DNA from: Melioribacteraceae bacterium
GTDB lineage: Bacteria; Bacteroidota; Ignavibacteria; Ignavibacteriales; Melioribacteraceae
DNA length: 64,000 nt
Direction of reading: 5' to 3'
Assembly (NCBI GenBank): GCA_021740785.1
Contig: JAIOZI010000019.1
Coordinates: forward strand, 1 to 64,000
Each line of letters opens with the position of its first letter. The stretch's first letter is position 1. Positions 1-64,000 of this stretch are shown piece after piece. Position numbers and translations under genes: made by a program. Under the pieces are notes generated by a model. The model saw only the letters and a list, made by a program, of their open reading frames with translations, had not been told where the DNA came from and ran no database searches.

Positions 1-1
1 A

Positions 2-79
2 GAAGCCAAACAAATTTATGATGCAGCTCTATGTAAAGAGACTCAAAAAGCAGTCAAAAAATATGTAGTGTACCACTGA
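2..79 (+). CDS. possible 3' end of an unidentified gene entering from the left
   Basis: The second forward frame is open from the window edge to a TGA at 77-79. It encodes about 25 residues, lysine- and alanine-rich, ending in VVYH. It could be the tail of a gene that starts outside the window, or the 5' part of the tRNA-editing fragment that follows if a frameshift lies near 70-100. Nothing in it is recognisable. Confidence 0.25.
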   Translation, partial: EAKQIYDAALCKETQKAVKKYVVYH

Positions 80-120
80 AATCTTTAAGTGGTTGTTTTT
101 ACACAACTTATACCCCCGAT

Positions 121-333
121 TTGCCAAGTTGGGTTAATCTGGAGAAATTACCGGGTGATGCCGGCGAAACGATACGGATAATAAATATCGGGGATTATGA
201 TCAATGTCCGTGCAGCGGTAAACATGTATCGAACACAGGGGAGATTGGTAAATTTAGAATAGTATCCAGTGATTTTAATGATGGAATATTGAGAATACGA
301 TTTAAGTTATCGGGCACGACTTATAGGGAATAA
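121..333 (+). CDS. fragment of an alanyl-tRNA editing (tRNA_SAD) domain protein
   Basis: The 70-residue product resembles the end of the second additional domain shared by AlaRS, ThrRS and free-standing AlaX deacylases. That domain uses zinc ligands in a C-x3-H motif to hydrolyse mischarged tRNA. Here C31 and H35 (CPCSGKHV) are present, followed by TGEIGKFRI and a final beta hairpin. The matching HxxxH half of the site, expected about 100 residues upstream, is absent. The frame is open back to 37 but holds no ATG or GTG; TTG at 121 is the only conventional start. This suggests a truncated or frameshifted gene, although a short stand-alone form cannot be excluded. A terminator follows directly. 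Confidence 0.45.
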   Translation: MPSWVNLEKLPGDAGETIRIINIGDYDQCPCSGKHVSNTGEIGKFRIVSSDFNDGILRIRFKLSGTTYRE

Positions 334-364
334 AAACTGCCCTATTAATTGGGCAGCTTTTACT
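333..364. terminator. bidirectional intrinsic terminator
   Basis: A perfect 6-bp stem, CTGCCC at 337-342 and GGGCAG at 351-356, encloses an 8-nt loop. An A-run lies to the left and a T-rich run to the right. It can stop transcription from the editing-domain fragment (+) and from the converging lipoprotein gene (-). Confidence 0.7.
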
Positions 365-389
365 CAACCTATGGTTAAATAATTTCTCA

Positions 390-2813
390 TTATCGAATAG
401 AAAAACGATCACTTATCACGAAGTATGGGGAGCTATTGTCAGTGATCATAATTCGTCCATACTCTGTTGGTGTTGGGGGCACATTCCAACTATAACTGTT
501 TTGAATATCGCCGGGGCTCAGAACAGAGTTGTCAATCTCGATCCAATCCACACCATTATTAATTGAATATGAAATAGTAACCGATGATATATCATCGGTA
601 TTCGACCACGTTATGTCAAATTCTGACCCGGCAATAACTGTTTCATTTAATGCCGGTCTTATGATTGTAATAAATATTATTTGGGATACAATGCTGAATA
701 CACCGTCGCTCTGATCTGTATAGTCAGGATCACTAGAGTCAGTTATTCGAATTCTTGCATTGGATGAAACTATGTCCGGGGTTAACCATTCGTAGCCGCC
801 TGTTGAAGGGTAATTCGTCGTAATAGTCTCCCAGTTTACACCGTTATCAAGAGTGTACTCGAGATTTACATACTCAATACCTCCGGAATTCCATTCAAGC
901 ATGCTTATAAAATCCTTAGCCAATTGCTCACCGCCATTAGGAGAAATTACACGTAAATATTTAGTATCTATCGTAAAGAAATCGTCGCTTTCATCAGTTG
1001 CACCTAAAAATTCAGGGTCCTCAGCCAAATATTCACTAACTCTTATTTTACATAAAGTGGATTTATATTCAATTGTTTGAGGAAGCTCCCAGAAATAATA
1101 ACCGCCGTTAGTTAGGTCAGAAACAACCGGGTTCCATTTGTCTCCGTCGTTCAAAGTATATTCAATCTTTACTTTTGGTACGTTTATGGAAGTCCACGCA
1201 ATTTCATATTGTTCCCCGACCAGCCATTCTTCTCCGCCGTTGGGAGACGTAACAGTTACGGAGGTCTGTGGAAGTACCGTGAAAATACCGTTGCTTTCAT
1301 CTTTCGGAAAACCGCTGCTGGCTTCAGATATTCTTACCTTGTATAAAGATGATGGTCTTGTGAATGATGCTTCATATACACCGTCGCAAGGTGTATTTGA
1401 TACCATTGTAAACCAATCTCCCGCAGATATTCCGTTGTTTTCGGTCCATTCAATAGTTACGTTTTTAACACCGCTGTAATCCCACGTAATATTAAATCCT
1501 TCGCCGGCTCTTATTAGCTCACCTCCATTTGGATATGTAAGTGTAAGAGTGGCTACTTCATCAATAGTAAATGAAGCATTACTTTCATCTGCCGGTTTAC
1601 CATCACCGCTGTCACTTACTCTTATAATACACTGCGTTGAGGGAGCGTTAGGTACATTCCAAGCATAATACCCTGAATTGGTTATATCTTCCGCTATTAC
1701 TTGCCAGGTAGAGCCGTTGTTTGTCGATAGCTCTATGTTAAATCTATCGATTCCAGTTGATTGCCATGTTATATTTTGATTAGTACCCGCTTCCCATGTT
1801 TCATTTCCATTAGGAGTTAACACCGTAATTTGCTGTGTAATTTGATTTGAAATTGTAAAAGGAGCCGATGAGATATCATAAGGTTCGCCGTCGTTAGCGT
1901 CTGATATTCTCATTCTGCAGTTTTCAGAGTAGTGAGATGGAATTAGATCCCATGTATAAGTTCCAATGCTTTCGGTAGAGTCAACAACCGTCATCCAATC
2001 GCTTCCGCCGTTCGTTGAGTATTCAATTTTAACATAAGCAATATTGTTGGAAATCCATTTAACAGTTTGACTTGTTCCTGAGAGCCAATTTTCACCACCG
2101 TTCGGAATGTTTAAAGAAATAAAAGTCTCCGGCTGAATGAAAAAGAAATCATCACTTTCATCCATTGGAAATCCTGCTTTGGCATCCATAATTCTAACCT
2201 TTGAAAGTCCGGAAGGAGTATTAGGAATAGGGCTCCAAAAATAAATACCTGTGTTTACTGTATCGACGGCAATAAAATTCCAATTTCTACCATTGTTCGT
2301 TGTATATTCAATTCTAACTGAATCGATACCCGAACTGAACCATCTAATTTCACCATCTTCACCTGCAAAAAGTTGCTCCCCGCCGTTTGGCGTATTCACG
2401 GTAAGAGATTTTGTGCTGCTTTTTATAATACTGAATACATTATCACTTTCATCGCTTTGTGTTTTTTCGAGCGTGCTGATTCTAACTTTACATTGATTAG
2501 AGATTTTGTTCGGAATTGGAAACCACTGATATGTGCCTGTATTTACAATACTATCAGCAATGTTTAGCCAGCTTGCGCCGTTATCAATAGAGTAATCCAA
2601 TTCCAACAGAGAAGTTGTATTGCCTTCCCAGGTTATTTCAAAAGTGGAGCCTTCACGAAGAGTGTCGCCACCATTAGGTTTTGTAATAATCAGAGCACTT
2701 AACGTACTGTCTGGAGAAGTTGGACTACCTGGCTCTGTCGGTGAATCCTGTTTCAGTTCACACGAGCCAATTAATGCTATGATAAGAATTATAATCGGGA
2801 TAAATCTTTTCAT
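390..2813 (-). CDS. lipoprotein with eight tandem Ig-like PNGGE modules
   Basis: This is a probable surface or periplasmic lipoprotein of unknown role. The N-terminus has a hydrophobic stretch ending in a lipobox (LIGSC, Cys18). A Ser/Thr/Pro-rich linker follows, then eight modules of about 95 residues. Each begins with a variant of PNGGE, contains a W-x-S-x-G/N-I pattern and an EYS-x-NNG-x-W strand, and ends near KVRISD...DESD-x-F-x-I. This resembles the Ser-Thr-rich Kre9/KNH-like fold repeats common in secreted Bacteroidota and Ignavibacteria proteins. The last module is divergent (PALNE in place of PNGGE). There is no enzymatic domain and no T9SS sorting tail, so a structural or adhesive role is only a guess. 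The gene is monocistronic and converges on the fragment at 121. Confidence 0.8.
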   Translation of the reverse strand: MKRFIPIIILIIALIGSCELKQDSPTEPGSPTSPDSTLSALIITKPNGGDTLREGSTFEITWEGNTTSLLELDYSIDNGASWLNIADSIVNTGTYQWFPIPNKISNQCKVRISTLEKTQSDESDNVFSIIKSSTKSLTVNTPNGGEQLFAGEDGEIRWFSSGIDSVRIEYTTNNGRNWNFIAVDTVNTGIYFWSPIPNTPSGLSKVRIMDAKAGFPMDESDDFFFIQPETFISLNIPNGGENWLSGTSQTVKWISNNIAYVKIEYSTNGGSDWMTVVDSTESIGTYTWDLIPSHYSENCRMRISDANDGEPYDISSAPFTISNQITQQITVLTPNGNETWEAGTNQNITWQSTGIDRFNIELSTNNGSTWQVIAEDITNSGYYAWNVPNAPSTQCIIRVSDSGDGKPADESNASFTIDEVATLTLTYPNGGELIRAGEGFNITWDYSGVKNVTIEWTENNGISAGDWFTMVSNTPCDGVYEASFTRPSSLYKVRISEASSGFPKDESNGIFTVLPQTSVTVTSPNGGEEWLVGEQYEIAWTSINVPKVKIEYTLNDGDKWNPVVSDLTNGGYYFWELPQTIEYKSTLCKIRVSEYLAEDPEFLGATDESDDFFTIDTKYLRVISPNGGEQLAKDFISMLEWNSGGIEYVNLEYTLDNGVNWETITTNYPSTGGYEWLTPDIVSSNARIRITDSSDPDYTDQSDGVFSIVSQIIFITIIRPALNETVIAGSEFDITWSNTDDISSVTISYSINNGVDWIEIDNSVLSPGDIQNSYSWNVPPTPTEYGRIMITDNSSPYFVISDRFSIR

Positions 2814-2971
2814 TGGCGCCTCGTTTATTAACTAATTATGAGGTTTATATAAAATGTAACCGGCATTTGAGAATCAAATAAATTTAAACAAATATACTCA
2901 AAAAATCGAAAAAAAAAGTGATTTCTATTACACACTTAGGTATTAAATGGCAATTTGCAATGCAGCATTAT

Positions 2972-2992
2972 TACTTATAATCATAATAAGTA
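2972..2992. other. short hairpin in the divergent intergenic region
   Basis: A 7-bp perfect inverted repeat (TACTTAT/ATAAGTA) with a 7-nt loop lies about 100 bp before the lectin/OmpA gene. The 281-bp gap at 2814-3094 is otherwise AT-rich. It must hold the promoters of both divergent genes, but no box convinced me. Confidence 0.3.
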
Positions 2993-3094
2993 TTTGTTGC
3001 AATACAGAAAAGTGATTTTAAATTTTTATTTTATTAAAATTGTTTTTAGATAACATCCTTGTTATTTTTAAATTCTTAATCAAAAAGGGAGATA

Positions 3095-3826
3095 GTGATG
3101 AAAAAGAAGTTCATGATGATTTTTTCAGTTATGTTATTTACGTTTACAGTAACTAATGCTCAGATGGAAACAGGTTCATTTGCTGCAGATTATAATTCAC
3201 CTGGTTACGCTCTGCATCAGGGAAATGGCGTAAGATCATTTGATATTGATGTTAGATTCAACAAACCGTTTGATTCCCGACCGAATGTTAGTGTTTCTGT
3301 AATTTCTGTGGATTCCGATAAAGAAGTGAATACCAGGTATATTGCCGAAGCATTGGGAATTAATAAAGGTGGTTTCTTATTAAGAATTTCCACATGGGAC
3401 AATTCGATGATTTACGGGATCACCGGTCAATGGTTTGCACAGCTTCAGGAAATTGAAGCTGAATCAATTCCTGTAAAAGTTGGTAATACAATTAGATTAA
3501 ACAATGTATTGTTCGAAACCGGTAAAGCAGCATTGCAGTCCGAGTCTTACAAAGAATTGGATAAGGTTGTTGAATTCCTGGGAAGTAATCCCAGCGTAAA
3601 AATTGAACTTTCCGGTCATACTGATAACGTAGGCTCTGATGCAACTAATCTTAAATTATCTCAAGATAGAGCAGATGCGGTAAAAGCTTACCTCGTTGGA
3701 AAGGGTATTGCCGACGGTAGAATTGATGCTAAAGGATATGGATCAACTAGACCTGTTGCATCTAATAAATTCGAATCCGGAAGAGATTTGAACAGAAGAG
3801 TTGAGTTTACAATTCTTGAAAAATAA
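3095..3826 (+). CDS. OmpA-family protein with N-terminal H-type lectin-like domain
   Basis: This is a predicted cell-envelope protein. It has a signal peptide (MMKKKFMMIFSVM..., cleavage after TNAQ). Residues of about 25-110 look like an H-type lectin domain (discoidin/Helix agglutinin type): METGSF start, FNKPFDSRPNVSVSV, a conserved R-Y strand, LRISTW and an IYGITGQW-like end. Residues of about 130-243 are an OmpA C-terminal peptidoglycan-binding domain: LNNVLFETGKA, ELSGHTDN, LSQDRADAVKAYL and GRDLNRRVEF. The protein may anchor a carbohydrate-binding head to peptidoglycan. The start has a clear upstream AAAGGGAG. There is no beta-barrel, so it is not a classical OmpA porin. The OmpA assignment is secure; the lectin assignment rests on motif resemblance. 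Confidence 0.8.
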   Translation: MMKKKFMMIFSVMLFTFTVTNAQMETGSFAADYNSPGYALHQGNGVRSFDIDVRFNKPFDSRPNVSVSVISVDSDKEVNTRYIAEALGINKGGFLLRISTWDNSMIYGITGQWFAQLQEIEAESIPVKVGNTIRLNNVLFETGKAALQSESYKELDKVVEFLGSNPSVKIELSGHTDNVGSDATNLKLSQDRADAVKAYLVGKGIADGRIDAKGYGSTRPVASNKFESGRDLNRRVEFTILEK

Positions 3827-3848
3827 TAAGATAAAATTATTTATCTGA

Positions 3849-3922
3849 GGCGCGTTCGTCTAGTGGTCAAGGACATTGCCCTCTCAAGGCAAAGATCACG
3901 GGTTCAAATCCCGTACGCGCTA
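3849..3922 (+). tRNA. tRNA-Glu (anticodon CTC)
   Basis: The cloverleaf folds completely. The acceptor stem is 3849-3855 with 3915-3921, the D arm is GTCT/GGAC, the anticodon stem is TTGCC/GGCAA with loop CTCTCAA (anticodon CTC, reading GAG), and the T arm is ACGGG-TTCAAAT-CCCGT. The discriminator is A at 3922 and CCA is not encoded. The first acceptor pair is G1 with T72, a wobble; the other six pairs are Watson-Crick. Confidence 0.95.
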
Positions 3923-3924
3923 CA

Positions 3925-3952
3925 AAAGGGAACTAATCATTCCCTTTTTTTA
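3925..3952 (+). terminator. intrinsic terminator after tRNA-Glu
   Basis: An AAGGGAA/TTCCCTT stem with a short loop is followed by a T7 run, just 3' of the tRNA. It separates the tRNA from the gene cluster at 3978. Confidence 0.7.
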
Positions 3953-3977
3953 TTTATAATGGTAAAAAGGAAATTGA

Positions 3978-4316
3978 TTGAAAAAATTCAACAAACATAT
4001 ATTTATCTGTGAAAATATTCGTGCGGCAGACCACCCGAAGGGGAGCTGCGGGATGTGCGGTTCTTCTCAACTGCGAACCGAGTTAAAGAAGAAACTTCAT
4101 ATCAAAGGATTGAAAGAAAAGATTCGTGCAAATACAGCAGGTTGTTTGGATGCATGTGAATTCGGTCCGGCAATGGTAGTTTATCCCGAACAAATTTGGT
4201 ATGGAAATGTTAAACCGGAAGATCTTGATGAAATTATTGAGAGTCATTTGGTAAATGATATCCCGGTAGAAAGACTAAAAATAAAGGACGAAAAATTTAA
4301 TCGTGATGCCGAGTAA
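3978..4316 (+). CDS. (2Fe-2S) ferredoxin, thioredoxin-like fold
   Basis: This is a small cytoplasmic electron carrier of the thioredoxin-like [2Fe-2S] ferredoxin family. The cysteines fit: C11 (FICEN), C24 and C27 (GSCGMCG), C56 and C60 (AGCLDAC), followed by GPAMVVYPE and WYGNV, typical of this fold. It is 112 residues. It starts with TTG behind AAAAGGAAA; there is no ATG in frame before the first conserved strand. It is the first gene of a tight cluster with nth, an HD hydrolase and a peroxiredoxin, and overlaps nth by about 11-14 nt. The partner is unknown, though nth itself carries a 4Fe-4S cluster. Confidence 0.85.
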   Translation: MKKFNKHIFICENIRAADHPKGSCGMCGSSQLRTELKKKLHIKGLKEKIRANTAGCLDACEFGPAMVVYPEQIWYGNVKPEDLDEIIESHLVNDIPVERLKIKDEKFNRDAE

Positions 4317-4947
4317 AAAAGAAAGACAAAGAGCAAAGGATATTATCGATATATTAAAATCCGAGTATCCCGCTGTACAACCGGCTCTGGAATACACAAC
4401 TGCATTTCAATTACTGATAGCAACAATTCTTTCAGCGCAATGCACTGATGAGCGTGTAAATATTGTAACAAAAGATTTATTTAAGAAGTATAAAAAGCCG
4501 GAAGATTATCTTAAAGTTCCTCAAGAAGAATTGGAAAAGGATATTTTCTCAACCGGATTTTATCGTCAGAAAGCTAAGAGTATAAGAAATTGCTGCAGTG
4601 AGTTGATCGATAATTTTGATGGCGAAGTCCCGGAGAATTTTGATGATCTAACAAAACTTTCCGGTGTTGGCAGAAAGACGGCATCTGTTGTTGCGGGTAA
4701 TGCTTTCGGTATTCCAAGTATTGCAGTTGATACTCATGTAAAAAGATTATCTAATCTTTTGGGATTTGTTAAGACAAGCAATCCCGAAAAAATAGAAATG
4801 GAACTAAAAGAATTGCTGCCCAAGGAGTTTTGGATTAACACTTCTCATTGGCTCGCAACTCACGGCAGAAGAATTTGTATTGCAAGACGACCGAAATGCG
4901 GTGAATGTGTTATTGGTCATCGATGCCCGAGTTTTAATAATTCATGA
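4306..4947 (+). CDS. nth: endonuclease III (DNA glycosylase/AP lyase)
   Basis: This is a base-excision repair enzyme that removes oxidised pyrimidines and cleaves at the abasic site. The helix-hairpin-helix (LSGVGRKTA) holds the catalytic lysine K124, and the catalytic aspartate is D142 (VDTHV). The C-terminus has the C-x6-C-x2-C-x5-C ligand set of the 4Fe-4S cluster. The length of about 213 residues is normal. GTG at 4303 or ATG at 4306 can start it; ATG is chosen. It overlaps the ferredoxin gene, so the two are probably translationally coupled. Confidence 0.95.
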   Translation: MPSKKERQRAKDIIDILKSEYPAVQPALEYTTAFQLLIATILSAQCTDERVNIVTKDLFKKYKKPEDYLKVPQEELEKDIFSTGFYRQKAKSIRNCCSELIDNFDGEVPENFDDLTKLSGVGRKTASVVAGNAFGIPSIAVDTHVKRLSNLLGFVKTSNPEKIEMELKELLPKEFWINTSHWLATHGRRICIARRPKCGECVIGHRCPSFNNS

Positions 4948-4977
4948 TAATTTTCTTATTAGAAATGAGGTTTAATT

Positions 4978-5547
4978 ATGTCGGAAGATATTATGCGCGA
5001 TCGGGAATATTGTTTGAATCTGTTGAAGGAATTCACTAAGACAGATAATTTACTTAAACATGCTTTCGCAGTTGAATCATGTGTTAGAGCTTATGCGGAA
5101 AAATTTGGTGAGGATACCGAGTATTGGGGTAATGCGGCTCTGCTTCACGATTTTGATTATGAGATGTATCCCACTGAGCAAGAACATCCTTACAAGGGAA
5201 ATGAAATTCTAAAGGAGAAAGGTTTCTCGGAAGATTTTAGAAAAACTATTATGTCTCATGCGGATTATACAGGGGAACCGCGTGACACAAAATTGAAACA
5301 AGTATTATTTGCTTGTGATGAAATTGCAGGCTTTATAACAGCAGTTACACAGGTGCGCCCGAGTAAAAGTCTTGATGAAGTAAAAGTAAAATCGGTAAAA
5401 AAGAAAATGAAAGATAAAGCATTCGCAAAAGCGGTCAGCCGTGAGGATATAATCAAAGGCGCTGAAGAACTAGGTATACCACTTGATGAACACATTCAAA
5501 CATGTATTGATGCAATGAAGGCAAACAAACAATTATTGGGATTATGA
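4978..5547 (+). CDS. HD domain phosphohydrolase
   Basis: This is a metal-dependent phosphohydrolase of the HD superfamily. The metal-site residues H28, H57 and D58 (LLHDFDYE) are visible, with a later His-Asp pair in MSHADYTG. It lacks extra sensor or cyclic-dinucleotide (GYP) motifs, so it resembles the small HDIG proteins of unknown substrate found in many bacteria. It lies 30 nt after nth, with GAGG upstream of the ATG, and its stop overlaps the start of the peroxiredoxin gene as ATGA. The cluster mixes repair, redox and nucleotide hydrolysis, which hints at a stress role; this is an inference. Confidence 0.8.
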   Translation: MSEDIMRDREYCLNLLKEFTKTDNLLKHAFAVESCVRAYAEKFGEDTEYWGNAALLHDFDYEMYPTEQEHPYKGNEILKEKGFSEDFRKTIMSHADYTGEPRDTKLKQVLFACDEIAGFITAVTQVRPSKSLDEVKVKSVKKKMKDKAFAKAVSREDIIKGAEELGIPLDEHIQTCIDAMKANKQLLGL

Positions 5548-5999
5548 GAGTAGGAGATATTGCCCCGGATTTTGAATTGATGGATCAGGATGGGAATCCG
5601 TTCAGACTTTACGAAAATCTTGATACAAAGATAATGCTTGTATTCTATCCAAAAGATAATTCTCCCGTCTGCACAAAACAACTTTGTGATTACAACGAGA
5701 ATTTTTTTGAATTCCGGGAAAGGGAAATAAAAATAATAGGAATCAGTTTAGATGATTCCGAAAGTCATAAAAATTTTTCAAAGCAAAATAATTTCAGATT
5801 CCCGCTGCTGAGTGATACGGGAAAAACTGTAAGCAAAATGTATGATGCACTATATTTTTTAGATGTAAGCAAACGTAAAATTGTGGTAATTAGCGAGAAT
5901 AAAGAAGTTATTTATCAAAGTACAATGGTGCCTGCTCTATTCCAAAGCAGTGAGAAACTGCTAAATGATAAATTGAAGAAAATAAGTGATACACTTTAA
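5544..5999 (+). CDS. peroxiredoxin (BCP/AhpC-TSA type)
   Basis: This is a thiol peroxidase that reduces hydroperoxides. It has a thioredoxin fold with FYPKDNSPVCTKQLC. C43 is the peroxidatic cysteine, and C48, five residues on, can form the intramolecular disulfide seen in atypical BCPs. The usual Thr-Pro-Gly before the cysteine is Ser-Pro-Val here, a mild variation. Its 151 residues match the family. It is translationally coupled to the HD hydrolase by a 4-nt overlap and is the last gene of the cluster. The gap at 6000-6156 holds no clear terminator. Confidence 0.88.
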   Translation: MRVGDIAPDFELMDQDGNPFRLYENLDTKIMLVFYPKDNSPVCTKQLCDYNENFFEFREREIKIIGISLDDSESHKNFSKQNNFRFPLLSDTGKTVSKMYDALYFLDVSKRKIVVISENKEVIYQSTMVPALFQSSEKLLNDKLKKISDTL

Positions 6000-6156
6000 T
6001 GACTTGACATTGAGGGTCATTCTTGTATAAATTTACCTCTCAAAAATAAAGGGCAATGAATATAGAGAATTTAGTTACCATTTTTATGTATTGATTTAGA
6101 ATCATATTATTGCATTTTACTAATCAAAAATAATTTGATTTAATACGGAGTTTTAG

Positions 6157-9100
6157 ATGGTAGGAAGATATTCTATAATCATTGCCTTTTTATTTTCTTT
6201 TCAGCTATTCGGTTCGAATGGTTTGAAAGTACTGAATTCAACCGAGAGTTCAATAACTTTCGAATACACACCAAGCTATGATATCTCAGATCACGAAGTT
6301 GACGGCAATATCTTTAAACGGATCAGTTTCCGCGGAGGTGCAATTGATTTTGACCTTGAACCGGGACAGCCGGAAGTACCGATTTTTGGTTTGACTATCG
6401 GTGTACCTGGTGAATTCGGAAATAGGATCCAGTTGATCAGCAGCGAAAAAAGAATCGTCAACGGTGAATTAATACCAATCTCATATTATAAATCAATTGA
6501 TGAAATGCCGGAACCGGTTTATGAAAAATCGGAGAAATACGGAAGCGTGAAAAACTTTCGCATTGTTGATTTCGGCGAGAATGGTTATATCGGTCAGCTC
6601 GCAGTTCAAAAATTAAAGATTTTCCCGGTACAATTTGATGCTGATAAAAATGAGATTACACTTTTCGATAAAATAATTTTTACAGTTATTTACAGCAGGG
6701 TAGAAACCGGGTTGCAAAAAATCGATAATGAACTACTCGAAATGGTGATTGCAAACTATGATGTTGCCCGCAACTGGGGAAAGGTGAGACAAACCGCAAG
6801 AAAAATAAGCAGTAGTGTTTTGAGCAGCGGAACATGGTATAAATTCGAAACTCCGGATGAAGGAATTTATAAGATTGATAGAAGTATGCTGCCGTCAATG
6901 GGTATCGATCCTGCAACAGTTGATCCGAGAACAATTAAAATATATAATAACGGCGGAAAGAATTTACCGGAAAATATTAATGCTTCCCGTCCGGGTGATT
7001 TACTTGAAAATGCTATTAGAATTGTAGGAGAGAGCGACGGGAAATTCGATGAAGGTGATTATATATTGTTTTACGGAAGAGGCGTTGATTTCTTCGAGTA
7101 TGATTCATCATCAACAAAATTTGTAAGACGTAAAAATTGGTATTCGAAGAAAAATTATTATTGGATTACCTCCGGCGGATCAAACGGAAAACGAATGGAT
7201 GCAATCGCATCATTGAGCGGAACATCCGCGTATTCGCAAACTACCACGAAGGCTTTTCAATTTACTGAGGACGACCGTTATAAAATTTTACCTTCGGGTA
7301 GATTGTATTTCGGTGATGAATATTCTACTTCGGCTAATAGCAAAACTTATGCTACTTCTTTGACAAATATTATTCCTAACAGCAGAATCCGATATTATTT
7401 TCAATTTGTTAATGCTTCCAGTCCCTCTCTTCAACTGGAAATATTTGAAAATGGAGACAGGAGATTTTCAAGAAGTATTTCCGGTTATGGCGCAAATCCG
7501 TATAGTGCAGGAGATTTGTATTCATCGTTTTTTGAGTACACTGGAACACTGCCTGATGATAGAAGCATGCTGAAATTTAGTTTTAATGCTACGGCGTCAA
7601 ATCATAAAGGTTACCTGGATTATTTTGAAATTGAATATGAACGATTGATAAAAGCAATTAACGATGAGCTTATTTTTTATTCCAAAGATACTACTGCAGA
7701 TATTCGCTACTCCGTAAATAATTTTGTTGATAGTTTTATCGAAGTCTATAATGTTTCCGATTTTTACGATGTTAAGATTGTTCAGCCCGCTTCGATTAGT
7801 GGCGGACAGTTTACTTTCATCTCTGCAGAGCAGGAAGGGAATGTTTCAAAATATTATAGTCTGAACAAATCAAAATATAAAACGCCCGTAAATTTTGAAA
7901 AAGTAGAAAACTCAAATTACCGCGGTGATGATCCCGGCGCTGAATTAATTGTTATTACAAGCAGGCAATTTGAAGAGCAGGCACAAAGATTTGCAGAATA
8001 TAGAAGTACTTCCACTTCCAATGCAGTTGAAGCGAAAGTTTTTTATGTAGAGCAAATCTATAATGAATTCGGCTCCGGTATTGCTGATCCGACGGCAATA
8101 AGAGATTTTGTAAAATATGCTTATGATAACTGGAGCGTGCAGCCGCAGTATGTATTGCTTTTCGGGGATGGAAATTATGATTACTATAACATAGAAGGTG
8201 CAGACCAGAATTTTATAACGACATATCAATCGATTGAATCATTAAGAGAAATTTATTCCTATCCTTCTGATGATTATTACGGCTGGATTTCGGGCAACGA
8301 TTCATTAATTGATATTGCTATAGGAAGAATTCCTGTAAAATCAAATAGCGATGCAAAAATAATTGTCGATAAAGTTATTCGGTATGAAACTGAATTACCG
8401 AAATCGTTGTGGCGTACAAAAATCACCCTGGTTGCCGATGACGGTTTAACCTCAGATGGTGATGACGGGAAAGAACATACTTTCCGTTCGGAGCAGTTAA
8501 CGGGCAACATACCAAAATATTTTGATCTGAACAAAATTTATTTAATTCGTTACCCGACAGTTATTACCGGGCTTGGCAGAAGAAAACCTAATGTTAATGA
8601 CGCAATAATCGATGCAATTAATAATGGCACACTGATACTCAATTTTCAAGGACATGGAAATCCAAGTGTGTGGACACATGAACGGGTCTATGAGAAATCT
8701 GTGACCATTCCGCGGTTAAAAAACAGCCAATATTTCTTTTTAGCAGCGGCAACTTGTGATTTCGCACGATATGATGATCCTCAGAATACAAGTGGAACGG
8801 AAGAAATGTTGTTTTTACCGGATGCAGGCACCATTGGAGCATTTGCTTCTGCAAGGGCTGTTTATTCCGGACAAAACTCACGTTTGAATGAATATTTCTT
8901 TTCTTATTTACTTGAGAATAGAAGTGATTTGAATAAACCTAATAGAATAGGACTGGCATATCAATCGGCAAAAGTTGCTTATGCCGGAACCAATACGGAA
9001 AAGTTTCATCTAATATGCGACCCGACTCTTAGATTGAACGAACCGAGTATGCCGGTTAATATTGATTCGGTGAACGGTCAGAATCTTAGTACACAGGTGC

Positions 9101-10107
9101 AGATCAAAGCGCTCGGCGAGGTAAATGTTGCCGGAACCGTGTTGAAAAATGACGGCACTCTTAATTCTACTTTTAACGGCGAAGTGATTTTAACGGTATT
9201 TGATTCGGAACAAATCTTTCGTGTCAATGACTGGAACTACGATATTCACGACCAGGGAGGCGTAATATTCAAAGGACGCGCATCAGTATCCAACGGAGAA
9301 TTTACATCATCATTTATTGTCCCGAAGGATATTTCATATGAAAATAAAAACGGTAAAATAGTCGCATATATTTATGATGATGAATCAGACGGAATTGGTT
9401 CAACGGAAAGTATAATCGTCGGAGGTACCGATTCTACTGCCGTTGATGACGGTGAAGGTCCTTCAATCGATATCTATTTTGATAATTTCGATTTCGAGAA
9501 CGCTTATCTCTTGAATCCCGAGTTTACTTTATTAGCAAAGCTGGAGGATCAGTCCGGACTCAATACAACTGGAACGGGAATCGGGCATAGGCTTGAAGGA
9601 ATTCTGAACAAGGATGAAGATAAACCGATTGATTTTACCGAGTATTTTATCGGCGATCTGGATGCCGGGGGTAAATCCGGTGTGGTTGATTATCTTTTCA
9701 CAAATATGAACCCGGGCGATTATTCAATTCAAATCCGTGCCTATGATGTTTTCAATAATTTCTCGGAAGAAGAAACTCATTTTACCGTTGTTGAAGGCGA
9801 TGGATTGGTGATCAGAAATATTGTGAATTTCCCGAATCCTTTTTCAGGTTCAACATTTTTTACGTTTCAGCAGAATTTGTCAAATCCAATTAATGTGAAA
9901 ATAAAAATTTATACAGTTGCCGGTAGAATGATTAAGGAGATTGAGCAATATGGATTAATAGAAAAATTTGTAAGAATTCCATGGGACGGCAGAGATGCGG
10001 ACGGCAATCAGCTCGCAAACGGCACTTATTTATATAAGCTTGTCGTTGAAACTGTTGATGGTCAATACTCGGAAAACTTCCTTGGAAAATTAGCTGTAAT
10101 TAGGTAA
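6157..10107 (+). CDS. porU: type IX secretion system sortase PorU
   Basis: This is the gingipain-like (C25) cysteine peptidase that removes C-terminal sorting domains from T9SS cargo at the outer membrane and links the cargo to the surface. It has a signal peptide and a long N-terminal beta region. The caspase-like domain has catalytic His833 in LNFQGHGNPS and Cys867 in AAATCDFARYDDP, within the usual 30-40 residue spacing. The C-terminus (from about residue 1230) is itself a type A sorting domain, with NFPNPFSG, IKIYTVAGR, WDGRDADGN and GTYLYKLV. At 1316 residues it is within the family range. It is the first gene of a cluster with porV 56 bp downstream. Both catalytic residues are intact. 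Confidence 0.93.
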   Translation: MVGRYSIIIAFLFSFQLFGSNGLKVLNSTESSITFEYTPSYDISDHEVDGNIFKRISFRGGAIDFDLEPGQPEVPIFGLTIGVPGEFGNRIQLISSEKRIVNGELIPISYYKSIDEMPEPVYEKSEKYGSVKNFRIVDFGENGYIGQLAVQKLKIFPVQFDADKNEITLFDKIIFTVIYSRVETGLQKIDNELLEMVIANYDVARNWGKVRQTARKISSSVLSSGTWYKFETPDEGIYKIDRSMLPSMGIDPATVDPRTIKIYNNGGKNLPENINASRPGDLLENAIRIVGESDGKFDEGDYILFYGRGVDFFEYDSSSTKFVRRKNWYSKKNYYWITSGGSNGKRMDAIASLSGTSAYSQTTTKAFQFTEDDRYKILPSGRLYFGDEYSTSANSKTYATSLTNIIPNSRIRYYFQFVNASSPSLQLEIFENGDRRFSRSISGYGANPYSAGDLYSSFFEYTGTLPDDRSMLKFSFNATASNHKGYLDYFEIEYERLIKAINDELIFYSKDTTADIRYSVNNFVDSFIEVYNVSDFYDVKIVQPASISGGQFTFISAEQEGNVSKYYSLNKSKYKTPVNFEKVENSNYRGDDPGAELIVITSRQFEEQAQRFAEYRSTSTSNAVEAKVFYVEQIYNEFGSGIADPTAIRDFVKYAYDNWSVQPQYVLLFGDGNYDYYNIEGADQNFITTYQSIESLREIYSYPSDDYYGWISGNDSLIDIAIGRIPVKSNSDAKIIVDKVIRYETELPKSLWRTKITLVADDGLTSDGDDGKEHTFRSEQLTGNIPKYFDLNKIYLIRYPTVITGLGRRKPNVNDAIIDAINNGTLILNFQGHGNPSVWTHERVYEKSVTIPRLKNSQYFFLAAATCDFARYDDPQNTSGTEEMLFLPDAGTIGAFASARAVYSGQNSRLNEYFFSYLLENRSDLNKPNRIGLAYQSAKVAYAGTNTEKFHLICDPTLRLNEPSMPVNIDSVNGQNLSTQVQIKALGEVNVAGTVLKNDGTLNSTFNGEVILTVFDSEQIFRVNDWNYDIHDQGGVIFKGRASVSNGEFTSSFIVPKDISYENKNGKIVAYIYDDESDGIGSTESIIVGGTDSTAVDDGEGPSIDIYFDNFDFENAYLLNPEFTLLAKLEDQSGLNTTGTGIGHRLEGILNKDEDKPIDFTEYFIGDLDAGGKSGVVDYLFTNMNPGDYSIQIRAYDVFNNFSEEETHFTVVEGDGLVIRNIVNFPNPFSGSTFFTFQQNLSNPINVKIKIYTVAGRMIKEIEQYGLIEKFVRIPWDGRDADGNQLANGTYLYKLVVETVDGQYSENFLGKLAVIR

Positions 10108-10163
10108 AATTATTGTTTAAATAAAAATAACGAACGAAAATTATTCATTTTGGAGGAATATAA

Positions 10164-11324
10164 ATGAAAAGAGTATTTATGCTCATGTTATTAAGTGTGA
10201 TGATCACAGGATTAAGTAAAACAACTTATGCTCAGGGTGAAGCTGCAGTTCCGTTTCTATTATTAGCTCCGGATTCTCGTGCCGGCGGAATAGGTGAATC
10301 AGGCGGTGGGTTAGCCGATAATTCGGCGGCTATTTTCTGGAATCCTGCAGGCATTGCATTTTTGACAGGTTCGGAAGTTAGTATAACACATAGTAACTGG
10401 CTTCCGCAATTTAATCTGGATTTATTCTACGACTATTTGACTTATCGTCAGTATGTTGATGATTTAGCAGGAAGTGTTACTGCCAGTATTACATATATGA
10501 ATTTTGGTGAATTTGTAAGAACCGCCTCAAATTCTCCCGACCCGATTGGAACTTTCAGATCATTTGACGCTGCTCTCACTTTAGGTTATGCTACTAAATT
10601 ACATCCTGATTGGGGCATCGGGATGAACTTCAGGTTAATTCACAGCAGGCTTTCGGATCAACCGACTGAAGAGGAAACGGGCGTAGGTGTGGCTACTACT
10701 GTAAGTTTCGATTTTGCTGCAATGTGGCGCCCGGCTGATTTTGAAATCCCTTTTATCGGGAATATTGGTAACAAATTAAGTATCGGTGCAAATCTTAGTA
10801 ATCTTGGTCCCAAAATTTACTATATTGATCAAGCCCAAGCAGATCCTATTCCAACAAATTTCAGACTTGGTTTCGCATTTAGACTATTTGAAGATGAATT
10901 CAATTCATTAACCTACACGTTAGATTTTAGTAAATTATTGGTTGATAGAGCCGACAGTGCAGCTCAGAGAGATGAATTCTATAAAGCCGTCTTTACCGCA
11001 TGGGGCGATCAGCCGCTAAATGAAGAATTGAGAGATATTGTTACTTCGATGGGCTTGGAGTATTGGTACGGTGATCCGAAAGATTTTATGTTCGCACTAA
11101 GACTAGGATTCTTCTACGAAGATCCGTCTTACGGCAACAGGAAATTCGGTACATTCGGCGCTGGTATCAGGTATGATGTATATGGTTTCGACTTCTCGTA
11201 CATCTCAACTGAATTAGCGGGAAGTGATGAAAATCATCCGCTTGCTGAAACGCTGAGATTCACATTATTAATTGGTTGGGGAACTCAAACTGCTCCCGGG
11301 TTAGGATTGCCGCGAGGTATTTAA
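10164..11324 (+). CDS. porV: type IX secretion outer-membrane protein PorV
   Basis: This is a FadL-like beta-barrel that takes T9SS cargo from the translocon and delivers it to PorU. A signal peptide ending in TYAQG is followed by the typical PorV opening: LLLAPDSRAGGIGESG, then AIFWNPAGIAF and SITHSNWLPQF. Alternating amphipathic strands run to the C-terminus, which ends without a sorting domain. It has 386 residues and a strong GGAGGAAT Shine-Dalgarno. Its position directly after porU fits their physical partnership in the attachment complex. Two PorV/PorQ relatives occur at 54.9 and 56.5 kb; this copy is the one that looks like the core component. Confidence 0.92.
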   Translation: MKRVFMLMLLSVMITGLSKTTYAQGEAAVPFLLLAPDSRAGGIGESGGGLADNSAAIFWNPAGIAFLTGSEVSITHSNWLPQFNLDLFYDYLTYRQYVDDLAGSVTASITYMNFGEFVRTASNSPDPIGTFRSFDAALTLGYATKLHPDWGIGMNFRLIHSRLSDQPTEEETGVGVATTVSFDFAAMWRPADFEIPFIGNIGNKLSIGANLSNLGPKIYYIDQAQADPIPTNFRLGFAFRLFEDEFNSLTYTLDFSKLLVDRADSAAQRDEFYKAVFTAWGDQPLNEELRDIVTSMGLEYWYGDPKDFMFALRLGFFYEDPSYGNRKFGTFGAGIRYDVYGFDFSYISTELAGSDENHPLAETLRFTLLIGWGTQTAPGLGLPRGI

Positions 11325-11336
11325 GTATTGGTTATT

Positions 11337-14300
11337 ATGAAAAAAATAAATCTGATTTCTGCTGCATTATTTTTGTTTCCGGCATTTGTTTTTGCACAAA
11401 GTTTTATTGGAAAACTTAATCCGCATCCGGCAGCCGCAAATTCAGCTTCTGCAAATGATACTTTGAAAATTCTTGCAGTAATGGTTGAATTTCAGGAAGA
11501 CTTGTTCGATGCAACTTTCGGAAACGGAAAGTTTGGTACTATTTATTCCGATGAAAATAAGGACCGAAAAGATATTTTAGATCCGCTTCCCCATGATTCC
11601 GCATATTTTGCAAATCATTTGAAATTTGCTCAAAATTATTTTCGGAAAGTCTCTTACGGAAGAAAAGAAATTAAGTATGAGGTGATACCTGAAATATTTA
11701 CGGTATCACAAGCGATGAGAGAATATTCACCGGCTGTCAGATCAAGCGAACTTACTCCTTTAGCAGGTTTCGCTGAAGAAGTTTGGGAATTGGTTGATGC
11801 GAGTCCGCATAATATTGATTTCTCTCAATATGATCTCTTTACAATTTTTCATGCCGGGGTTGGCAGGGACGTAAGCACGCCCGGCAGTATCGGGAATGAG
11901 AGGGATTTACCTTCGGTTTACCTCAGCAAATCTGCGCTGCAGTCTGTTTTCGGTTCGAGTTTCACAGGATTCCCCGTAAACGGCGGAGCTTATTCCATCA
12001 CCAATACAATGATTCTGCCCGAAACGGAAAGCAGAGAATTGCAGGCAATTGGCGGAACTATTTTGTTAGAATTGACAATTAACGGACTTATCGCTGCAAG
12101 TATTGCCAGTCATCTCGGGTTACCTGATCTTTTCAATACCGAAACAGGTCAAAGTGCAATCGGCAGGTTTGGTTTGATGGACGGGCAGTCGATTTTTGCT
12201 TACTCTGGTTTGTTCCCTCCTGAACCATCGCCTTGGGAGAAAATGTATCTTGGCTGGATTGACCCGGTTGAAGCGCCTGTTGTTAGTGGATCGTTTTCTG
12301 TTGCTTCAACTAAAGCATTTGGTGATACAGTATTATTGAAAATTCCGCTCAATTCAAATGAGTATTACTTAATTGAAAACAGGGCAAGAGATTCACGCAA
12401 CGACGGAATAGTAATCACATATATTGATCAAGGTGAACAGAAGACAATCACGATAGATAAAGATACTACAGGATTTCGCAGCTACGGAGTTGATACTGTT
12501 GACGGGATTGTAATTGATGTGGATGAATTCGATTGGGCGGTTCCCGGAAACGGAATTGTGATTTGGCATATTGATGAATCTATTATTGCAGCTAATTTAG
12601 AAAGTAACACTATCAATAATGATAAATTCAACAGGGGCATTGATGTTGAAGAAGCCGACGGTATTCAAGATATTGGCGAGGAGTTTTATACAATCTTTGG
12701 TGATGTTGTAATCGGTGAAGGTACGGATGAAGATTTTTGGTTTGACGGGAATCCTGCAAAACTTTATGAAAATGAATTCACACCGTACACTAAGCCCAAT
12801 ACAAATTCGAATGTAGGTGGAAACAGTTTATTGAGTTTTACTGATTTTACATCTGCGTCAAATAAAATGTCTTTTAACCTTTCTTTCGCATCAGGTGATA
12901 TTGAACTTTTAAACACAGTGAATTTACCATTGGTGGGTACCGGCAGAATTTCTGTTACTAATTCGGAAGATGATAAATTTACGACGATTCTTGAAGGTAA
13001 TAATCTGATAATTTTAAACAACTCATTATCAACTATTGCGAGTCTGAAAGATTTCTCGAATTATAAACCGCTTTCAATAAAATTATCTGATAAAACTTTT
13101 TTTATCGGTATAGCTAATACTCAATTAAATATTTTATGGATTGAATCAGGCGGAAGTATTTCAATTGATTCGATAAATATATTCACGGATTCAGTTTCAA
13201 CATACCCTGTGATTTTTTCAAGTGATGCAAATAGTTTTTCAATCCTTTCTGCTTCGGTTTCCGGGGAACTCAAAAAGATCGATGTGAATAATTCCGATCC
13301 TTCGAATCCAGTTGTCTCTGATTATTCAGGCACGAGCGGCATCGGAAATGTGAAACAGATTCTAACTGATCCGGCATCCGGTTACGCGGCTGTTGTTTCC
13401 AAAAATAAAATTATGGATAACAACGGTAATGAAATTGATGTATTGATGAATATCAAAAAAGCCGCGCTTACAAAGTCGGGATCCGGGAATAATCAAATAG
13501 TTCTACTTGGTGAGAATAACCGGTTTGTTGTATTATCCGGTGGAAAAGTTGCAAATGATTTCACTATTAATTCAACTCATATCTTAGAATCATTTACATT
13601 GGCGGATATTAAAAATGACGGTGAAAATTATATCATCACAAGTTCAGGAAAATATCTTTACGCGTATAATTTGAATGGGCGTCCAGCTGAATATTTCCCG
13701 TTCGAGGAACTTTACTCGGATAATTTTACCGGTACGCCTCTTGCTGCAGATTTGAATAACGATAATTATGCTGAGATTTTAATAACAACTGAAGCAGGAA
13801 ACATTTACGCAGTTGATGGTTTTACAAGTCGATTGATGGACGGATTTCCAATCAGCTCCGGCAGACCAATATCTGCAACTCCGGGTTTAACTGCAAGTAA
13901 TAATAAATTGTTTCTTACACTTTTAGACAATGCAGATAATTTATCTAAATGGAATTTGAGTAATAATCCCGGCAAAGTTTATTGGGGTTCGGAATACGGC
14001 AGCCCGGCAAATAATTCATTTGTTGATGCTGCATTAGCAGGTAATAAAATTGATCAATATTTCCCAAAGGATAAGGCTTATAATTGGCCGAACCCTGTTT
14101 ACGGGAACGAAACCTACATAAGGTATTATGTTTCCGAAGACTCAAAAGTTAATATAAAAATATTTGATTTAGCCGGTGATTACGTAGCCGAATTAAACGA
14201 TAATGCCTCCGGCGGATTTGATAACGAAACTACCTGGAATGTTAGTGAAATTGAAAGTGGTGTTTATTTTGCCCGCTTGCAAGTTAACGGATCTTCGGGG

Positions 14301-14342
14301 AAGCAGGATGAGAAAATTATTAAAATTGCTGTTATAAAATAG
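11337..14342 (+). CDS. M6-like secreted protein with degenerate zinc site and T9SS sorting domain
   Basis: The signal peptide (ending FVFAQ) is followed by a region resembling M6/immune inhibitor A metallopeptidases: VMVEFQE near the N-terminus, YFRKVSYG, then GLPDLFN and GLMDGQSI followed by SPWEKMYLGWI. At the place of the HExxH zinc motif the sequence reads S255-I-A-S-H259, so the first His and the Glu are lost. The protein is probably not a zinc protease. Residues of about 540-900 look like beta-propeller or VCBS-like repeats, and the C-terminus is a type A sorting domain (NWPNPVYG, IKIFDLAGD, ESGVYFARL). It begins 12 nt after porV. ATG at 11337 is preferred over TTG at 11328 because it opens the signal peptide directly. 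It may be a binding or structural partner of the PorU/PorV complex. Confidence 0.8.
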   Translation: MKKINLISAALFLFPAFVFAQSFIGKLNPHPAAANSASANDTLKILAVMVEFQEDLFDATFGNGKFGTIYSDENKDRKDILDPLPHDSAYFANHLKFAQNYFRKVSYGRKEIKYEVIPEIFTVSQAMREYSPAVRSSELTPLAGFAEEVWELVDASPHNIDFSQYDLFTIFHAGVGRDVSTPGSIGNERDLPSVYLSKSALQSVFGSSFTGFPVNGGAYSITNTMILPETESRELQAIGGTILLELTINGLIAASIASHLGLPDLFNTETGQSAIGRFGLMDGQSIFAYSGLFPPEPSPWEKMYLGWIDPVEAPVVSGSFSVASTKAFGDTVLLKIPLNSNEYYLIENRARDSRNDGIVITYIDQGEQKTITIDKDTTGFRSYGVDTVDGIVIDVDEFDWAVPGNGIVIWHIDESIIAANLESNTINNDKFNRGIDVEEADGIQDIGEEFYTIFGDVVIGEGTDEDFWFDGNPAKLYENEFTPYTKPNTNSNVGGNSLLSFTDFTSASNKMSFNLSFASGDIELLNTVNLPLVGTGRISVTNSEDDKFTTILEGNNLIILNNSLSTIASLKDFSNYKPLSIKLSDKTFFIGIANTQLNILWIESGGSISIDSINIFTDSVSTYPVIFSSDANSFSILSASVSGELKKIDVNNSDPSNPVVSDYSGTSGIGNVKQILTDPASGYAAVVSKNKIMDNNGNEIDVLMNIKKAALTKSGSGNNQIVLLGENNRFVVLSGGKVANDFTINSTHILESFTLADIKNDGENYIITSSGKYLYAYNLNGRPAEYFPFEELYSDNFTGTPLAADLNNDNYAEILITTEAGNIYAVDGFTSRLMDGFPISSGRPISATPGLTASNNKLFLTLLDNADNLSKWNLSNNPGKVYWGSEYGSPANNSFVDAALAGNKIDQYFPKDKAYNWPNPVYGNETYIRYYVSEDSKVNIKIFDLAGDYVAELNDNASGGFDNETTWNVSEIESGVYFARLQVNGSSGKQDEKIIKIAVIK

Positions 14343-14410
14343 ACTTCGATCTTTTTCTGCAATCTGCAATTCATTACTTAATTCATGACAATATTAATGA
14401 TGGATATTCA

Positions 14411-17400
14411 ATGAGAAAGTTTTTACTCGTAATTGGATTTTATGTTTTTTTGATTTCAACCGTAACTGCACAGTTCAATGAATTTGAACCGCAGTATAAT
14501 TGGATGACTATAAAAGGGAAACATGTCAAAGTTCATTTTCATGAAGGTGCGGAAAGGACTGCGCGTGTTGTACTTGAAATTGCCGATGAAGTTTGGGACC
14601 CGATTACATCTTTGTACCAGTACGAACCTGATGAAGTTCATTATGTAATTAAGGACATAGATGATTACTCAAACGGAGCCACTTATTTCTTCGATAATAA
14701 AATTGAAATTTGGGCATCTGCTTTGGATTTCGATTTACGTGGTACTCATAATTGGCTGCGGAATGTTATTTCTCATGAGTTTACACACATGGTTCAAATT
14801 CAAGCTGCTATGAAAATCGGGCGCACTATTCCGGCATTTTACCTGCAGTTTTTAAACTATGAGGATAAACGAAGACAAGATATTCTATATGGTTTCCCGA
14901 ATATTATTGCATCATATCCTGTTGCAACGTTTAATATGCCCGCTTGGTTTGCTGAAGGTACGGCTCAATATATGCGTCACGAATTTGAATACGAGTGGTG
15001 GGATTCACATCGCGACATGATTTTAAGAAGTTATGTATTAGACGGCAACATGCTTACTTGGAATCAAATGGGAGTGTTTAGTAAAACCAGTCTGGGTAAT
15101 GAATCGGTTTACAACTCCGGGTTTGCTCTTACTAAGTATATTGCTCAACAATACGGTGAGGATAAACTTAGGGAGATAACGAAAAAACTTGGTAAGATAA
15201 CGAATTTTACTATTGACGCTGCTTTTGAAGATGTACTGCACAAAGATGGTAATGAGATCTACAATGAATGGAAAGAATTCTTAACTAAAGATTATAACGA
15301 GCGGATTCAAAGCGTTCGTGATAATGAAGTATCCGGTGAAATTATTGCTGATATCGGATTCGGAAATTTCTACCCGGTTTTCAATGAAGATGAAACTAAA
15401 GTGATTTATATCTCCAACAAAACAAGTGATTACTTCGGTCAATCCGGAATTTATTCATATGATTTGAATACCAAAGAAGAAAAATTAATTGTCAGCCTGG
15501 TTACATCAACTGTTTCATTTATTCCGGGAACTAACAAAATAGTTTATTCAAAACTTAGCGAAGACAACCCTGACTGGACGAAAATTCACGATTTGTACAT
15601 TTATGATATTGATGAAGATGAAGAGATAAGAATTACAGAAGGTCTCAGGGCGGATAATCCAAACGTATCAAATGACGGGAAGAAAGTTGTATTCCTCTTT
15701 CAAAAGGATGGAACTACTAATGTTGGCACTGTTGATATAAACGGAGAAAATTTTAAACGCATTACATTTTTTGAAAATGGTGAACAGGTTTACAAACCGA
15801 AATTTTCTAATGATAATAGTTATGTGGTTTTTGGTTATGTTGAGAAAGAAAATAGGGACGTTGCAAAGGTAAATGTTGACGGTGCCGGCTTCGAAGTTCT
15901 TTTAAGTACGGATGCTGATGAACGCGATCCGCGCGTGATGCATGATGGTTCTATTATTTACAGTTCCGATGAAACGGGAATCTTCAATATTTATAAATGG
16001 AATCCGGTTACTGATGAGAAAATTCAACTTTCCAATGTTATGGGCGGTGCATTCATGCCGGATGTAGACGAGAGCGGAAATATTGTTTACGCAGGTTACA
16101 CTTCAAGCGGTTATAAGATTTTTCATCTCGCGAATGAAATTCAAAGTAAAGTGAATTCAAACAATAAATATGTTTGGACAAACAATCCACCACTTGGCAA
16201 AACAATTCCGAACGGGGATATCGAAAATTTCAATATATCTTCATTGAAAAATTATGACGATACGAATTTGGAAGAAGTCGAATCGGAAAGATACAGCGGT
16301 TTCTTCTCTAAGATGACTTTCCTTCCCTTTATCAGGTACGACAATTACAATACTTCCAATACCGGGCTGGATAAAATAAAACCCGGTGTGTACATAACCT
16401 CTAGTGATTTTCTGAACCGTTATTCCTTATTTGGCGGGGCATCAATCAATAAGCGTTTCGAACGGGATATGTTTTTAATTTTTGAATACCGGAATAAGCT
16501 CCCGTTATTTTATCAGCTTGGACTTTTCCCGCAGCTCTCGCTGGAACTATATAGTATCAGCCGCAAAACAAGCGCCGATTTACTCTTTGGTGTCGATTCC
16601 ACAGGCGGAAACGTAACTTATGATTATAAAGTGGCAACCGATGTCAGTTATAATTTATTTGAAGTTGACTTTGCGCTCAAGCATAAAATATTTGCAGAAG
16701 GTAATGATATTGAATTAAGATATATTTACAGCGATTATACTGCTACATTAAACAGCTTTATTCTGCCGGATGAAAATAATACACTGTATCCAACCACAAA
16801 GGATACATACTTAATCGGAAGTAATTTTCAATTAAAATTCACTCATGATGGTCAAATTCCTCACCGCGATTCCGATATTAATCCGAAAGGTAGGGAAGTG
16901 GAACTTCAGTACAATTATGAGTTGAATCAATATAACCCCGACAGTGAATATGAAGTTGCCGATGGTATTCTAAAACCATTGTATAAGGATTTTAATTTTC
17001 ACCGCGTAGAGCTTAACTGGAAAGAGTATTTCGGTTTAGGCAAGGGGCACACTCTTTCCGCTCAAGTCAGAGCCGCTTCAATACTTGGTCCTTCTGTACC
17101 GGACTTTTTTGATTTTTATCTCGGTGGTTTGATTGGAATGAAAAGTTATCCTTTTTATGCAATTAGCGGTAATGAATTGGGCTGGATGAACTTGACATAC
17201 CGTTTCCCGCTCTTTAAGAACATTGACGCTAGATTAGGTCATATTTATCTCGATAAAATATTTCTTTCTGTTTACGGTGATTATGGAAATGCATGGACGG
17301 GTGACTTCCCGGAATTTAATAAATTCAAAAAGGGAGCAGGTGCAGAATTAAGAATAAAGATGATATCTTTTTATCTTTTCCCGACAAGTTTGTTCTTCAG

Positions 17401-17509
17401 CGCTGCATATTCTTTTGATGATGTATCTCGACATGTAAGAGGCGAGGTTGTTAATTATGGTAAAGAGTGGAGATTTTACGGCGGTATTTTATTTGACTTT
17501 AGTTTATAA
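14411..17509 (+). CDS. MA-family metallopeptidase, TolB-like propeller and outer-membrane barrel in one chain
   Basis: Three parts are visible. After a signal peptide, residues of about 30-290 form a peptidase MA-like gluzincin domain with zinc ligands H122 and H126 and catalytic E123 in HEFTHMVQ, plus the third ligand E182 in PAWFAEGTAQ. Residues of about 310-600 carry TolB/WD40-type repeats (FSNDNSYVVFGY, DPRVMHDGSIIYSSDETG). The last 350 residues look like an Omp85/surface-antigen-type barrel, with FYLGGLIGMKSYP, ELGWMNLTYRFPLF and an aromatic final strand ending in DFSL. The protease is therefore probably held on the outer membrane. It follows the M6-like gene by 68 nt in the T9SS cluster. 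Substrate unknown. Confidence 0.82.
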   Translation: MRKFLLVIGFYVFLISTVTAQFNEFEPQYNWMTIKGKHVKVHFHEGAERTARVVLEIADEVWDPITSLYQYEPDEVHYVIKDIDDYSNGATYFFDNKIEIWASALDFDLRGTHNWLRNVISHEFTHMVQIQAAMKIGRTIPAFYLQFLNYEDKRRQDILYGFPNIIASYPVATFNMPAWFAEGTAQYMRHEFEYEWWDSHRDMILRSYVLDGNMLTWNQMGVFSKTSLGNESVYNSGFALTKYIAQQYGEDKLREITKKLGKITNFTIDAAFEDVLHKDGNEIYNEWKEFLTKDYNERIQSVRDNEVSGEIIADIGFGNFYPVFNEDETKVIYISNKTSDYFGQSGIYSYDLNTKEEKLIVSLVTSTVSFIPGTNKIVYSKLSEDNPDWTKIHDLYIYDIDEDEEIRITEGLRADNPNVSNDGKKVVFLFQKDGTTNVGTVDINGENFKRITFFENGEQVYKPKFSNDNSYVVFGYVEKENRDVAKVNVDGAGFEVLLSTDADERDPRVMHDGSIIYSSDETGIFNIYKWNPVTDEKIQLSNVMGGAFMPDVDESGNIVYAGYTSSGYKIFHLANEIQSKVNSNNKYVWTNNPPLGKTIPNGDIENFNISSLKNYDDTNLEEVESERYSGFFSKMTFLPFIRYDNYNTSNTGLDKIKPGVYITSSDFLNRYSLFGGASINKRFERDMFLIFEYRNKLPLFYQLGLFPQLSLELYSISRKTSADLLFGVDSTGGNVTYDYKVATDVSYNLFEVDFALKHKIFAEGNDIELRYIYSDYTATLNSFILPDENNTLYPTTKDTYLIGSNFQLKFTHDGQIPHRDSDINPKGREVELQYNYELNQYNPDSEYEVADGILKPLYKDFNFHRVELNWKEYFGLGKGHTLSAQVRAASILGPSVPDFFDFYLGGLIGMKSYPFYAISGNELGWMNLTYRFPLFKNIDARLGHIYLDKIFLSVYGDYGNAWTGDFPEFNKFKKGAGAELRIKMISFYLFPTSLFFSAAYSFDDVSRHVRGEVVNYGKEWRFYGGILFDFSL

Positions 17510-17527
17510 AATTCAAAAGGTTGTTTT

Positions 17528-18406
17528 ATGAAAAAGATGTTAATAATGCTTTTCTTATCCTTATCAATATTTGGACAGGAAAAAAACGAACTTAGCGGGA
17601 ATATTATTCTCGACAATAAAATTGCATTCAATAATACTTTTGAAATAAATCAAAACCCGTTGACTCTTAATTCAACTGATGAAAAGTCACCGTTTTTAGC
17701 CGGACTATTATCATTCGCAGTTCCTGGCGCCGGTGATTTTTATGCCGAGAATTATATAATGAGCGCTGTCTTTTTAGCTGCCGAAGCTGCCGGAATTACT
17801 TTCGCAGTTATGTATGATAAGAAGGGGGACGAACAGACAGTTGTTTTCGAAAATTATGCTAATGAAAATTGGAGTGTAAAAAGATATGCTAACTGGACGG
17901 TCGAAAACTCAGGAAAATTGAACCCGGGAATCGAACCTGAAAATCCAGTGCTGGATGTTTTCGATAATAGCGGAAATGTTATTTGGAGTAAATTAAACAA
18001 ACTTGAGCAAGAGATAAGCAAAGGTGAATTAGGCGGATACTATTCTCATAGGCTTGCACCTTATGGTGATCAGCAATATTATGAAATGATCGGAAAATAT
18101 CCGCAGTTTAATGTTGGTTGGGAAGAATTTGGCAATGATCCCACAAAGCCTTATTTGTACGGAGACCCTCTTGTTGATCAATTTCATTATTACTCCGAAC
18201 AGAGAGGAAAAGCCAACGATTTTTATAATGTTGCTAAATGGGCGGTTATTGGCGTAGTAACAAATCACATAATAAGCGCGCTTAACGCTGCATGGTCAGC
18301 AAGCAGGTATAACAAAGAAATAGACGTAAATATGAGCCTGGAAAAAGAAAATATCGGATTTGCTGTAGAATATTACCCTCAGCTTAATATTAAATATCAT
18401 TTCTAA
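17528..18406 (+). CDS. conserved membrane-associated protein of unknown function
   Basis: This is a 292-residue protein with a signal peptide (MKKMLIMLFLSLSIFG) and two hydrophobic stretches: residues of about 57-100, containing LLSFAVPGAGDFYAENY, and near residue 235 (VAKWAVIGVVTNHIISAL). The Pro-Gly-Ala-Gly turn before a hydrophobic helix resembles DUF5683-type proteins of Bacteroidota; I infer a loose relationship only. Nineteen nt separate it from the upstream barrel protein, so it is probably the last gene of the T9SS-linked cluster. Function unknown. Confidence 0.7.
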   Translation: MKKMLIMLFLSLSIFGQEKNELSGNIILDNKIAFNNTFEINQNPLTLNSTDEKSPFLAGLLSFAVPGAGDFYAENYIMSAVFLAAEAAGITFAVMYDKKGDEQTVVFENYANENWSVKRYANWTVENSGKLNPGIEPENPVLDVFDNSGNVIWSKLNKLEQEISKGELGGYYSHRLAPYGDQQYYEMIGKYPQFNVGWEEFGNDPTKPYLYGDPLVDQFHYYSEQRGKANDFYNVAKWAVIGVVTNHIISALNAAWSASRYNKEIDVNMSLEKENIGFAVEYYPQLNIKYHF

Positions 18407-18420
18407 CCGGCAATCATTAA

Positions 18421-18539
18421 CTTAACAGACCAGTTAAGAGTGTGGAATAGAATAACCTTTTCATAATCCTGTAATAAAGGATTATTATTAAATGTATTTT
18501 GAAATGTAAGTGAATGACTTATGTTTTTCCACACCTTAA
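18421..18539 (+). promoter_or_regulatory. competing hairpins between the T9SS cluster and der
   Basis: Three inverted repeats are nested here. CTTAAC (18421-18426) pairs with GTTAAG (18433-18438). TTAAG plus GTGTGGAA (18434-18447, one bulged A) pairs with TTCCACACCTTAA (18527-18539) as a 13-bp stem. AATCCT/AGGATT (18465-18483) forms an internal hairpin followed by ATTATTATT. The first and second stems share 18434-18438, so they exclude each other, as in an attenuator. Der begins 27 nt downstream. Regulation is inferred, not shown. Confidence 0.4.
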
Positions 18540-18566
18540 ATATACTTTTACTTATTTTGTAATAAT

Positions 18567-19880
18567 ATGAAAACACCTTTAGTTATTATTGTCGGCAGAC
18601 CGAATGTTGGTAAATCAACATTGTTTAACCGTTTGACAAAGAGCCGCAGTGCAATTGTTGACGATGTCAGCGGAGTTACGCGTGATAGAATTTACGGTGA
18701 AGTTGAATGGAACGGTAAACTATTTAGAATCATGGATACCGGCGGGTATGTTCCGGATTCTGACGATTTGTTTGAAACGGCTATTCGAGAACAGGTCTCT
18801 ATAGCTATCGATGAAGCTGAGGCGGTACTTTTCTTAACAGACGGGCGGCATGGAATTAATCCTATTGATGAAGAAATTGCAAACTTGTTAAGGAGGTCCG
18901 GCAAGCCATCGTTTCTATTGGTGAACAAACTCGATACACCCGATCAAACCATTAATGTTTCCGAATTTTATCAACTTGCGCTCCCGAATGTTTATGACAT
19001 TTCTGCAATCAACGGAAGAAATTTAGGTGATCTGCTGGATGATATTCAAGACAGTTTGAATTACGAAGCGAGTGAACGAAATAATGACAGAAGGCTCCGG
19101 ATTTCTATTATCGGCAGACCGAATGTTGGTAAGTCGTCACTTACAAATGCACTGCTTGGATTTGATAGAACGATTGTTACAGATATCCCGGGCACAACTC
19201 GTGATAGTATTGATTCGGTTCTAAAATATTACGGGGAAGAAATTGTTCTGGTTGATACAGCAGGTTTGAGACGTAAAACAAAGGTGAAAGAGAATATAGA
19301 ATTTTATTCAAATGTTAGGACTTACCGCGCCATTATGGACAGCGATGTTTCAATTCTAATGCTTGATGCTGTACAGGGAATTGAGAAGCAGGATCTTAAA
19401 ATTATTCAAGAGTCGGTGCGAAGAAGGAAGGGGCTGATTATTGCGGTGAACAAATGGGATCTAATAGAAAAAGAAACTAATACCGCAAAGCAGTTTGAAA
19501 TTGAGATACGGGAAAAGCTCGGTTACATTGATTTTGTCCCTGTCCTTTTTATTTCTGCTCTCACAAAACAAAGGATTTATAAACTGATTGATCTCGCAAA
19601 AGAGATTGACATAGAACGAAAAAAGAAAATTTCAACAAGTGAATTAAATGATGTATTACTGCCGTTAATTGATCAAAACCCGCCGCCTGCAACCTCGCAG
19701 GGGAAAGAGATAAAGATTAAGTATATCACTCAAGTGGGTGATTACTACCCGATTTTTATGTTCTTCACGAATTTCCCGAAACAAATCCCGGACCATTATA
19801 AAAGATATCTTGAGAAATTGATTCGTAAAACATTCGGTTTTAGAGGCGTCTCAATAACACTTTCTTTCAAAGAAAAGTAA
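18567..19880 (+). CDS. der: ribosome biogenesis GTPase Der (EngA)
   Basis: This is a double-GTPase that acts in 50S subunit assembly. There are two tandem G domains, each with a GRPNVGKS P-loop (residues 10-17 and about 180), DTGGY and DTAGL G3 motifs, and NKLD and NKWD G4 motifs. A C-terminal KH-like domain ends in [11 protein letters not shown]. Its 437 residues are normal for the family. No strong Shine-Dalgarno precedes the ATG. The upstream leader carries competing hairpins, and the downstream gap carries a palindromic repeat element. Confidence 0.97.
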
Positions 19881-19941
19881 GTTTGATTATCTTATAAAAA
19901 AATTGATATCAACTAATCTGCAAAATATTTTTTATATTTAA

Positions 19942-20156
19942 CCCAAAAAATTCATTGTAAATGATTTTTTTGCCGTTGACCGCTCATAAAATGTTTTATA
20001 AAACATTTTATGTTGCGGGGTTAACCCCGACAATTTGTAAGAAAGATATTTTACTTAAATAACGAATTCCAAAATTCCTATGAGGCTAAGTATTTGATAT
20101 TTCTTAACTTACAAATTGTCAGCCCGAAGGGCAGATTTTCCATTGGAAAATCTGGG
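19942..20156 (+). repeat. dispersed palindromic repeat element, copy 1
   Basis: This is 215 bp, closely similar over its whole length to 33302-33517 in the same orientation. It consists of successive inverted repeats: AAAAAATTCATT with AATGATTTTTT (one mismatch); a perfect 28-bp palindrome at 19985-20012; a perfect palindrome CGGGGTTAACCCCG at 20016-20029; an enclosing pair GACAATTTGTAAG (20029-20041) and CTTACAAATTGTC (20108-20120); GCCC-GAA-GGGC; and CAGATTTTCCA/TGGAAAATCTG (20132-20154). It starts 61 nt after der. It has no coding capacity and no transposase, so it is a MITE/REP-like element or a structured RNA. Confidence 0.85.
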
Positions 20157-20193
20157 TTTAATGCTAGTTTGAATTTTTCATTTATTATTCGGT

Positions 20194-21555
20194 ATGATGC
20201 ATAATTCTACAATACTTGTAGTTGGAGGTAACGCAGCCGGACCCGCGGCAGCGGCAAAAGCTAAGAGAGTAAATCCTGATGCGGAGGTTATACTTTTTGA
20301 AGCCGGGAAATATATTTCAACCGGAACATGTGAATTGCCTTACGTCCTTTCTAAAGATATTGCCGATTATAAAGATATTGTTTTTTTTGATGATGAATCA
20401 TTTCAAAAAAAGAAGAATGTAACCGTATATACTCACAGTTTTGTCCAATCAATTGACAGAAGAAATAAATCGATACTTGCCAAAGACCTTAGAACGAATA
20501 AGTATATAAAGTTCAATTATGATAAATTGATTTTAACGACCGGCTCGAAATCAATAAAAATTCCCACACTTGATGAAAACCTTACGAATGTTTTTTATTT
20601 GAAAAGTGTTGAAAACTTACTCTCGATTCAATCATTTCTAAATATAAAAACCGTTAAGAAAATTTTGATTATTGGAGCAGGGTATATTGGTTTAGAGACA
20701 GCCGAATCATTTTTAAAACTTGGTTATGATGTTACGATTCTTGAGAAATTTCAGTATCCTATGCCCGCTGCAGATCCGGAAATTCAAAGACTGATACTCA
20801 ATCAACTTGAACAGAAAAGAATCAATTTTATCGGCGGTTCTTCCGAGCAAAAGTTTATAATGAAAGATGATCGATTTTCAGCGGTTAAAATTGACGGAAG
20901 AATTATGGAGTTCGACATGGTATTGGTTTCCGTTGGTTTTGAACCGAATAATATGCTGGCTCTTTCATCCAAATTGGAATTAGGAAAATTCGGCGGACTT
21001 AAAATTGACAACAGGCTAAAAACTTCCGATCCGAATATTTATGCTGCCGGAGACAATATTGAAGTAGCAAATTTTATCACCGGGCGACCTGCTTATTTCC
21101 CCGTTGCTACTTATGCTCATTCTGCGGGACATATTGCCGGTGCTAACTCGGCAGGCGATAATCAAATTTTTAACCCGGTTATAAAAAACATTGCCGTAAA
21201 ATTATTCGATAAATCATTTGCCCAGGTTGGACTTACAGAATCTGAAGCAAAGGAATACTGCTTTGATGTAAAATCAGTCACGGCATTAGCAGATAATTTA
21301 GTGCATGTAATGCCTTCAAGCAGGAAAGTGTTTGGAAAAATTATTTATGACGGTTATACAAAAAATATTCTCGGAGCTTCTTTTCTTGGCGGTCCGGAAG
21401 TTACCGGTTATGCTGATTTAATTTCTATGATGATAATGAATAAAATTTCTGCGGTGAAGTTAGTTGAGGCAAATTATAATTATACTCCACCGCTTTCACC
21501 GTTTATTAATTTGCTTTCAGTACTCGGCAGAAAAATTAAAAAAGGAAATTTATGA
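20194..21555 (+). CDS. CoA-disulfide-reductase-like FAD/NAD(P) oxidoreductase
   Basis: This is a flavin-dependent pyridine nucleotide-disulfide oxidoreductase of the single-cysteine class (CoA disulfide reductase, NADH oxidase, persulfide reductase). It has an FAD-binding GGNAAGPAAAA near the N-terminus, one redox cysteine C46 in STGTCELPY, an NAD(P)-binding IIGAGYIGLETAE near residue 160 and a YAAGDNIEV motif near 285. The C-terminal dimerisation domain is present. Its 453 residues are normal. Substrate cannot be read from the sequence; CoA or bacillithiol disulfides, oxygen or persulfides are all possible. ATG at 20194 or 20197 can start it. Its stop overlaps the upp start as ATGA. Confidence 0.85.
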   Translation: MMHNSTILVVGGNAAGPAAAAKAKRVNPDAEVILFEAGKYISTGTCELPYVLSKDIADYKDIVFFDDESFQKKKNVTVYTHSFVQSIDRRNKSILAKDLRTNKYIKFNYDKLILTTGSKSIKIPTLDENLTNVFYLKSVENLLSIQSFLNIKTVKKILIIGAGYIGLETAESFLKLGYDVTILEKFQYPMPAADPEIQRLILNQLEQKRINFIGGSSEQKFIMKDDRFSAVKIDGRIMEFDMVLVSVGFEPNNMLALSSKLELGKFGGLKIDNRLKTSDPNIYAAGDNIEVANFITGRPAYFPVATYAHSAGHIAGANSAGDNQIFNPVIKNIAVKLFDKSFAQVGLTESEAKEYCFDVKSVTALADNLVHVMPSSRKVFGKIIYDGYTKNILGASFLGGPEVTGYADLISMMIMNKISAVKLVEANYNYTPPLSPFINLLSVLGRKIKKGNL

Positions 21556-22178
21556 ACAACCTAGTAGTTTTGGATAATCCTTTAGTTAAAAGGGATATCA
21601 CTTATTTAAGAAATCGTGAAACAGAGGAGTATCAATTCAGGCTTGCCTTAAGACGAATCTCCTTTGCCCTTTCAATCGAAATTGCAAAAACATTCAATAT
21701 GAAAGAGATTGAAGTTGAAACCCCGTTGGAGAAAACGAAAGGTCATAAAATTAATCATCAGATTGTTATGGTGCCGGTTTTGAGAGCAGGACTAAGTATG
21801 GTCAGCGCATTCATTGAAATGATACCTGATGCAAAAATGGGTCATATTGGTCTGCAGCGTGATGAAAAAACATTAAAGCCGGTAGAGTATTATTTTAAGG
21901 TTCCAAGCGATCTGCATCTTTCAAAAGTTATTGTATTGGACCCAATGCTGGCAACCGGGGGCAGCGCATCTGCCGCACTTGATTTTCTTAAGGAAAAAGA
22001 TGCAAATGATTTGAGTTTGGCATGTTTAATTAGTGCACCCGAAGGTGTTGAAAAAATTTATAAAGATCACCCGGATGTAAAAATTTATACAGCTGTTTTA
22101 GACAGACAATTAAATGAAATTGGTTTTATTTTACCGGGATTAGGAGATGCAGGTGATAGGACGTTCGGCACTTTATAG
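21552..22178 (+). CDS. upp: uracil phosphoribosyltransferase
   Basis: This salvage enzyme converts uracil and PRPP to UMP. The PRPP-binding loop VLDPMLATGGSA lies at residues 128-139, the VPVLRAGLSM motif lies upstream, and the C-terminal uracil-binding region is GLGDAGDRTFGTL. Its 208 residues match the family. The start overlaps the preceding oxidoreductase by 4 nt, and a TPR gene begins inside its 3' end, so the three are probably co-transcribed. No functional link between them is obvious. Confidence 0.96.
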   Translation: MNNLVVLDNPLVKRDITYLRNRETEEYQFRLALRRISFALSIEIAKTFNMKEIEVETPLEKTKGHKINHQIVMVPVLRAGLSMVSAFIEMIPDAKMGHIGLQRDEKTLKPVEYYFKVPSDLHLSKVIVLDPMLATGGSASAALDFLKEKDANDLSLACLISAPEGVEKIYKDHPDVKIYTAVLDRQLNEIGFILPGLGDAGDRTFGTL

Positions 22179-23178
22179 TTTGTTCTTTTATTTAATTCTT
22201 GCCTTTGCGGTAATTGCTCAATCCTATCCTAATAAGCAGGTTGACTCTTTATTGTGGAAGGGAATTAGTGAAGCTTTGGATATGAATTATGCTGAATCCA
22301 AAAAAACATTTTTATTGTTGGACAAGAATTACCCGGGATTACCGTTCGGGAAAATTAATCTCGCCGCAATTGAAATTACTAAGTCCGAGGATTTGTACAT
22401 CGATTGGAATGAAGACTATATAGATAGTTTACTTGATTTAGCAACAGAACAAAGTGATAGTTTGTTGGAACTAAATGAAGACGATCTTTGGTATAATTAT
22501 TTTAAGGCGTTAAGTGAAGGATTTTTAGGTTATTTCAATATTGTAACAAAGAGCTATTTAGCGGCTTATTCTCATGGATTGGAATCGGTTTATTATTTTA
22601 ATAGATGTCTTGAAATAGATTCTGCATTTGCCGAATCCTATTTAGCCGGCGGAAACCTTGTTTATTGGAAAAGCGCAAAAAGTGAATTTCTTCACTGGCT
22701 GCCGTTCGTTGAAGATCAGAGAGAACTTGGGATTAAATATGTTGAAAAATCATTGGAAACTAAAACATATAATCGATCGATTGGTATGTATTCTCTTTTT
22801 TGGATGTATATTGATCAAAAACGGTACGATGATGCACTCAGTTTGATGGAAAGAGCATTGACATTACATCCAAACAGCAGAGTTTTTAAATGGGAATTGG
22901 CGTATGTTTATAAATTTATAGATATGCGGAAATCAATCCGGCAATATAATGAACTATTGGAATCTTATGAGAAAGTTGAAAATTGGAACCGCGTGACTGA
23001 AGTAATAATTAAGCATAAAATCGCTTTGTTGTATGAAGAATTAGATGAATTTGATAAAGTTGTTGATATTTGCGGAGAAATTTTGAAATTACAAGTGGAA
23101 AAACCGGAATTTAATGATAAACTGCAGGAACGATTTACAAGAGTGAAAGATTTACTGGAAAAGTACAAAGATAAGTGA
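22153..23178 (+). CDS. secreted tetratricopeptide-repeat protein
   Basis: The product has an N-terminal signal peptide (LFFYLILAFAVIAQS) and helical repeats of TPR type across most of its length, for example RYDDALSLMERALTLHPNS at about residues 225-245 and a preceding SAFAESYLAGGN segment. Such proteins scaffold protein complexes in the periplasm; the partner is unknown. GTG at 22153 is preferred over ATG at 22147 because TAGGAG ends 6 nt before the GTG but directly abuts the ATG. It overlaps upp by 26 nt and the following RelA/SpoT gene by a few nt. Confidence 0.75.
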   Translation: MIGRSALYSLFFYLILAFAVIAQSYPNKQVDSLLWKGISEALDMNYAESKKTFLLLDKNYPGLPFGKINLAAIEITKSEDLYIDWNEDYIDSLLDLATEQSDSLLELNEDDLWYNYFKALSEGFLGYFNIVTKSYLAAYSHGLESVYYFNRCLEIDSAFAESYLAGGNLVYWKSAKSEFLHWLPFVEDQRELGIKYVEKSLETKTYNRSIGMYSLFWMYIDQKRYDDALSLMERALTLHPNSRVFKWELAYVYKFIDMRKSIRQYNELLESYEKVENWNRVTEVIIKHKIALLYEELDEFDKVVDICGEILKLQVEKPEFNDKLQERFTRVKDLLEKYKDK

Positions 23179-25352
23179 TGGAATACGCAGACGTAAAACA
23201 TAAAGAGAGGTTGGAAACTCTATTAGATGCATGTAAAGAGAATTTACCTAAGGTAAATACCGACTTACTTAGAAAAAGTTTTCAGCTAAGTTATGAAGCC
23301 CATAAAAATGATTTCAGAGCATCGGGAGAGCCGTATTTTTATCACCCTTATGATGTTGCTTTGCTGGTTGCAAGGGAAATTCCCTTGGATGATATATCAG
23401 TCGTAGCTGCTCTTCTGCATGATGTGGTAGAGGATACCGAGTTCAGTTTAGAATTTATCGAAAAAGAATTTGGTAAACAGGTTGCCGATATTGTTGATGG
23501 TGTTACGAAAATCAGCGGAGTTTTTAAAGGGCACGAAATCACTCAAGCAGAAAATTATCGTAAGCTGCTTCTTTCTATGGTTAAAGACGTTAGAGTAATT
23601 CTTGTTAAATTTGCCGACCGCTTACATAACATGCGGACACTTGAATTTGTAAACGCCGAAAAACAACGCAGAATTGCAAGAGAAACTTTAGAAATTTATG
23701 CTCCGTTTGCTAACCGTTTTGGGTTAGGTCGTGTAAAGTGGGAATTGGAAGACCTGTCTTTTAAGTATCTCAATAAGGAAGCCTACAACGAAATCGCGCG
23801 TAAAATAAAAGACAAAAGAAGGGAAAGAGAAGCTTATATAAATAAGTTTATTAAACCTATTTCCGAAAGATTATCAGAACACGGTTTAGAATTTAATATC
23901 GGCGGCAGACCAAAACATCTCTACAGTATTTATCGTAAAATGATTAAACAAAACACTTCATTCGAACAGATTTATGATTTGCTTGCTATTAGAATAATTT
24001 TGGAAAGTGACGATGCGAATGAATGTTATTATGTGCTGGGAGTTATAAACCAACTTTATAAGCCTATCCCTGATCGTTTTAAAGATTACATCTCAATTCC
24101 AAAGAAGAATAATTATCAATCGATACACAATACGGTAATTGGGCCTGAAGGCAGGCTGGTTGAAATACAAATCCGTAATAGGAAGATGCATGAAATTGCT
24201 GAACGCGGTGTTGCTGCACATTGGAAATACAAAGAAAACCTATTCACAAATGATAAGGATTTGGAAGAATGGGTTAACTGGATACGTGATATTTTTGAGA
24301 ATGCATCTAAAGATGAAGCAACGAAAGAAATTCTGAGCAGCTTCGAATTAAATCTTTACCAGGATGAAATTTATGTATTTACTCCGAACGGAGATTTAAA
24401 GAGAATGCCTATCGACTCAACTCCGGTTGATTTTGCATATCAAATACACAGTAATGTTGGCGATCATTGTATCGGCGCTAAAGTCAACGGAAAAATAGTA
24501 CCGCTTAATACGACACTCCACAGTGGTGATCAAGTAGAGATAATTACATCAAAAAATCAAAATCCGAATAAAAGCTGGCTGCAATTTGTTAAGACTCACA
24601 AAGCAAGAAACAGCATCAGGAAATTCATAAATAAAGAAGAAGAAAAAATTGTTGAGCACGGGAAAGAAATTTGGGAAAGAAAATTAAAAAAACTAAAGCT
24701 TAATTTTGGACCGGACGATATAGCTAAGCTTTCCCGGAAATTAAAATTTGATAATTTTCAGCAGTTTTACAAGGCAATTGCACTTGATCAAGTTGATCTT
24801 GATAATATTTTAAATCCACCCGAGGAAAAAGAAGAACATACTCAAAACGAATTTGAGTTCGATACATTTGCTAATCAGGTTCGTACATCGGCTGGAGAAA
24901 TTTTAGTTGAAGGTGAGCATAAGGGAATTGTTCATACATACGCAAAATGCTGTAATCCCATTCCGGGTGATCCGATAATCGGTTACATCTCGGTTGGGGA
25001 GGGAATAAAAATTCACAGGAAGAATTGCAAGAATCTTATTAACATGGCAAAGAAAAGCGAGAATAAACTCGTTCCCGTTCAATGGCCGCGTGCAAATGGT
25101 TCGGAGTTTGTTGTGGGCATTAACATCCGCGGTGAAGATGCTCCCGGAATATTAAAAGATATTTCAAATAGTATTACAACCTATGTGAATACAAATATCA
25201 AGGGAATTAACATATCAACTTCGGAATCAATGTTCAACGGTACAATCACAGTCTATGTAAGGGATCTTGAACATTTGAATAGAATTGTCGAGCGCCTGAA
25301 AAAAATAAAGGGAATATATTCGGTTCAACGATTTGATGCCGAGGGAAATTAA
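23178..25352 (+). CDS. spoT: bifunctional (p)ppGpp synthetase/hydrolase (RelA/SpoT homologue)
   Basis: This stringent-response enzyme makes and degrades (p)ppGpp. The N-terminal HD hydrolase domain is intact (YFYHPYDVALL, LLHDVVEDTEF, KFADRLHNMRTL). The synthetase domain follows (DLLAIRIIL, RFKDYISIPKKNNYQSIHN, VEIQIRNRKMHEIAE), then a TGS domain (VFTPNGDLKRMP, VDFAYQIHSNVG), a cysteine-containing linker (YAKCCNPIPGD) and a C-terminal ACT domain (VVGINIRGEDAPG). Its 724 residues are standard, and both activities should be present. ATG at 23178 is chosen over GTG at 23175. It overlaps the stop of the TPR gene. Confidence 0.95.
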   Translation: MEYADVKHKERLETLLDACKENLPKVNTDLLRKSFQLSYEAHKNDFRASGEPYFYHPYDVALLVAREIPLDDISVVAALLHDVVEDTEFSLEFIEKEFGKQVADIVDGVTKISGVFKGHEITQAENYRKLLLSMVKDVRVILVKFADRLHNMRTLEFVNAEKQRRIARETLEIYAPFANRFGLGRVKWELEDLSFKYLNKEAYNEIARKIKDKRREREAYINKFIKPISERLSEHGLEFNIGGRPKHLYSIYRKMIKQNTSFEQIYDLLAIRIILESDDANECYYVLGVINQLYKPIPDRFKDYISIPKKNNYQSIHNTVIGPEGRLVEIQIRNRKMHEIAERGVAAHWKYKENLFTNDKDLEEWVNWIRDIFENASKDEATKEILSSFELNLYQDEIYVFTPNGDLKRMPIDSTPVDFAYQIHSNVGDHCIGAKVNGKIVPLNTTLHSGDQVEIITSKNQNPNKSWLQFVKTHKARNSIRKFINKEEEKIVEHGKEIWERKLKKLKLNFGPDDIAKLSRKLKFDNFQQFYKAIALDQVDLDNILNPPEEKEEHTQNEFEFDTFANQVRTSAGEILVEGEHKGIVHTYAKCCNPIPGDPIIGYISVGEGIKIHRKNCKNLINMAKKSENKLVPVQWPRANGSEFVVGINIRGEDAPGILKDISNSITTYVNTNIKGINISTSESMFNGTITVYVRDLEHLNRIVERLKKIKGIYSVQRFDAEGN

Positions 25353-25368
25353 TGAGTGAATTTTACTA

Positions 25369-25797
25369 ATGAAGGATAATACCGAAAGAATAATTTCAAT
25401 TGATTACGGTGAAAAACGAATTGGTATAGCAATAACGGATCCTTTAAAAATGTTCGCTTACCCGTTATTAACATTAGAAAACGATTTAAAATTTTTCATC
25501 AATTTTGAAAAGCTGTTGGAACAATACAACATTATTAAAATCATTTTAGGAAATCCTTTAAGAGAGGACGGAAAACCAGGGAGACTTGATCAGGAAATTA
25601 GTAAATTTAGACAGCGGTTAATTTCAAAATATAGAATACCCGTGCAATTGTTTGATGAAAGATATTCTTCCGGTATAGCAAGCAGAAGAGTAATTGAAAC
25701 GGTATCATCTAAAAAGAAAAGAAAGAATAAAGGGTTGATTGATATGAATGCTGCATGTGTTATTTTGGAAGATTATCTAAAAGAAGTTGATAGCTAA
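25369..25797 (+). CDS. ruvX: Holliday junction resolvase-like RuvX/YqgF
   Basis: This is a predicted RNase H-fold nuclease, implicated in 16S pre-rRNA 5' end processing in some bacteria. It has the first catalytic Asp in SIDYGEKRIGIAITD, the GNPLREDG strand, the acidic ERYSS segment and the final DMNAACVILEDYL motif carrying the last Asp. Its 142 residues are normal. It lies 16 nt after the RelA/SpoT gene and closes that operon. A promoter for the microcompartment genes begins shortly after it. Confidence 0.93.
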   Translation: MKDNTERIISIDYGEKRIGIAITDPLKMFAYPLLTLENDLKFFINFEKLLEQYNIIKIILGNPLREDGKPGRLDQEISKFRQRLISKYRIPVQLFDERYSSGIASRRVIETVSSKKKRKNKGLIDMNAACVILEDYLKEVDS

Positions 25798-25830
25798 TGA
25801 AAAACAAAATTAATAGAATCATTTTTATAA

Positions 25831-25859
25831 TTGACATTTTTGTCCCTATAGAGTATTTT
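25831..25859 (+). promoter_or_regulatory. candidate promoter of the microcompartment genes
   Basis: TTGACA at 25831-25836 and TATTTT at 25854-25859 are separated by 17 nt, matching a sigma70-type pair. TATTTTCG also resembles the TAnnTTTG box of Bacteroidota. It lies about 36 nt before the first shell gene and after the ruvX stop. Confidence 0.55.
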
Positions 25860-25894
25860 CGAAGAAACATTAAACCAAATTTGGGAGCACACAC

Positions 25895-26176
25895 ATGACA
25901 CTTGATGCACTCGGAATGATTGAAACCAAAGGTTTGGTAGGCTCAATAGAAGCTGCCGATGCGATGGTAAAAGCTGCAAAAGTTGAATTACTAGGAAAAG
26001 AAACCATCGGCGGGGGATATGTAACTGTAATGGTTAGAGGTGATGTTGGAGCCGTTAAAGCTGCCACAGATGCCGGCGCTGCCGCTGCACAGAGAGTGGG
26101 TGAATTGGTTTCAGTTCACGTAATCCCACGCCCGCATACTGATGTTGAATTGATCCTTCCTAAAAGATCTAAATAA
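25895..26176 (+). CDS. bacterial microcompartment hexameric shell protein (BMC-H)
   Basis: This single-BMC-domain protein forms hexameric tiles of a protein organelle shell. Its 93 residues begin with [20 protein letters not shown] and include [17 protein letters not shown] and VHVIPRPH, all hallmarks of PduA/EutM/CcmK-type proteins. A GGGY segment lies in the pore-loop region. A GGAG sequence precedes the ATG. It is followed 9 nt later by a second BMC protein. No pentamer (EutN/CcmL) gene and no signature enzyme is adjacent, so this is a satellite locus or part of a dispersed system. The only plausible cargo gene in the window is deoC at 37.1 kb. Confidence 0.95.
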
Positions 26177-26185
26177 AATCTGATT

Positions 26186-26962
26186 ATGCTGCTTGCATTA
26201 GGTTTACTAGAAACTAAAGGTTTAGTTGGAGCAATTGAGGCTGCCGATGCAATGGCAAAGGCAGCCGATGTTAAAATTATCAGCAAAGAACGAGTGACCG
26301 GAGCAATGGTACTGGTGAAAATTGCTGGTGAAGTTGCTGCAGTTAGATCTGCGATTGATGCAGGTACGGTAGCCGCTCAGCGTGTCGGTCAGTTGGTCGG
26401 AGCACACGTTATTCCTAGACCGGATGATCAGCTTGAAGACATGATTTATGAGTTCCAGTTAAAAACTCCTAAAGTTCAGAAACCAGTCCCGAAGAAAAAG
26501 AAATCACAGGAAGAGGATTTATTCACTGCAAAACCTAAAGAAGATAAATCCGAAGAACTCGCAGAAATTACTACTGATGAATCAATAAAACCGGAGCAAG
26601 TTGAAGAAAAAATAGTTTCCGAAGAAGATATTCCGGAAGATTCTGAGGCGGAACAAACTGAAGAAGATTTGCAGGAAGATGAGGAGATTCAAAAAGAAGA
26701 AACTGTGCCACCCGAAGAGATGGCGGAAGAACCTGAGACACTTGAAGAAGAACCTGATTCTGTTGAGGAAGAACCCGAACCTGACAAAGCGGAAAAATTG
26801 GAACGCAAGGTGACGATTCCACCAATGAGTGAACTTGAAATTCTCAATGTCCACAAACTTAGAAAACTGGCTAGAGAGATTGAAGATTTCCCAATCAAAG
26901 GAAGGGAAATATCTAAAGCAAATCGAGGTCAGTTATTAGATATATTTCAGTCGTTGAGTTAG
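26186..26962 (+). CDS. BMC shell protein with long acidic tail and Rho_N/SAP-like C-terminus
   Basis: Residues of about 1-90 are a complete BMC domain (ALGLLETKGLVGAIEAADAM, DAGTVAAQRVGQLVGAH). A linker of about 110 residues follows, first Lys/Pro-rich (KPVPKKKKS), then strongly Glu/Pro-rich and probably disordered. The last 45 residues (SELEILNVHKLRKLAREI...IKGREISKANRGQLLDIF) resemble a Rho_N or SAP helix-extended-helix domain, a fold that often binds nucleic acid or protein. The tail may project from the shell to recruit cargo or tether the organelle. It is co-transcribed with the 93-residue shell gene. The BMC part is certain; the tail function is inference. Confidence 0.88.
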   Translation: MLLALGLLETKGLVGAIEAADAMAKAADVKIISKERVTGAMVLVKIAGEVAAVRSAIDAGTVAAQRVGQLVGAHVIPRPDDQLEDMIYEFQLKTPKVQKPVPKKKKSQEEDLFTAKPKEDKSEELAEITTDESIKPEQVEEKIVSEEDIPEDSEAEQTEEDLQEDEEIQKEETVPPEEMAEEPETLEEEPDSVEEEPEPDKAEKLERKVTIPPMSELEILNVHKLRKLAREIEDFPIKGREISKANRGQLLDIFQSLS

Positions 26963-27007
26963 TTTTTCCCACTAAATAATTAACCTACACAAATCCCCCA
27001 TATTTTT

Positions 27008-27015
27008 TATATTTA
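27008..27015 (+). promoter_or_regulatory. TATATTTA -7-like box directly before the YbbR gene
   Basis: TATATTTA at 27008-27015 matches the TAnnTTTG promoter box of Bacteroidota in all but the last base and ends only 4 nt before the ATG at 27020. No Shine-Dalgarno is visible. If it is used, the mRNA would be leaderless or nearly so. Confidence 0.3.
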
Positions 27016-27019
27016 TCTT

Positions 27020-27931
27020 ATGAAAAAGAAGATTATTACATTAATTTCTACGACTGTCTTTTCTATTATTTTATGGGGCTTTGTAACACTTTCGGACGAA
27101 TATTTTACAACAATTCAAGTACCGGTCAATTTAGTCGATTTACCTGAGAATATCTCAATTGGGAATCTAAGTACCGAGAGTGTTTCAATTAGTATGAAAG
27201 GTGAGGGCTGGACTTTAGCCGGTTATACATTTGGTCCCGATCGTGAATTAACAATTAAGTCGAAAGAGCAGCTAGGCAAGCAAACAATAGTATTACGGAA
27301 TGCAATTGAACAGAACCCCTGGCTGGCTTCAAATATTCAGATAGTTGAGATTCAACCGGATAGACTTGAATACACACTGGAAAATATTGCCAGTAAGAAA
27401 GTAGAAATAATACCTGATATTACTCTTGATTTTAGACCCGGTTATAAAAAAATATCGGATGTTGTATTAACTCCCGACTCAATTGAAATCTCCGGACCGG
27501 CTTCATTGGTTAAAAGTACTGATTTTGTGAAGACGGTTCAGACGAGATTGAATAATCTTGAGAAAGATGTTTCGGAAACGCTTAGTTTTGAACCTATAAA
27601 AGGAATTAAGTTTAAGCATCCGAATTGTATTATGGAATTTTCCGTACAGAGAATTGTTGATAAATCATTCGATGATATTTTAGTTGCTACACGCAACGTA
27701 CCGCCTGCAAGAGATTTAATTTTATTTCCAAGCAGAATTAAAGTTACGTTGCGGGGCGGTATAAATGTTTTAGCTAAACTGGATGCATCTCAAATATCCG
27801 CATCAATTTCATTTAGAGAAGTTTATAACGATACAACCGGCGGAATTAAACCCAATATCACAATTCCGGATAACACAGAATTAGTTGATATAAAACCAAA
27901 TAGATTAGAATACGTAATAAAGAAATATTAA
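27020..27931 (+). CDS. YbbR-domain (CdaR-like) membrane-anchored protein
   Basis: This is a predicted single-pass protein with an N-terminal membrane anchor (residues of about 4-24, IITLISTTVFSIILWGFV) and a large extracytoplasmic part built of YbbR-like beta modules, with the recurring pattern D-x-I-E-I-S/E-x-x-P near residues 115, 155 and 295. In Firmicutes such proteins (CdaR) control the diadenylate cyclase CdaA; no cdaA lies next to this gene, so that role cannot be claimed. It sits 2 nt before tmk, suggesting an operon with tmk and the carboxyl-terminal protease. Confidence 0.75.
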   Translation: MKKKIITLISTTVFSIILWGFVTLSDEYFTTIQVPVNLVDLPENISIGNLSTESVSISMKGEGWTLAGYTFGPDRELTIKSKEQLGKQTIVLRNAIEQNPWLASNIQIVEIQPDRLEYTLENIASKKVEIIPDITLDFRPGYKKISDVVLTPDSIEISGPASLVKSTDFVKTVQTRLNNLEKDVSETLSFEPIKGIKFKHPNCIMEFSVQRIVDKSFDDILVATRNVPPARDLILFPSRIKVTLRGGINVLAKLDASQISASISFREVYNDTTGGIKPNITIPDNTELVDIKPNRLEYVIKKY

Positions 27932-27932
27932 T

Positions 27933-28568
27933 ATGTTCATAACTTTCGAAGGTCTTGACTTCTGTGGTAAATCTACCCAGGTAAAACTCCTCAAAGATTA
28001 TTTATTAAAAAATAATCACAGGATTGAACTGATTCGCGAACCCGGCGGAACAAAAATATCAGAAAAAATAAGAGATATTTTACTTGATAAGAATAATCAT
28101 GAAATGTTCGATGAGACGGAGTTATTATTGTTTTCCGCCAGCAGGTCACAGTTGGTTAGAGAATTTATAATCCCAAGATTGAAAGAAGGATATTATGTAA
28201 TTTCCGATAGATTCCATGATTCATCAACCGCCTATCAAGGTTACGGCAGAGGTTTGGGTGCCGATTTTGTCGCCAAGCTCAATGATATTGTTATTGGTGA
28301 AGCCTTGCCGGATATTACGTTTTTAATAGATATCCCGGTTGAAGAAGTTTTCAAAAGAAAGAAATTAATAAAGAATGATCAGTTGGATAGGATAGAAGTC
28401 TCTGAAAGAAATTTTTACGAAAATGTGCGAAATGGATATTTGAATCTTGCGAATAACAACAAACGTTTCAAATTAATTGACGGCACAAAATCTATTGATG
28501 AGATTCATCAAATAATAATTAATGATTTAAAAAGACTTGAAGCAAATGAGGTTGGTAATGTTGAATAG
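27933..28568 (+). CDS. tmk: thymidylate kinase
   Basis: This enzyme phosphorylates dTMP to dTDP in DNA precursor synthesis. It has the P-loop FEGLDFCGKST (residues 5-15), REPGGTKISEKIRDILLD, the DRFHDSSTAYQG nucleotide-binding motif and a LID region. Glycine usually follows the Asp of the P-loop (xxDGxGKST); here it is DFCGKS, a variant seen in related lineages. Its 211 residues are normal. It overlaps the start of the downstream protease gene. Confidence 0.96.
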   Translation: MFITFEGLDFCGKSTQVKLLKDYLLKNNHRIELIREPGGTKISEKIRDILLDKNNHEMFDETELLLFSASRSQLVREFIIPRLKEGYYVISDRFHDSSTAYQGYGRGLGADFVAKLNDIVIGEALPDITFLIDIPVEEVFKRKKLIKNDQLDRIEVSERNFYENVRNGYLNLANNNKRFKLIDGTKSIDEIHQIIINDLKRLEANEVGNVE

Positions 28569-30195
28569 ATATAAATTAATTCTCTTTCCTTTAATTGTAA
28601 TAATCTTTGCCGGATTTGTACGAAGTGACAATGATATTTATTACCAGATGTCAAAGAGCATTGATATATTCGGACGGGTATATAAAGAGGTGACGTTAAA
28701 TTATGTTGACAAAGTTGATCCCGAAGAATTTATGCTTGCAGGAATTAAAGGAATGCTGGAATCACTTGATCCGTATACAACATATATCGGAGCCGAACAG
28801 CAGGGCGACATTGATGTAATAACAAAAGGGAAATACGGAGGTATAGGTGCAACTATTGGATTAAGAAATCAAAAGGTTACAATAGTTGACCTAATTGAGG
28901 GTTATTCAGCTCAAAGACAGGGAATGAGAATCGGTGATGTGATTAAGGAAATTGATGATGTGGAAATCAACAAACATAATTATGATGATCTCGGTAGTTT
29001 TTTGAAAGGTGAACCCGGTTCAATTGTAAAAGTTGTGATTGCAAGGGAGGGTGAAGAGCAGGATATTATTTTCAACCTGATCAGGGAAGAAATTGAATTA
29101 AAAAATTTAACTTACTACGGTTTTGTTCCTGAGAACAGCGGGAATGCTTATCTAAAATTAAGCGGATTTTCCAGAACTGCCGGTGATGAAATAAAGGATG
29201 CACTGCTTGAGTTGAAAAAAGAAAATGAAATTGAATCAATTGTATTTGATTTGCGCGGGAATCCTGGTGGCTTACTTGATGCGGCGATTGATGTAAGTGA
29301 GAAATTCCTGGAAAGAAATCATTTAGTGGTTTCGGTGATTGGTAAAGATACTGTTACTGCAAAGGAATATTTTTCCTCAGAAGAGCCGGTTAGCGGAACC
29401 ACGAAATTGGTTGTGCTAGTTGACGAAGGCTCAGCTTCTGCTTCCGAGATTGTAGCGGGTGCAATTCAAGATCATGACCGCGGGATTATTCTTGGTCAAG
29501 TTTCTTTTGGAAAAGGATTGGTACAAACATTATTACCTCTTTCATATGAAACATCTCTTAAAATAACTACTGCCAGGTATTACACACCGAGTGGAAGATG
29601 TATTCAAAAAATCAATTATTCGGAAAACAATGATGTTGTTGAGTATGAATCGCAAAAGCTGGCTGAGTTTTTAACGGATAATAATAGGAAAGTTTATGCT
29701 GGCGGAGGAATTACTCCCGATACTTTGGTATCGAATATGTCCGATTCTTACCAGGTGAAAAATCTTTTAGCGAAAGGGATGTTTTTCAAATTTGCAACTA
29801 TGTTTTATAATGCAGATTCCGATATTAGTTTGGATAGTATTGATGAGGAAGAATTGTTTAATCAATTTTTAGAATTTCTTAAATCAGAAGACTTTGAGTT
29901 TGTTTCTAAATCAAAACGATTATTGAATGAATTAAAAGCAGCAATTAAAGAAGAAGAATTCAACGGTGAAATTTTGAGTACAGTTACAAATCTGGACGAA
30001 AGAATAATAGAAATTGAAACCGAAGAATTGATTAATTACAAATTAGAAATTATATCTAATATTAAAGAGGAATTAGCCTCACGTATTAAGGGCAGAAGCG
30101 CACGAATTATTGAATCATTAAAATCCGATAATCAATTCGAAACAGCCCTAGAACTTCTAGCTGATTCAAAAGTATATGAAAGTTTATTAAAATGA
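28558..30195 (+). CDS. S41 carboxyl-terminal processing protease
   Basis: This is a periplasmic serine protease of the Ctp/Prc family that trims the C-termini of envelope proteins. After an N-terminal membrane or signal segment it has a PDZ domain (KYGGIGATIGL, RIGDVIKEID) and the S41 core. The Ser-Lys pair is S294 in GSASASEIV and K319 in SFGKGLVQ, at the expected 25-residue spacing. A coiled C-terminal extension of about 130 residues, rich in Glu/Lys/Leu, follows the core. ATG at 28558 is chosen because GAGG lies 6 nt upstream; the earlier TTG at 28537 would add residues before the signal sequence. The C-terminal target is unknown. Confidence 0.9.
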   Translation: MLNRYKLILFPLIVIIFAGFVRSDNDIYYQMSKSIDIFGRVYKEVTLNYVDKVDPEEFMLAGIKGMLESLDPYTTYIGAEQQGDIDVITKGKYGGIGATIGLRNQKVTIVDLIEGYSAQRQGMRIGDVIKEIDDVEINKHNYDDLGSFLKGEPGSIVKVVIAREGEEQDIIFNLIREEIELKNLTYYGFVPENSGNAYLKLSGFSRTAGDEIKDALLELKKENEIESIVFDLRGNPGGLLDAAIDVSEKFLERNHLVVSVIGKDTVTAKEYFSSEEPVSGTTKLVVLVDEGSASASEIVAGAIQDHDRGIILGQVSFGKGLVQTLLPLSYETSLKITTARYYTPSGRCIQKINYSENNDVVEYESQKLAEFLTDNNRKVYAGGGITPDTLVSNMSDSYQVKNLLAKGMFFKFATMFYNADSDISLDSIDEEELFNQFLEFLKSEDFEFVSKSKRLLNELKAAIKEEEFNGEILSTVTNLDERIIEIETEELINYKLEIISNIKEELASRIKGRSARIIESLKSDNQFETALELLADSKVYESLLK

Positions 30196-30196
30196 T

Positions 30197-30997
30197 TTGG
30201 ATCTGCTTATCGAAATAGTATTGTTTTTATTATTAGGTGTGATAACCGGGATTGTTGCGGGACTTCTAGGATTGGGCGGCGGAATTGTATTAATGCCTTC
30301 CTTGTTGATAATCTTTCCGCACATTTATAATCTTAATCCCGAATTAACATTTTTTATCGCAGTGGCAACAACTCTTTTGGCGGGAAGTTTTGCCGCCGGC
30401 AGTTCGGCAATCAATCATTTGCATATTCGAAATATAGATTTTAAAAAAAGTGTATTGCTTTCTATCGGACCCGTATTTACCGGTCTGCTGGGTCCGGAAA
30501 TTTATGTTTCATTTCATCCAGCGATAATCAAACCAATACTGGCAGTTATATTTTTATTTGTTTCTGTAAAGCTATTCCTCGAAAAAGACAGCAGTAATAT
30601 TGCAAAGATCAAACTGAATGATATATGGCTCGTGTTCATTGGAATTGTTGTTGGCGCTATATCAGTGATGAGTGGAATTGGCGGAGGGATATTTTTTATA
30701 CCGGTCCTGTTGTATCTATACTCATTTGACATGAAACTTGCTGTTGGAACTGCAACATTCCCCATTACAATTACAATGATCTTTTCTACAATCGGATATG
30801 CAATAGCAAGTGTAGGAACAGAATTCGATTTTCACAATATCGGTTATATAAATTTGGATGCGGGAATTGTACTCGGAGTAGGGGCAGTATTCGGCTCATA
30901 TCTCGGTGTGAAATTAATTGTGCATACACCTGTAGCTATTATTAGGAAAATATTTTCTATATTTTTATTAATATTCATTTACAAATTATTGGCTTAA
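30197..30997 (+). CDS. TauE/SafE-family (TSUP) membrane transporter
   Basis: This is an integral membrane protein of the sulfite/organosulfonate exporter family. It has about eight predicted transmembrane segments in two halves, each with a Gly-rich family motif: GLLGLGGGIVLMPSLL near residue 25 and MSGIGGGIFFIPVLL near 160. TTG at 30197, 1 nt after the protease stop, is the only start that includes the first helix. Substrate unknown; sulfite, sulfoacetate and other anions are known for relatives. Confidence 0.85.
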   Translation: MDLLIEIVLFLLLGVITGIVAGLLGLGGGIVLMPSLLIIFPHIYNLNPELTFFIAVATTLLAGSFAAGSSAINHLHIRNIDFKKSVLLSIGPVFTGLLGPEIYVSFHPAIIKPILAVIFLFVSVKLFLEKDSSNIAKIKLNDIWLVFIGIVVGAISVMSGIGGGIFFIPVLLYLYSFDMKLAVGTATFPITITMIFSTIGYAIASVGTEFDFHNIGYINLDAGIVLGVGAVFGSYLGVKLIVHTPVAIIRKIFSIFLLIFIYKLLA

Positions 30998-30999
30998 AG

Positions 31000-31290
31000 A
31001 TGAACGATCTGAAAATATTGATTTATAGAAATCCGCTGTTTGCAAAATGCCCGGATTGTAAAACACCTGGCTCACTTCACCGCTCAAGGGCACGAAATGC
31101 TTATGAACAAATTATAAAAAAGTTTACGTTTTTTAATATGTATAGATGTCGTGAATGCGGGTGGAGGGGGATGCGATCAACTCTTGTTTTTACACTCGCA
31201 TCATTAAAATCAATTTTTATTTATTTGATTATAGGAGGTGCGGTGGCATTGATTGTAAGATTCATACTCACCAAGTTTATAATAAAATAA
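31000..31290 (+). CDS. small zinc-ribbon membrane protein
   Basis: This 96-residue protein has two CxxC knuckles, C17/C20 (CPDC) and C50/C53 (CREC), that form a probable zinc ribbon on the cytoplasmic side. A basic stretch and one transmembrane helix (IFIYLIIGGAVALIVRFIL) follow at the C-terminus. It starts 2 nt after the transporter gene, so the two are probably co-expressed. No known family is recognised and function is unknown. Confidence 0.65.
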   Translation: MNDLKILIYRNPLFAKCPDCKTPGSLHRSRARNAYEQIIKKFTFFNMYRCRECGWRGMRSTLVFTLASLKSIFIYLIIGGAVALIVRFILTKFIIK

Positions 31291-31395
31291 ATCTTTCAAT
31301 AAATTTTTTTTGAAAAATTCTCATCAATCGATTAATTTTAAAATTCGATTTTTTCGATTAACAATGTGATTAATGATTAGTTAAGTGGAGGAAAT

Positions 31396-33300
31396 ATGTC
31401 AGAAGAAACAAAAACAACTCAAAATTATGAGTTTAAAGCTGAGGTTAAACAGCTTCTAAATATACTTGTACATTCTTTGTATACAAACAGAGATATATTT
31501 TTACGAGAACTAATTTCTAATTCTTCCGATGCATTAGATAAGTTAAGGTTCGAGTCGAATAAAGGAACAGAAATTATTGATAAAGATTTACCGTTGGAGA
31601 TAAATGTTAAATTTGACGCGAAAGAAAATACAATAACAATCCGAGATACCGGCATCGGGATGTCGAAGGATGAAATAATTAAAAACATCGGAACCATTGC
31701 TAAATCGGGTACTTCGGAATTTCTTGAACAGTTGGCAAAAAATAAAGAGAGCGCAAGTAATTTAATCGGAAAATTTGGAGTTGGATTCTATTCCGTATTT
31801 ATGGTAGCTGATAAAGTGGTGCTTAAAAGTAAGTCTTATAAAAAAGATGAAAAGGCGGTTCGCTGGGAATCCGATGGTTTAGGTACTTATGAAATGGAAG
31901 AAACCGGCGGTGTGATTCGTGGAACAACAATTGAAATTCATCTAAAAGAAGATGCAAAAGAATTGGCAGAAGAATACCGGTTAGAGAGTATCATCAAGAA
32001 GCATTCTAATTTCATAAACTTCCCGATTTACCTTAGTGAAAAAAGAGTAAATACGGTTTCGGCAATATGGCGCGAACCAAAATCTTCTATCAAAAAGGAA
32101 CAGTACACAGAATTCTATAAATTCCTCACCTATGACAGTGAAGAACCGTTTGAAATTATTCATAAATCAGTTGACGCCCCGATTCAGTTCAGCGCCTTGC
32201 TGTTCATACCTAAGAAGAATTTTGATATGTTCGGATTTTCCAGGGAAAATTACGGGTTGGATTTATACGTACGCCGGGTTCTCATTCAGCATCAAAACAA
32301 AGACATGCTTCCTGAATACCTTTCATTTGTAAAAGGTGTTGTTGATTCCGAGGACTTGCCGCTAAATATCTCACGTGAAACACTTCAGGAAAATTTAATT
32401 TTTACGAAGATTGCCAATAGTGTTACATCACAGGTGCTGAGTCATTTATCAAAATTAGCTGAAGATGATCCTCAACGATATACTGAGTTTTGGAATGAGC
32501 ACGGAAAGGTATTCCGGCTCGGTTATTCTGATTTTACCAATTTGGAAAAATATCAAGAATTGATAAGATTTAATTCGTCAAAAGTCGACAGCGTGAAAGA
32601 TCTTGTCTCATTTGCAGATTATACATCAAGGATGAAAGAATCACAGAAAGAAATCTATTATGTATTTGGTCAATCTCGCGGTGCGATTGAATCCGATCCC
32701 CATTTGGAAATATTCAAGAGTAAGGGAGTAGAAGTGCTCTACTTATTCGACCCGGTTGAGGAATTGGTAATGAGTTCAATTAGAAAATATAAGGATTATG
32801 AGCTTAAATCTGTTGACCAGGTTGATCTTTCTAAAATTGACAAGTTGGAAACCGTTGATGAAAAGAAAACTGATGTTGAAGAAATTTCGAAAGAAGATTC
32901 CAAAGCAATGAAAGGTTTTGTTGACCGTGTTAAAGAAATCTTAGGCGACCGTGTTAAAGATGTAAAAATTTCCAAGCGGTTGAAAGACAGTCCTGCTGTG
33001 TTAGTTAATCCTGATGATACTACTTCATCGACAATGCAGAAAATAATGCATATTACGAATCAGGATAAATCGATTCCTAAAAAGATATTTGAAATTAATC
33101 AAGATCATAAAATGATTAGAAATCTTTTAACCGCATATAAATCCGACGCCAACGATGAATATGTGAAAAATGTAATTGAGCAGTTGTACGAGTCTTATTT
33201 GATGTTGGATGGATATTTAGATGATCCGCACATGATGGTTAAGAGAATAAACAAACTCATGGAACAATCAAGTGATTGGTATAATTCAGTAAAAAATTAA
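31396..33300 (+). CDS. htpG: molecular chaperone HtpG (Hsp90)
   Basis: This is the bacterial Hsp90 ATPase chaperone. The N-terminal GHKL ATP site is clear: RELISNSSDALDKLR, DTGIGMSKDEI, GTIAKSGTSEF and GKFGVGFYSVFMVAD. The middle domain has SRETLQENLIF with the catalytic-loop Arg, and the C-terminal dimerisation domain ends near residue 625. Its 634 residues are standard. The start has a strong GGAGGAAAT. The upstream 105 nt are AT-rich, with repeated TCGATTA words but no CIRCE element. A palindromic repeat element begins 2 nt after the stop. Confidence 0.98.
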   Translation: MSEETKTTQNYEFKAEVKQLLNILVHSLYTNRDIFLRELISNSSDALDKLRFESNKGTEIIDKDLPLEINVKFDAKENTITIRDTGIGMSKDEIIKNIGTIAKSGTSEFLEQLAKNKESASNLIGKFGVGFYSVFMVADKVVLKSKSYKKDEKAVRWESDGLGTYEMEETGGVIRGTTIEIHLKEDAKELAEEYRLESIIKKHSNFINFPIYLSEKRVNTVSAIWREPKSSIKKEQYTEFYKFLTYDSEEPFEIIHKSVDAPIQFSALLFIPKKNFDMFGFSRENYGLDLYVRRVLIQHQNKDMLPEYLSFVKGVVDSEDLPLNISRETLQENLIFTKIANSVTSQVLSHLSKLAEDDPQRYTEFWNEHGKVFRLGYSDFTNLEKYQELIRFNSSKVDSVKDLVSFADYTSRMKESQKEIYYVFGQSRGAIESDPHLEIFKSKGVEVLYLFDPVEELVMSSIRKYKDYELKSVDQVDLSKIDKLETVDEKKTDVEEISKEDSKAMKGFVDRVKEILGDRVKDVKISKRLKDSPAVLVNPDDTTSSTMQKIMHITNQDKSIPKKIFEINQDHKMIRNLLTAYKSDANDEYVKNVIEQLYESYLMLDGYLDDPHMMVKRINKLMEQSSDWYNSVKN

Positions 33301-33301
33301 T

Positions 33302-33517
33302 CCTAAAAAATTCATTGGAAATGAATTTTTTGCTGCTAGCCGCTTATAAAATGTTTTAATAAAACATTTTATGTTGCGGGATTAACCCCGACAATTTGTA
33401 AGAAAAATATTTTACTCAAATAACGAATACCAAAATTTCTATATGACTAAGTATTTGATATTTCACAACTTACAAATTGTCGGCCCGAAGGGCAGATTTT
33501 CCAATGGAAAATCTGGG
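33302..33517 (+). repeat. dispersed palindromic repeat element, copy 2
   Basis: This is the second copy of the 215-bp element at 19942, in the same orientation and also directly 3' of a housekeeping gene. All inverted repeats are kept: AAAAAATTCATT-GGA-AATGAATTTTTT is a perfect 12-bp stem here; ATAAAATGTTTTA/TAAAACATTTTAT is kept with an extra centre base; CGGGATTAACCCCG has one mismatch; GACAATTTGTAAG (33390-33402) and CTTACAAATTGTC (33469-33481) are identical to copy 1; CAGATTTTCCA/TGGAAAATCTG is identical, with a changed centre base. Confidence 0.85.
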
Positions 33518-33548
33518 ATAATTTTTATTTTTACAGGGAATTCTTGAA

Positions 33549-33584
33549 ATCCTGCCGGGAGATATTTTTCGGCGGGATTTTTTT
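33549..33584. terminator. intrinsic terminator between htpG and the exonuclease/GIY-YIG gene
   Basis: A 9-bp stem (ATCCTGCCG with CGGCGGGAT, one G-T pair) has a 12-nt loop and is followed by T7 on the plus strand. It ends transcription from htpG and the repeat element. The converging minus-strand gene ends at its edge. Confidence 0.8.
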
Positions 33585-35259
33585 ATGTCCTCTTGTACCT
33601 AGAAATTTTTGGTTCACCGATTCTACTGAAAAGTTCTTCCCTCGACGAGTAATTTTTAAGATAGTGAATTTTCACTTTGGTATTATTTCTAACTAGCCAG
33701 CTCAAAGCAATTTTTAACTGTTCCAAATCCTTTTTCCCTACATCCGGAAACAATGAAATTGTATCCGCATAAAAATGTTCCACAGCATCATCGAAAGAGC
33801 ATCTATCCTCAGTAATGTCATTTTTAATGATAACTCTTCCGTTAATAAATAAAACATAATCTTTGCTTATTGTTTCATTTACGGTAATCAATACATTTGA
33901 ACGGTTAATTGGTTCGGAAATTATTGATCCCCGGTTCAACTGTTTCAGAATTAGGTTTACGGTGTCACGTTTTTCGGCAGCCTGCTCAAATTTCTGCAGC
34001 TCCGAAAAGTTCTTCATCTGATTTAATAATCTATCAACTGCAGGCTGACTTTCACCGCACAAAAAATCATTCATCTTTTGAATCTCTTGCTTGTAATCAT
34101 TCTTACATTCAATTATGCACGGAGCTAGGCATCTCTCTATATCAGCAAGGTAACATTTTTTGTTTTTATTAAATTCTTTGTCCTTGCATTCACGTATCAG
34201 GAATGTTTTATCAATTATTTCAACAAGAGTTTTCGCAGTATCCCGGTTTTGATAGGGACCGTAATAATCATTCCCGTCGAAATCAAGGTCGGAAACAATT
34301 TCAATGTTCGGATATTCATGCGTCATATTCACACGTATAAAATAACTTTGTGGATATTTTTTAAGCATTGTATTCAAGCGGGGATTATGGTGCTTTATCA
34401 ATGTTGTTTCCGCAAGCAAAGCTGTTAATTCCGAATTAGTAGATTTAAAATCCAATCTTGATGCAAGCCTTGTGATTTTTTTTGCCTTGCGCATCGCACT
34501 GTTCGAAAAATAATTCTTTACTCTTTTTGATAACGATTTTGCTTTCCCGATATAAATTATATTATCCTTTGCATCTTTGAAGAAATATACACCGGGTGTC
34601 TCCGGAATTTTCACAAGATCATCTGCAAGTTTCTTTTTTATTATTCTAAAATTTGGTTTCGATACCGGGAGGGATTGAAAATTAATAAGGTCGTTAAGTG
34701 ATTCTATATCAAATTCATCCTTGCTCTTTTTAATCATCTTAATTAACAATTTGGCTGTAACGGTAGAATCTCCCAAAGCACGGTGAACATTTTTATGACG
34801 AATTTTTAAAGATCTTGTGAGAGCGCCCAGTGACTTGCTTTTCAATTCCGGGTATAGTTTTCTTGCCAGTTTAAGTGTGCATAACTTAGGATTATCAATA
34901 AGCTGGATTTCCGCTCTTTCGAATTCTGCTTTTAAAAAGGAGTAATCAAATTGCAAATTGTGCGCTACAATAGTCGCATCACCGATGAAGTCAATTATTT
35001 GTCCGGTCAAGTCTTCAAAGTAAGGAGCATCCTCAACATCCGAATTAGTTATACCGGTTAATACAGTAATATTATAAGGGATTCTCTGAAGAGGATTTAT
35101 AAATGATTGAAAGGTTTCGGTGATTTTCATTTTTTTTACTTTTACAATCCCAATCTCAATTACTCGTCCGAGCCTGGCGGAAGTGCCGGTAGTCTCGAAA
35201 TCTAGTACGGCGAATTCGGATTTATCAACCGGGATATCAGTAAGCGGAATTTGCGGCAT
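33583..35259 (-). CDS. DEDDh exonuclease fused to GIY-YIG nuclease (DnaQ-UvrC-like/Cho-like)
   Basis: This is a two-nuclease protein. Residues of about 15-175 form a DnaQ-type 3'-5' exonuclease: VLDFETTGTS (first Asp and Glu), a VAHNLQFDYSFL block and HRALGDSTVTAKLL (His and last Asp). Residues of about 215-300 form a UvrC/Cho-type GIY-YIG domain (TPGVYFFKDAKDNIIYIGKAKSLSKR). A UVR-like helical pair (ELQKFEQAAEKRDTV) lies near 440. The EndoV-like and HhH domains of true UvrC are absent; a genuine uvrC lies at 63.2 kb. Similar fusions are known in actinobacteria. It is probably an auxiliary repair nuclease and is divergent from ymdB. Confidence 0.88.
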   Translation of the reverse strand: MPQIPLTDIPVDKSEFAVLDFETTGTSARLGRVIEIGIVKVKKMKITETFQSFINPLQRIPYNITVLTGITNSDVEDAPYFEDLTGQIIDFIGDATIVAHNLQFDYSFLKAEFERAEIQLIDNPKLCTLKLARKLYPELKSKSLGALTRSLKIRHKNVHRALGDSTVTAKLLIKMIKKSKDEFDIESLNDLINFQSLPVSKPNFRIIKKKLADDLVKIPETPGVYFFKDAKDNIIYIGKAKSLSKRVKNYFSNSAMRKAKKITRLASRLDFKSTNSELTALLAETTLIKHHNPRLNTMLKKYPQSYFIRVNMTHEYPNIEIVSDLDFDGNDYYGPYQNRDTAKTLVEIIDKTFLIRECKDKEFNKNKKCYLADIERCLAPCIIECKNDYKQEIQKMNDFLCGESQPAVDRLLNQMKNFSELQKFEQAAEKRDTVNLILKQLNRGSIISEPINRSNVLITVNETISKDYVLFINGRVIIKNDITEDRCSFDDAVEHFYADTISLFPDVGKKDLEQLKIALSWLVRNNTKVKIHYLKNYSSREELFSRIGEPKISRYKRT

Positions 35260-35399
35260 TCTCTGTATTACCTTCCTGTATTCTTAATATAATTGTCCAA
35301 ATTTATTTATTCATCGGAGTCAAAACAACTTTTTTCATATATCAAATTTTAATATGCGTTATTATTTCGATATATTTATGGACAAAAATTTAGGCTTAC

Positions 35400-36200
35400 A
35401 TGCATATAAATATTCTTTTTATTGGCGATATAGTTGGTAAACCGGGCTTGGAGATTGTTCAGACTTGGCTTCCGAGTATAGAGAAAAAATATAACGCAGA
35501 TATCGTTATAGCTAACGGTGAAAATGCTTCCGATGGAAAAGGCTGTACTGAAAAGGAAGGAAAAATTTTATTTGATCTTGGCATTAAAGTACTTACCGGT
35601 GGTAATCATACATGGGATAAACATCAAGCGCAGGATTATCTGCGCAGCGAACCGAGAGTTTTGAGACCGCAAAACTATCCCAAAGGCACTTACGGCGGCG
35701 GCGTTTATGTGGCTGATTCAAAAAAGGGAAAGGTTGGAGTTATCAATCTACAGGGAAGAGCTTTTATGGCTCCGATTGATTGTCCTTTTCGAACGGCTGA
35801 ATGGGCTTTGAAAAAAATTGGATCTGATACGAAAGTGATACTTGTCGACTTCCATGCTGAAGCAACTGCTGAAAAACTTTCGCTGGTAAATTTTCTGGAT
35901 GGTAAAATAAGTATATTAATCGGAACGCATACACATATTCAAACTGCTGATGAACGGATATTCCCCAAAGGTACCGGTTACATTACAGATGTTGGCATGA
36001 CAGGTCCCTATGATTCGGTAATCGGCATGAAAACCGATGCGGCTGTGAATAGGTTTTTATTTCAAACTCCTCAAAAATATCAGCCGGCAACGGATAACGT
36101 TCACCTCAGCGCTGTGTTTGCAAAAATAGATATCGATACGGGAAAAACAGTAGAGATTGAAAGAATTTTCTTCCCGGATTTCGAAAAGAAAGAAAGTTAA
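35400..36200 (+). CDS. ymdB: YmdB-family metallophosphoesterase
   Basis: This is a dinuclear metal phosphoesterase of the TIGR00282 family; the Bacillus homologue hydrolyses 2',3'-cyclic nucleotides and affects biofilm choice. The visible metal-site motifs are FIGDIVGKPG (Asp), NGENASDGKG (Asn/Glu), GGNHTWDK (Asn-His), DFHAEATAEK and GTHTHIQTAD (His pair). Its 266 residues match the family. ATG at 35400 has no strong Shine-Dalgarno. The 140-bp divergent gap before it shows no clear promoter box. Twenty-six nt separate it from folD. Confidence 0.92.
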   Translation: MHINILFIGDIVGKPGLEIVQTWLPSIEKKYNADIVIANGENASDGKGCTEKEGKILFDLGIKVLTGGNHTWDKHQAQDYLRSEPRVLRPQNYPKGTYGGGVYVADSKKGKVGVINLQGRAFMAPIDCPFRTAEWALKKIGSDTKVILVDFHAEATAEKLSLVNFLDGKISILIGTHTHIQTADERIFPKGTGYITDVGMTGPYDSVIGMKTDAAVNRFLFQTPQKYQPATDNVHLSAVFAKIDIDTGKTVEIERIFFPDFEKKES

Positions 36201-36226
36201 AATGTAATTGCAGAAGGAATTTATTG

Positions 36227-37108
36227 ATGACATTGTTAGATGGTAAAAAAGTTTCTGATGAAATTAAAAATGAACTGAAGGAACTAGTTGGCAAGCTGAT
36301 TTCTGAAGGTAAAAAAGTTCCCGGACTTGTAACCATCTTGGTCGGTGAGAACCCGGCTTCACAGTTTTATGTGAATATGAAGGGGAAGACGTGTACCGAG
36401 ATCGGTATGATTTCTAAGACGGAGATTTTAGATTCAAACATCTCGGAAGAGGAATTGTTAAAGCTGGTTAATCATTACAACACTGACAATTCTTTCCACG
36501 GTATCTTAGTACAACTACCTCTCCCTTCTCACATTAATGAAGAAAAAGTAATTGATGCAATTGATCCGAAAAAAGATGTGGATGGATTTCATCCCGTAAA
36601 TGTGGGGAATCTTGTGATTGGTAAAGATACATTTTATCCTTGTACACCTTACGGAATTGTTGAATTGTTAAAGCGATATAAAATTGATACAAAAGGTAAG
36701 CATGTAGTCGTTGTCGGAAGGAGCAACATCGTCGGGAAACCGATTGCAAATATGATGCTGCAGAAGAAAGAATATGCAAATTCGATTGTTACTATTTGTC
36801 ATTCTGCCGCCAGGGATTTGAAACCATATACTACTTCTGCCGATATATTAATAGCAGCGATCGGGAGAGCAAATTTCATTACTGCTGATATGGTAAAAGA
36901 CGGCGCTGTTATTATTGATGTTGGAATAAATAGGGTTGAAGATTCATCTGCAAAGAAAGGATACAGGGTAGTAGGTGATGTTGATTTTGAAAATGTTGCG
37001 GCTAAAGCATCCAATATCACACCGGTTCCGGGAGGTGTAGGAAAAATGACGATTGCAATGTTGATGAAAAATACTTATGAAGCATACCTTAAACTAGAAC
37101 AAAATTAA
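36227..37108 (+). CDS. folD: bifunctional methylenetetrahydrofolate dehydrogenase/cyclohydrolase
   Basis: This enzyme interconverts methylene- and formyl-tetrahydrofolate with NADP. Family motifs are [17 protein letters not shown] (with Tyr and the catalytic Lys), [49 protein letters not shown] and the final [15 protein letters not shown]. Its 293 residues are normal. Both TTG at 36224 and ATG at 36227 are possible; AGAAGGAAT suits either. It is followed 13 nt later by deoC. Confidence 0.97.
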
Positions 37109-37121
37109 ACCGGGTTCTGAT

Positions 37122-37991
37122 ATGAGCTCTTCAATAATTGATAAAGTCGTTTCGGAAGTTTTTACTGAAAAAGCATTACATGATTATTATTGTTATGCCG
37201 AAACATGTAAGGGCTGGGAAAGAAATGTTGTCGATCAGCCGAAAGCAATAAATAATATTATTGCAGTTGGAGCGGAACGAATTGCCGCCGGAATGGGCGT
37301 TGGACCGGACATAACCGATTATAATGTTGCATCCAAAATTGATCACACAATGCTTAAGCCTGACGTTATGCCGGAAGACATAAAAATATTGTGTGATGAA
37401 GCTAGAACTTATAAATTCGCATCCGTTTGTGTTAACCCATGTTATGTAACTTTGTGCCGTGATTTATTGACCGGTACAAAAGTGAAAGTATGTACTGTTA
37501 TTGGGTTTCCTCTAGGTTCAACAACTACACAAACTAAACGCAAAGAAGCAGAACAGGCTTTAGAAAGCGGCGCTGAAGAGATAGACATGGTTATAAATGT
37601 CGGTATGCTGAAGAGCGGCGAATATGAATATGTATTTAATGATATAAATCAAGTTGTGCTTGCGGTTAAAAAGAAAAATGCTTTGTGCAAGGTGATTATT
37701 GAAACAGCTCTATTGACCGATGAAGAGAAAGTGAAAGCCTGCTTAATTGCAAAAAATGCGAAAGCTGATTTCGTGAAAACATCCACAGGATTTAGTAAAG
37801 GCGGCGCTACGGCAGGCGATGTTGCTTTAATGAAATACGTTGTCGGAACAACTGTCGGTGTTAAAGCTTCAGGCGGTGTCCGCTCCTTAGAAGATGCAAA
37901 ATTGATGATCGAGAGCGGTGCCGATAGAATAGGCGCAAGCGCAAGTGTTAAAATCGTATCCGGCGAGGCTGATACAAAAGGCGGATATTGA
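37122..37991 (+). CDS. deoC: deoxyribose-phosphate aldolase with N-terminal extension
   Basis: This class I aldolase cleaves 2-deoxyribose 5-phosphate to acetaldehyde and glyceraldehyde 3-phosphate. The TIM-barrel core starts near residue 67 ([13 protein letters not shown]). It has [10 protein letters not shown] (proton-relay Asp), Schiff-base K219 in [10 protein letters not shown] and K248 in VGVKASGG. At 289 residues it is 40-70 longer than typical DeoC. The extra N-terminus begins with a short amphipathic stretch ([21 protein letters not shown]), a form used by microcompartment cargo, then a Cys-containing segment ([10 protein letters not shown]). With shell genes at 25.9 kb, a microcompartment aldolase is plausible but unproven. 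Confidence 0.93.
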
Positions 37992-38224
37992 TGGTAATAG
38001 ATTTAGTTGTGACAAAAACCGATGATGGTTTTATTTCAGAGGTTCCGTCAATTAAAGGCTGTGAAAGTTGGGCACATAAAGAAGAAGAAGTGATTGAAAA
38101 AAGTCTCGAGTTAGTTAACTACTACCTCAATTTAAATTTGGAAGAAGAAATTGTTGTAGATAAAGCTCGCAAAGAAAAGAATAAAACCATCTACAAATTA
38201 ATATTCGATAAAGATAAAAAGTGA
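37991..38224 (+). CDS. HicB-like small protein without HicA partner
   Basis: The 77-residue product has the start of a HicB/UPF0150 partial RNase H fold: IDLVVTKTDDGFISEVPSIKGCESWAHKEEE, in which a beta hairpin leads into the G-C-x-S-x-G/A-x-x-E-E pattern. It is followed by a helix and a Lys/Glu-rich end, with no ribbon-helix-helix DNA-binding domain. No HicA toxin (a double-stranded-RNA-binding-like protein of about 60 residues) is adjacent. ATG at 37991 overlaps the deoC stop; trmH starts at its own stop, so it lies inside an operon. It may be a domesticated antitoxin-like domain. Confidence 0.65.
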   Translation: MVIDLVVTKTDDGFISEVPSIKGCESWAHKEEEVIEKSLELVNYYLNLNLEEEIVVDKARKEKNKTIYKLIFDKDKK

Positions 38225-38817
38225 GAGAATTCAAATCGGAAAATAGATTAAAGAAAATCATTTCCGCAGTTAACGCACGCCAGCCATCACTAAATTTAGT
38301 ATTAGAAAATATTCATGATAAGCATAACGTGAGTGCAATTTTAAGATCATGTGATGCAGTGGGAATTAATAATGTCTCGCTGGTGTATAACGTGGAAAAA
38401 TTTCCTAAGCTTAACAATAAATCCTCAGTTTCAGCCTCAGCCTTAAAGTGGTTGGAGATCAAGAAATATAAAACAATTGATAATTGTTACAATAAATTAA
38501 GAGAGAATGGATTTAAAATTTATGCCAGCCTTCTCGATGAAGATGCTGTCGATCTTTATTCACTGGATCTTACACAAAAAGTCGCTTTGGTTGTAGGAAA
38601 TGAGCATCGAGGTATAAGTGACGAAGCTGCTGAATTAGCTGATGAAACTTTTTATATACCGATGCGTGGAATGATACAGAGTCTTAATGTTTCAGTTGCT
38701 TGTGCAGTTTCCCTTTATGAAGCACAGAGGCAGAGATCAGAGAAAGGAATGTATGATAATAGTGAAATGCCGAAAGATCAGTTAGAAAAGATGATTGATG
38801 ACTGGTGCCGAAGATGA
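38221..38817 (+). CDS. trmH: TrmH-family tRNA (guanosine-2'-O-)-methyltransferase
   Basis: This is an SPOUT-class methyltransferase that probably forms Gm18 in tRNA. The three SPOUT motifs are present: LENIHDKHNVSAILRSCDAVG (motif 1, Asn and Arg), VALVVGNEHRGISDEA (motif 2) and IPMRGMIQSLNVSVACAVSLYE (motif 3, with the trefoil knot). The C-terminal helix pair is short. Its 198 residues fit TrmH. It starts with GTG in a GTGA overlap with the HicB-like gene, and its stop overlaps the aroA start. Confidence 0.92.
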   Translation: MREFKSENRLKKIISAVNARQPSLNLVLENIHDKHNVSAILRSCDAVGINNVSLVYNVEKFPKLNNKSSVSASALKWLEIKKYKTIDNCYNKLRENGFKIYASLLDEDAVDLYSLDLTQKVALVVGNEHRGISDEAAELADETFYIPMRGMIQSLNVSVACAVSLYEAQRQRSEKGMYDNSEMPKDQLEKMIDDWCRR

Positions 38818-40091
38818 AACAAAAAATAGAAAAATTAGAAATGGTGAACGGGGAACTATCTCTTCCCGGCGATAAATCAATTTCACACCGTGCAGTTATG
38901 TTTGCGGCATTGGCAGAAGGTAAATCAGAGATAAAGAATCTTTCCAGTTCGGAAGATGTCCAATCAACAATTAAATGTTTTAGAGAGATGGGCGCTGAAT
39001 TTGAACAGCAAAATAAAAAGTTGATTGTGCATGGGCGGGGATATATGAAATTACTCCCGCCAAAAAATGAATTAGATTGCGGAAACTCCGGCACAACTGC
39101 AAGATTAATATCGGGAATATTGGCAGGACAAAAATTTGATTCAGTATTAACCGGTGATAAATCCTTATCGTCGCGACCGATGAAAAGAATTATAGATCCG
39201 TTAACACAAATGGGAGCGGTGATTTCATCCGAAGTTGGAACCCTTCCGTTGAGCATAAAAGGCAATGTTGAATTAAAGGGAATCGAATACAATTTACCGG
39301 TTGCAAGTGCGCAGGTTAAAAGCGCAGTTTTGTTGGCGGGACTGCATGCCGAAGGTAAAACGAAAGTAATTGAATCTACATCAACCCGGGACCATACAGA
39401 AAATATGCTCGGACTGCCGATTTATAAAACGGAAAAATATACTGAGATTATAAGTGCGCATGAGTATTATCCGAAACCGGCAGAGTATTTTATTCCATCG
39501 GATATTTCCAGCGCCGCATTTTTTATTGTACTCGCATTATTACAAAAAAATTCCAATCTCACACTCACAAATGTTTCGCTCAATAAATCCAGGACGGGTA
39601 TTATTGAGTTACTCGGACAGATGGGAGCAAAGATTGAAATTATTGAAGAAAAGAAATTCATGAATGAAACCTATGGCAATCTTTTTGTACAGAGCAGTAT
39701 TCTAAAAAATATCAAAATAGGTAAAGAAATAATTGCCAATGTGATTGACGAAATACCAATATTAGCTATAGCCGGTTTATTTGCCGAGGGTAATTTTGAA
39801 ATCCGGAACGCTGATGAATTGAGGAAAAAAGAATCCGATAGAATAAATTCAATCTGCCATAATTTTCATCTGCTGGGTTTAGATGTTGAAGAATATGATG
39901 ACGGATTTTCTATTCGTGGAAGCATCAAAAAATCAAATGTTATATTTGAAAGTTTCGGAGATCACCGCATTGCAATGGCGTTTGCAGTCTTATCGTCCTT
40001 AGTCGAAGGTAATTATTACGTTAATAATTTTGAAAGCGTAAAAATATCAAATCCGGGTTTTATCGATCAGTTAAAATCAATCGCCGGTTGA
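38814..40091 (+). CDS. aroA: 3-phosphoshikimate 1-carboxyvinyltransferase (EPSP synthase)
   Basis: This is the shikimate pathway enzyme that joins PEP to shikimate 3-phosphate. Conserved segments are LPGDKSISHRAVMFAALAEG, LDCGNSGTTARLISGILAG, TGDKSLSSRPMKR, PVASAQVKSAVLLAGL, TSTRDHTENML, IPSDISSAAFFIV, DEIPILAIA and the RKKESDRI/DHRIAMAFAV end. Its 426 residues are normal. ATG at 38814 overlaps the trmH stop by 4 nt; GTG at 38805 is an alternative. It ends at 40091, exactly abutting the converging bshC stop. Confidence 0.97.
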   Translation: MKQKIEKLEMVNGELSLPGDKSISHRAVMFAALAEGKSEIKNLSSSEDVQSTIKCFREMGAEFEQQNKKLIVHGRGYMKLLPPKNELDCGNSGTTARLISGILAGQKFDSVLTGDKSLSSRPMKRIIDPLTQMGAVISSEVGTLPLSIKGNVELKGIEYNLPVASAQVKSAVLLAGLHAEGKTKVIESTSTRDHTENMLGLPIYKTEKYTEIISAHEYYPKPAEYFIPSDISSAAFFIVLALLQKNSNLTLTNVSLNKSRTGIIELLGQMGAKIEIIEEKKFMNETYGNLFVQSSILKNIKIGKEIIANVIDEIPILAIAGLFAEGNFEIRNADELRKKESDRINSICHNFHLLGLDVEEYDDGFSIRGSIKKSNVIFESFGDHRIAMAFAVLSSLVEGNYYVNNFESVKISNPGFIDQLKSIAG

Positions 40092-41717
40092 TTACAACTC
40101 GAGAATTTGGTGTTCATACTTATTAATTGTCAATTCGTTGAACAACCATTTAATTATATCCATTCCGTATTTGTTCGTAAAATAAATAAAGTTGAACTCG
40201 CGTTCTTGCAGGTTGTTATTTGGGAAAATCGAATTTCTAGCTTTATCCAATTGGCGAAGAGCAGTATCATGATTCCTTTCCTGAGAACTTTTCGCTTTTG
40301 ATTTTAGAGTATCCAGAGATTGCACAATCTTTTCATATGTTTTCTTAACCGAGCCGGAAAGATTTGGATCAATCATGAAGAGTTTTTCTTTCAACCTGTC
40401 GATTTGTAATTCAATTTCAGTTGAATGCTCACCGAACATTTCATCAATATTAAACTCGGAAAGAGATTCTATTACTTTGTTATTTAACAACTTCTCTTCG
40501 ATGAAAAAATCTTCGTGATTCAAATCATATTTTTCAAGAATCTTTATTAAATTCTTTTCAACAATCGTTATTGAGGACCTGGGATAAATGATCGGCTTCG
40601 GTAAATTATAGATATCATATAAAGGAGTTATTTGAGCAAAATAACTTATCTCACTCGGACCGGCAACATATAAAGCTGTTGGTAATAGGAAGTCCTGACA
40701 GATCGGTCGCAGTAGTACATTGGGACTGAAATCCTCCGGAGCATCTTCAAGTTTTTGCAAAATATCTTCTTTAGTAAATTTAACTCTACGGTTTCTTAAT
40801 CTAAATTCTTCTTCATCGGGTTCAAGTAGAAACCTGCCTGATTTATCACTTAAAAAAAGATTAATTGGTTTTACCTTTACTTGTGCGTGATAAATTTCTT
40901 CAAGTTCAGCGCTTTGTTCAACTACTTTATTTGTATTTGTTCTAAAGTTTTCAATCTCCTGTTTAAAAATAGGTTTTAATAGTTTTTTAATTTCAACATG
41001 CTGCGGATCAAAGAGTATTAATCCATATTCATCGTAGAAGTTAAATAATAATTTTTTAAATGCTTCTTTGAAAGTTGTGTTATCATAATAACATTTCTCG
41101 AGTAAATTCATTGTGTCAGATGTAAACTCAGTTACGCGCTGTTCATCATTAATCTTTTTTATTACTTCATTAATATTATCATTGAATGCAACGCTGCCGA
41201 TATTCCCGCGGTTTTCATCTTCAGGTTTCCCATCGTCATACTGAATTTTAATAAGATCATTTTCCTTGTTCATCAAATTAAATGATCTTACTTCATCAAA
41301 ATCATGATCATCACCTTCCAGCCAGAATACCGGTACAAATTGATAATCGTGATATTTATCTTTCAAGAAGGCAGCAAGTTTAATTGCTGTAATTATTTTA
41401 TAGAAAGTATAAAGCGGACCTCCTAATAAGCCCAGTTGTTGCCCGGTTACAACAGCGATAGTATTTTTTGATTTCATCGCGTCAATATTCGATAATGTTA
41501 ATTTTGATGGTTTGAAATCCCGGTACTGGTCGTAAATAATTTCCTTCAGCTTCTCACGGTGGTCCCGGTTTGTGTTTTTTACCGATTCAAACACTTTTCC
41601 ATATTGCTCGGTATCACGGAAGTTAGTTCCGTAAAACCTTTCCACATTTTCAAATTCGTACATATAATCCAAAAACAAATTTTGTTGCGATGGTAAATCG
41701 GAAAAGTTAATGTACAT
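40092..41717 (-). CDS. bshC: bacillithiol biosynthesis cysteine-adding enzyme BshC
   Basis: This is the probable last enzyme of bacillithiol synthesis, adding cysteine to glucosaminyl-malate. It has the nucleotide-binding-like motif VVTGQQLGLLGGPLYTFYK, followed by VFWLEGDDHDFDEV and VLLRPICQDFLLPTALYVAGPSEISYFAQ, all characteristic of the family, and a C-terminal coiled coil (DRLKEKLFMIDP, SLDTLKSKAKSSQ). Its 541 residues are typical. bshA and bshB are not in this window. Its presence implies that the cell uses bacillithiol as a low-molecular-weight thiol, which may also concern the peroxiredoxin and the disulfide reductase seen here. It is convergent with aroA with no gap. Confidence 0.93.
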   Translation of the reverse strand: MYINFSDLPSQQNLFLDYMYEFENVERFYGTNFRDTEQYGKVFESVKNTNRDHREKLKEIIYDQYRDFKPSKLTLSNIDAMKSKNTIAVVTGQQLGLLGGPLYTFYKIITAIKLAAFLKDKYHDYQFVPVFWLEGDDHDFDEVRSFNLMNKENDLIKIQYDDGKPEDENRGNIGSVAFNDNINEVIKKINDEQRVTEFTSDTMNLLEKCYYDNTTFKEAFKKLLFNFYDEYGLILFDPQHVEIKKLLKPIFKQEIENFRTNTNKVVEQSAELEEIYHAQVKVKPINLFLSDKSGRFLLEPDEEEFRLRNRRVKFTKEDILQKLEDAPEDFSPNVLLRPICQDFLLPTALYVAGPSEISYFAQITPLYDIYNLPKPIIYPRSSITIVEKNLIKILEKYDLNHEDFFIEEKLLNNKVIESLSEFNIDEMFGEHSTEIELQIDRLKEKLFMIDPNLSGSVKKTYEKIVQSLDTLKSKAKSSQERNHDTALRQLDKARNSIFPNNNLQEREFNFIYFTNKYGMDIIKWLFNELTINKYEHQILEL

Positions 41718-41827
41718 GAAATCCTCAGTTGAATTCTTTTAGATATTATTAATCTCACAAAGTTAAGAATAATTAATATATTTATGAATCCGAATAATTA
41801 CTGATGGTATAATAAATAAAGATCAAA

Positions 41828-42694
41828 ATGAGATATTTGAAATTAATGATTGCCCTTATTATTGTGAGCCCGGCTTTAATTATTAGTCAATCTAGTGAGT
41901 TGACTTATACATTTTTACCGAAAGGTTTACATCTACTTCCAATTAAAGCATCTTTCGAGGAAGCGAGAGTTGGCGTGCTTTATATGACTGAAAACGCAAA
42001 TCTTAAAGTTGATATCGGCAACTCGATTGATGTATTGCTACTAAATTTTGATGATAATAAAATGATCTCGCTTGGTATGGATTTTATGGCTTACGCATTA
42101 GCGACCAGTTATAAAGGGAACCGGTTGCAGATAGATGCTTTGGATGGTTTCTTCGGAGGTAATATTACCTATTCGGTTCAACTTGATAATAGAAAATTTT
42201 ACACGCGGTTTAGAATAATTCATAACAGTGCGCATTTAGTCGATGGTCATTATGATCTTCAAAATAATAAATGGTTGAATAATGATTTACCTATCCCTTA
42301 TACTCGTGATTTCGGAGAGCTCACATTTGTGCATGAGATAAAAAATCAAAAAATTTATTATAGATACTATGGAAGTATTTCTTATTCAACACTAGTAAGA
42401 CCTGTCGACTTAAAAAAGTATTCTATAAGTAGTGGAATTGAAGCTGCAACTGACAAAATTATCGGGAGTGTTCTGCAAGAACCAACTAATATTTTTATTG
42501 CTTACCATTTTTCATTAGAGGGTATTCCTGAATATGTGGGTAATAATCATTTTATGCTTGGATTAAAATTCGGGGAATGGCAGGGTAAAGGGATTCTCCT
42601 TTATTTGAGTCAATATAATGGTTATCATTTCTTAAGTGAATATTATAATCAAAGAATATCGCGTTTTAGTATCGGTTTCTTTGTTGATTTTTAA
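41828..42694 (+). CDS. outer-membrane-barrel-like protein of unknown function (paralogue of 50357)
   Basis: This is a 288-residue protein with a signal peptide (ending LIISQS) and alternating amphipathic strands through to an aromatic end (FSIGFFVDF), as in an outer-membrane barrel. It shares with the protein at 50357 the landmarks KVDIGNSIDVLL, SLGMDFMAYAL, RFRIIHNSAHLVDGHYD, YTRDF and the Gly-rich strands near the end. A remote link to DUF1207 proteins is possible, but I cannot confirm it. The two paralogues bracket a set of envelope-modification genes. The role is unknown; a surface receptor or lipid-handling barrel is conceivable. Confidence 0.7.
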   Translation: MRYLKLMIALIIVSPALIISQSSELTYTFLPKGLHLLPIKASFEEARVGVLYMTENANLKVDIGNSIDVLLLNFDDNKMISLGMDFMAYALATSYKGNRLQIDALDGFFGGNITYSVQLDNRKFYTRFRIIHNSAHLVDGHYDLQNNKWLNNDLPIPYTRDFGELTFVHEIKNQKIYYRYYGSISYSTLVRPVDLKKYSISSGIEAATDKIIGSVLQEPTNIFIAYHFSLEGIPEYVGNNHFMLGLKFGEWQGKGILLYLSQYNGYHFLSEYYNQRISRFSIGFFVDF

Positions 42695-42714
42695 AATTAA
42701 TTAAGATAGCTGCA

Positions 42715-45543
42715 TTGATAGGAAATATTTCAAAGAAAATTATCATAATAATTTCGGTTATGATTTTCCCCATAATCACGACGGCACAAATTTATAGTGA
42801 TGAACAAATAAGTCTTTTCTCCGACAGGTTAATAGTAAAACTAAAGTCAAATCAAAAAGACCAATTTATCTTCCAAAATAATTCTTTGATGAATTTTTCA
42901 GAGATAAAGAGAAAGTTTCCACTCTCTGAAAGCCCGCATTTAAAAAATATTTATGAAATTAAAATTCAAGATGGCGCCGATTTGTTCAAACTATCTGATC
43001 AATTGATTACAAATGAGAATATAGAATATGCTGAACCGGTAATAATAAATTTTCTTCAGTCATTTATACCAAACGACAGTTTGTTCAGTGAGCAGTGGTA
43101 CCTGGATAAAATCAATGCCCCGGAAGCATGGGAAACAACAAAGGGTGATTCGACAATTGTTATTGCAATTATCGACAGCGGTGTTGACTGGTTGCACAAA
43201 GATTTAAACAAGAAAATTTGGACAAATGACGATCCAATAAACGGTATTGATGATGACGGTAATGGATATGTTGATGATTTCCGCGGTTGGGATTTTGGAG
43301 GTGCCGGCGGTTTGCCGGATAACGATCCGAATGAAGATAGACCAGATCATGGAACTGCAATCGCCGGGGCAGCCGCAGCAAAAACCGGTAATTCAATTGG
43401 AATCGCTTCAGTAGGTATTAATTCAAAATTGATGCCGGTTAAGGTAACAAGTGATGATACAAGGGCAAGCAACGGAAGTCCGTTAGTATTGTATGGATAC
43501 GAAGGCATTATTTATGCAGTAGATAACGGAGCTAAAATAATTAATTGCAGTTGGGGAAGTTCAATAAGAACGGATTTTGCACAAGACGTGATAAACTATG
43601 CTATTGAAAATGATGTGTTAATAGTTGCATCTGCAGGTAACAGCGGTATAGGCGCATTAATTTATCCCGCCGCATTTGATAATGTTTTATCTGTCGGTGC
43701 AACTGACGTAAATGATATATCAGCGGATTTTTCCAACTACAATTATGCATTATCTGTAAGTTCGCCCGGCGTCAATATTGTGTCAACATGGAAAGGTGAC
43801 GGATATAAAAGTTTAAGCGGAACCTCAATGGCATCTCCTATTGTTGCCGGAACGGCTTCCCTCGTGATGGAACAGTTTCCTGAACTAACGGCTCAACAAG
43901 TTCTTGAGCGGATTCGTGTCTCATCAGATAAAATCGATTACTTAAATGGTGATAGGTTCGCACAAACTGGGTATGGGAGGATAAATGTGCAAAGAGCTGT
44001 CGCAAACGATAAACTGATCTCGGTTCGGTTAAATGATTTCTCAATTACTAATGAAACGAAGAATGACAGTATTTATGAACCGGGCGAAGAATTGTCTTTA
44101 GTCCTAACTCTTGAAAATTATCTGGACGCTACAACCTCCTTAAACATTAGAATGATCAGCTTCGACAATTACAGTTCATTTGTAAATGATTCTTATTATG
44201 CTGGTGAAATTTCTCCCGGAAATATTTTTAGTACATCTTCAAATCCAATTCTAATTCGTCTTTCATCACCTCTCCCAAGAAATCAACAAATGGATTATAT
44301 CATTGAATTTGCTGATGTTATTTATAAAGATTATAAACCTATAGCTTTCACAGTCAATCCTGAATACCGAACCATTGAATCCGATGATTTGACTTTCACC
44401 ATGACAGACAAGGGAACATTCGGATATAATGATTATCCTTTTAATGAGGATGGGCACGGTGTAACTTTTTTTAATTCAGACAACATTTTATTTCAAGGCG
44501 GTCTATTGATTGGGAGCGATAAGTTTTATGAAGATTCGATTTGGATTAATGAGTTACAAGTTATTTCACCTGTTGCATTTAGAAGATTTCAGCAAACAGC
44601 TTATACAGCAACAAAACCTGTAACAGTTGAAGAGAAAAGTGCCTACGCTGATAAAACCGCAAATTTAAGAATGCAGAATTTACTCGATAGAGTTAATAAT
44701 CTTCAAATAGTTGCCGATCTTAACACATATTATTTTGACATGAATGAAGAAGGACAAATTTTAATTTTTCATTATAAGATTGCCAACCCGGGTAAGTTGG
44801 ATTTTTCTATTTACTCAGGATTATATTTCGATTTTGATCTTAGTAAAACCGACAAGGAAAATGATAATGTGATTTATGACCTGATCAATAAATATGGATA
44901 TGCATTTCACGATGATGATGAAAAAGCTGAGTTATTTATTGGAGGCAAACTATTATCATACGGTAATCAAAATTTTTATCCAATAAATAATAATGATAGA
45001 GCGGATGTAAGTGTGTACCCTGTTTTTCCCGAATTCGACCAGTTCAAAACCATTTCAAGTGGAACCGAAAAAATGAAGTCCGGGCCCGGAGATGTTTCAT
45101 TTTCAATCGGCGGGGGACCATATCTCTTAAGAGGGCAGCATTTCCTAAATGTCTCGGTTGTATTGGCTGCTGCTAAAAGCAAAAGGGATTTAGATATTCT
45201 AATGGATAAATCAAGCAATATCTACAATAATCTTCCTATTGAAATTGGTGAAGAAATTCCGGAAAATGTTAGGGATTACTCACTCATGCAGAACTATCCG
45301 AATCCTTTTAATTCTTCAACAACTATTGTATATTCAATTCCATATTATACCGGCACACAAAAAGTTAATCTAATAGTTTATGACCTATTGGGAAAGCACG
45401 TTGAAACTTTAGTGAGCGATTATCAACAGCCCGGTCTTTATAATGTATCTTTTAATGTTGGAAATCTTTCAAGCGGAGTTTATTTTTACCTCCTTGAAAC
45501 CCATGAATTTAGAGAAGTTAAGAAAATGTTAATCATCAAGTAG
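42715..45543 (+). CDS. subtilisin-family (S8) peptidase with T9SS sorting domain
   Basis: This is a secreted serine protease. After a signal peptide (ending TTAQ) and an inhibitor-like propeptide (residues of about 25-115), the S8 domain has the triad D154 (IAIIDSGVDW), H212 (DHGTAIAGAAAA) and S371 (LSGTSMASPIVAGT), so it should be active. A middle region of about 430 residues of beta modules follows. The C-terminus is a type A sorting domain (YPNPFNSSTTI, LIVYDLLGKHVETL, SSGVYFYLLE) for export by T9SS and surface attachment. The start is TTG at 42715; no ATG or GTG precedes the signal peptide in frame. It lies 20 nt after the barrel-like gene. Confidence 0.92.
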   Translation: MIGNISKKIIIIISVMIFPIITTAQIYSDEQISLFSDRLIVKLKSNQKDQFIFQNNSLMNFSEIKRKFPLSESPHLKNIYEIKIQDGADLFKLSDQLITNENIEYAEPVIINFLQSFIPNDSLFSEQWYLDKINAPEAWETTKGDSTIVIAIIDSGVDWLHKDLNKKIWTNDDPINGIDDDGNGYVDDFRGWDFGGAGGLPDNDPNEDRPDHGTAIAGAAAAKTGNSIGIASVGINSKLMPVKVTSDDTRASNGSPLVLYGYEGIIYAVDNGAKIINCSWGSSIRTDFAQDVINYAIENDVLIVASAGNSGIGALIYPAAFDNVLSVGATDVNDISADFSNYNYALSVSSPGVNIVSTWKGDGYKSLSGTSMASPIVAGTASLVMEQFPELTAQQVLERIRVSSDKIDYLNGDRFAQTGYGRINVQRAVANDKLISVRLNDFSITNETKNDSIYEPGEELSLVLTLENYLDATTSLNIRMISFDNYSSFVNDSYYAGEISPGNIFSTSSNPILIRLSSPLPRNQQMDYIIEFADVIYKDYKPIAFTVNPEYRTIESDDLTFTMTDKGTFGYNDYPFNEDGHGVTFFNSDNILFQGGLLIGSDKFYEDSIWINELQVISPVAFRRFQQTAYTATKPVTVEEKSAYADKTANLRMQNLLDRVNNLQIVADLNTYYFDMNEEGQILIFHYKIANPGKLDFSIYSGLYFDFDLSKTDKENDNVIYDLINKYGYAFHDDDEKAELFIGGKLLSYGNQNFYPINNNDRADVSVYPVFPEFDQFKTISSGTEKMKSGPGDVSFSIGGGPYLLRGQHFLNVSVVLAAAKSKRDLDILMDKSSNIYNNLPIEIGEEIPENVRDYSLMQNYPNPFNSSTTIVYSIPYYTGTQKVNLIVYDLLGKHVETLVSDYQQPGLYNVSFNVGNLSSGVYFYLLETHEFREVKKMLIIK

Positions 45544-45552
45544 AAAATTGAA

Positions 45553-46527
45553 TTGCATACGGTTATTACAAAAATATCAAAATTTATTGAGCTTAATAAA
45601 AAACAACTGATCGCAATTGCAAAGGTAATTGTTGCTGCAGGATTTATAATTTATCTGGCAACAATGATAAGTTTCAGCGAAATTATAAATGCATACAATG
45701 AATCGGAACCTATTTATATTTTTATAGCTGCTGTATTATTAATACCAAACTTATTTATGCAATTCTTAAAATGGGAATATATTTGCAGCCTTAGTTTTGG
45801 AAAATTGGGAAGGTCGAAGATATTTTATTCATTGATGCATGGTATGAGCGCCGGCATTATTACCCCGTTTGGGGTTGGTGAATATGTCGGTAGGTCTTTT
45901 GCGCTTAAAGACCAAAAGTCGATTGACATTGTTTTTGCTACTTTTATTGATAAAATGTTTTCGTTGGCAGTATTAATGTTTTTTGGTTCACTCAGTACGA
46001 TTGTCTTTATTCACAGATTTTATAATGTCGATGCATTAATAACAACCGGTTTATTTTTAGCGGTCTTCTCAATTTTCGCAATACTTTTTTACTTACTCTT
46101 GTACCGACCAAAATTCATCGGATTTTTATTCAAAAATTTGAAATCATCAAAATTTTCTAAAAGTAACCGTTCTTCATTTCAATTAATTAAAAATGTAAAC
46201 AATGAGAATGCATTAGTTCTTTCACTTTTTTCTGCTTCGGCATTATTAATTTCTTCAGTTCAATTTGCATTGCTGGTAATGGCATTTGTTCCGGGAGTCT
46301 TATTCTTTGAAATTCTCTGGGGAGCAATTGTTGTGTTTTTTACAAAAGCACTTATCCCGGCAATTTCGCTTGGTGATCTTGGCGTGAGGGAAGGTCTATC
46401 AATTCTTATATTCGATTATTTTGCCGTCAGTTCACCTGATGCATTTAACTCAGCCACTTTAATATTTGTTATCAATCTTCTAATTCCATCCTTAATCGGA
46501 TTAATACTCCTGACAAAAAAATCATGA
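45553..46527 (+). CDS. flippase-like integral membrane protein (LPG synthase TM/UPF0104 family)
   Basis: This 324-residue membrane protein has about eight helices and resembles the transmembrane half of MprF and AglD-type proteins. Typical landmarks are the FLKWEYICSL loop, the GVGEYVGRSFALKD motif after helix 3 and the late PAISLGDLGVREG loop. Relatives help move or synthesise modified lipids. Start TTG at 45553. It overlaps the next glycosyltransferase by 4 nt, so the two are coupled; it may flip the lipid product made by that enzyme. The substrate is not evident. Confidence 0.8.
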   Translation: MHTVITKISKFIELNKKQLIAIAKVIVAAGFIIYLATMISFSEIINAYNESEPIYIFIAAVLLIPNLFMQFLKWEYICSLSFGKLGRSKIFYSLMHGMSAGIITPFGVGEYVGRSFALKDQKSIDIVFATFIDKMFSLAVLMFFGSLSTIVFIHRFYNVDALITTGLFLAVFSIFAILFYLLLYRPKFIGFLFKNLKSSKFSKSNRSSFQLIKNVNNENALVLSLFSASALLISSVQFALLVMAFVPGVLFFEILWGAIVVFFTKALIPAISLGDLGVREGLSILIFDYFAVSSPDAFNSATLIFVINLLIPSLIGLILLTKKS

Positions 46528-47654
46528 TAGAATATTTTTTAATTGTACCGGTACTTTTATCAATCTACTATTTACTTTTTCTTTTAAGAATATATAGTGG
46601 AATTAATCATTTAACGAAGCAGTTGGTTCGAAAAAATTTAAAACTGTTCTGCAGTGTAATTATACCTTTCCGGAATGAAGAATCTAATTTGCAAAATAGT
46701 ATCGATAGTCTGCTTGATCAATCATACCCTGCAGATTTGTTTGAACTGATTTATGTGAATGATAATTCTGAAGATGACTCAGAAGAGATTGTGAAGAAGA
46801 ATATGGGCAAAGGGAATATTCGATTAATAAATTCAAACGGTTCGAAGGAGTTGAGCGGACATAAAAAAATTGCGATTGATTCCGCATTAAAAATTGCCAG
46901 GGGTGAGATCATTCTAACCACAGATGCTGATTGCACACACCCAAAGGAATGGATTGAATCGATGATACAATATTTTACCGAAGATACTGCATTTGTTTCG
47001 GGTCCCGTTGAACTTGAAAACAACAATTCATTATTTAATGAGATACAAAGATTGGAGTTCAGCAGCTTAATAACAGCAGGCGCAGGTTTAATAGGAGCAG
47101 GAATTCCTACAATTTGCAACGGTGCTAATTTGGGTTTTAAACGGAGTGTTTTTAATGCTGTGAATGGATATGAGGGCAATCTAAACCTATCATCAGGTGA
47201 TGATGAATTTTTAATGCAGAAAATTCATTCTTCAACGCAATATATTATTAAATTTGCGACCGACTCTAAATGTTTAGTAAAAACCAAAGCCTCTGATACG
47301 ATTGCCGATTTTATAAATCAAAGAAAGAGATGGGCAAGCAAGGGATTGTTCTATAAAAACGAAAAGTTGATATTCAGCCTGATCCTAATTTTTCTTTTTT
47401 ACCTCGGATTAATTGTTCAGCCTGTACTGATTTATTACTCTAGTTTTTTTCTTTATACTTTTTTGGCTGGATTTCTATTGAAAATTGTATTCGAATATTT
47501 GATCATGAGAAGATCAAAAAAGAATTTGTTACCTAGCATTGATTTAAGTTGGTTTTTAATTGCTGAAATATTTCACGTACCATATATAGTTATAACGAGT
47601 ATTCTTGGTATATTCGGAGGTTTTAATTGGAGAGGCAGAAAGTTACGAAGATGA
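46524..47654 (+). CDS. family 2 glycosyltransferase, membrane-bound
   Basis: This is an inverting GT-A enzyme. It has an N-terminal helix, then the catalytic domain with VIIPFRNEESNL, YVNDNSEDDSEE, a DxD-like TTDADCTH, SGDDEF and QRKRWASKG (QxxRW-type acceptor motif). Two to four C-terminal helices anchor it. It is of the type that glycosylates lipid or polysaccharide substrates at the cytoplasmic face. It overlaps both neighbours and is translationally coupled. A second, similar GT2 follows at 48271; the donor sugar is unknown. Confidence 0.9.
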   Translation: MIEYFLIVPVLLSIYYLLFLLRIYSGINHLTKQLVRKNLKLFCSVIIPFRNEESNLQNSIDSLLDQSYPADLFELIYVNDNSEDDSEEIVKKNMGKGNIRLINSNGSKELSGHKKIAIDSALKIARGEIILTTDADCTHPKEWIESMIQYFTEDTAFVSGPVELENNNSLFNEIQRLEFSSLITAGAGLIGAGIPTICNGANLGFKRSVFNAVNGYEGNLNLSSGDDEFLMQKIHSSTQYIIKFATDSKCLVKTKASDTIADFINQRKRWASKGLFYKNEKLIFSLILIFLFYLGLIVQPVLIYYSSFFLYTFLAGFLLKIVFEYLIMRRSKKNLLPSIDLSWFLIAEIFHVPYIVITSILGIFGGFNWRGRKLRR

Positions 47655-48286
47655 AATATTTATATCAGCCCCCAAAATTATTTGAGCTTATTTTTCCGAA
47701 TATTTTTTGGCGGACTTCTAATGAGACGATGTTGTTGACATTCGATGATTCACCCAACCCAAATATCACTGAAATGATAATAGAGATATTGGATAAAAAT
47801 AAAATTAAAGCATGTTTCTTTTGTGTTGGAGAGAAGGTTGAAAAGTATCCCGGTTTGATAAGCCAGATTGATCAATCGGGTCATATTGCTGCCAATCATT
47901 CATATTCTCATCCTAACTTTATAAAATTAAGAAAGAAGGATAAACTTGCTGAAGTTGTAAGAACTAAAGAAATCATAGAAAAGATTACAGGTAAGGAGAA
48001 TATTTATTTTCGTCCGCCATTCGGTCGATTTGATTTAACAACACTATCCATTCTGAATGAAATTAAAATGAAAAATGTTATGTGGAGTTTATTTCCGTAT
48101 GATTATAAAAATGATTTGAATATTGTTAAATTTGCAGTCAATAAATATTTAAAAAATAATTCGATAGTTGTTTTTCACGATAAACCCGGGAATAATATCT
48201 TAGAGAAGTCGTTAAATTACCTAATTGAAGAGGCTGAAAAAAAAGGGTATAAATTTGGAGATCCTGCCGGATGTTTGAAATCATAA
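47651..48286 (+). CDS. polysaccharide deacetylase (NodB/CE4)
   Basis: This is a metal-dependent N- or O-deacetylase. The catalytic base and metal ligand are D32 and D33 in TFDDSPNP, and the metal-binding His pair H83 and H87 lies in ANHSYSHP. RPPFGRFD and the late VVFHDKPGN motif complete the CE4 signature. Its 211 residues are near the minimum for the fold, with no other domain and no signal peptide. It therefore probably acts on a cytoplasmic or inner-leaflet lipid-linked sugar. ATG at 47651 overlaps the previous stop (ATGA) and is preferred over the upstream TTG. It lies between the two GT2 genes. Confidence 0.9.
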   Translation: MKYLYQPPKLFELIFPNIFWRTSNETMLLTFDDSPNPNITEMIIEILDKNKIKACFFCVGEKVEKYPGLISQIDQSGHIAANHSYSHPNFIKLRKKDKLAEVVRTKEIIEKITGKENIYFRPPFGRFDLTTLSILNEIKMKNVMWSLFPYDYKNDLNIVKFAVNKYLKNNSIVVFHDKPGNNILEKSLNYLIEEAEKKGYKFGDPAGCLKS

Positions 48287-49359
48287 TCATCATTTTTACA
48301 GTTCTTTATGTAATCGAATCATTTATAATAATGACCGGATATATAAAGAAATTTTCAAAAATTAATGAGGAAAATCTTCCTGCAGCTACAGTTATTGTTG
48401 CAGCAAGAAATGAAGAGGATAACATTCTTGAGTGTATGGAATCGCTGGATGCGTTAATCTATCCTTCCGGCAAATTGGAAATAATTATTGTGAATGATCA
48501 TTCAGATGACAGAACCGGGGAAATTATAGACGAATTCATTAGGGGGAAAGAAGAATTTAAGTCAATGATACCGGAAAAACAAATCGGTCAGGTAAAGGGG
48601 AAAGCAAATGCAATAGCGAATGCTGTAGAAATTGCAACAGGCGACATCATTTTAACAACCGATGCTGACTGCACAGTATCACCAACATGGGCAAAAACAA
48701 TCGCATCATATTATGAAGATGATGTTGCATTCGTAGGCGGATACACAACTCAATCGGGAGATACTATTTTTGAGGGAATGCAGGCAGCCGATTTCGTTTT
48801 TCTGTTAGGCGCTGCGGCAGGTTCGGTTAATTTAAAATTTCCTTTAAGCTGTATCGGCAATAATATGTCTTACAGAAAATCCGCTTATGAAGAAGTCGGC
48901 GGGTATGCGGGTATTGATTTTTCAGTAACTGAAGACTTTAGTTTATTGCGGGCAATTAAAAATTTAAAAAAATATAAAATCTTATATCCCTTGGATAAAG
49001 ACGCTTTAGTTACTTCAAAACCTTGTCCTGATTTTAAATCGATTTATTGGCAGAAGAAAAGATGGGGCGTCGGCGGTAAAGAAAGTGAACCTTTCGGATT
49101 TTTGGTAATGGGGACTGCCTTTCTTACTCACTTATCAATTTTACTGTCCCCGTTCTTTTTTAGTCTTACTGCTCTTTATTTTGTGTTGTTCAAAATTTTC
49201 GTCGATTATTTTTTCATATATCCTCTATTCAAATCACTTGACCTAAAACTAAAAGTCAAAAATTTTATTGCGTTCGAGTTATATTTCATAATTTATTCAT
49301 TAGTGCTTCCGTTCGTAATTGTTAAATCGAATGTGAAATGGAAAGGCAGGGAATATTAG
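48271..49359 (+). CDS. second family 2 glycosyltransferase
   Basis: This is a GT-A glycosyltransferase related to its neighbour at 46524. An N-terminal helix precedes the catalytic block with VIVAARNEEDNI, IVNDHSDDRTGE, TTDADCTVS, VTEDFSLL and QKKRWGVGG. Three C-terminal helices follow. It probably adds a sugar to a membrane lipid. It overlaps the deacetylase by 16 nt. The pairing of two GT2 enzymes around a deacetylase suggests a short glycan with at least one de-N-acetylated sugar; this is an inference. Confidence 0.9.
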   Translation: MFEIIIIIFTVLYVIESFIIMTGYIKKFSKINEENLPAATVIVAARNEEDNILECMESLDALIYPSGKLEIIIVNDHSDDRTGEIIDEFIRGKEEFKSMIPEKQIGQVKGKANAIANAVEIATGDIILTTDADCTVSPTWAKTIASYYEDDVAFVGGYTTQSGDTIFEGMQAADFVFLLGAAAGSVNLKFPLSCIGNNMSYRKSAYEEVGGYAGIDFSVTEDFSLLRAIKNLKKYKILYPLDKDALVTSKPCPDFKSIYWQKKRWGVGGKESEPFGFLVMGTAFLTHLSILLSPFFFSLTALYFVLFKIFVDYFFIYPLFKSLDLKLKVKNFIAFELYFIIYSLVLPFVIVKSNVKWKGREY

Positions 49360-50333
49360 TGCTGCTCCTCTGTAATTATTATGTTACATACAGGTGTAAT
49401 GCTTTTTGCGAGTTTTGTCATTTTGCAGACCACGGTGAATTTAAGAATACTCCCCATGCAGATTTGCAGGACTTTAAAACCAATGTTAACCAGTTAGCAA
49501 AATTGGGCGTGAAATTTATTGATTTAACCGGGGGCGAACCATTACTTAATCCTGATATTCATTTAATGGCGGACCACGCGCGTAAATTAAAAATGCAGAC
49601 AAGCATCACTTCTAATGCATTACTCTATCCTAAGTTTGCAGATAAATTGGCGGGCAAAATTAATTTACTTCATTTTTCATTAGATTCACCGGATGAAGAA
49701 GAACACAATACGATCAGAAAGGTGAATTGTTTTAATCATGTTTTTGATAGTATTAACATTGCAAAAAGTTTGGGCGAATACCCCGATATACTTTTTACTG
49801 TAACAAATGATACATACAAGAAACTTCCTAGAATGTATGATATCGCAATTGAAAAAGACCTTATACTGATTGTTAATCCGGTATTTTCATATTTTGGTAA
49901 TCCCGGGTTAAATGAAGAAGCATTGGATTTTATTGAAGAATACATCGAAGGTAAGCCTAATATTTATTTGAATAATGCGTTCATAAAATTAAGAAGAAAT
50001 GGCGGTAATAATATAAATAATCCTACGTGTAAAGCTGTTTCCAGGGTTATTGTTATTTCACCTTACAATGAAATTATTTTGCCGTGTTATCATTTCGGAA
50101 ACAAGAAAATTTTGATTGACAGACCGATCAATGAGATTCGTGAAAGTGAGGAAGTGAGGCAGATAAAATCTATGGAAGGTAAGTATGATTTTTGTGATGG
50201 CTGCACGGTGAATTGCTATTTTGAACCATCATTCGCTTTCCCGACAAACATGTACGGAATTATGAGTCTGACATCAAAATTCAAATATAGTTTTAACAAA
50301 CTAGTTAAACAGCAGTTTAAAAAAAGACTGTGA
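49359..50333 (+). CDS. radical SAM protein with SPASM-like C-terminus
   Basis: This is a radical S-adenosylmethionine enzyme. The 4Fe-4S site is C13, C17 and C20 (CNAFCEFC). TGGEPLLNPD is the SAM-binding GGE motif, and FSLDSPDEEEHN follows. Near the C-terminus, a cysteine in CYHF and the group CDGCTVNC may bind a second cluster, as in SPASM proteins. It is 325 residues from GTG at 49359, which has AGGGA 6 nt upstream and overlaps the previous stop by one base; ATG at 49338 is an alternative. Linked glycosyltransferases suggest it modifies a lipid or sugar, but SPASM enzymes often modify peptides. The reaction is unknown. Confidence 0.88.
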   Translation: MLLLCNYYVTYRCNAFCEFCHFADHGEFKNTPHADLQDFKTNVNQLAKLGVKFIDLTGGEPLLNPDIHLMADHARKLKMQTSITSNALLYPKFADKLAGKINLLHFSLDSPDEEEHNTIRKVNCFNHVFDSINIAKSLGEYPDILFTVTNDTYKKLPRMYDIAIEKDLILIVNPVFSYFGNPGLNEEALDFIEEYIEGKPNIYLNNAFIKLRRNGGNNINNPTCKAVSRVIVISPYNEIILPCYHFGNKKILIDRPINEIRESEEVRQIKSMEGKYDFCDGCTVNCYFEPSFAFPTNMYGIMSLTSKFKYSFNKLVKQQFKKRL

Positions 50334-50356
50334 TATAAATCTTCAGGAACTTCAGG

Positions 50357-51178
50357 ATGAATAGGTTAATATTATTAATCATATTGCTAATGCCCGTTAA
50401 TTTTATTTCAGCACAAACAGAATATTTCCCGGATGATTTACAATTTCAACCCTTCATGGCAAATGCGCTGGAACCGAAATTAGGATTTTTATTTGAACTC
50501 GGGAAAAATGAACTTCGACTGGATATCGGTAATTCTCTCGATATTGTAAAATGGGGAAGTGAAGAAGCTGCTTATTCAATAGGCGCAGATTTGTTTACTT
50601 ATACATTGCTTAGAGGTGAAACCAACTTTCATTTTCCGGTTCACGCAGTTGATTATTTATTCGGATTAAATTTTGCATATAAGAGAAAAGTTGGAGAGAA
50701 TGAAGTGGGCGCACGTTTAAGATTAAGCCACATAAGCGCTCATCTTGTTGACGGACACTACGACTGGCAGAACGACTTATGGCTTGACGGTCACAAACCA
50801 CGTGTTTACAGTCGTGAATTTCTTGAACTAATGCCCTATTATAAATTAAGTGATCTACGAGTTTATCTTGGTCTGACATACATCTACCATGTTGATCCTG
50901 TTTATATCGGGAAAGGAAACTACCAGGTTGGATTTGATTACATAGCCCGTGATTTTATCTCCCAAGGTATATCACTTTTTGCCGGTTACGATTTGAAATT
51001 AATAATTATAAGTAAGTTTTCCGGGAACAATTCTGTTGTCGGGGGAATAAAATTTGGGAAATATGAAGGGAAAGGATTTAGCATTTATTTTCAGTATTAT
51101 TCGGGTAACAGTATTCACGGAGAATTCTTCGATTTCAAAACAGATTATAGTGCACTAGGATTGAATTTAGATTTATAA
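50357..51178 (+). CDS. outer-membrane-barrel-like protein (paralogue of 41828)
   Basis: This is a 273-residue protein with a signal peptide (ending FISAQT) and beta-strand periodicity. Compared with the protein at 41828 it keeps LRLDIGNSLDIV, SIGADLFTYTL, RLRLSHISAHLVDGHYD and YSREF. The shared core motif AHLVDGHYD is the clearest family mark. The C-terminal strand ends in LGLNLDL. It closes the envelope gene set that the other copy opens. Function unknown; it probably acts with the glycosyltransferase/radical SAM genes or with the secreted peptidase. Confidence 0.7.
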   Translation: MNRLILLIILLMPVNFISAQTEYFPDDLQFQPFMANALEPKLGFLFELGKNELRLDIGNSLDIVKWGSEEAAYSIGADLFTYTLLRGETNFHFPVHAVDYLFGLNFAYKRKVGENEVGARLRLSHISAHLVDGHYDWQNDLWLDGHKPRVYSREFLELMPYYKLSDLRVYLGLTYIYHVDPVYIGKGNYQVGFDYIARDFISQGISLFAGYDLKLIIISKFSGNNSVVGGIKFGKYEGKGFSIYFQYYSGNSIHGEFFDFKTDYSALGLNLDL

Positions 51179-51179
51179 T

Positions 51180-52187
51180 ATGTCACAACAATTTTCGGAA
51201 CCAACATACTCTTCAAATATTGGAACTACAGGAAAGAAAAAGAAAACCCCGGTATTTGTTTATCCATTACTTTTTGTAATTACATTTGTTACCACATTAA
51301 TCGCCGGTATGGAATGGACTACCGGATCAATGGGTCCGTATGAATTTGCAGATTTGGCAAAGGGACTTCCATACGCACTCTCAATATTGTTCATTTTATC
51401 ATTTCATGAATTCGGTCATTATTTCGCGGCTAAATATCACAAGGTAGATACAACTCTTCCTTTCTATATTCCATTTCCCCCGATTCCCGGATTTTTTCAT
51501 TTTGGAACAATGGGCGCTGTAATTAAAACCCGGTCGGTTATTCCGAATAATAAATCAATGTTTGATATTGGTGTGTGGGGACCGATTTCCGGATTCGCTG
51601 CTTGCTTAATTATTATCAGCTATGGATTTCTCAACCTCCCAGAAATGGAATATATTTTAACTATTCATCCTGATTATCTTTCCCCGGAATATGGAAAAGA
51701 TGCATTAAGTCTTGAATTCGGTGACACGATTTTATTTGCACTGATGCGTGAATTATTTACTAATCCCCAGCAGTTTGTTCCGCCAATGTCTGAAATTTAT
51801 CATTACCCGTATTTGTGCACCGGCTGGTTTGGTTTATTTGTAACTGCAATGAATATGATTCCGGTCGGGCAATTGGATGGCGGACATGTAGTTTACAGTA
51901 TGTTCGGTCATAAAAAACACGAAGCCGTTGCAAGCATTGCTATGATTGTCTTAATGGTGCTCGGCGGACTCGGAGTTCTCGATACATTCATGGATTTTCA
52001 AACACATATTGGATGGACAGGCTGGTTGTTCTGGGCATTTATCCTATATATATTTATAAAAATTAAACATCCGCCGGTACCTTATTTTGAACAGCTCGAT
52101 AGCAATAGAATGCTGATTGGTTATTTTAGTCTGGTGATTTTCATTATTTCATTTTCGCCAACACCCTTCATTCTTTCAATCAGCTAG
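51180..52187 (+). CDS. site-2 protease family (M50) membrane metallopeptidase
   Basis: This intramembrane zinc protease cuts transmembrane substrates. H76, E77 and H80 form the HEFGH motif within a hydrophobic helix. The second zinc motif with the conserved Asp is MNMIPVGQLDGGHVVYS near residue 225. Six or more helices are predicted and no PDZ domain is visible, so it belongs to the shorter archaeal/plant-like class rather than the RseP class. It starts 1 nt after the paralogue stop, so it is co-transcribed with the envelope genes. Substrate unknown. Confidence 0.9.
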   Translation: MSQQFSEPTYSSNIGTTGKKKKTPVFVYPLLFVITFVTTLIAGMEWTTGSMGPYEFADLAKGLPYALSILFILSFHEFGHYFAAKYHKVDTTLPFYIPFPPIPGFFHFGTMGAVIKTRSVIPNNKSMFDIGVWGPISGFAACLIIISYGFLNLPEMEYILTIHPDYLSPEYGKDALSLEFGDTILFALMRELFTNPQQFVPPMSEIYHYPYLCTGWFGLFVTAMNMIPVGQLDGGHVVYSMFGHKKHEAVASIAMIVLMVLGGLGVLDTFMDFQTHIGWTGWLFWAFILYIFIKIKHPPVPYFEQLDSNRMLIGYFSLVIFIISFSPTPFILSIS

Positions 52188-52427
52188 TGAATAAACTTTT
52201 TTAATTGACTTGACTTATTACTTTATAAATACCTAACTTTCGAAAAATTAAATGGGGAATTAGTATAGAGGCTTTTTACTGGATTTAAGATTTGATTTAT
52301 TTTAAAGGATAAGTTGTTGGTATGAAGTCTCGAGAATTACCCATTTTGTTTGTTATTCAAATCGGTTGCTTTTCACCTGACAACTTTCCATTCAATTTCA
52401 AGATTGATTCAAAATAGAGTGAGGAAA

Positions 52428-53252
52428 ATGAAATTTCTTTCATGGCTGGTTTTTATATTTATATCAATAATTTTATTTAATGGATGTGAAAAAGATCCTC
52501 AGGGCGTAGTGGACCCGCTTTCGGAGGATGAAAATATAAATATTATTCAGATTACTATTCCATCCGTATTTACTTATTCAGTTGAAGATTCATCGGTTTT
52601 AATTTCCGTCGATGTCTCATCATCAACATCATTAGGAAAATTGTGGTGCGAAGTTTATGATCCTGCCGGTGATCAACTAAACGGGAATATCTATTTACTT
52701 GATGATGGGGATGTTGAAAATTCAGGTGATTCAACTGGTAATGACGGCACATATACGGCAGAAATTGAATTCAGTAAAAGTAATCTAAACGGTCAATATA
52801 ATTTTGATTTATATTATGAATTGAATTCAGGTGAATCTGATCGGTTTGCTCGTCAATTTATTTCATTCTTTAACGGGCAGGCAAACTATCCACCTGTAAT
52901 ATCCGGTGTTAATCTTCCGGCATCTGTTGTACGTGATGAACCGTTTATTTTCAGCGTTAAAGCTTTTGACGCGAATGGATTGAATGATATCCCGACCGGC
53001 GGAGTTTTTTACAGGCTGTTTGATCCATCCGGAAGAATGTTGACAAACAGTCAGGGCATTTCCGAATTCCCTCTATCCGATGCGGGGGATACTGCTGTTA
53101 GTGGTGATGAAATAGAAGGAGATGGGATTTTTACTAATGATCTTGCTTTTCCGGGTTCGGTAACTGCCGGAAACTGGAAGTTCGAATTCCAAGCAATTGA
53201 CAGACAGGATTCTTTAAGCAATAAAATTTCACGAACAATAATTGTTGAATAA
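52428..53252 (+). CDS. lipoprotein with Ig-like/cadherin-like modules
   Basis: This is a predicted lipoprotein. The signal peptide ends in a lipobox (ILFNGC), giving a mature Cys. Two beta-sandwich modules of about 110 residues follow, each with a D-x-G-x-T-x-D-G-x-Y/F-T calcium-loop-like pattern (DSTGNDGTYTAEI and EIEGDGIFTNDL). ATG at 52428 is chosen because GAGGA lies just upstream; the longer reading from 52350 has no signal logic. It is the first gene of the 52.4-57.4 kb operon and its stop overlaps the next start. The 240-bp gap before it holds no gene and no clear promoter. Function unknown. Confidence 0.75.
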   Translation: MKFLSWLVFIFISIILFNGCEKDPQGVVDPLSEDENINIIQITIPSVFTYSVEDSSVLISVDVSSSTSLGKLWCEVYDPAGDQLNGNIYLLDDGDVENSGDSTGNDGTYTAEIEFSKSNLNGQYNFDLYYELNSGESDRFARQFISFFNGQANYPPVISGVNLPASVVRDEPFIFSVKAFDANGLNDIPTGGVFYRLFDPSGRMLTNSQGISEFPLSDAGDTAVSGDEIEGDGIFTNDLAFPGSVTAGNWKFEFQAIDRQDSLSNKISRTIIVE

Positions 53253-54847
53253 TGAAAAAAGTTTTTGTCTTATTATTAATTTTAACCGGAATTTCATTCG
53301 CACAGATAAACCCGGAAATGTATAACCTTTCAGCAGACAATATTGGTAAAGCATCAGGTGATACACCGCTCAGCAATTCAATCACCGATATAATGATAAT
53401 TGGTGATACCATTTGGATCGGCAGTTCACGAGGATTGAGCAGATCAACTGATAACGGAACAAGCTGGACTGATTATTGGAATACTCCTTCATTCGGCGGC
53501 GAAGCAATTATTGCCCTCGGGTATCATAACAAAACTGTTTGGGTTTCTACCGGACATAATGAAGACGGTGTAGGAGGAGAATCTGTAATTACCGGCTCGG
53601 GTTACAGGTTTTCAAATGATAATGGAACTACATGGACTTCATTGCCTCAGTCAGTTGAGGATCCCGGTGATTCATCAATTACATACGGTGTAAATACGCT
53701 TCGCGCTTTGCCTATCACAGTTGCTCAGCAGAATGTTACCTATGATATTGCTTTTACTTCGAATACAATTTGGACCGCTTCATGGGCAGGCGGATTGAGA
53801 AAAAATAATATCGATTCGCTCATGTTAAATCCGAACCGACCATGGGAACGTGTTGTACTTCCGCCGGATTATTTGAGTGCAATACATCCGGATTCCGTTT
53901 ACAATTTCTCACTTCAACCTAAAGCAGGCGCTTTTGGTGATGAAGAGTATTTAAATCATGTTGCATTCTCAATAGTATCTGCGAATGAATCGACAATTTA
54001 TGTGGGAACGGCGAATGGAATTAATAAGTCAACAGATAACGGAATAACCTGGACGAAATTCAACCATCAAAATCAGCGAAAACCTATAAGCGGTAATTTT
54101 ATTACAGCCTTGGGTTATGATGAGATTAAACAGGTTGTGTGGGCTTCGTCTTGGAAAGCCGATGCACCTGAAGAATTTTACGGAGTAAGCGCTTCTTCGG
54201 ATGGCGGCGAATCATGGGAAACTTTTTTGAATGATGAACGTCCGCACAATTTCGGTTTTAAATATTATCTAACCGATGGAGGAATTAATACTTCGGATGT
54301 TTTTGTGCCGACCGACAACGGCGTTTATCGTTCAAACAATGATGGAGCAAGCTGGCTTTTACCTTCATCAATAAAGGATACAAAATCAGCCGTGCTAACT
54401 TCAGTTTTTTATGATGTGGAAACGAAATCGCTCAACGACGGAACACATGAAATTTGGATCGGTTCAGCAGATGGCTTAGCAGTTCTGCAAGAAACGGGAG
54501 GGATTTGGCAGGGAGATTGGAAAGTCTTTACTGCATCTCCTGAACTTAAATCGAAGAATGAAACGTATGCATTCCCTAATCCTTTCAATCCGTCATTTAA
54601 ACCTGTGAGAATTAAATACAGTGTTATTGGTCAAGCTCAGGATGTTACAATTAGAATTTTAGATTTTGGTATGAATTTAATCAGAACAGTTGTTCAAAAT
54701 GCATCGCGTAATCCTTCCGAAAATATATTTGAAATTTGGGATGGACGCGATGAATCAGGATCAATAGTTCCTAATGGTGTTTATTTTTACCGTGTAGATA
54801 TTGGCTCAAATGATCCGATGTACGGGAAAATAATGGTAATCAGATAA
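53252..54847 (+). CDS. Asp-box beta-propeller protein with T9SS sorting domain
   Basis: This is a secreted protein with a signal peptide (GISFAQ). At least five Asp-box (BNR-type) repeats of the form S-x-D-x-G-x-T/S-W are visible: STDNGTSW, SNDNGTTW, STDNGITW, SSDGGESW and SNNDGASW. This implies a sialidase-like or photosynthesis-factor-like propeller. The C-terminal 90 residues are a type A sorting domain (FPNPFNPS, ILDFGMNL, WDGRDESGS, NGVYFYRV). No catalytic residues of sialidases were identified, so the propeller is probably for binding. It lies between a lipoprotein and a PorV/PorQ-family barrel. Confidence 0.85.
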   Translation: MKKVFVLLLILTGISFAQINPEMYNLSADNIGKASGDTPLSNSITDIMIIGDTIWIGSSRGLSRSTDNGTSWTDYWNTPSFGGEAIIALGYHNKTVWVSTGHNEDGVGGESVITGSGYRFSNDNGTTWTSLPQSVEDPGDSSITYGVNTLRALPITVAQQNVTYDIAFTSNTIWTASWAGGLRKNNIDSLMLNPNRPWERVVLPPDYLSAIHPDSVYNFSLQPKAGAFGDEEYLNHVAFSIVSANESTIYVGTANGINKSTDNGITWTKFNHQNQRKPISGNFITALGYDEIKQVVWASSWKADAPEEFYGVSASSDGGESWETFLNDERPHNFGFKYYLTDGGINTSDVFVPTDNGVYRSNNDGASWLLPSSIKDTKSAVLTSVFYDVETKSLNDGTHEIWIGSADGLAVLQETGGIWQGDWKVFTASPELKSKNETYAFPNPFNPSFKPVRIKYSVIGQAQDVTIRILDFGMNLIRTVVQNASRNPSENIFEIWDGRDESGSIVPNGVYFYRVDIGSNDPMYGKIMVIR

Positions 54848-54859
54848 ACCGAGGTTTAC

Positions 54860-55846
54860 TTGAGAAACTTAATAAAAATAATTTTGTTTTTTTCTGCTGC
54901 TGTAGTTTTTGCTCAACCCCAGTTTACAAAAATTAATAGTATGCCGGGTGCATTCAGCAGGATGGGATTCGGCGCGCGTGGAATCGGGATGGGAAATGCT
55001 ATGTCTGCTGTTATTGACGGTAATTTGGTTTCATATTATAATCCGGCAATAAGTGTTTATCAGGAGAATAATTCATTTCATACTTCTTTTGGAGTTTTAT
55101 CACTGGATCGGTCTTTGAATTTTTTGAATTATACAAGAAAATTTGAATTCAGAAAAAGATCATCAGATAATTATGTGCCGACTGCCGGTTTAAGTTTTGG
55201 AATAATTAATTCAGGCGTGAGTAATATAGATGAACGCAACCGAGACGGAATGAAAACCGGTGAACTTTCCACTTCGGAAAATCAATTTTTCTTAGGACTT
55301 GCAAACAGGTTCTCGGAAAAAATATCAATCGGTCTGGCACTAAAAATTTACTATTACAAGTTGTATGAAAGTCTTTCAGCCACAGGGTTAGGCGCTGATC
55401 TTGGTATGATTTATACACCGACAAATAACCTCACTTTCTCATTTGTAATCACCGACGTAAATTCGAAATATGAATGGGATACAGGGGATTTGTTTGGTCA
55501 GGATGGAAAGTTAACGGGAGATAAATTCCCGCTGGCTAAAAAAATTGGTGTATCTTATCGATTGGAAAATCCGGACATAATTGCATCAGTTGAGTTTGAA
55601 AACAGTAATGCAGAAACAAATTATTTGAGGTTTGGCGCTGAGTATAATATTTTTGATAATCTATTTGTAAGAAGTGGTCTTGATAAATGGAATTTATCTA
55701 ACCCGGATGATCCGGCAAGACCTGCTTTAGGATTTTCGTATTTTTATGATTTAGACGGCTGGTTGGTTGGAGTAGATTATGCGTTTGTTATCGAACCTTA
55801 TTCATCGAGTGATATTCATATAATTGGTATAAACCTGAGGTTCTAA
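54860..55846 (+). CDS. PorV/PorQ-family outer-membrane protein
   Basis: This FadL-type barrel is related to the T9SS component PorV. Signal peptide, then the family opening AFSRMGFGARGIGMGNA and the loop LVSYYNPAISVYQ, which stands where PorV has the WNPAG motif. The C-terminus is a barrel strand without a sorting domain (HIIGINLRF). Its 328 residues are a little shorter than the core PorV. Start TTG at 54860 with GAGG nearby. It directly follows a sorting-domain protein and precedes a lipoprotein, so it may serve as its dedicated shuttle. That role is inferred from PorV. Confidence 0.85.
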   Translation: MRNLIKIILFFSAAVVFAQPQFTKINSMPGAFSRMGFGARGIGMGNAMSAVIDGNLVSYYNPAISVYQENNSFHTSFGVLSLDRSLNFLNYTRKFEFRKRSSDNYVPTAGLSFGIINSGVSNIDERNRDGMKTGELSTSENQFFLGLANRFSEKISIGLALKIYYYKLYESLSATGLGADLGMIYTPTNNLTFSFVITDVNSKYEWDTGDLFGQDGKLTGDKFPLAKKIGVSYRLENPDIIASVEFENSNAETNYLRFGAEYNIFDNLFVRSGLDKWNLSNPDDPARPALGFSYFYDLDGWLVGVDYAFVIEPYSSSDIHIIGINLRF

Positions 55847-56499
55847 TGAAAAAGTTATCTTTATTATTTATCATTTTATTATTCGTTTCATGTTCGGAAG
55901 AAAACAACCCCGTAAGAGATATTATTGATAGTCAAATTACCGCTACAGAGAGAATTGATGAAGTGAAAGCGGAAGCCGTAAGCTCATTTGCGAGTGATGC
56001 GAAACTTGCGGGAATATACGGTGTAAATGTTGATGATAATGGTGAGATTGATCTGTCTGTACTGAGCCCGCTTAATACATTTGTCTACATTTTTCGTTCG
56101 GAGTTAAAAGGTGAGATTGAGTTCTATGTCCCCGTATTCGGAGCCGGTCCTGAGAAATTTCCGATTTCATTATCAGAAATGATCGGATTGATTAATGACT
56201 CTGATGTAAAAGATAAAGTTGGGATAATTCTAGATGCTTTGTCTACCGTTTCAATAAGCAGTTCTGCTACGATCTACGATAGTGATTGGGCAATGAATGA
56301 AATTATGAGTGATGCCCGTGCAACAACGTTTTTAGGATCAAATTCTACTGCAAAAGTTGATATGTTTTTGGTCCCAAGTAAATCAATAGAAGAATCAACA
56401 TTTACTGACGGAGCAGATTGGATTGTACATTTATATACAAGTTCTGCCTCAAAAGTATTTTGGATAAATACAGGAACAGGAATTATTACAGAGTTTTAG
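55846..56499 (+). CDS. lipoprotein of unknown function
   Basis: This is a 217-residue lipoprotein with a lipobox (LLFVSC, mature Cys at about 16). The mature part is mixed alpha/beta, with an N-terminal helix (RIDEVKAEAVSSFASDAKL) and later strands (WIVHLYTSSASKVFWINTG). No family is recognised. It overlaps the upstream PorV/PorQ gene by 1 nt and is 1 nt from the next one, so it lies between two barrels and may be an accessory lipoprotein of them. Confidence 0.7.
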   Translation: MKKLSLLFIILLFVSCSEENNPVRDIIDSQITATERIDEVKAEAVSSFASDAKLAGIYGVNVDDNGEIDLSVLSPLNTFVYIFRSELKGEIEFYVPVFGAGPEKFPISLSEMIGLINDSDVKDKVGIILDALSTVSISSSATIYDSDWAMNEIMSDARATTFLGSNSTAKVDMFLVPSKSIEESTFTDGADWIVHLYTSSASKVFWINTGTGIITEF

Positions 56500-56500
56500 A

Positions 56501-57400
56501 ATGAAAATAAAAATATTTGTTTTTACCGTTTTGTTGAGTGGAAGTTTGTTCGCTCAATCTGCAGGCAACACTGGATTATCATTTTTGAAAATCGGATTCG
56601 GTGCGCGTAATATTGCTATGAGCGATCTCGGTGTCGCAAGTGCAAAAGATGTAACGGCGTTAAACTATAACCCGGCAATGCTTGCAAAATATCCATCACC
56701 GCAGCTTATGGTTACACACAGTTCTTGGATTCAAGATGTTAATTCGGAACTGTTGGGAGCAAGTATGGAGATACTTGGTTTGCCAATGGCTCTTGGTGTC
56801 AATACAACTTCGATATCGGGACTTGAAGTTCGGCTGAAACCGGGTGAAGCTCAGTCCACTTTTAATGTTCATTATTTTTTCGGAAGTCTATCAACCGGGT
56901 TTGAAGTTTACGAAAATCTTGCGCTCGGTGCTACTGTTAAATATTTGTACGAAGGAATGTTTTCGGATAATGCTAATGGTTGGGCTTTTGATTTCGGATT
57001 ATATTATTCGGACATAATCGAAAACTTACACGCAGGATTTTCCTACAGGAATCTCGGTGCAATGACAGAATTGAGAAGTGTTGAAACTAAACTGCCTGCC
57101 GATCTCAGATTTGGATTAGCATATGATTACAGGGTTGAGTCGATAAAATCAGATGTGCAAATTACAGGCGGTTTCCAAAAGTATACTGATACCGAAGACA
57201 ATCACAGACATATCGGAACGGAAATATTTTATGATAGAATGTTTGCAGTCCGTGCCGGATATGCAACGGGATATGAAGCGAAGGGATTAAGTGCGGGTGT
57301 GGGATTTTTATGGAACAGTATCAATATTGATTATGCTTACACTCCGTTCGATTATGGATTGGGGAATGCTCACACAATTTCGGTAATGTATTCTTTTTGA
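56501..57400 (+). CDS. second PorV/PorQ-family outer-membrane protein
   Basis: This is another FadL-type T9SS-related barrel. The signal peptide ends in LFAQSA, and the family motif is LKIGFGARNIAMSDLG, then TALNYNPAMLA, then VTHSSWIQDVNSE, very close to the core PorV layout. The C-terminus is a barrel strand (AHTISVMYSF). It is 299 residues. It differs in sequence from the copies at 10164 and 54860, so these are old duplicates. It closes the operon. It probably handles cargo at the outer membrane; the cargo is unknown. Confidence 0.88.
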   Translation: MKIKIFVFTVLLSGSLFAQSAGNTGLSFLKIGFGARNIAMSDLGVASAKDVTALNYNPAMLAKYPSPQLMVTHSSWIQDVNSELLGASMEILGLPMALGVNTTSISGLEVRLKPGEAQSTFNVHYFFGSLSTGFEVYENLALGATVKYLYEGMFSDNANGWAFDFGLYYSDIIENLHAGFSYRNLGAMTELRSVETKLPADLRFGLAYDYRVESIKSDVQITGGFQKYTDTEDNHRHIGTEIFYDRMFAVRAGYATGYEAKGLSAGVGFLWNSINIDYAYTPFDYGLGNAHTISVMYSF

Positions 57401-57509
57401 TTTTTCGTTGCGTGTTGATTTTATACAAATCATAAAATTCAGTTTCATTATTGATTCAAATATTTTCCGTATTTTAAATCTTTTGATAAAATTGAGCAGG
57501 TAATTCTTA

Positions 57510-58469
57510 ATGGAAGTTATCAGGTATACAGATGATTGGAAAGAGAAATGGGATGAGTTTGTTTTGGAATCCAATAACGGCACAATGTTCCATATGCAGA
57601 AGTTTTTTGAATATCATCAACCGGGTAAATTCAGCTGGGATCACTTAATAGTTTTAAATGACGATCAAATAAAAGCAGTTCTTCCCGGAACCTTAAAAGA
57701 TGGTATGTTTGAATCCCCGGTTGGTGCAAGCTACGGATCATTGGTTACGAAAGATATCTACTTTAGTGAGACGATGGAAATCGTTTCTTCAATTCTTGAT
57801 TACGGTAAAAAAAATAACTTCAAAGAGTTTCTTCTAACACCCGCACCAATTATTTATGAAGAGTATCAAAATCAAAATCTGGATTTTGCCATGCTCTGGC
57901 AAGGATTTAACTTTAGTCTCCATTATATTTCCAGCGCAATTAAACTTGATAAGGATCGTGATATTCTTTCCAGGTTTTCATCAACTGTTAGAAGAAATGT
58001 GCGAAAAACATTTCGTGATTTTAATCTAAGAGTTGAAGTGAATGATAAATATGATGAATTCTATCCAATACTCTTGGATAATAAATCAAAGCATGATGTG
58101 AAACCTACTCATAGTTACGATGATTTACTGAAGTTGAAAGAACTTATGCCCGATAGATTGAAACTGTTCATGGTGTATTACAAAGATAAACCTATCGCAG
58201 GATCACTGATGTTTTATCCAAATATAAATGTAGCATTATGTTTTTATAACATGCTTCTCTATGATTATGCTGAATACAAACCGATTCAACGTGTCATGTA
58301 TGAAGTCGTGAAAGATGCAACTGAAAACAACTATAAGTATGTTGATATTGGAGTATCGCAGGATACTAAAGCCGATAATCCTATGACACCGAGCATGAGT
58401 TTAATCGAGTTCAAAGAAAAATTCGATGCTAAAACCGTAATGCGAAATACATTTCATATAACGCTTTAA
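57510..58469 (+). CDS. FemAB/GNAT-like acyltransferase
   Basis: This is a 319-residue cytoplasmic protein made of two GNAT-like halves, as in FemABX aminoacyltransferases and related lipid or peptidoglycan modifiers. Landmarks are GTMFHMQKFFEYH at the N-terminus, RRNVRKTFRD in the middle, and the second GNAT core with KDKPIAGSLMFYP, NMLLYDYAEYKP and YKYVDIGVSQD. The substrate cannot be read; its neighbours are a GT4 and a GT9, so a surface glycan or lipid A-linked step is plausible. It starts 109 bp after the PorV-like gene and may open a new unit. Confidence 0.8.
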   Translation: MEVIRYTDDWKEKWDEFVLESNNGTMFHMQKFFEYHQPGKFSWDHLIVLNDDQIKAVLPGTLKDGMFESPVGASYGSLVTKDIYFSETMEIVSSILDYGKKNNFKEFLLTPAPIIYEEYQNQNLDFAMLWQGFNFSLHYISSAIKLDKDRDILSRFSSTVRRNVRKTFRDFNLRVEVNDKYDEFYPILLDNKSKHDVKPTHSYDDLLKLKELMPDRLKLFMVYYKDKPIAGSLMFYPNINVALCFYNMLLYDYAEYKPIQRVMYEVVKDATENNYKYVDIGVSQDTKADNPMTPSMSLIEFKEKFDAKTVMRNTFHITL

Positions 58470-58473
58470 TAAA

Positions 58474-59580
58474 ATGAAATTTTGTTTAGCATACCTTGGC
58501 AATCCTTTCCATGATTCCAGGATAATTAATTTATCAAATTCACTGAAAGCTGACGGGCACCAGGTAAAAGCAATTGGTTTTGATTTTCAACATAATGCAA
58601 AGCGAACTGAAAGCAACGGAATTATTTCCATCCCAATTGATAAATCAAATCCCGTATTTTTTTTCATCAAATATTTCTTATTTCTAGTTCGAGAATTAAT
58701 AAAAATAAGAGCGGATGTTTATATTGCCGAAGAGGTTTATTCACTTCCGGCAGTAGTTGTCATTGGTAAAATCAGAAAAGCAAAAATTTATTACAACAGC
58801 AGGGAATTGTATGCATATTTGGGCGGACTAAGAAATAAAAAGTATTCACAAAAAATTATTGCTGCTTTAGAAAAATATTTAATCTACAAAGTTGATCTCG
58901 TACTGACAACCGGATCAATGGATTCGGAATTTTTAGAAAAGTTTTATAAAATTAAAAACACACTGGTTATTAGAAATATCCCGATTGCAAAATCTCCATC
59001 GTCGATAATAAACTTCAGGAAGAAATTTAATTTACCGGCAGATTCAATTCTTTTAATTTACCAGGGAATGATAATGGAGGGAAGGGGAATAGAACTGGTT
59101 TTAAAAACCATTGCTGATATCCCGGAAATCATTTTTATTATAATCGGTGATGGTTCGCATCGTAAACGAATTGAAGCTATTATCAAAGAGAACAGGCTGG
59201 AAAGGCGGGTTGTTTTTACGGGCATGATTAATCAAGATGAATTGATTAACTATACCGCCGGGGGAGATATCGGGCTTACGCTTATCGAAAATATCAGCAT
59301 CAGTTATTATCATGCTCTACCCAACAAATTATTTGAATATATTAATGCCGGTCTTCCGATTATTTCATCCAATCTACCGCAGATGAAGGATATTGTTGAG
59401 AGATATAATGTAGGAAAAGTTGTAGAATATGATCAAAAAGAATTGAGAAAAATATTGAAAGATCTAATTAATAATAGAGTGTTACTGGCAGAATATTCAA
59501 CAAACTGCAAAATAGCTGCTAAGGAATTGAATTGGAATGTTGAATATTCAAAAGCGGCAGAAAGATTAATAAATCCTTGA
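58474..59580 (+). CDS. family 4 glycosyltransferase
   Basis: This is a retaining GT-B enzyme. The N-terminal half has YLGNPFHDSRI and a His-containing loop. The C-terminal half has the nucleotide-sugar site: LLIYQGMIMEGRGIEL, IIGDGSHRKRIEAII, VVFTGMINQDEL and LPNKLFEYINAGLPIISSNLPQ, with the conserved Glu pair. Its 368 residues are standard. It lies 4 nt after the FemAB-like gene and 1 nt before a GT9 gene. It probably acts in lipopolysaccharide or surface-glycan assembly. Confidence 0.9.
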   Translation: MKFCLAYLGNPFHDSRIINLSNSLKADGHQVKAIGFDFQHNAKRTESNGIISIPIDKSNPVFFFIKYFLFLVRELIKIRADVYIAEEVYSLPAVVVIGKIRKAKIYYNSRELYAYLGGLRNKKYSQKIIAALEKYLIYKVDLVLTTGSMDSEFLEKFYKIKNTLVIRNIPIAKSPSSIINFRKKFNLPADSILLIYQGMIMEGRGIELVLKTIADIPEIIFIIIGDGSHRKRIEAIIKENRLERRVVFTGMINQDELINYTAGGDIGLTLIENISISYYHALPNKLFEYINAGLPIISSNLPQMKDIVERYNVGKVVEYDQKELRKILKDLINNRVLLAEYSTNCKIAAKELNWNVEYSKAAERLINP

Positions 59581-59581
59581 T

Positions 59582-60598
59582 ATGGATGTGAGCCAAAAAA
59601 GAATATTAATAGTCAGACCCGATCGCCTCGGGGATGTTGTACTTTCAACTCCGTTACCACGGGAAATTAAAAAAAAATATCCCGGTAGTTTTGTTGCGGT
59701 ATATGTTCGAGATTATGCAAAAGATATTTATGTAAATAATCCGAATGTAGATGAAATTATAATTCATCAAAAGAGTAAAAACTTAACTGAACATATAAAA
59801 TCGATAAATGAGATAAGGAGCTTTAGGTTTACTCACTCTCTCACTTTGCTTCCAAAAGAGGATATAAATTACAAATTGTTTTTTGCCGGGATTCCGATTA
59901 GAATTGGAGTCGGGCATAAGTTTTTCCAATTCATCACAAATACAAAAAGTGTTTACCGCAGAAAACTGAAACCATTACGACACGAATCGGATTATTGTTT
60001 GGATACTATTCGTAAACTGGGTATTGAAGTCTCGGACATGAATCCTGAGATTTATCTTACACCGAAAGAAATTATTGAAGCGAATGAATTTAAAAAAAAT
60101 ATTCTGTGCGATAAAAAATATCTAATTGGAATTCATGCAGGAAGCGGAAAATCTTCTCCTAACTGGTCTGTAGAAAGATATAAAAGTTTTGCGGAAGAGC
60201 TTTCAAAAAACCAGGGGTTGGAAGTTGTTTTTACCGATAATGAAATACCGGATATTTTAAAAAATACTCGATTCAAATTTGTAAGTAGGAACAAAAGATT
60301 AAGAGATGACGTGGTTATGTTCTCGGCATTGGATTTTTTGATATCTGCAAGTACCGGTCCTATGCATGTTGCGTCGGCGCTTGGAGTAAAAACAATTTCA
60401 TTATTCTGTCCGCTGCCTGCTAATTCAGTAAAATTATGGGGACCACTACCTGAAACCGCTCATTTTGTGCTGCCTGAACATGATTATTGCCAAAATTTGT
60501 GTCCTGTTAATCCCGATGATTGCCGGCTTGAAGGTGAAAGAGGAATAACGATAGAAAAAGTATTGAATAAAATTAATGAACTAATTTCGGAAAAGTAA
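59582..60598 (+). CDS. family 9 glycosyltransferase (heptosyltransferase-like)
   Basis: This is a GT-B glycosyltransferase related to LPS heptosyltransferases WaaC/WaaF. It has IVRPDRLGDVVLSTPLPREI at the N-terminus, IGIHAGSGKSSPNW near residue 180, and ISASTGPMHVASALGVKTISLF near 260, which carry the donor-binding residues. A cysteine-rich loop (DYCQNLCPVNPDDC) lies near the end. Its 338 residues are standard. It is the last gene of the short glycan unit and is followed by the SRP RNA gene. Confidence 0.9.
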   Translation: MDVSQKRILIVRPDRLGDVVLSTPLPREIKKKYPGSFVAVYVRDYAKDIYVNNPNVDEIIIHQKSKNLTEHIKSINEIRSFRFTHSLTLLPKEDINYKLFFAGIPIRIGVGHKFFQFITNTKSVYRRKLKPLRHESDYCLDTIRKLGIEVSDMNPEIYLTPKEIIEANEFKKNILCDKKYLIGIHAGSGKSSPNWSVERYKSFAEELSKNQGLEVVFTDNEIPDILKNTRFKFVSRNKRLRDDVVMFSALDFLISASTGPMHVASALGVKTISLFCPLPANSVKLWGPLPETAHFVLPEHDYCQNLCPVNPDDCRLEGERGITIEKVLNKINELISEK

Positions 60599-60600
60599 TT

Positions 60601-60631
60601 TTCGAAAAGAGAAAAATAATCTTTATATTTG
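60601..60631 (+). promoter_or_regulatory. promoter of the SRP RNA gene
   Basis: TTCG at 60601-60604 and TATATTTG at 60624-60631 are 19 nt apart. The second box is a full match to the TAnnTTTG -7 element of Bacteroidota, and the first is close to its TTTG -33 element. The RNA start would fall near 60638-60645, in agreement with the RNA fold. Confidence 0.55.
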
Positions 60632-60644
60632 AGTCCTAAATTTT

Positions 60645-60741
60645 AGCCAGGCTCCGGTTAACAAGTTAATACCCAACTCCGTCAGGTCCGGAAGGAAGCA
60701 GCGGCAAGTATTTAATTTGTGTAATCGGTAAGTCTGGCTTT
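60645..60741 (+). ncRNA. ffs: signal recognition particle RNA (small, bacterial 4.5S type)
   Basis: The conserved domain IV core GTCAGGTCCGGAAGGAAGCA lies in the middle, with the GGAA tetraloop and the asymmetric internal loop that binds Ffh. The ends pair as AGCCAG (60645-60650) with CTGGCT (60734-60739), giving one long hairpin of about 97 nt. A T-run after the stem acts as terminator. It overlaps the minus-strand sixA stop at its extreme 3' end. It guides membrane-protein targeting with Ffh and FtsY. Confidence 0.93.
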
Positions 60742-61191
60742 TTAATGCGGCGGAAGAAAAAATTCCAAATAAGGTCCTGCTGCTGTTAACTTTACACATC
60801 CAACACTACCCGGTGAAAAAGCAATAGAACTGCCGCTGCATGATAGCAGCATGCTGCAATAAGTTGAAACTTGCGGTTGATGCATAACCAACACAAAGTT
60901 TTCGCCGTCGAGAGATTTTAATGAGATAATTAATTCCTCTAAGCTGGAACCGTTTAGAAGAGATTTATCAAAAAGCATTTCATTTTTCACATCAAACTTT
61001 TCATGAATAATTTCTGCTGTCTGTTTCGCCCTTACTAATGGTGAAGTTATTACGTAGTCAATATCGGAATTTAATTTCCGCCACGTATTAATGGTTGATA
61101 AAAGTTTTATCTTTCCTCTTTGCGTTATTTCCCTTGAGTCATCAGGGTGTGTATTTTCGGCTTCGGCATGTCTAACGAAAAATATTTTCAT
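60742..61191 (-). CDS. sixA: phosphohistidine phosphatase SixA-like protein
   Basis: This is a small histidine phosphatase. The catalytic RHG-type motif is VRHAEAE at the N-terminus, with the second arm TSPLVRAKQTAEII (Arg) and the late catalytic His in VLVMHQPQVS. It is 149 residues when started at the ATG complementary to 61189-61191, where the core begins; the frame is open further upstream. SixA removes phosphate from phosphohistidine in E. coli; the target here is unknown. The gene is convergent with the SRP RNA and divergent from the antiporter. Confidence 0.88.
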   Translation of the reverse strand: MKIFFVRHAEAENTHPDDSREITQRGKIKLLSTINTWRKLNSDIDYVITSPLVRAKQTAEIIHEKFDVKNEMLFDKSLLNGSSLEELIISLKSLDGENFVLVMHQPQVSTYCSMLLSCSGSSIAFSPGSVGCVKLTAAGPYLEFFLPPH

Positions 61192-61282
61192 AGTAAGCGT
61201 AAAATTTGTTTTATATTTTTCTTTCAATTTAGTGCAAACAATTATATTTTCAAATCAATTTTATCGGAAACAGTATATTCAA

Positions 61283-63157
61283 TTGCGCAGACTAAAAATC
61301 ATCATATTATTCTTTCTTGTTTTTTGTGGTATTTTATCGGCTCAACAGGTTGATACACCTAATTTAATTCTTTCCGATGTAAATTTTGTAATTGAGATTA
61401 ATAATTTACCGGACTCAATTCCCACCATCTCCGCTCAAATATTTAATGAAGATATAAAAACCAATCTCGACTTAATTATTAGTGATGGTAAGGTAGATAC
61501 TTCAATCTCGATACCGGAATCCGGATCATACACATTGACAATTTCAGCAATCGATTATAGTGAATCATTGAGAGTGATACCGGGCTGGTTTAGTATTCTT
61601 CCACCGTTGCTGGCGATTTTATTGGCGCTGATTACAAGGCAGGTTTTAGTTTCACTCGCAGCAGGTATTTATATCGGAGCCATTTTTATATTCAATTATA
61701 ATCCGTTTGCCGCGCTGCTTCGTCTTGCCGATCATTTTATTTTGAATGCATTGGCAGATATTGATCACATGTACGTAATAGTTTTTACTCTTTTGATCGG
61801 CGGGGTTGTCGGGATCATTTCCTCAAACGGTGGAACAGCCGGTATAGCAAATGTTATTACTAAAAAAGCAAAAACTGCACGGAGCGGAATGCTGAGCAGT
61901 TGGTTTATGGGAATAATTGTTTTCTTTGATGATTACGCCAACTCATTAATTATCGGAAATATGATGCGCCCGATAACAGATAAACTGAAAATTTCTCGTG
62001 AAAAGCTTTCATATATTGTAGATTCAACTGCCGCTCCTATTGCAAGTATTGTAATCATTAGTACTTGGATCGGTTATGAACTCGGTCTTATTGATGCCGG
62101 GTTAAAATCTATTGGTTCCACTGCAAATGCATACGATGTTTTTATTCAAACTATTCCTTACAGATTTTACCCAATTGCAGCTATATTTTTTGTGTTCCTC
62201 ACTTCTTATTCGGGGCGCGATTTCGGTCCAATGTATAAAGCTGAAAAACGAGCAAGAACTGAAGGTAAATTGTATGAAACGGAAATTGATGAATCAAAAT
62301 CTTTATCCGAAGACCGTGATGTTTACACAGGCAGCAAAGCCAGGTGGTATAACGGTGCGGTTCCGATTTTAATAATTTTGTTAGGTACAATCTTCGGTTT
62401 AGTATATACGGGTATAAATGCTTTGCAGGAAGATGGAATTACTGAATACGGCTTGCGAGAGATAATCAGTAACTCAGATTCATATTCGTCACTTCTTTGG
62501 TCAAGTTTTATTGCAAGTTTGACTGCGATTATAATGACCGTGTTACAAAAAATAATGAATTTACACGAATCAATTGAATCGTGGATGCGTGGAATTCAAT
62601 CAATGATGATTGCATGTATAATTCTCGTATTTGCATGGGCAATAAGTTCTGTAACAAATGAATTAAAAACTGCCGACTATTTGATTTCAGTATTAAGTGA
62701 TAGTATCAATCCAAGGTTTTTCCCTGTATTAGTGTTCATTATTTGTGCTCTAACAAGTTTTTCTACCGGTACGAGCTGGGGAACCATGGCTATTGTTATG
62801 CCGATTGTTATTCCGTTAAGTCATAAACTTGCTGTTGTTAATGGTTATTCGCCTGCTGATTCAATGTTGATTATAAACGGTGTGGTAAGTTCGGTGCTTG
62901 CAGGCTCAGTATTCGGAGATCATTGTTCGCCGATTGCCGATACTACTATTCTAAGTTCAATGGCATCAAAATGTAATCATATTGATCATGTTAAAACCCA
63001 GTTACCTTACGCAATATTAGTTGGCGCAGTATGCATGATACTTGGGGATATTCCTACCGCCTTTGGGTTGAACCCGTTTATATCTTTGGCGCTTATTTTC
63101 GGTGTGTTAATTACAGCAATTTATTTCTTTGGTAAGAAGGTACCTGAGGCGGTTTGA
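61283..63157 (+). CDS. Na+/H+ antiporter NhaC-family protein with extra N-terminal domain
   Basis: This is a multi-pass cation/proton antiporter. A signal peptide (IIILFFLVFCGILSAQ) and a beta-rich extracytoplasmic domain of about 85 residues, resembling an Ig-like fold, come before the membrane part, which starts near residue 105. About 11 to 13 helices follow, with NhaC-type motifs ISSNGGTAGIANVI, FFDDYANSLIIGNMMRP, DSTAAPIASIVIISTW, SFSTGTSWGTMAIVMP and GSVFGDHCSPIADTT. TTG at 61283 is chosen because it directly opens the signal peptide; longer in-frame starts run through the sixA promoter region. Typical NhaC proteins lack the extracytoplasmic domain. Confidence 0.88.
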   Translation: MRRLKIIILFFLVFCGILSAQQVDTPNLILSDVNFVIEINNLPDSIPTISAQIFNEDIKTNLDLIISDGKVDTSISIPESGSYTLTISAIDYSESLRVIPGWFSILPPLLAILLALITRQVLVSLAAGIYIGAIFIFNYNPFAALLRLADHFILNALADIDHMYVIVFTLLIGGVVGIISSNGGTAGIANVITKKAKTARSGMLSSWFMGIIVFFDDYANSLIIGNMMRPITDKLKISREKLSYIVDSTAAPIASIVIISTWIGYELGLIDAGLKSIGSTANAYDVFIQTIPYRFYPIAAIFFVFLTSYSGRDFGPMYKAEKRARTEGKLYETEIDESKSLSEDRDVYTGSKARWYNGAVPILIILLGTIFGLVYTGINALQEDGITEYGLREIISNSDSYSSLLWSSFIASLTAIIMTVLQKIMNLHESIESWMRGIQSMMIACIILVFAWAISSVTNELKTADYLISVLSDSINPRFFPVLVFIICALTSFSTGTSWGTMAIVMPIVIPLSHKLAVVNGYSPADSMLIINGVVSSVLAGSVFGDHCSPIADTTILSSMASKCNHIDHVKTQLPYAILVGAVCMILGDIPTAFGLNPFISLALIFGVLITAIYFFGKKVPEAV

Positions 63158-63162
63158 TTTTT

Positions 63163-64000
63163 TTACTGTTCTTTATGATAATGACTGTAAATTAACCGTG
63201 CTTTTGCTTCACCTATAATTTCAGCCAATTCTTTTTCACTCACTGTTTTTATTTCATTCAGACTTTCAAAATTTGTTAAAAGTTTTTCCGCAGCTTTATT
63301 ACCTATACCCTTTATCTCAGTTAACTCGCTTTTGAATGTTCTTTTTGATCGGCGCTGACGATGAAAGGTAATGGCAAAACGGTGAGCTTCATCCCTAACA
63401 TGCTGAAGTAATTTCAAACTAGATGATGTTTTTGGTATCGATTGGGGTTCCGGAATTCCGGGTAAGAATACTTCCTCTAATCGCTTTGCAAGACCAATTA
63501 TTTCAAAGTTTTTCAAACCTAATGATTTCAAAACATGCACGGCTGATGATAATTGACCCTTACCGCCATCAACCATAATTAATTCCGGTATCGGTTCGTT
63601 TTCCTCCATCAATTTTTTGTATCTGCGGGTAATCACTTCCTCCATACTCGCGAAATCATCCGGACCTTCAACATCCTTAATGATGAATTTTCTGTACAAA
63701 CTTTTCTTTGGTTTGCCATCGACAAAAACTACCATGCTCGCAACTGTGTCGGTTCCCTGCAAATTCGATATATCAAAGCATTCGATTTTTCTCGGCAGGT
63801 TTGTTAGATGTAAATCTCTTTTAAGAGAAGTTAACACAAACGGCACGCTTCCTTCCTTTTTCATTTTTTGCAGTTGAATTTCCTTCAGTTGCAGTTGTGC
63901 ATTTTGTTTACACATCTTTACTAACGACATTGCTTCACTCTGTCGCTGCGGAATAGAAAACTTAACCTTTCTCTCAGCTTTTGAGTTCAACCAATTTTTC
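63163..64000 (-). CDS. uvrC: excinuclease ABC subunit C, C-terminal part
   Basis: This is the C-terminal part of the nucleotide-excision repair nuclease that makes the incisions with UvrB. The EndoV/RNase H-like nuclease domain has ECFDISNLQGTDTVASMVVF (Asp), PELIMVDGGKGQL (Asp) and RDEAHRFAITFHR (His). The C-terminal helix-hairpin-helix is LTEIKGIGNKAAEKLL. The reading frame stays open to the window edge, so the GIY-YIG and UVR parts lie beyond 64000 and the gene is cut by the window, not by a mutation. A separate DEDDh/GIY-YIG fusion at 33583 has the reverse set of domains. Confidence 0.95.
   Translation of the reverse strand, partial: KNWLNSKAERKVKFSIPQRQSEAMSLVKMCKQNAQLQLKEIQLQKMKKEGSVPFVLTSLKRDLHLTNLPRKIECFDISNLQGTDTVASMVVFVDGKPKKSLYRKFIIKDVEGPDDFASMEEVITRRYKKLMEENEPIPELIMVDGGKGQLSSAVHVLKSLGLKNFEIIGLAKRLEEVFLPGIPEPQSIPKTSSSLKLLQHVRDEAHRFAITFHRQRRSKRTFKSELTEIKGIGNKAAEKLLTNFESLNEIKTVSEKELAEIIGEAKARLIYSHYHKEQ

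Follow-up and report, generated by a model that had tools for sequence, protein, structure and literature searches.

The block at positions 19942–20156 of the window, the whole 64,000-nucleotide stretch of Melioribacteraceae DNA that was analysed, is a copy of a MITE, and the family is of a known kind: short (215/216 bp), free of a transposase gene, bounded by inverted ends, flanked by a duplication of fixed length, and present in many dispersed copies. Judging from sequence comparisons, we put at about two in three the probability that the MITE is moved by IS1380-type transposition and that its hairpin interior is kept through the propagation of copies that fold. Not in an earlier note on this DNA are the flanking 5-bp duplications, the additional copies (over 100), and the related families in other genomes.

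The window contains two copies on the forward strand, copy 1 at 19942–20156 (215 bp) and copy 2 at 33302–33517 (216 bp), both full length. As the earlier note described, the two blocks are nearly identical (~90%), share one orientation, and follow the stops of der (18567–19880) and htpG (31396–33300), with coordinates that are exact; the gene names are those of the note and are consistent with the translations. Copy 1 is positioned between the two TTTAA copies of its target duplication (19937–19941 and 20157–20161). Copy 2 is positioned between TTAAT (33297–33301), which includes the TAA stop of the gene at 31396–33300, and ATAAT (33518–33522), which has one mismatch to the left duplication. 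The left terminal inverted repeat of copy 1 is CCCAAAAAATTCATTGTAAA (19942–19961, plus strand), and the right one, read on the minus strand, is CCCAGATTTTCCAATGGAAA (20137–20156). From left to right on the plus strand, copy 1 presents hairpin H1 (19945–19971), of the type AAAAAATTCATT / AATGAATTTTTT; H2 (19985–20012), a 28-bp palindrome whose arms are exchanged by compensatory changes in other genera; H3 (20016–20029), the palindrome CGGGGTTAACCCCG, of which GGTTAACC is constant across genera; the long-range helix H4, whose left arm GACAATTTGTAAG (20029–20041) and right arm CTTACAAATTGTC (20108–20120) enclose 66 nt; mini-hairpin H5, GCCC-GAA-GGGC (20122–20132); and terminal hairpin H6, CAGATTTTCC..GGAAAATCTG (20132–20154), which shares bases with the right inverted repeat. 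The hairpins named in the earlier note are all present, and the element folds far better than its shuffles (z -8.7 as DNA and -7.5 as RNA; 0 of 200 shuffles). Elsewhere in the window, 60645–60742 and 3849–3922 match bacterial small SRP RNA and a tRNA, respectively, at Rfam gathering score.

The window's own genome (G000; 4.85 Mb in 115 contigs) contains about 115 copies or fragments of the MITE. A DNA search gives 40 scored full matches of at least 90% identity from 175 candidates, and pattern searches locate the right end at 98 places and the middle at 96, which merge to 117; a later search with the ends adds 4. Many copies are cut by contig ends, so the true copy number may exceed the count, and the many contigs ending in the MITE explain the frequent breaks in the assembly. 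Among the fetched loci, a profile scan lists 72 copies in which both ends are present, most of them 215–216 bp long. The 5-bp flanks are identical left and right in 56 of the 72 (shuffled pairing: mean 10, maximum 19), and none of these 72 full-length copies has a duplication of 6 bp or more. The duplicated target is YTWAW (TTTAA, TTAAA, TTTAT, TTAAT, CTAAT). Two empty paralogous sites, each with one copy of the target, correspond to occupied ones: GATTGTTAATGAAAATGG to GATTGTTAAA–MITE–TTAATGAAAATGG, and CATACTAATTGAAATCC to CATACTAAT–MITE–CTAATAAAAACC. The terminal inverted repeats are imperfect over 20 bp (CCCARAWWWTYCATTGGAAA); the two ends, CCCAAAAAATTCATTGGAAA and CCCAGATTTTCCATTGGAAA, match at 15 of 20 positions in the copies of this genome and are conserved over genera. 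The earlier suggestion of a MITE mobilised in trans is therefore borne out by inverted ends, 5-bp duplications, high copy number, and empty sites. The orientation of copies relative to local GC skew, a sign of strand-specific insertion, gives 62 of 110, which is not significant, and a search of viral contigs and plasmid records returns no match to the MITE.

The target contains TAA, so that a stop codon survives insertion, which explains the position of the MITE after the stops. Of 67 copies, 17, with window copy 2 among them, have a target duplication that overlaps a long reading frame's stop codon. Gaps between convergent genes hold 23 of 74 copies and only 12% of intergenic length.

Some loci of this genome show further features. 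Copies at L073, L111, L168, and L078 (contigs C3, C33, C109, and C4) have the common flank ATATCATACTAAT/CTAATAAAAACCTTATTCGG, indicating that they sit in copies of a larger repeat, and L087 is a paralogue of that repeat without the MITE. At L172 (C78:42931–42957), a solo 27-bp palindrome, CCCAGATTTTCCAATGGAAAATCTGGG, follows a gene between TTTAA and TTAAA; it may be what an extreme deletion has left of a MITE, or else a host terminator that gave rise to the MITE end. At L123 (C48), in the interval 63–596, a downstream reading frame with a lipobox-like stretch takes its in-frame start and some 24 codons (MAKYLIFLNLQIVGPKGRFSNGKSG) from the right part of a MITE copy. At 1566–3580 of the same locus, an IS1634-family element with a 496-aa transposase (NCBIfam 3.5e-100) is inserted inside a MITE copy. 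On either side of it stands a near-identical direct repeat made up of ~148 bp of MITE sequence, which is unusually long for a target duplication. The founding IS1634 reportedly makes a long target duplication as well.

Relatives of the MITE are present in other genera. An exact match to the right end lies in Ignavibacteriales bacterium CG_4_9_14_3_um_filter_30_11 (G058; G058 and G081 coincide in their contigs). At least 30 copies or fragments are present there, again with these 5-bp duplications, and the full copies are 216–219 bp long. Among 164 genomes of the order, the end motif is found 91 times in G081 and 48 times in G155, and fewer times in G146, G136, G108, G069, and others. The MITE is not in most of these relatives, indicating that it comes and goes. 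Sister elements in G155, G146, G136, and G069 are 50–233 bp long, most with exact 5-bp duplications; the three elements in G108 have the same ends but inexact duplications. G155 has mosaic and shortened forms too, with interiors partly outside the hairpin scheme. Elements of 50–72 bp at L077 3121–3215 (G000, contig C4; ~50 bp by eye), L271 3037–3086, and L260 3019–3090 keep both ends and the 5-bp duplication and lack nearly the whole interior. Small GC-rich palindromes of the GCCTGCCCGTAGCAGGCGGGC type are inserted within sister-family elements at L256, L257, and L265 and are perhaps a second mobile repeat.

Across genera, the nested hairpins are conserved as structure rather than as sequence. 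Their order is constant while the arm sequences differ: H1, a mini-hairpin GCCGAAGGC (in most families), H2 (13–17 bp), H3 GGGGTTAACCCC, the long-range helix H4 around 58–70 nt, H5 GCCCGAAGGGC, and H6 over the right end. The H2 arms are CATAAAATGTTTT/AAAACATTTTATG in G000 and CGATAGTAAGATGTTGT/..CGTCTTACTATCG in G155. The H4 arms are GACAATTTGTAAG/CTTACAAATTGTC in G000, GACAAGCAT/ATGCTTGTC in G155, GACAAGCAGT/ACTGCTTGTC in G136, and GCAAAGTTGTAAC/GTTACAACTTAGC in G146. In a MAFFT alignment of 13 elements from seven genomes, which was not fitted to structure, 93.8% of cells pair, compared with 87.0% after shuffling. Double changes occur at 18 pairs, in 49 cells compared with 16 in shuffled alignments (0 of 500 shuffles), a count that is no probability because the rows are related; sliding the structure, a control that retains the relatedness, gives 1–12 compensatory cells. 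RNAalifold finds the same helices unaided.

The two copies in the window could not by themselves show selection on structure, which the earlier note had suggested; the support comes from the cross-genus comparison and from inherited as against private variants, and from these only. Over 70 copies in G000, per-base divergence is 3.5% in the arms and 8.4% outside them, in line with the remark that copies differ in the loops while the arms stay the same. Within G000 alone, there is no covariation (94.7% paired versus 94.4% shuffled, with compensatory counts no higher than in slid controls). Single-copy variants number 74 in the arms and 55 outside, at 108 sites each, so private changes are not depleted in the arms. 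Variants shared by at least five copies number 8 in the arms and 29 in the loops, at equal numbers of sites (p 8e-4). In a tree of the 70 copies, changes in arms and loops number 24 and 97 on the inner branches and 190 and 297 on the outer ones (Fisher p 7e-5), and the contrast persists without the hypervariable positions 31–43 (p 0.0015). The share of broken pairs climbs with the divergence, that is, the age, of the copy, from 2.8% to 15.4%, and among 236 changed pairs in resident copies, 8 are Watson-Crick-compensated and 192 are broken. Inherited variants that avoid the arms, together with residents that decay, indicate that selection on folding appears to act in the copies that propagate, not at insertion sites.

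The compensatory changes could instead arise with no selection, if the element is an IS1380-type MITE with functionless hairpins whose arms are matched to each other by template switching (quasi-palindrome correction). The scarcity of wobble intermediates across genera, about 11 one-sided G-U cells compared with the 49 double changes, is expected if both arms change together in this way. However, the residents, with few compensated pairs and breakage that rises with age, show no visible correction rate. Template switching on its own should have left more corrected pairs in old copies than are found, although over long times it may have contributed. In addition, the architecture is kept too, both in hairpin order and in the size of the H4 loop, 58–70 nt in most full-length families. 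We therefore regard this explanation as rather unlikely.

A second alternative is an interior that works as a structured RNA or bidirectional terminator and aids the host or lowers the cost of insertion. The high RNA folding potential (z -7.5) and the enrichment between convergent genes are consistent with such a role. However, wobble-compatible transitions show no strand bias (22 versus 26 events), copies show no orientation bias relative to genes (18 same, 22 opposite), and the arms are not depleted of private mutations. Rfam has no family that matches the element at gathering score, with sub-threshold hits only at L001, and target choice accounts for the position of copies near gene ends, as the duplications over stop codons indicate. 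An RNA function, which the earlier note had left as an option, is thus not supported, and we consider this reading improbable.

The ends of the MITE point to a candidate mover. In G069, an insertion sequence of 1438 bp (L296/L304) has the ends CCCAGATATTTCAGTAGAAT and CCCAGATTTTGCAGTAGGAA flanking a transposase gene that NCBIfam assigns to IS1380 (E 3.8e-78). A search of the order with this protein finds intact relatives in two more genomes, G100 and G161. In G161, the element is 1486 bp long, with CCCAAAATTGTCAATAGAGA and CCCAAAATTGTCATTAGAAA as its ends, and is flanked by ATAAT, duplicated exactly over 5 bp; the other two intact elements have imperfect flanks (ATAAT/TTTAT and TTTAA/TTAAA), and the flanks of all three fit the target type of the MITE. 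The IS1380 and MITE ends agree at 15–18 of 20 bases, and at most 0.6% of 20-mers starting with CCC agree as well, a fraction that is no fair P-value since a MITE-derived motif served to locate the ends. The positions of the ends around the gene, together with the duplication, provide support independent of the motif search. IS1380-family elements make duplications of 4–5 bp, a range that includes those of the MITE, and its ends are IS1380-like as read with the same MITE-derived motif. ISEcp1, of the IS1380 family, has duplications of 4–5 bp and an IRR, CGTGGAATTTAGGG, whose reverse complement starts with CCCTAAATTCCACG (PMC7864471). Matching ends and the same 5-bp target type suggest that the MITE is probably moved in trans by an IS1380 transposase.

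Of the transposase with matching ends that the earlier note had proposed to look for, an autonomous form exists in other genera of the order, whereas the source genome itself has only a broken fragment. This trace (L317/L096, C16:10011–10313) is a 101-residue transposase fragment with two stops, ~700 bp from a MITE copy, and neither a PF13701 search nor a protein search of the G000 assembly finds an intact IS1380 gene. PF13701 matches only one IS1634 gene there, weakly and below the cut-off, and PF01609 matches only two IS1634-like genes. Since the assembly is in 115 contigs, many ending in the MITE, an intact IS1380 copy may be missing from it. On contig C255 of G081, an IS1380 fragment lies beside an end, CCCATATTTATCATTAGAAA.

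Movement by another DDE family, such as the IS1634-family element of G000, would have the advantage of an intact transposase in the same genome and of ends that also start with CC. The IS1634 ends (CCCGACTTGTGACAAC) differ from those of the MITE past the first bases, and the single copy of this element in G000 lies between direct repeats of ~148 bp, not 5 bp, which makes this mover very unlikely. IS701 (PF13546) was rejected: it is not in G000, and the IS701 elements of the order end in ACTCACGTTACGCAA-like repeats. A REP/BIME-type element moved by a Y1 (TnpA-REP) transposase, another option of the earlier note, would likewise be dispersed, intergenic, and palindromic, but is excluded for practical purposes by the 5-bp target duplications, the ~20-bp terminal inverted repeats, and a size of 215 bp, far above that of a REP; Y1 transposition is not known to yield such duplications and repeats. 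Recent simple duplication of one intergenic block, which the earlier note would have accepted had there been only two copies with neither covariation nor a mobility signature, fits the two similar window copies and is ruled out by more than 100 dispersed copies with differing flanks and target duplications.

In the explanation that we favour, a DDE transposase of the IS1380 family, acting in trans, would recognise the CCCARA... ends and insert the MITE at YTWAW with a 5-bp duplication. The copies that fold would be those that propagate, keeping the hairpin interior, and resident copies lose structure with no visible purging. The active folded form is most likely DNA, either a cruciform or hairpins on single-stranded DNA at replication, and folding may help bring the ends together or help donor recognition. 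The mini-hairpin loops are GAA, GGA, GTA, AAA, and AGA. GNA triloops form extraordinarily stable DNA mini-hairpins, and AAA triplets form DNA loops too, according to work cited in PMC6479982. Most G000 copies have lost the first mini-hairpin, whose stem survives intact in 18 of 70, and 38 of 70 have the second one intact, so that the loop types give a hint of a DNA form and no more. Against a need for the fold, the 50- and 72-bp elements have intact ends and exact duplications with no inner hairpins, which means that the complete interior is not a strict requirement or else disappeared once the element had inserted. A stronger proposal, which we consider possible but less than likely, is that the elements are IS1380 derivatives that need a conserved DNA fold to move, the cis-acting signal being the hairpins and not the sequence, with arms that turn over between genera by compensatory change. 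If so, the GAA, GGA, GTA, and AAA loops would suggest that the active form is single-stranded DNA.

Bacteria commonly carry palindromic MITEs, and whether the hairpins have a role is unsettled. With numerous copies in a single genome and sister families across several genera, the question can be split: residents decay, copies with descendants retain the fold, and between genera the fold lasts longer than the sequence, which makes its role in movement directly testable. The MITE is of a known kind, while the conserved folded interior and the link to IS1380 look new; the open-licence literature searched contains no description of an IS1380-derived MITE or of its fold-level constraint. IS1380 transposases, the family of ISEcp1, would thereby gain an apparently undescribed class of non-autonomous passengers.

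Among known systems, TIMEs are miniature elements derived from Tn3 that, like the MITE, are gene-less, moved in trans, and flanked by 5-bp duplications, but Tn3 ends start with GGGG and are 38 bp long, whereas the MITE ends start with CCC and are 20 bp long. The palindromic MITEs ERIC, Correia/NEMIS, RUP, and QMITE are set apart, by their descriptions, in sequence, and the MITE differs from them in its 5-bp YTWAW duplication, its IS1380-type ends, and the exchange of its arms across genera with pairing kept. It resembles these families, which are reviewed in PMC10969869, in being short, gene-less, A+T-rich, and intergenic, with many copies, inverted ends, and stable predicted stem-loops (PMC10969869). 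With IS1380 insertion sequences such as ISEcp1, it shares A+T-rich ends starting with CCY/CCC and target duplications of 4–5 bp (PMC7864471), and with those of the same order, ends that are identical at 15–18 of 20 positions. Unlike them, it has no transposase, is 215 bp long, and has an interior that is, as far as seen, unrelated to that of the insertion sequences.
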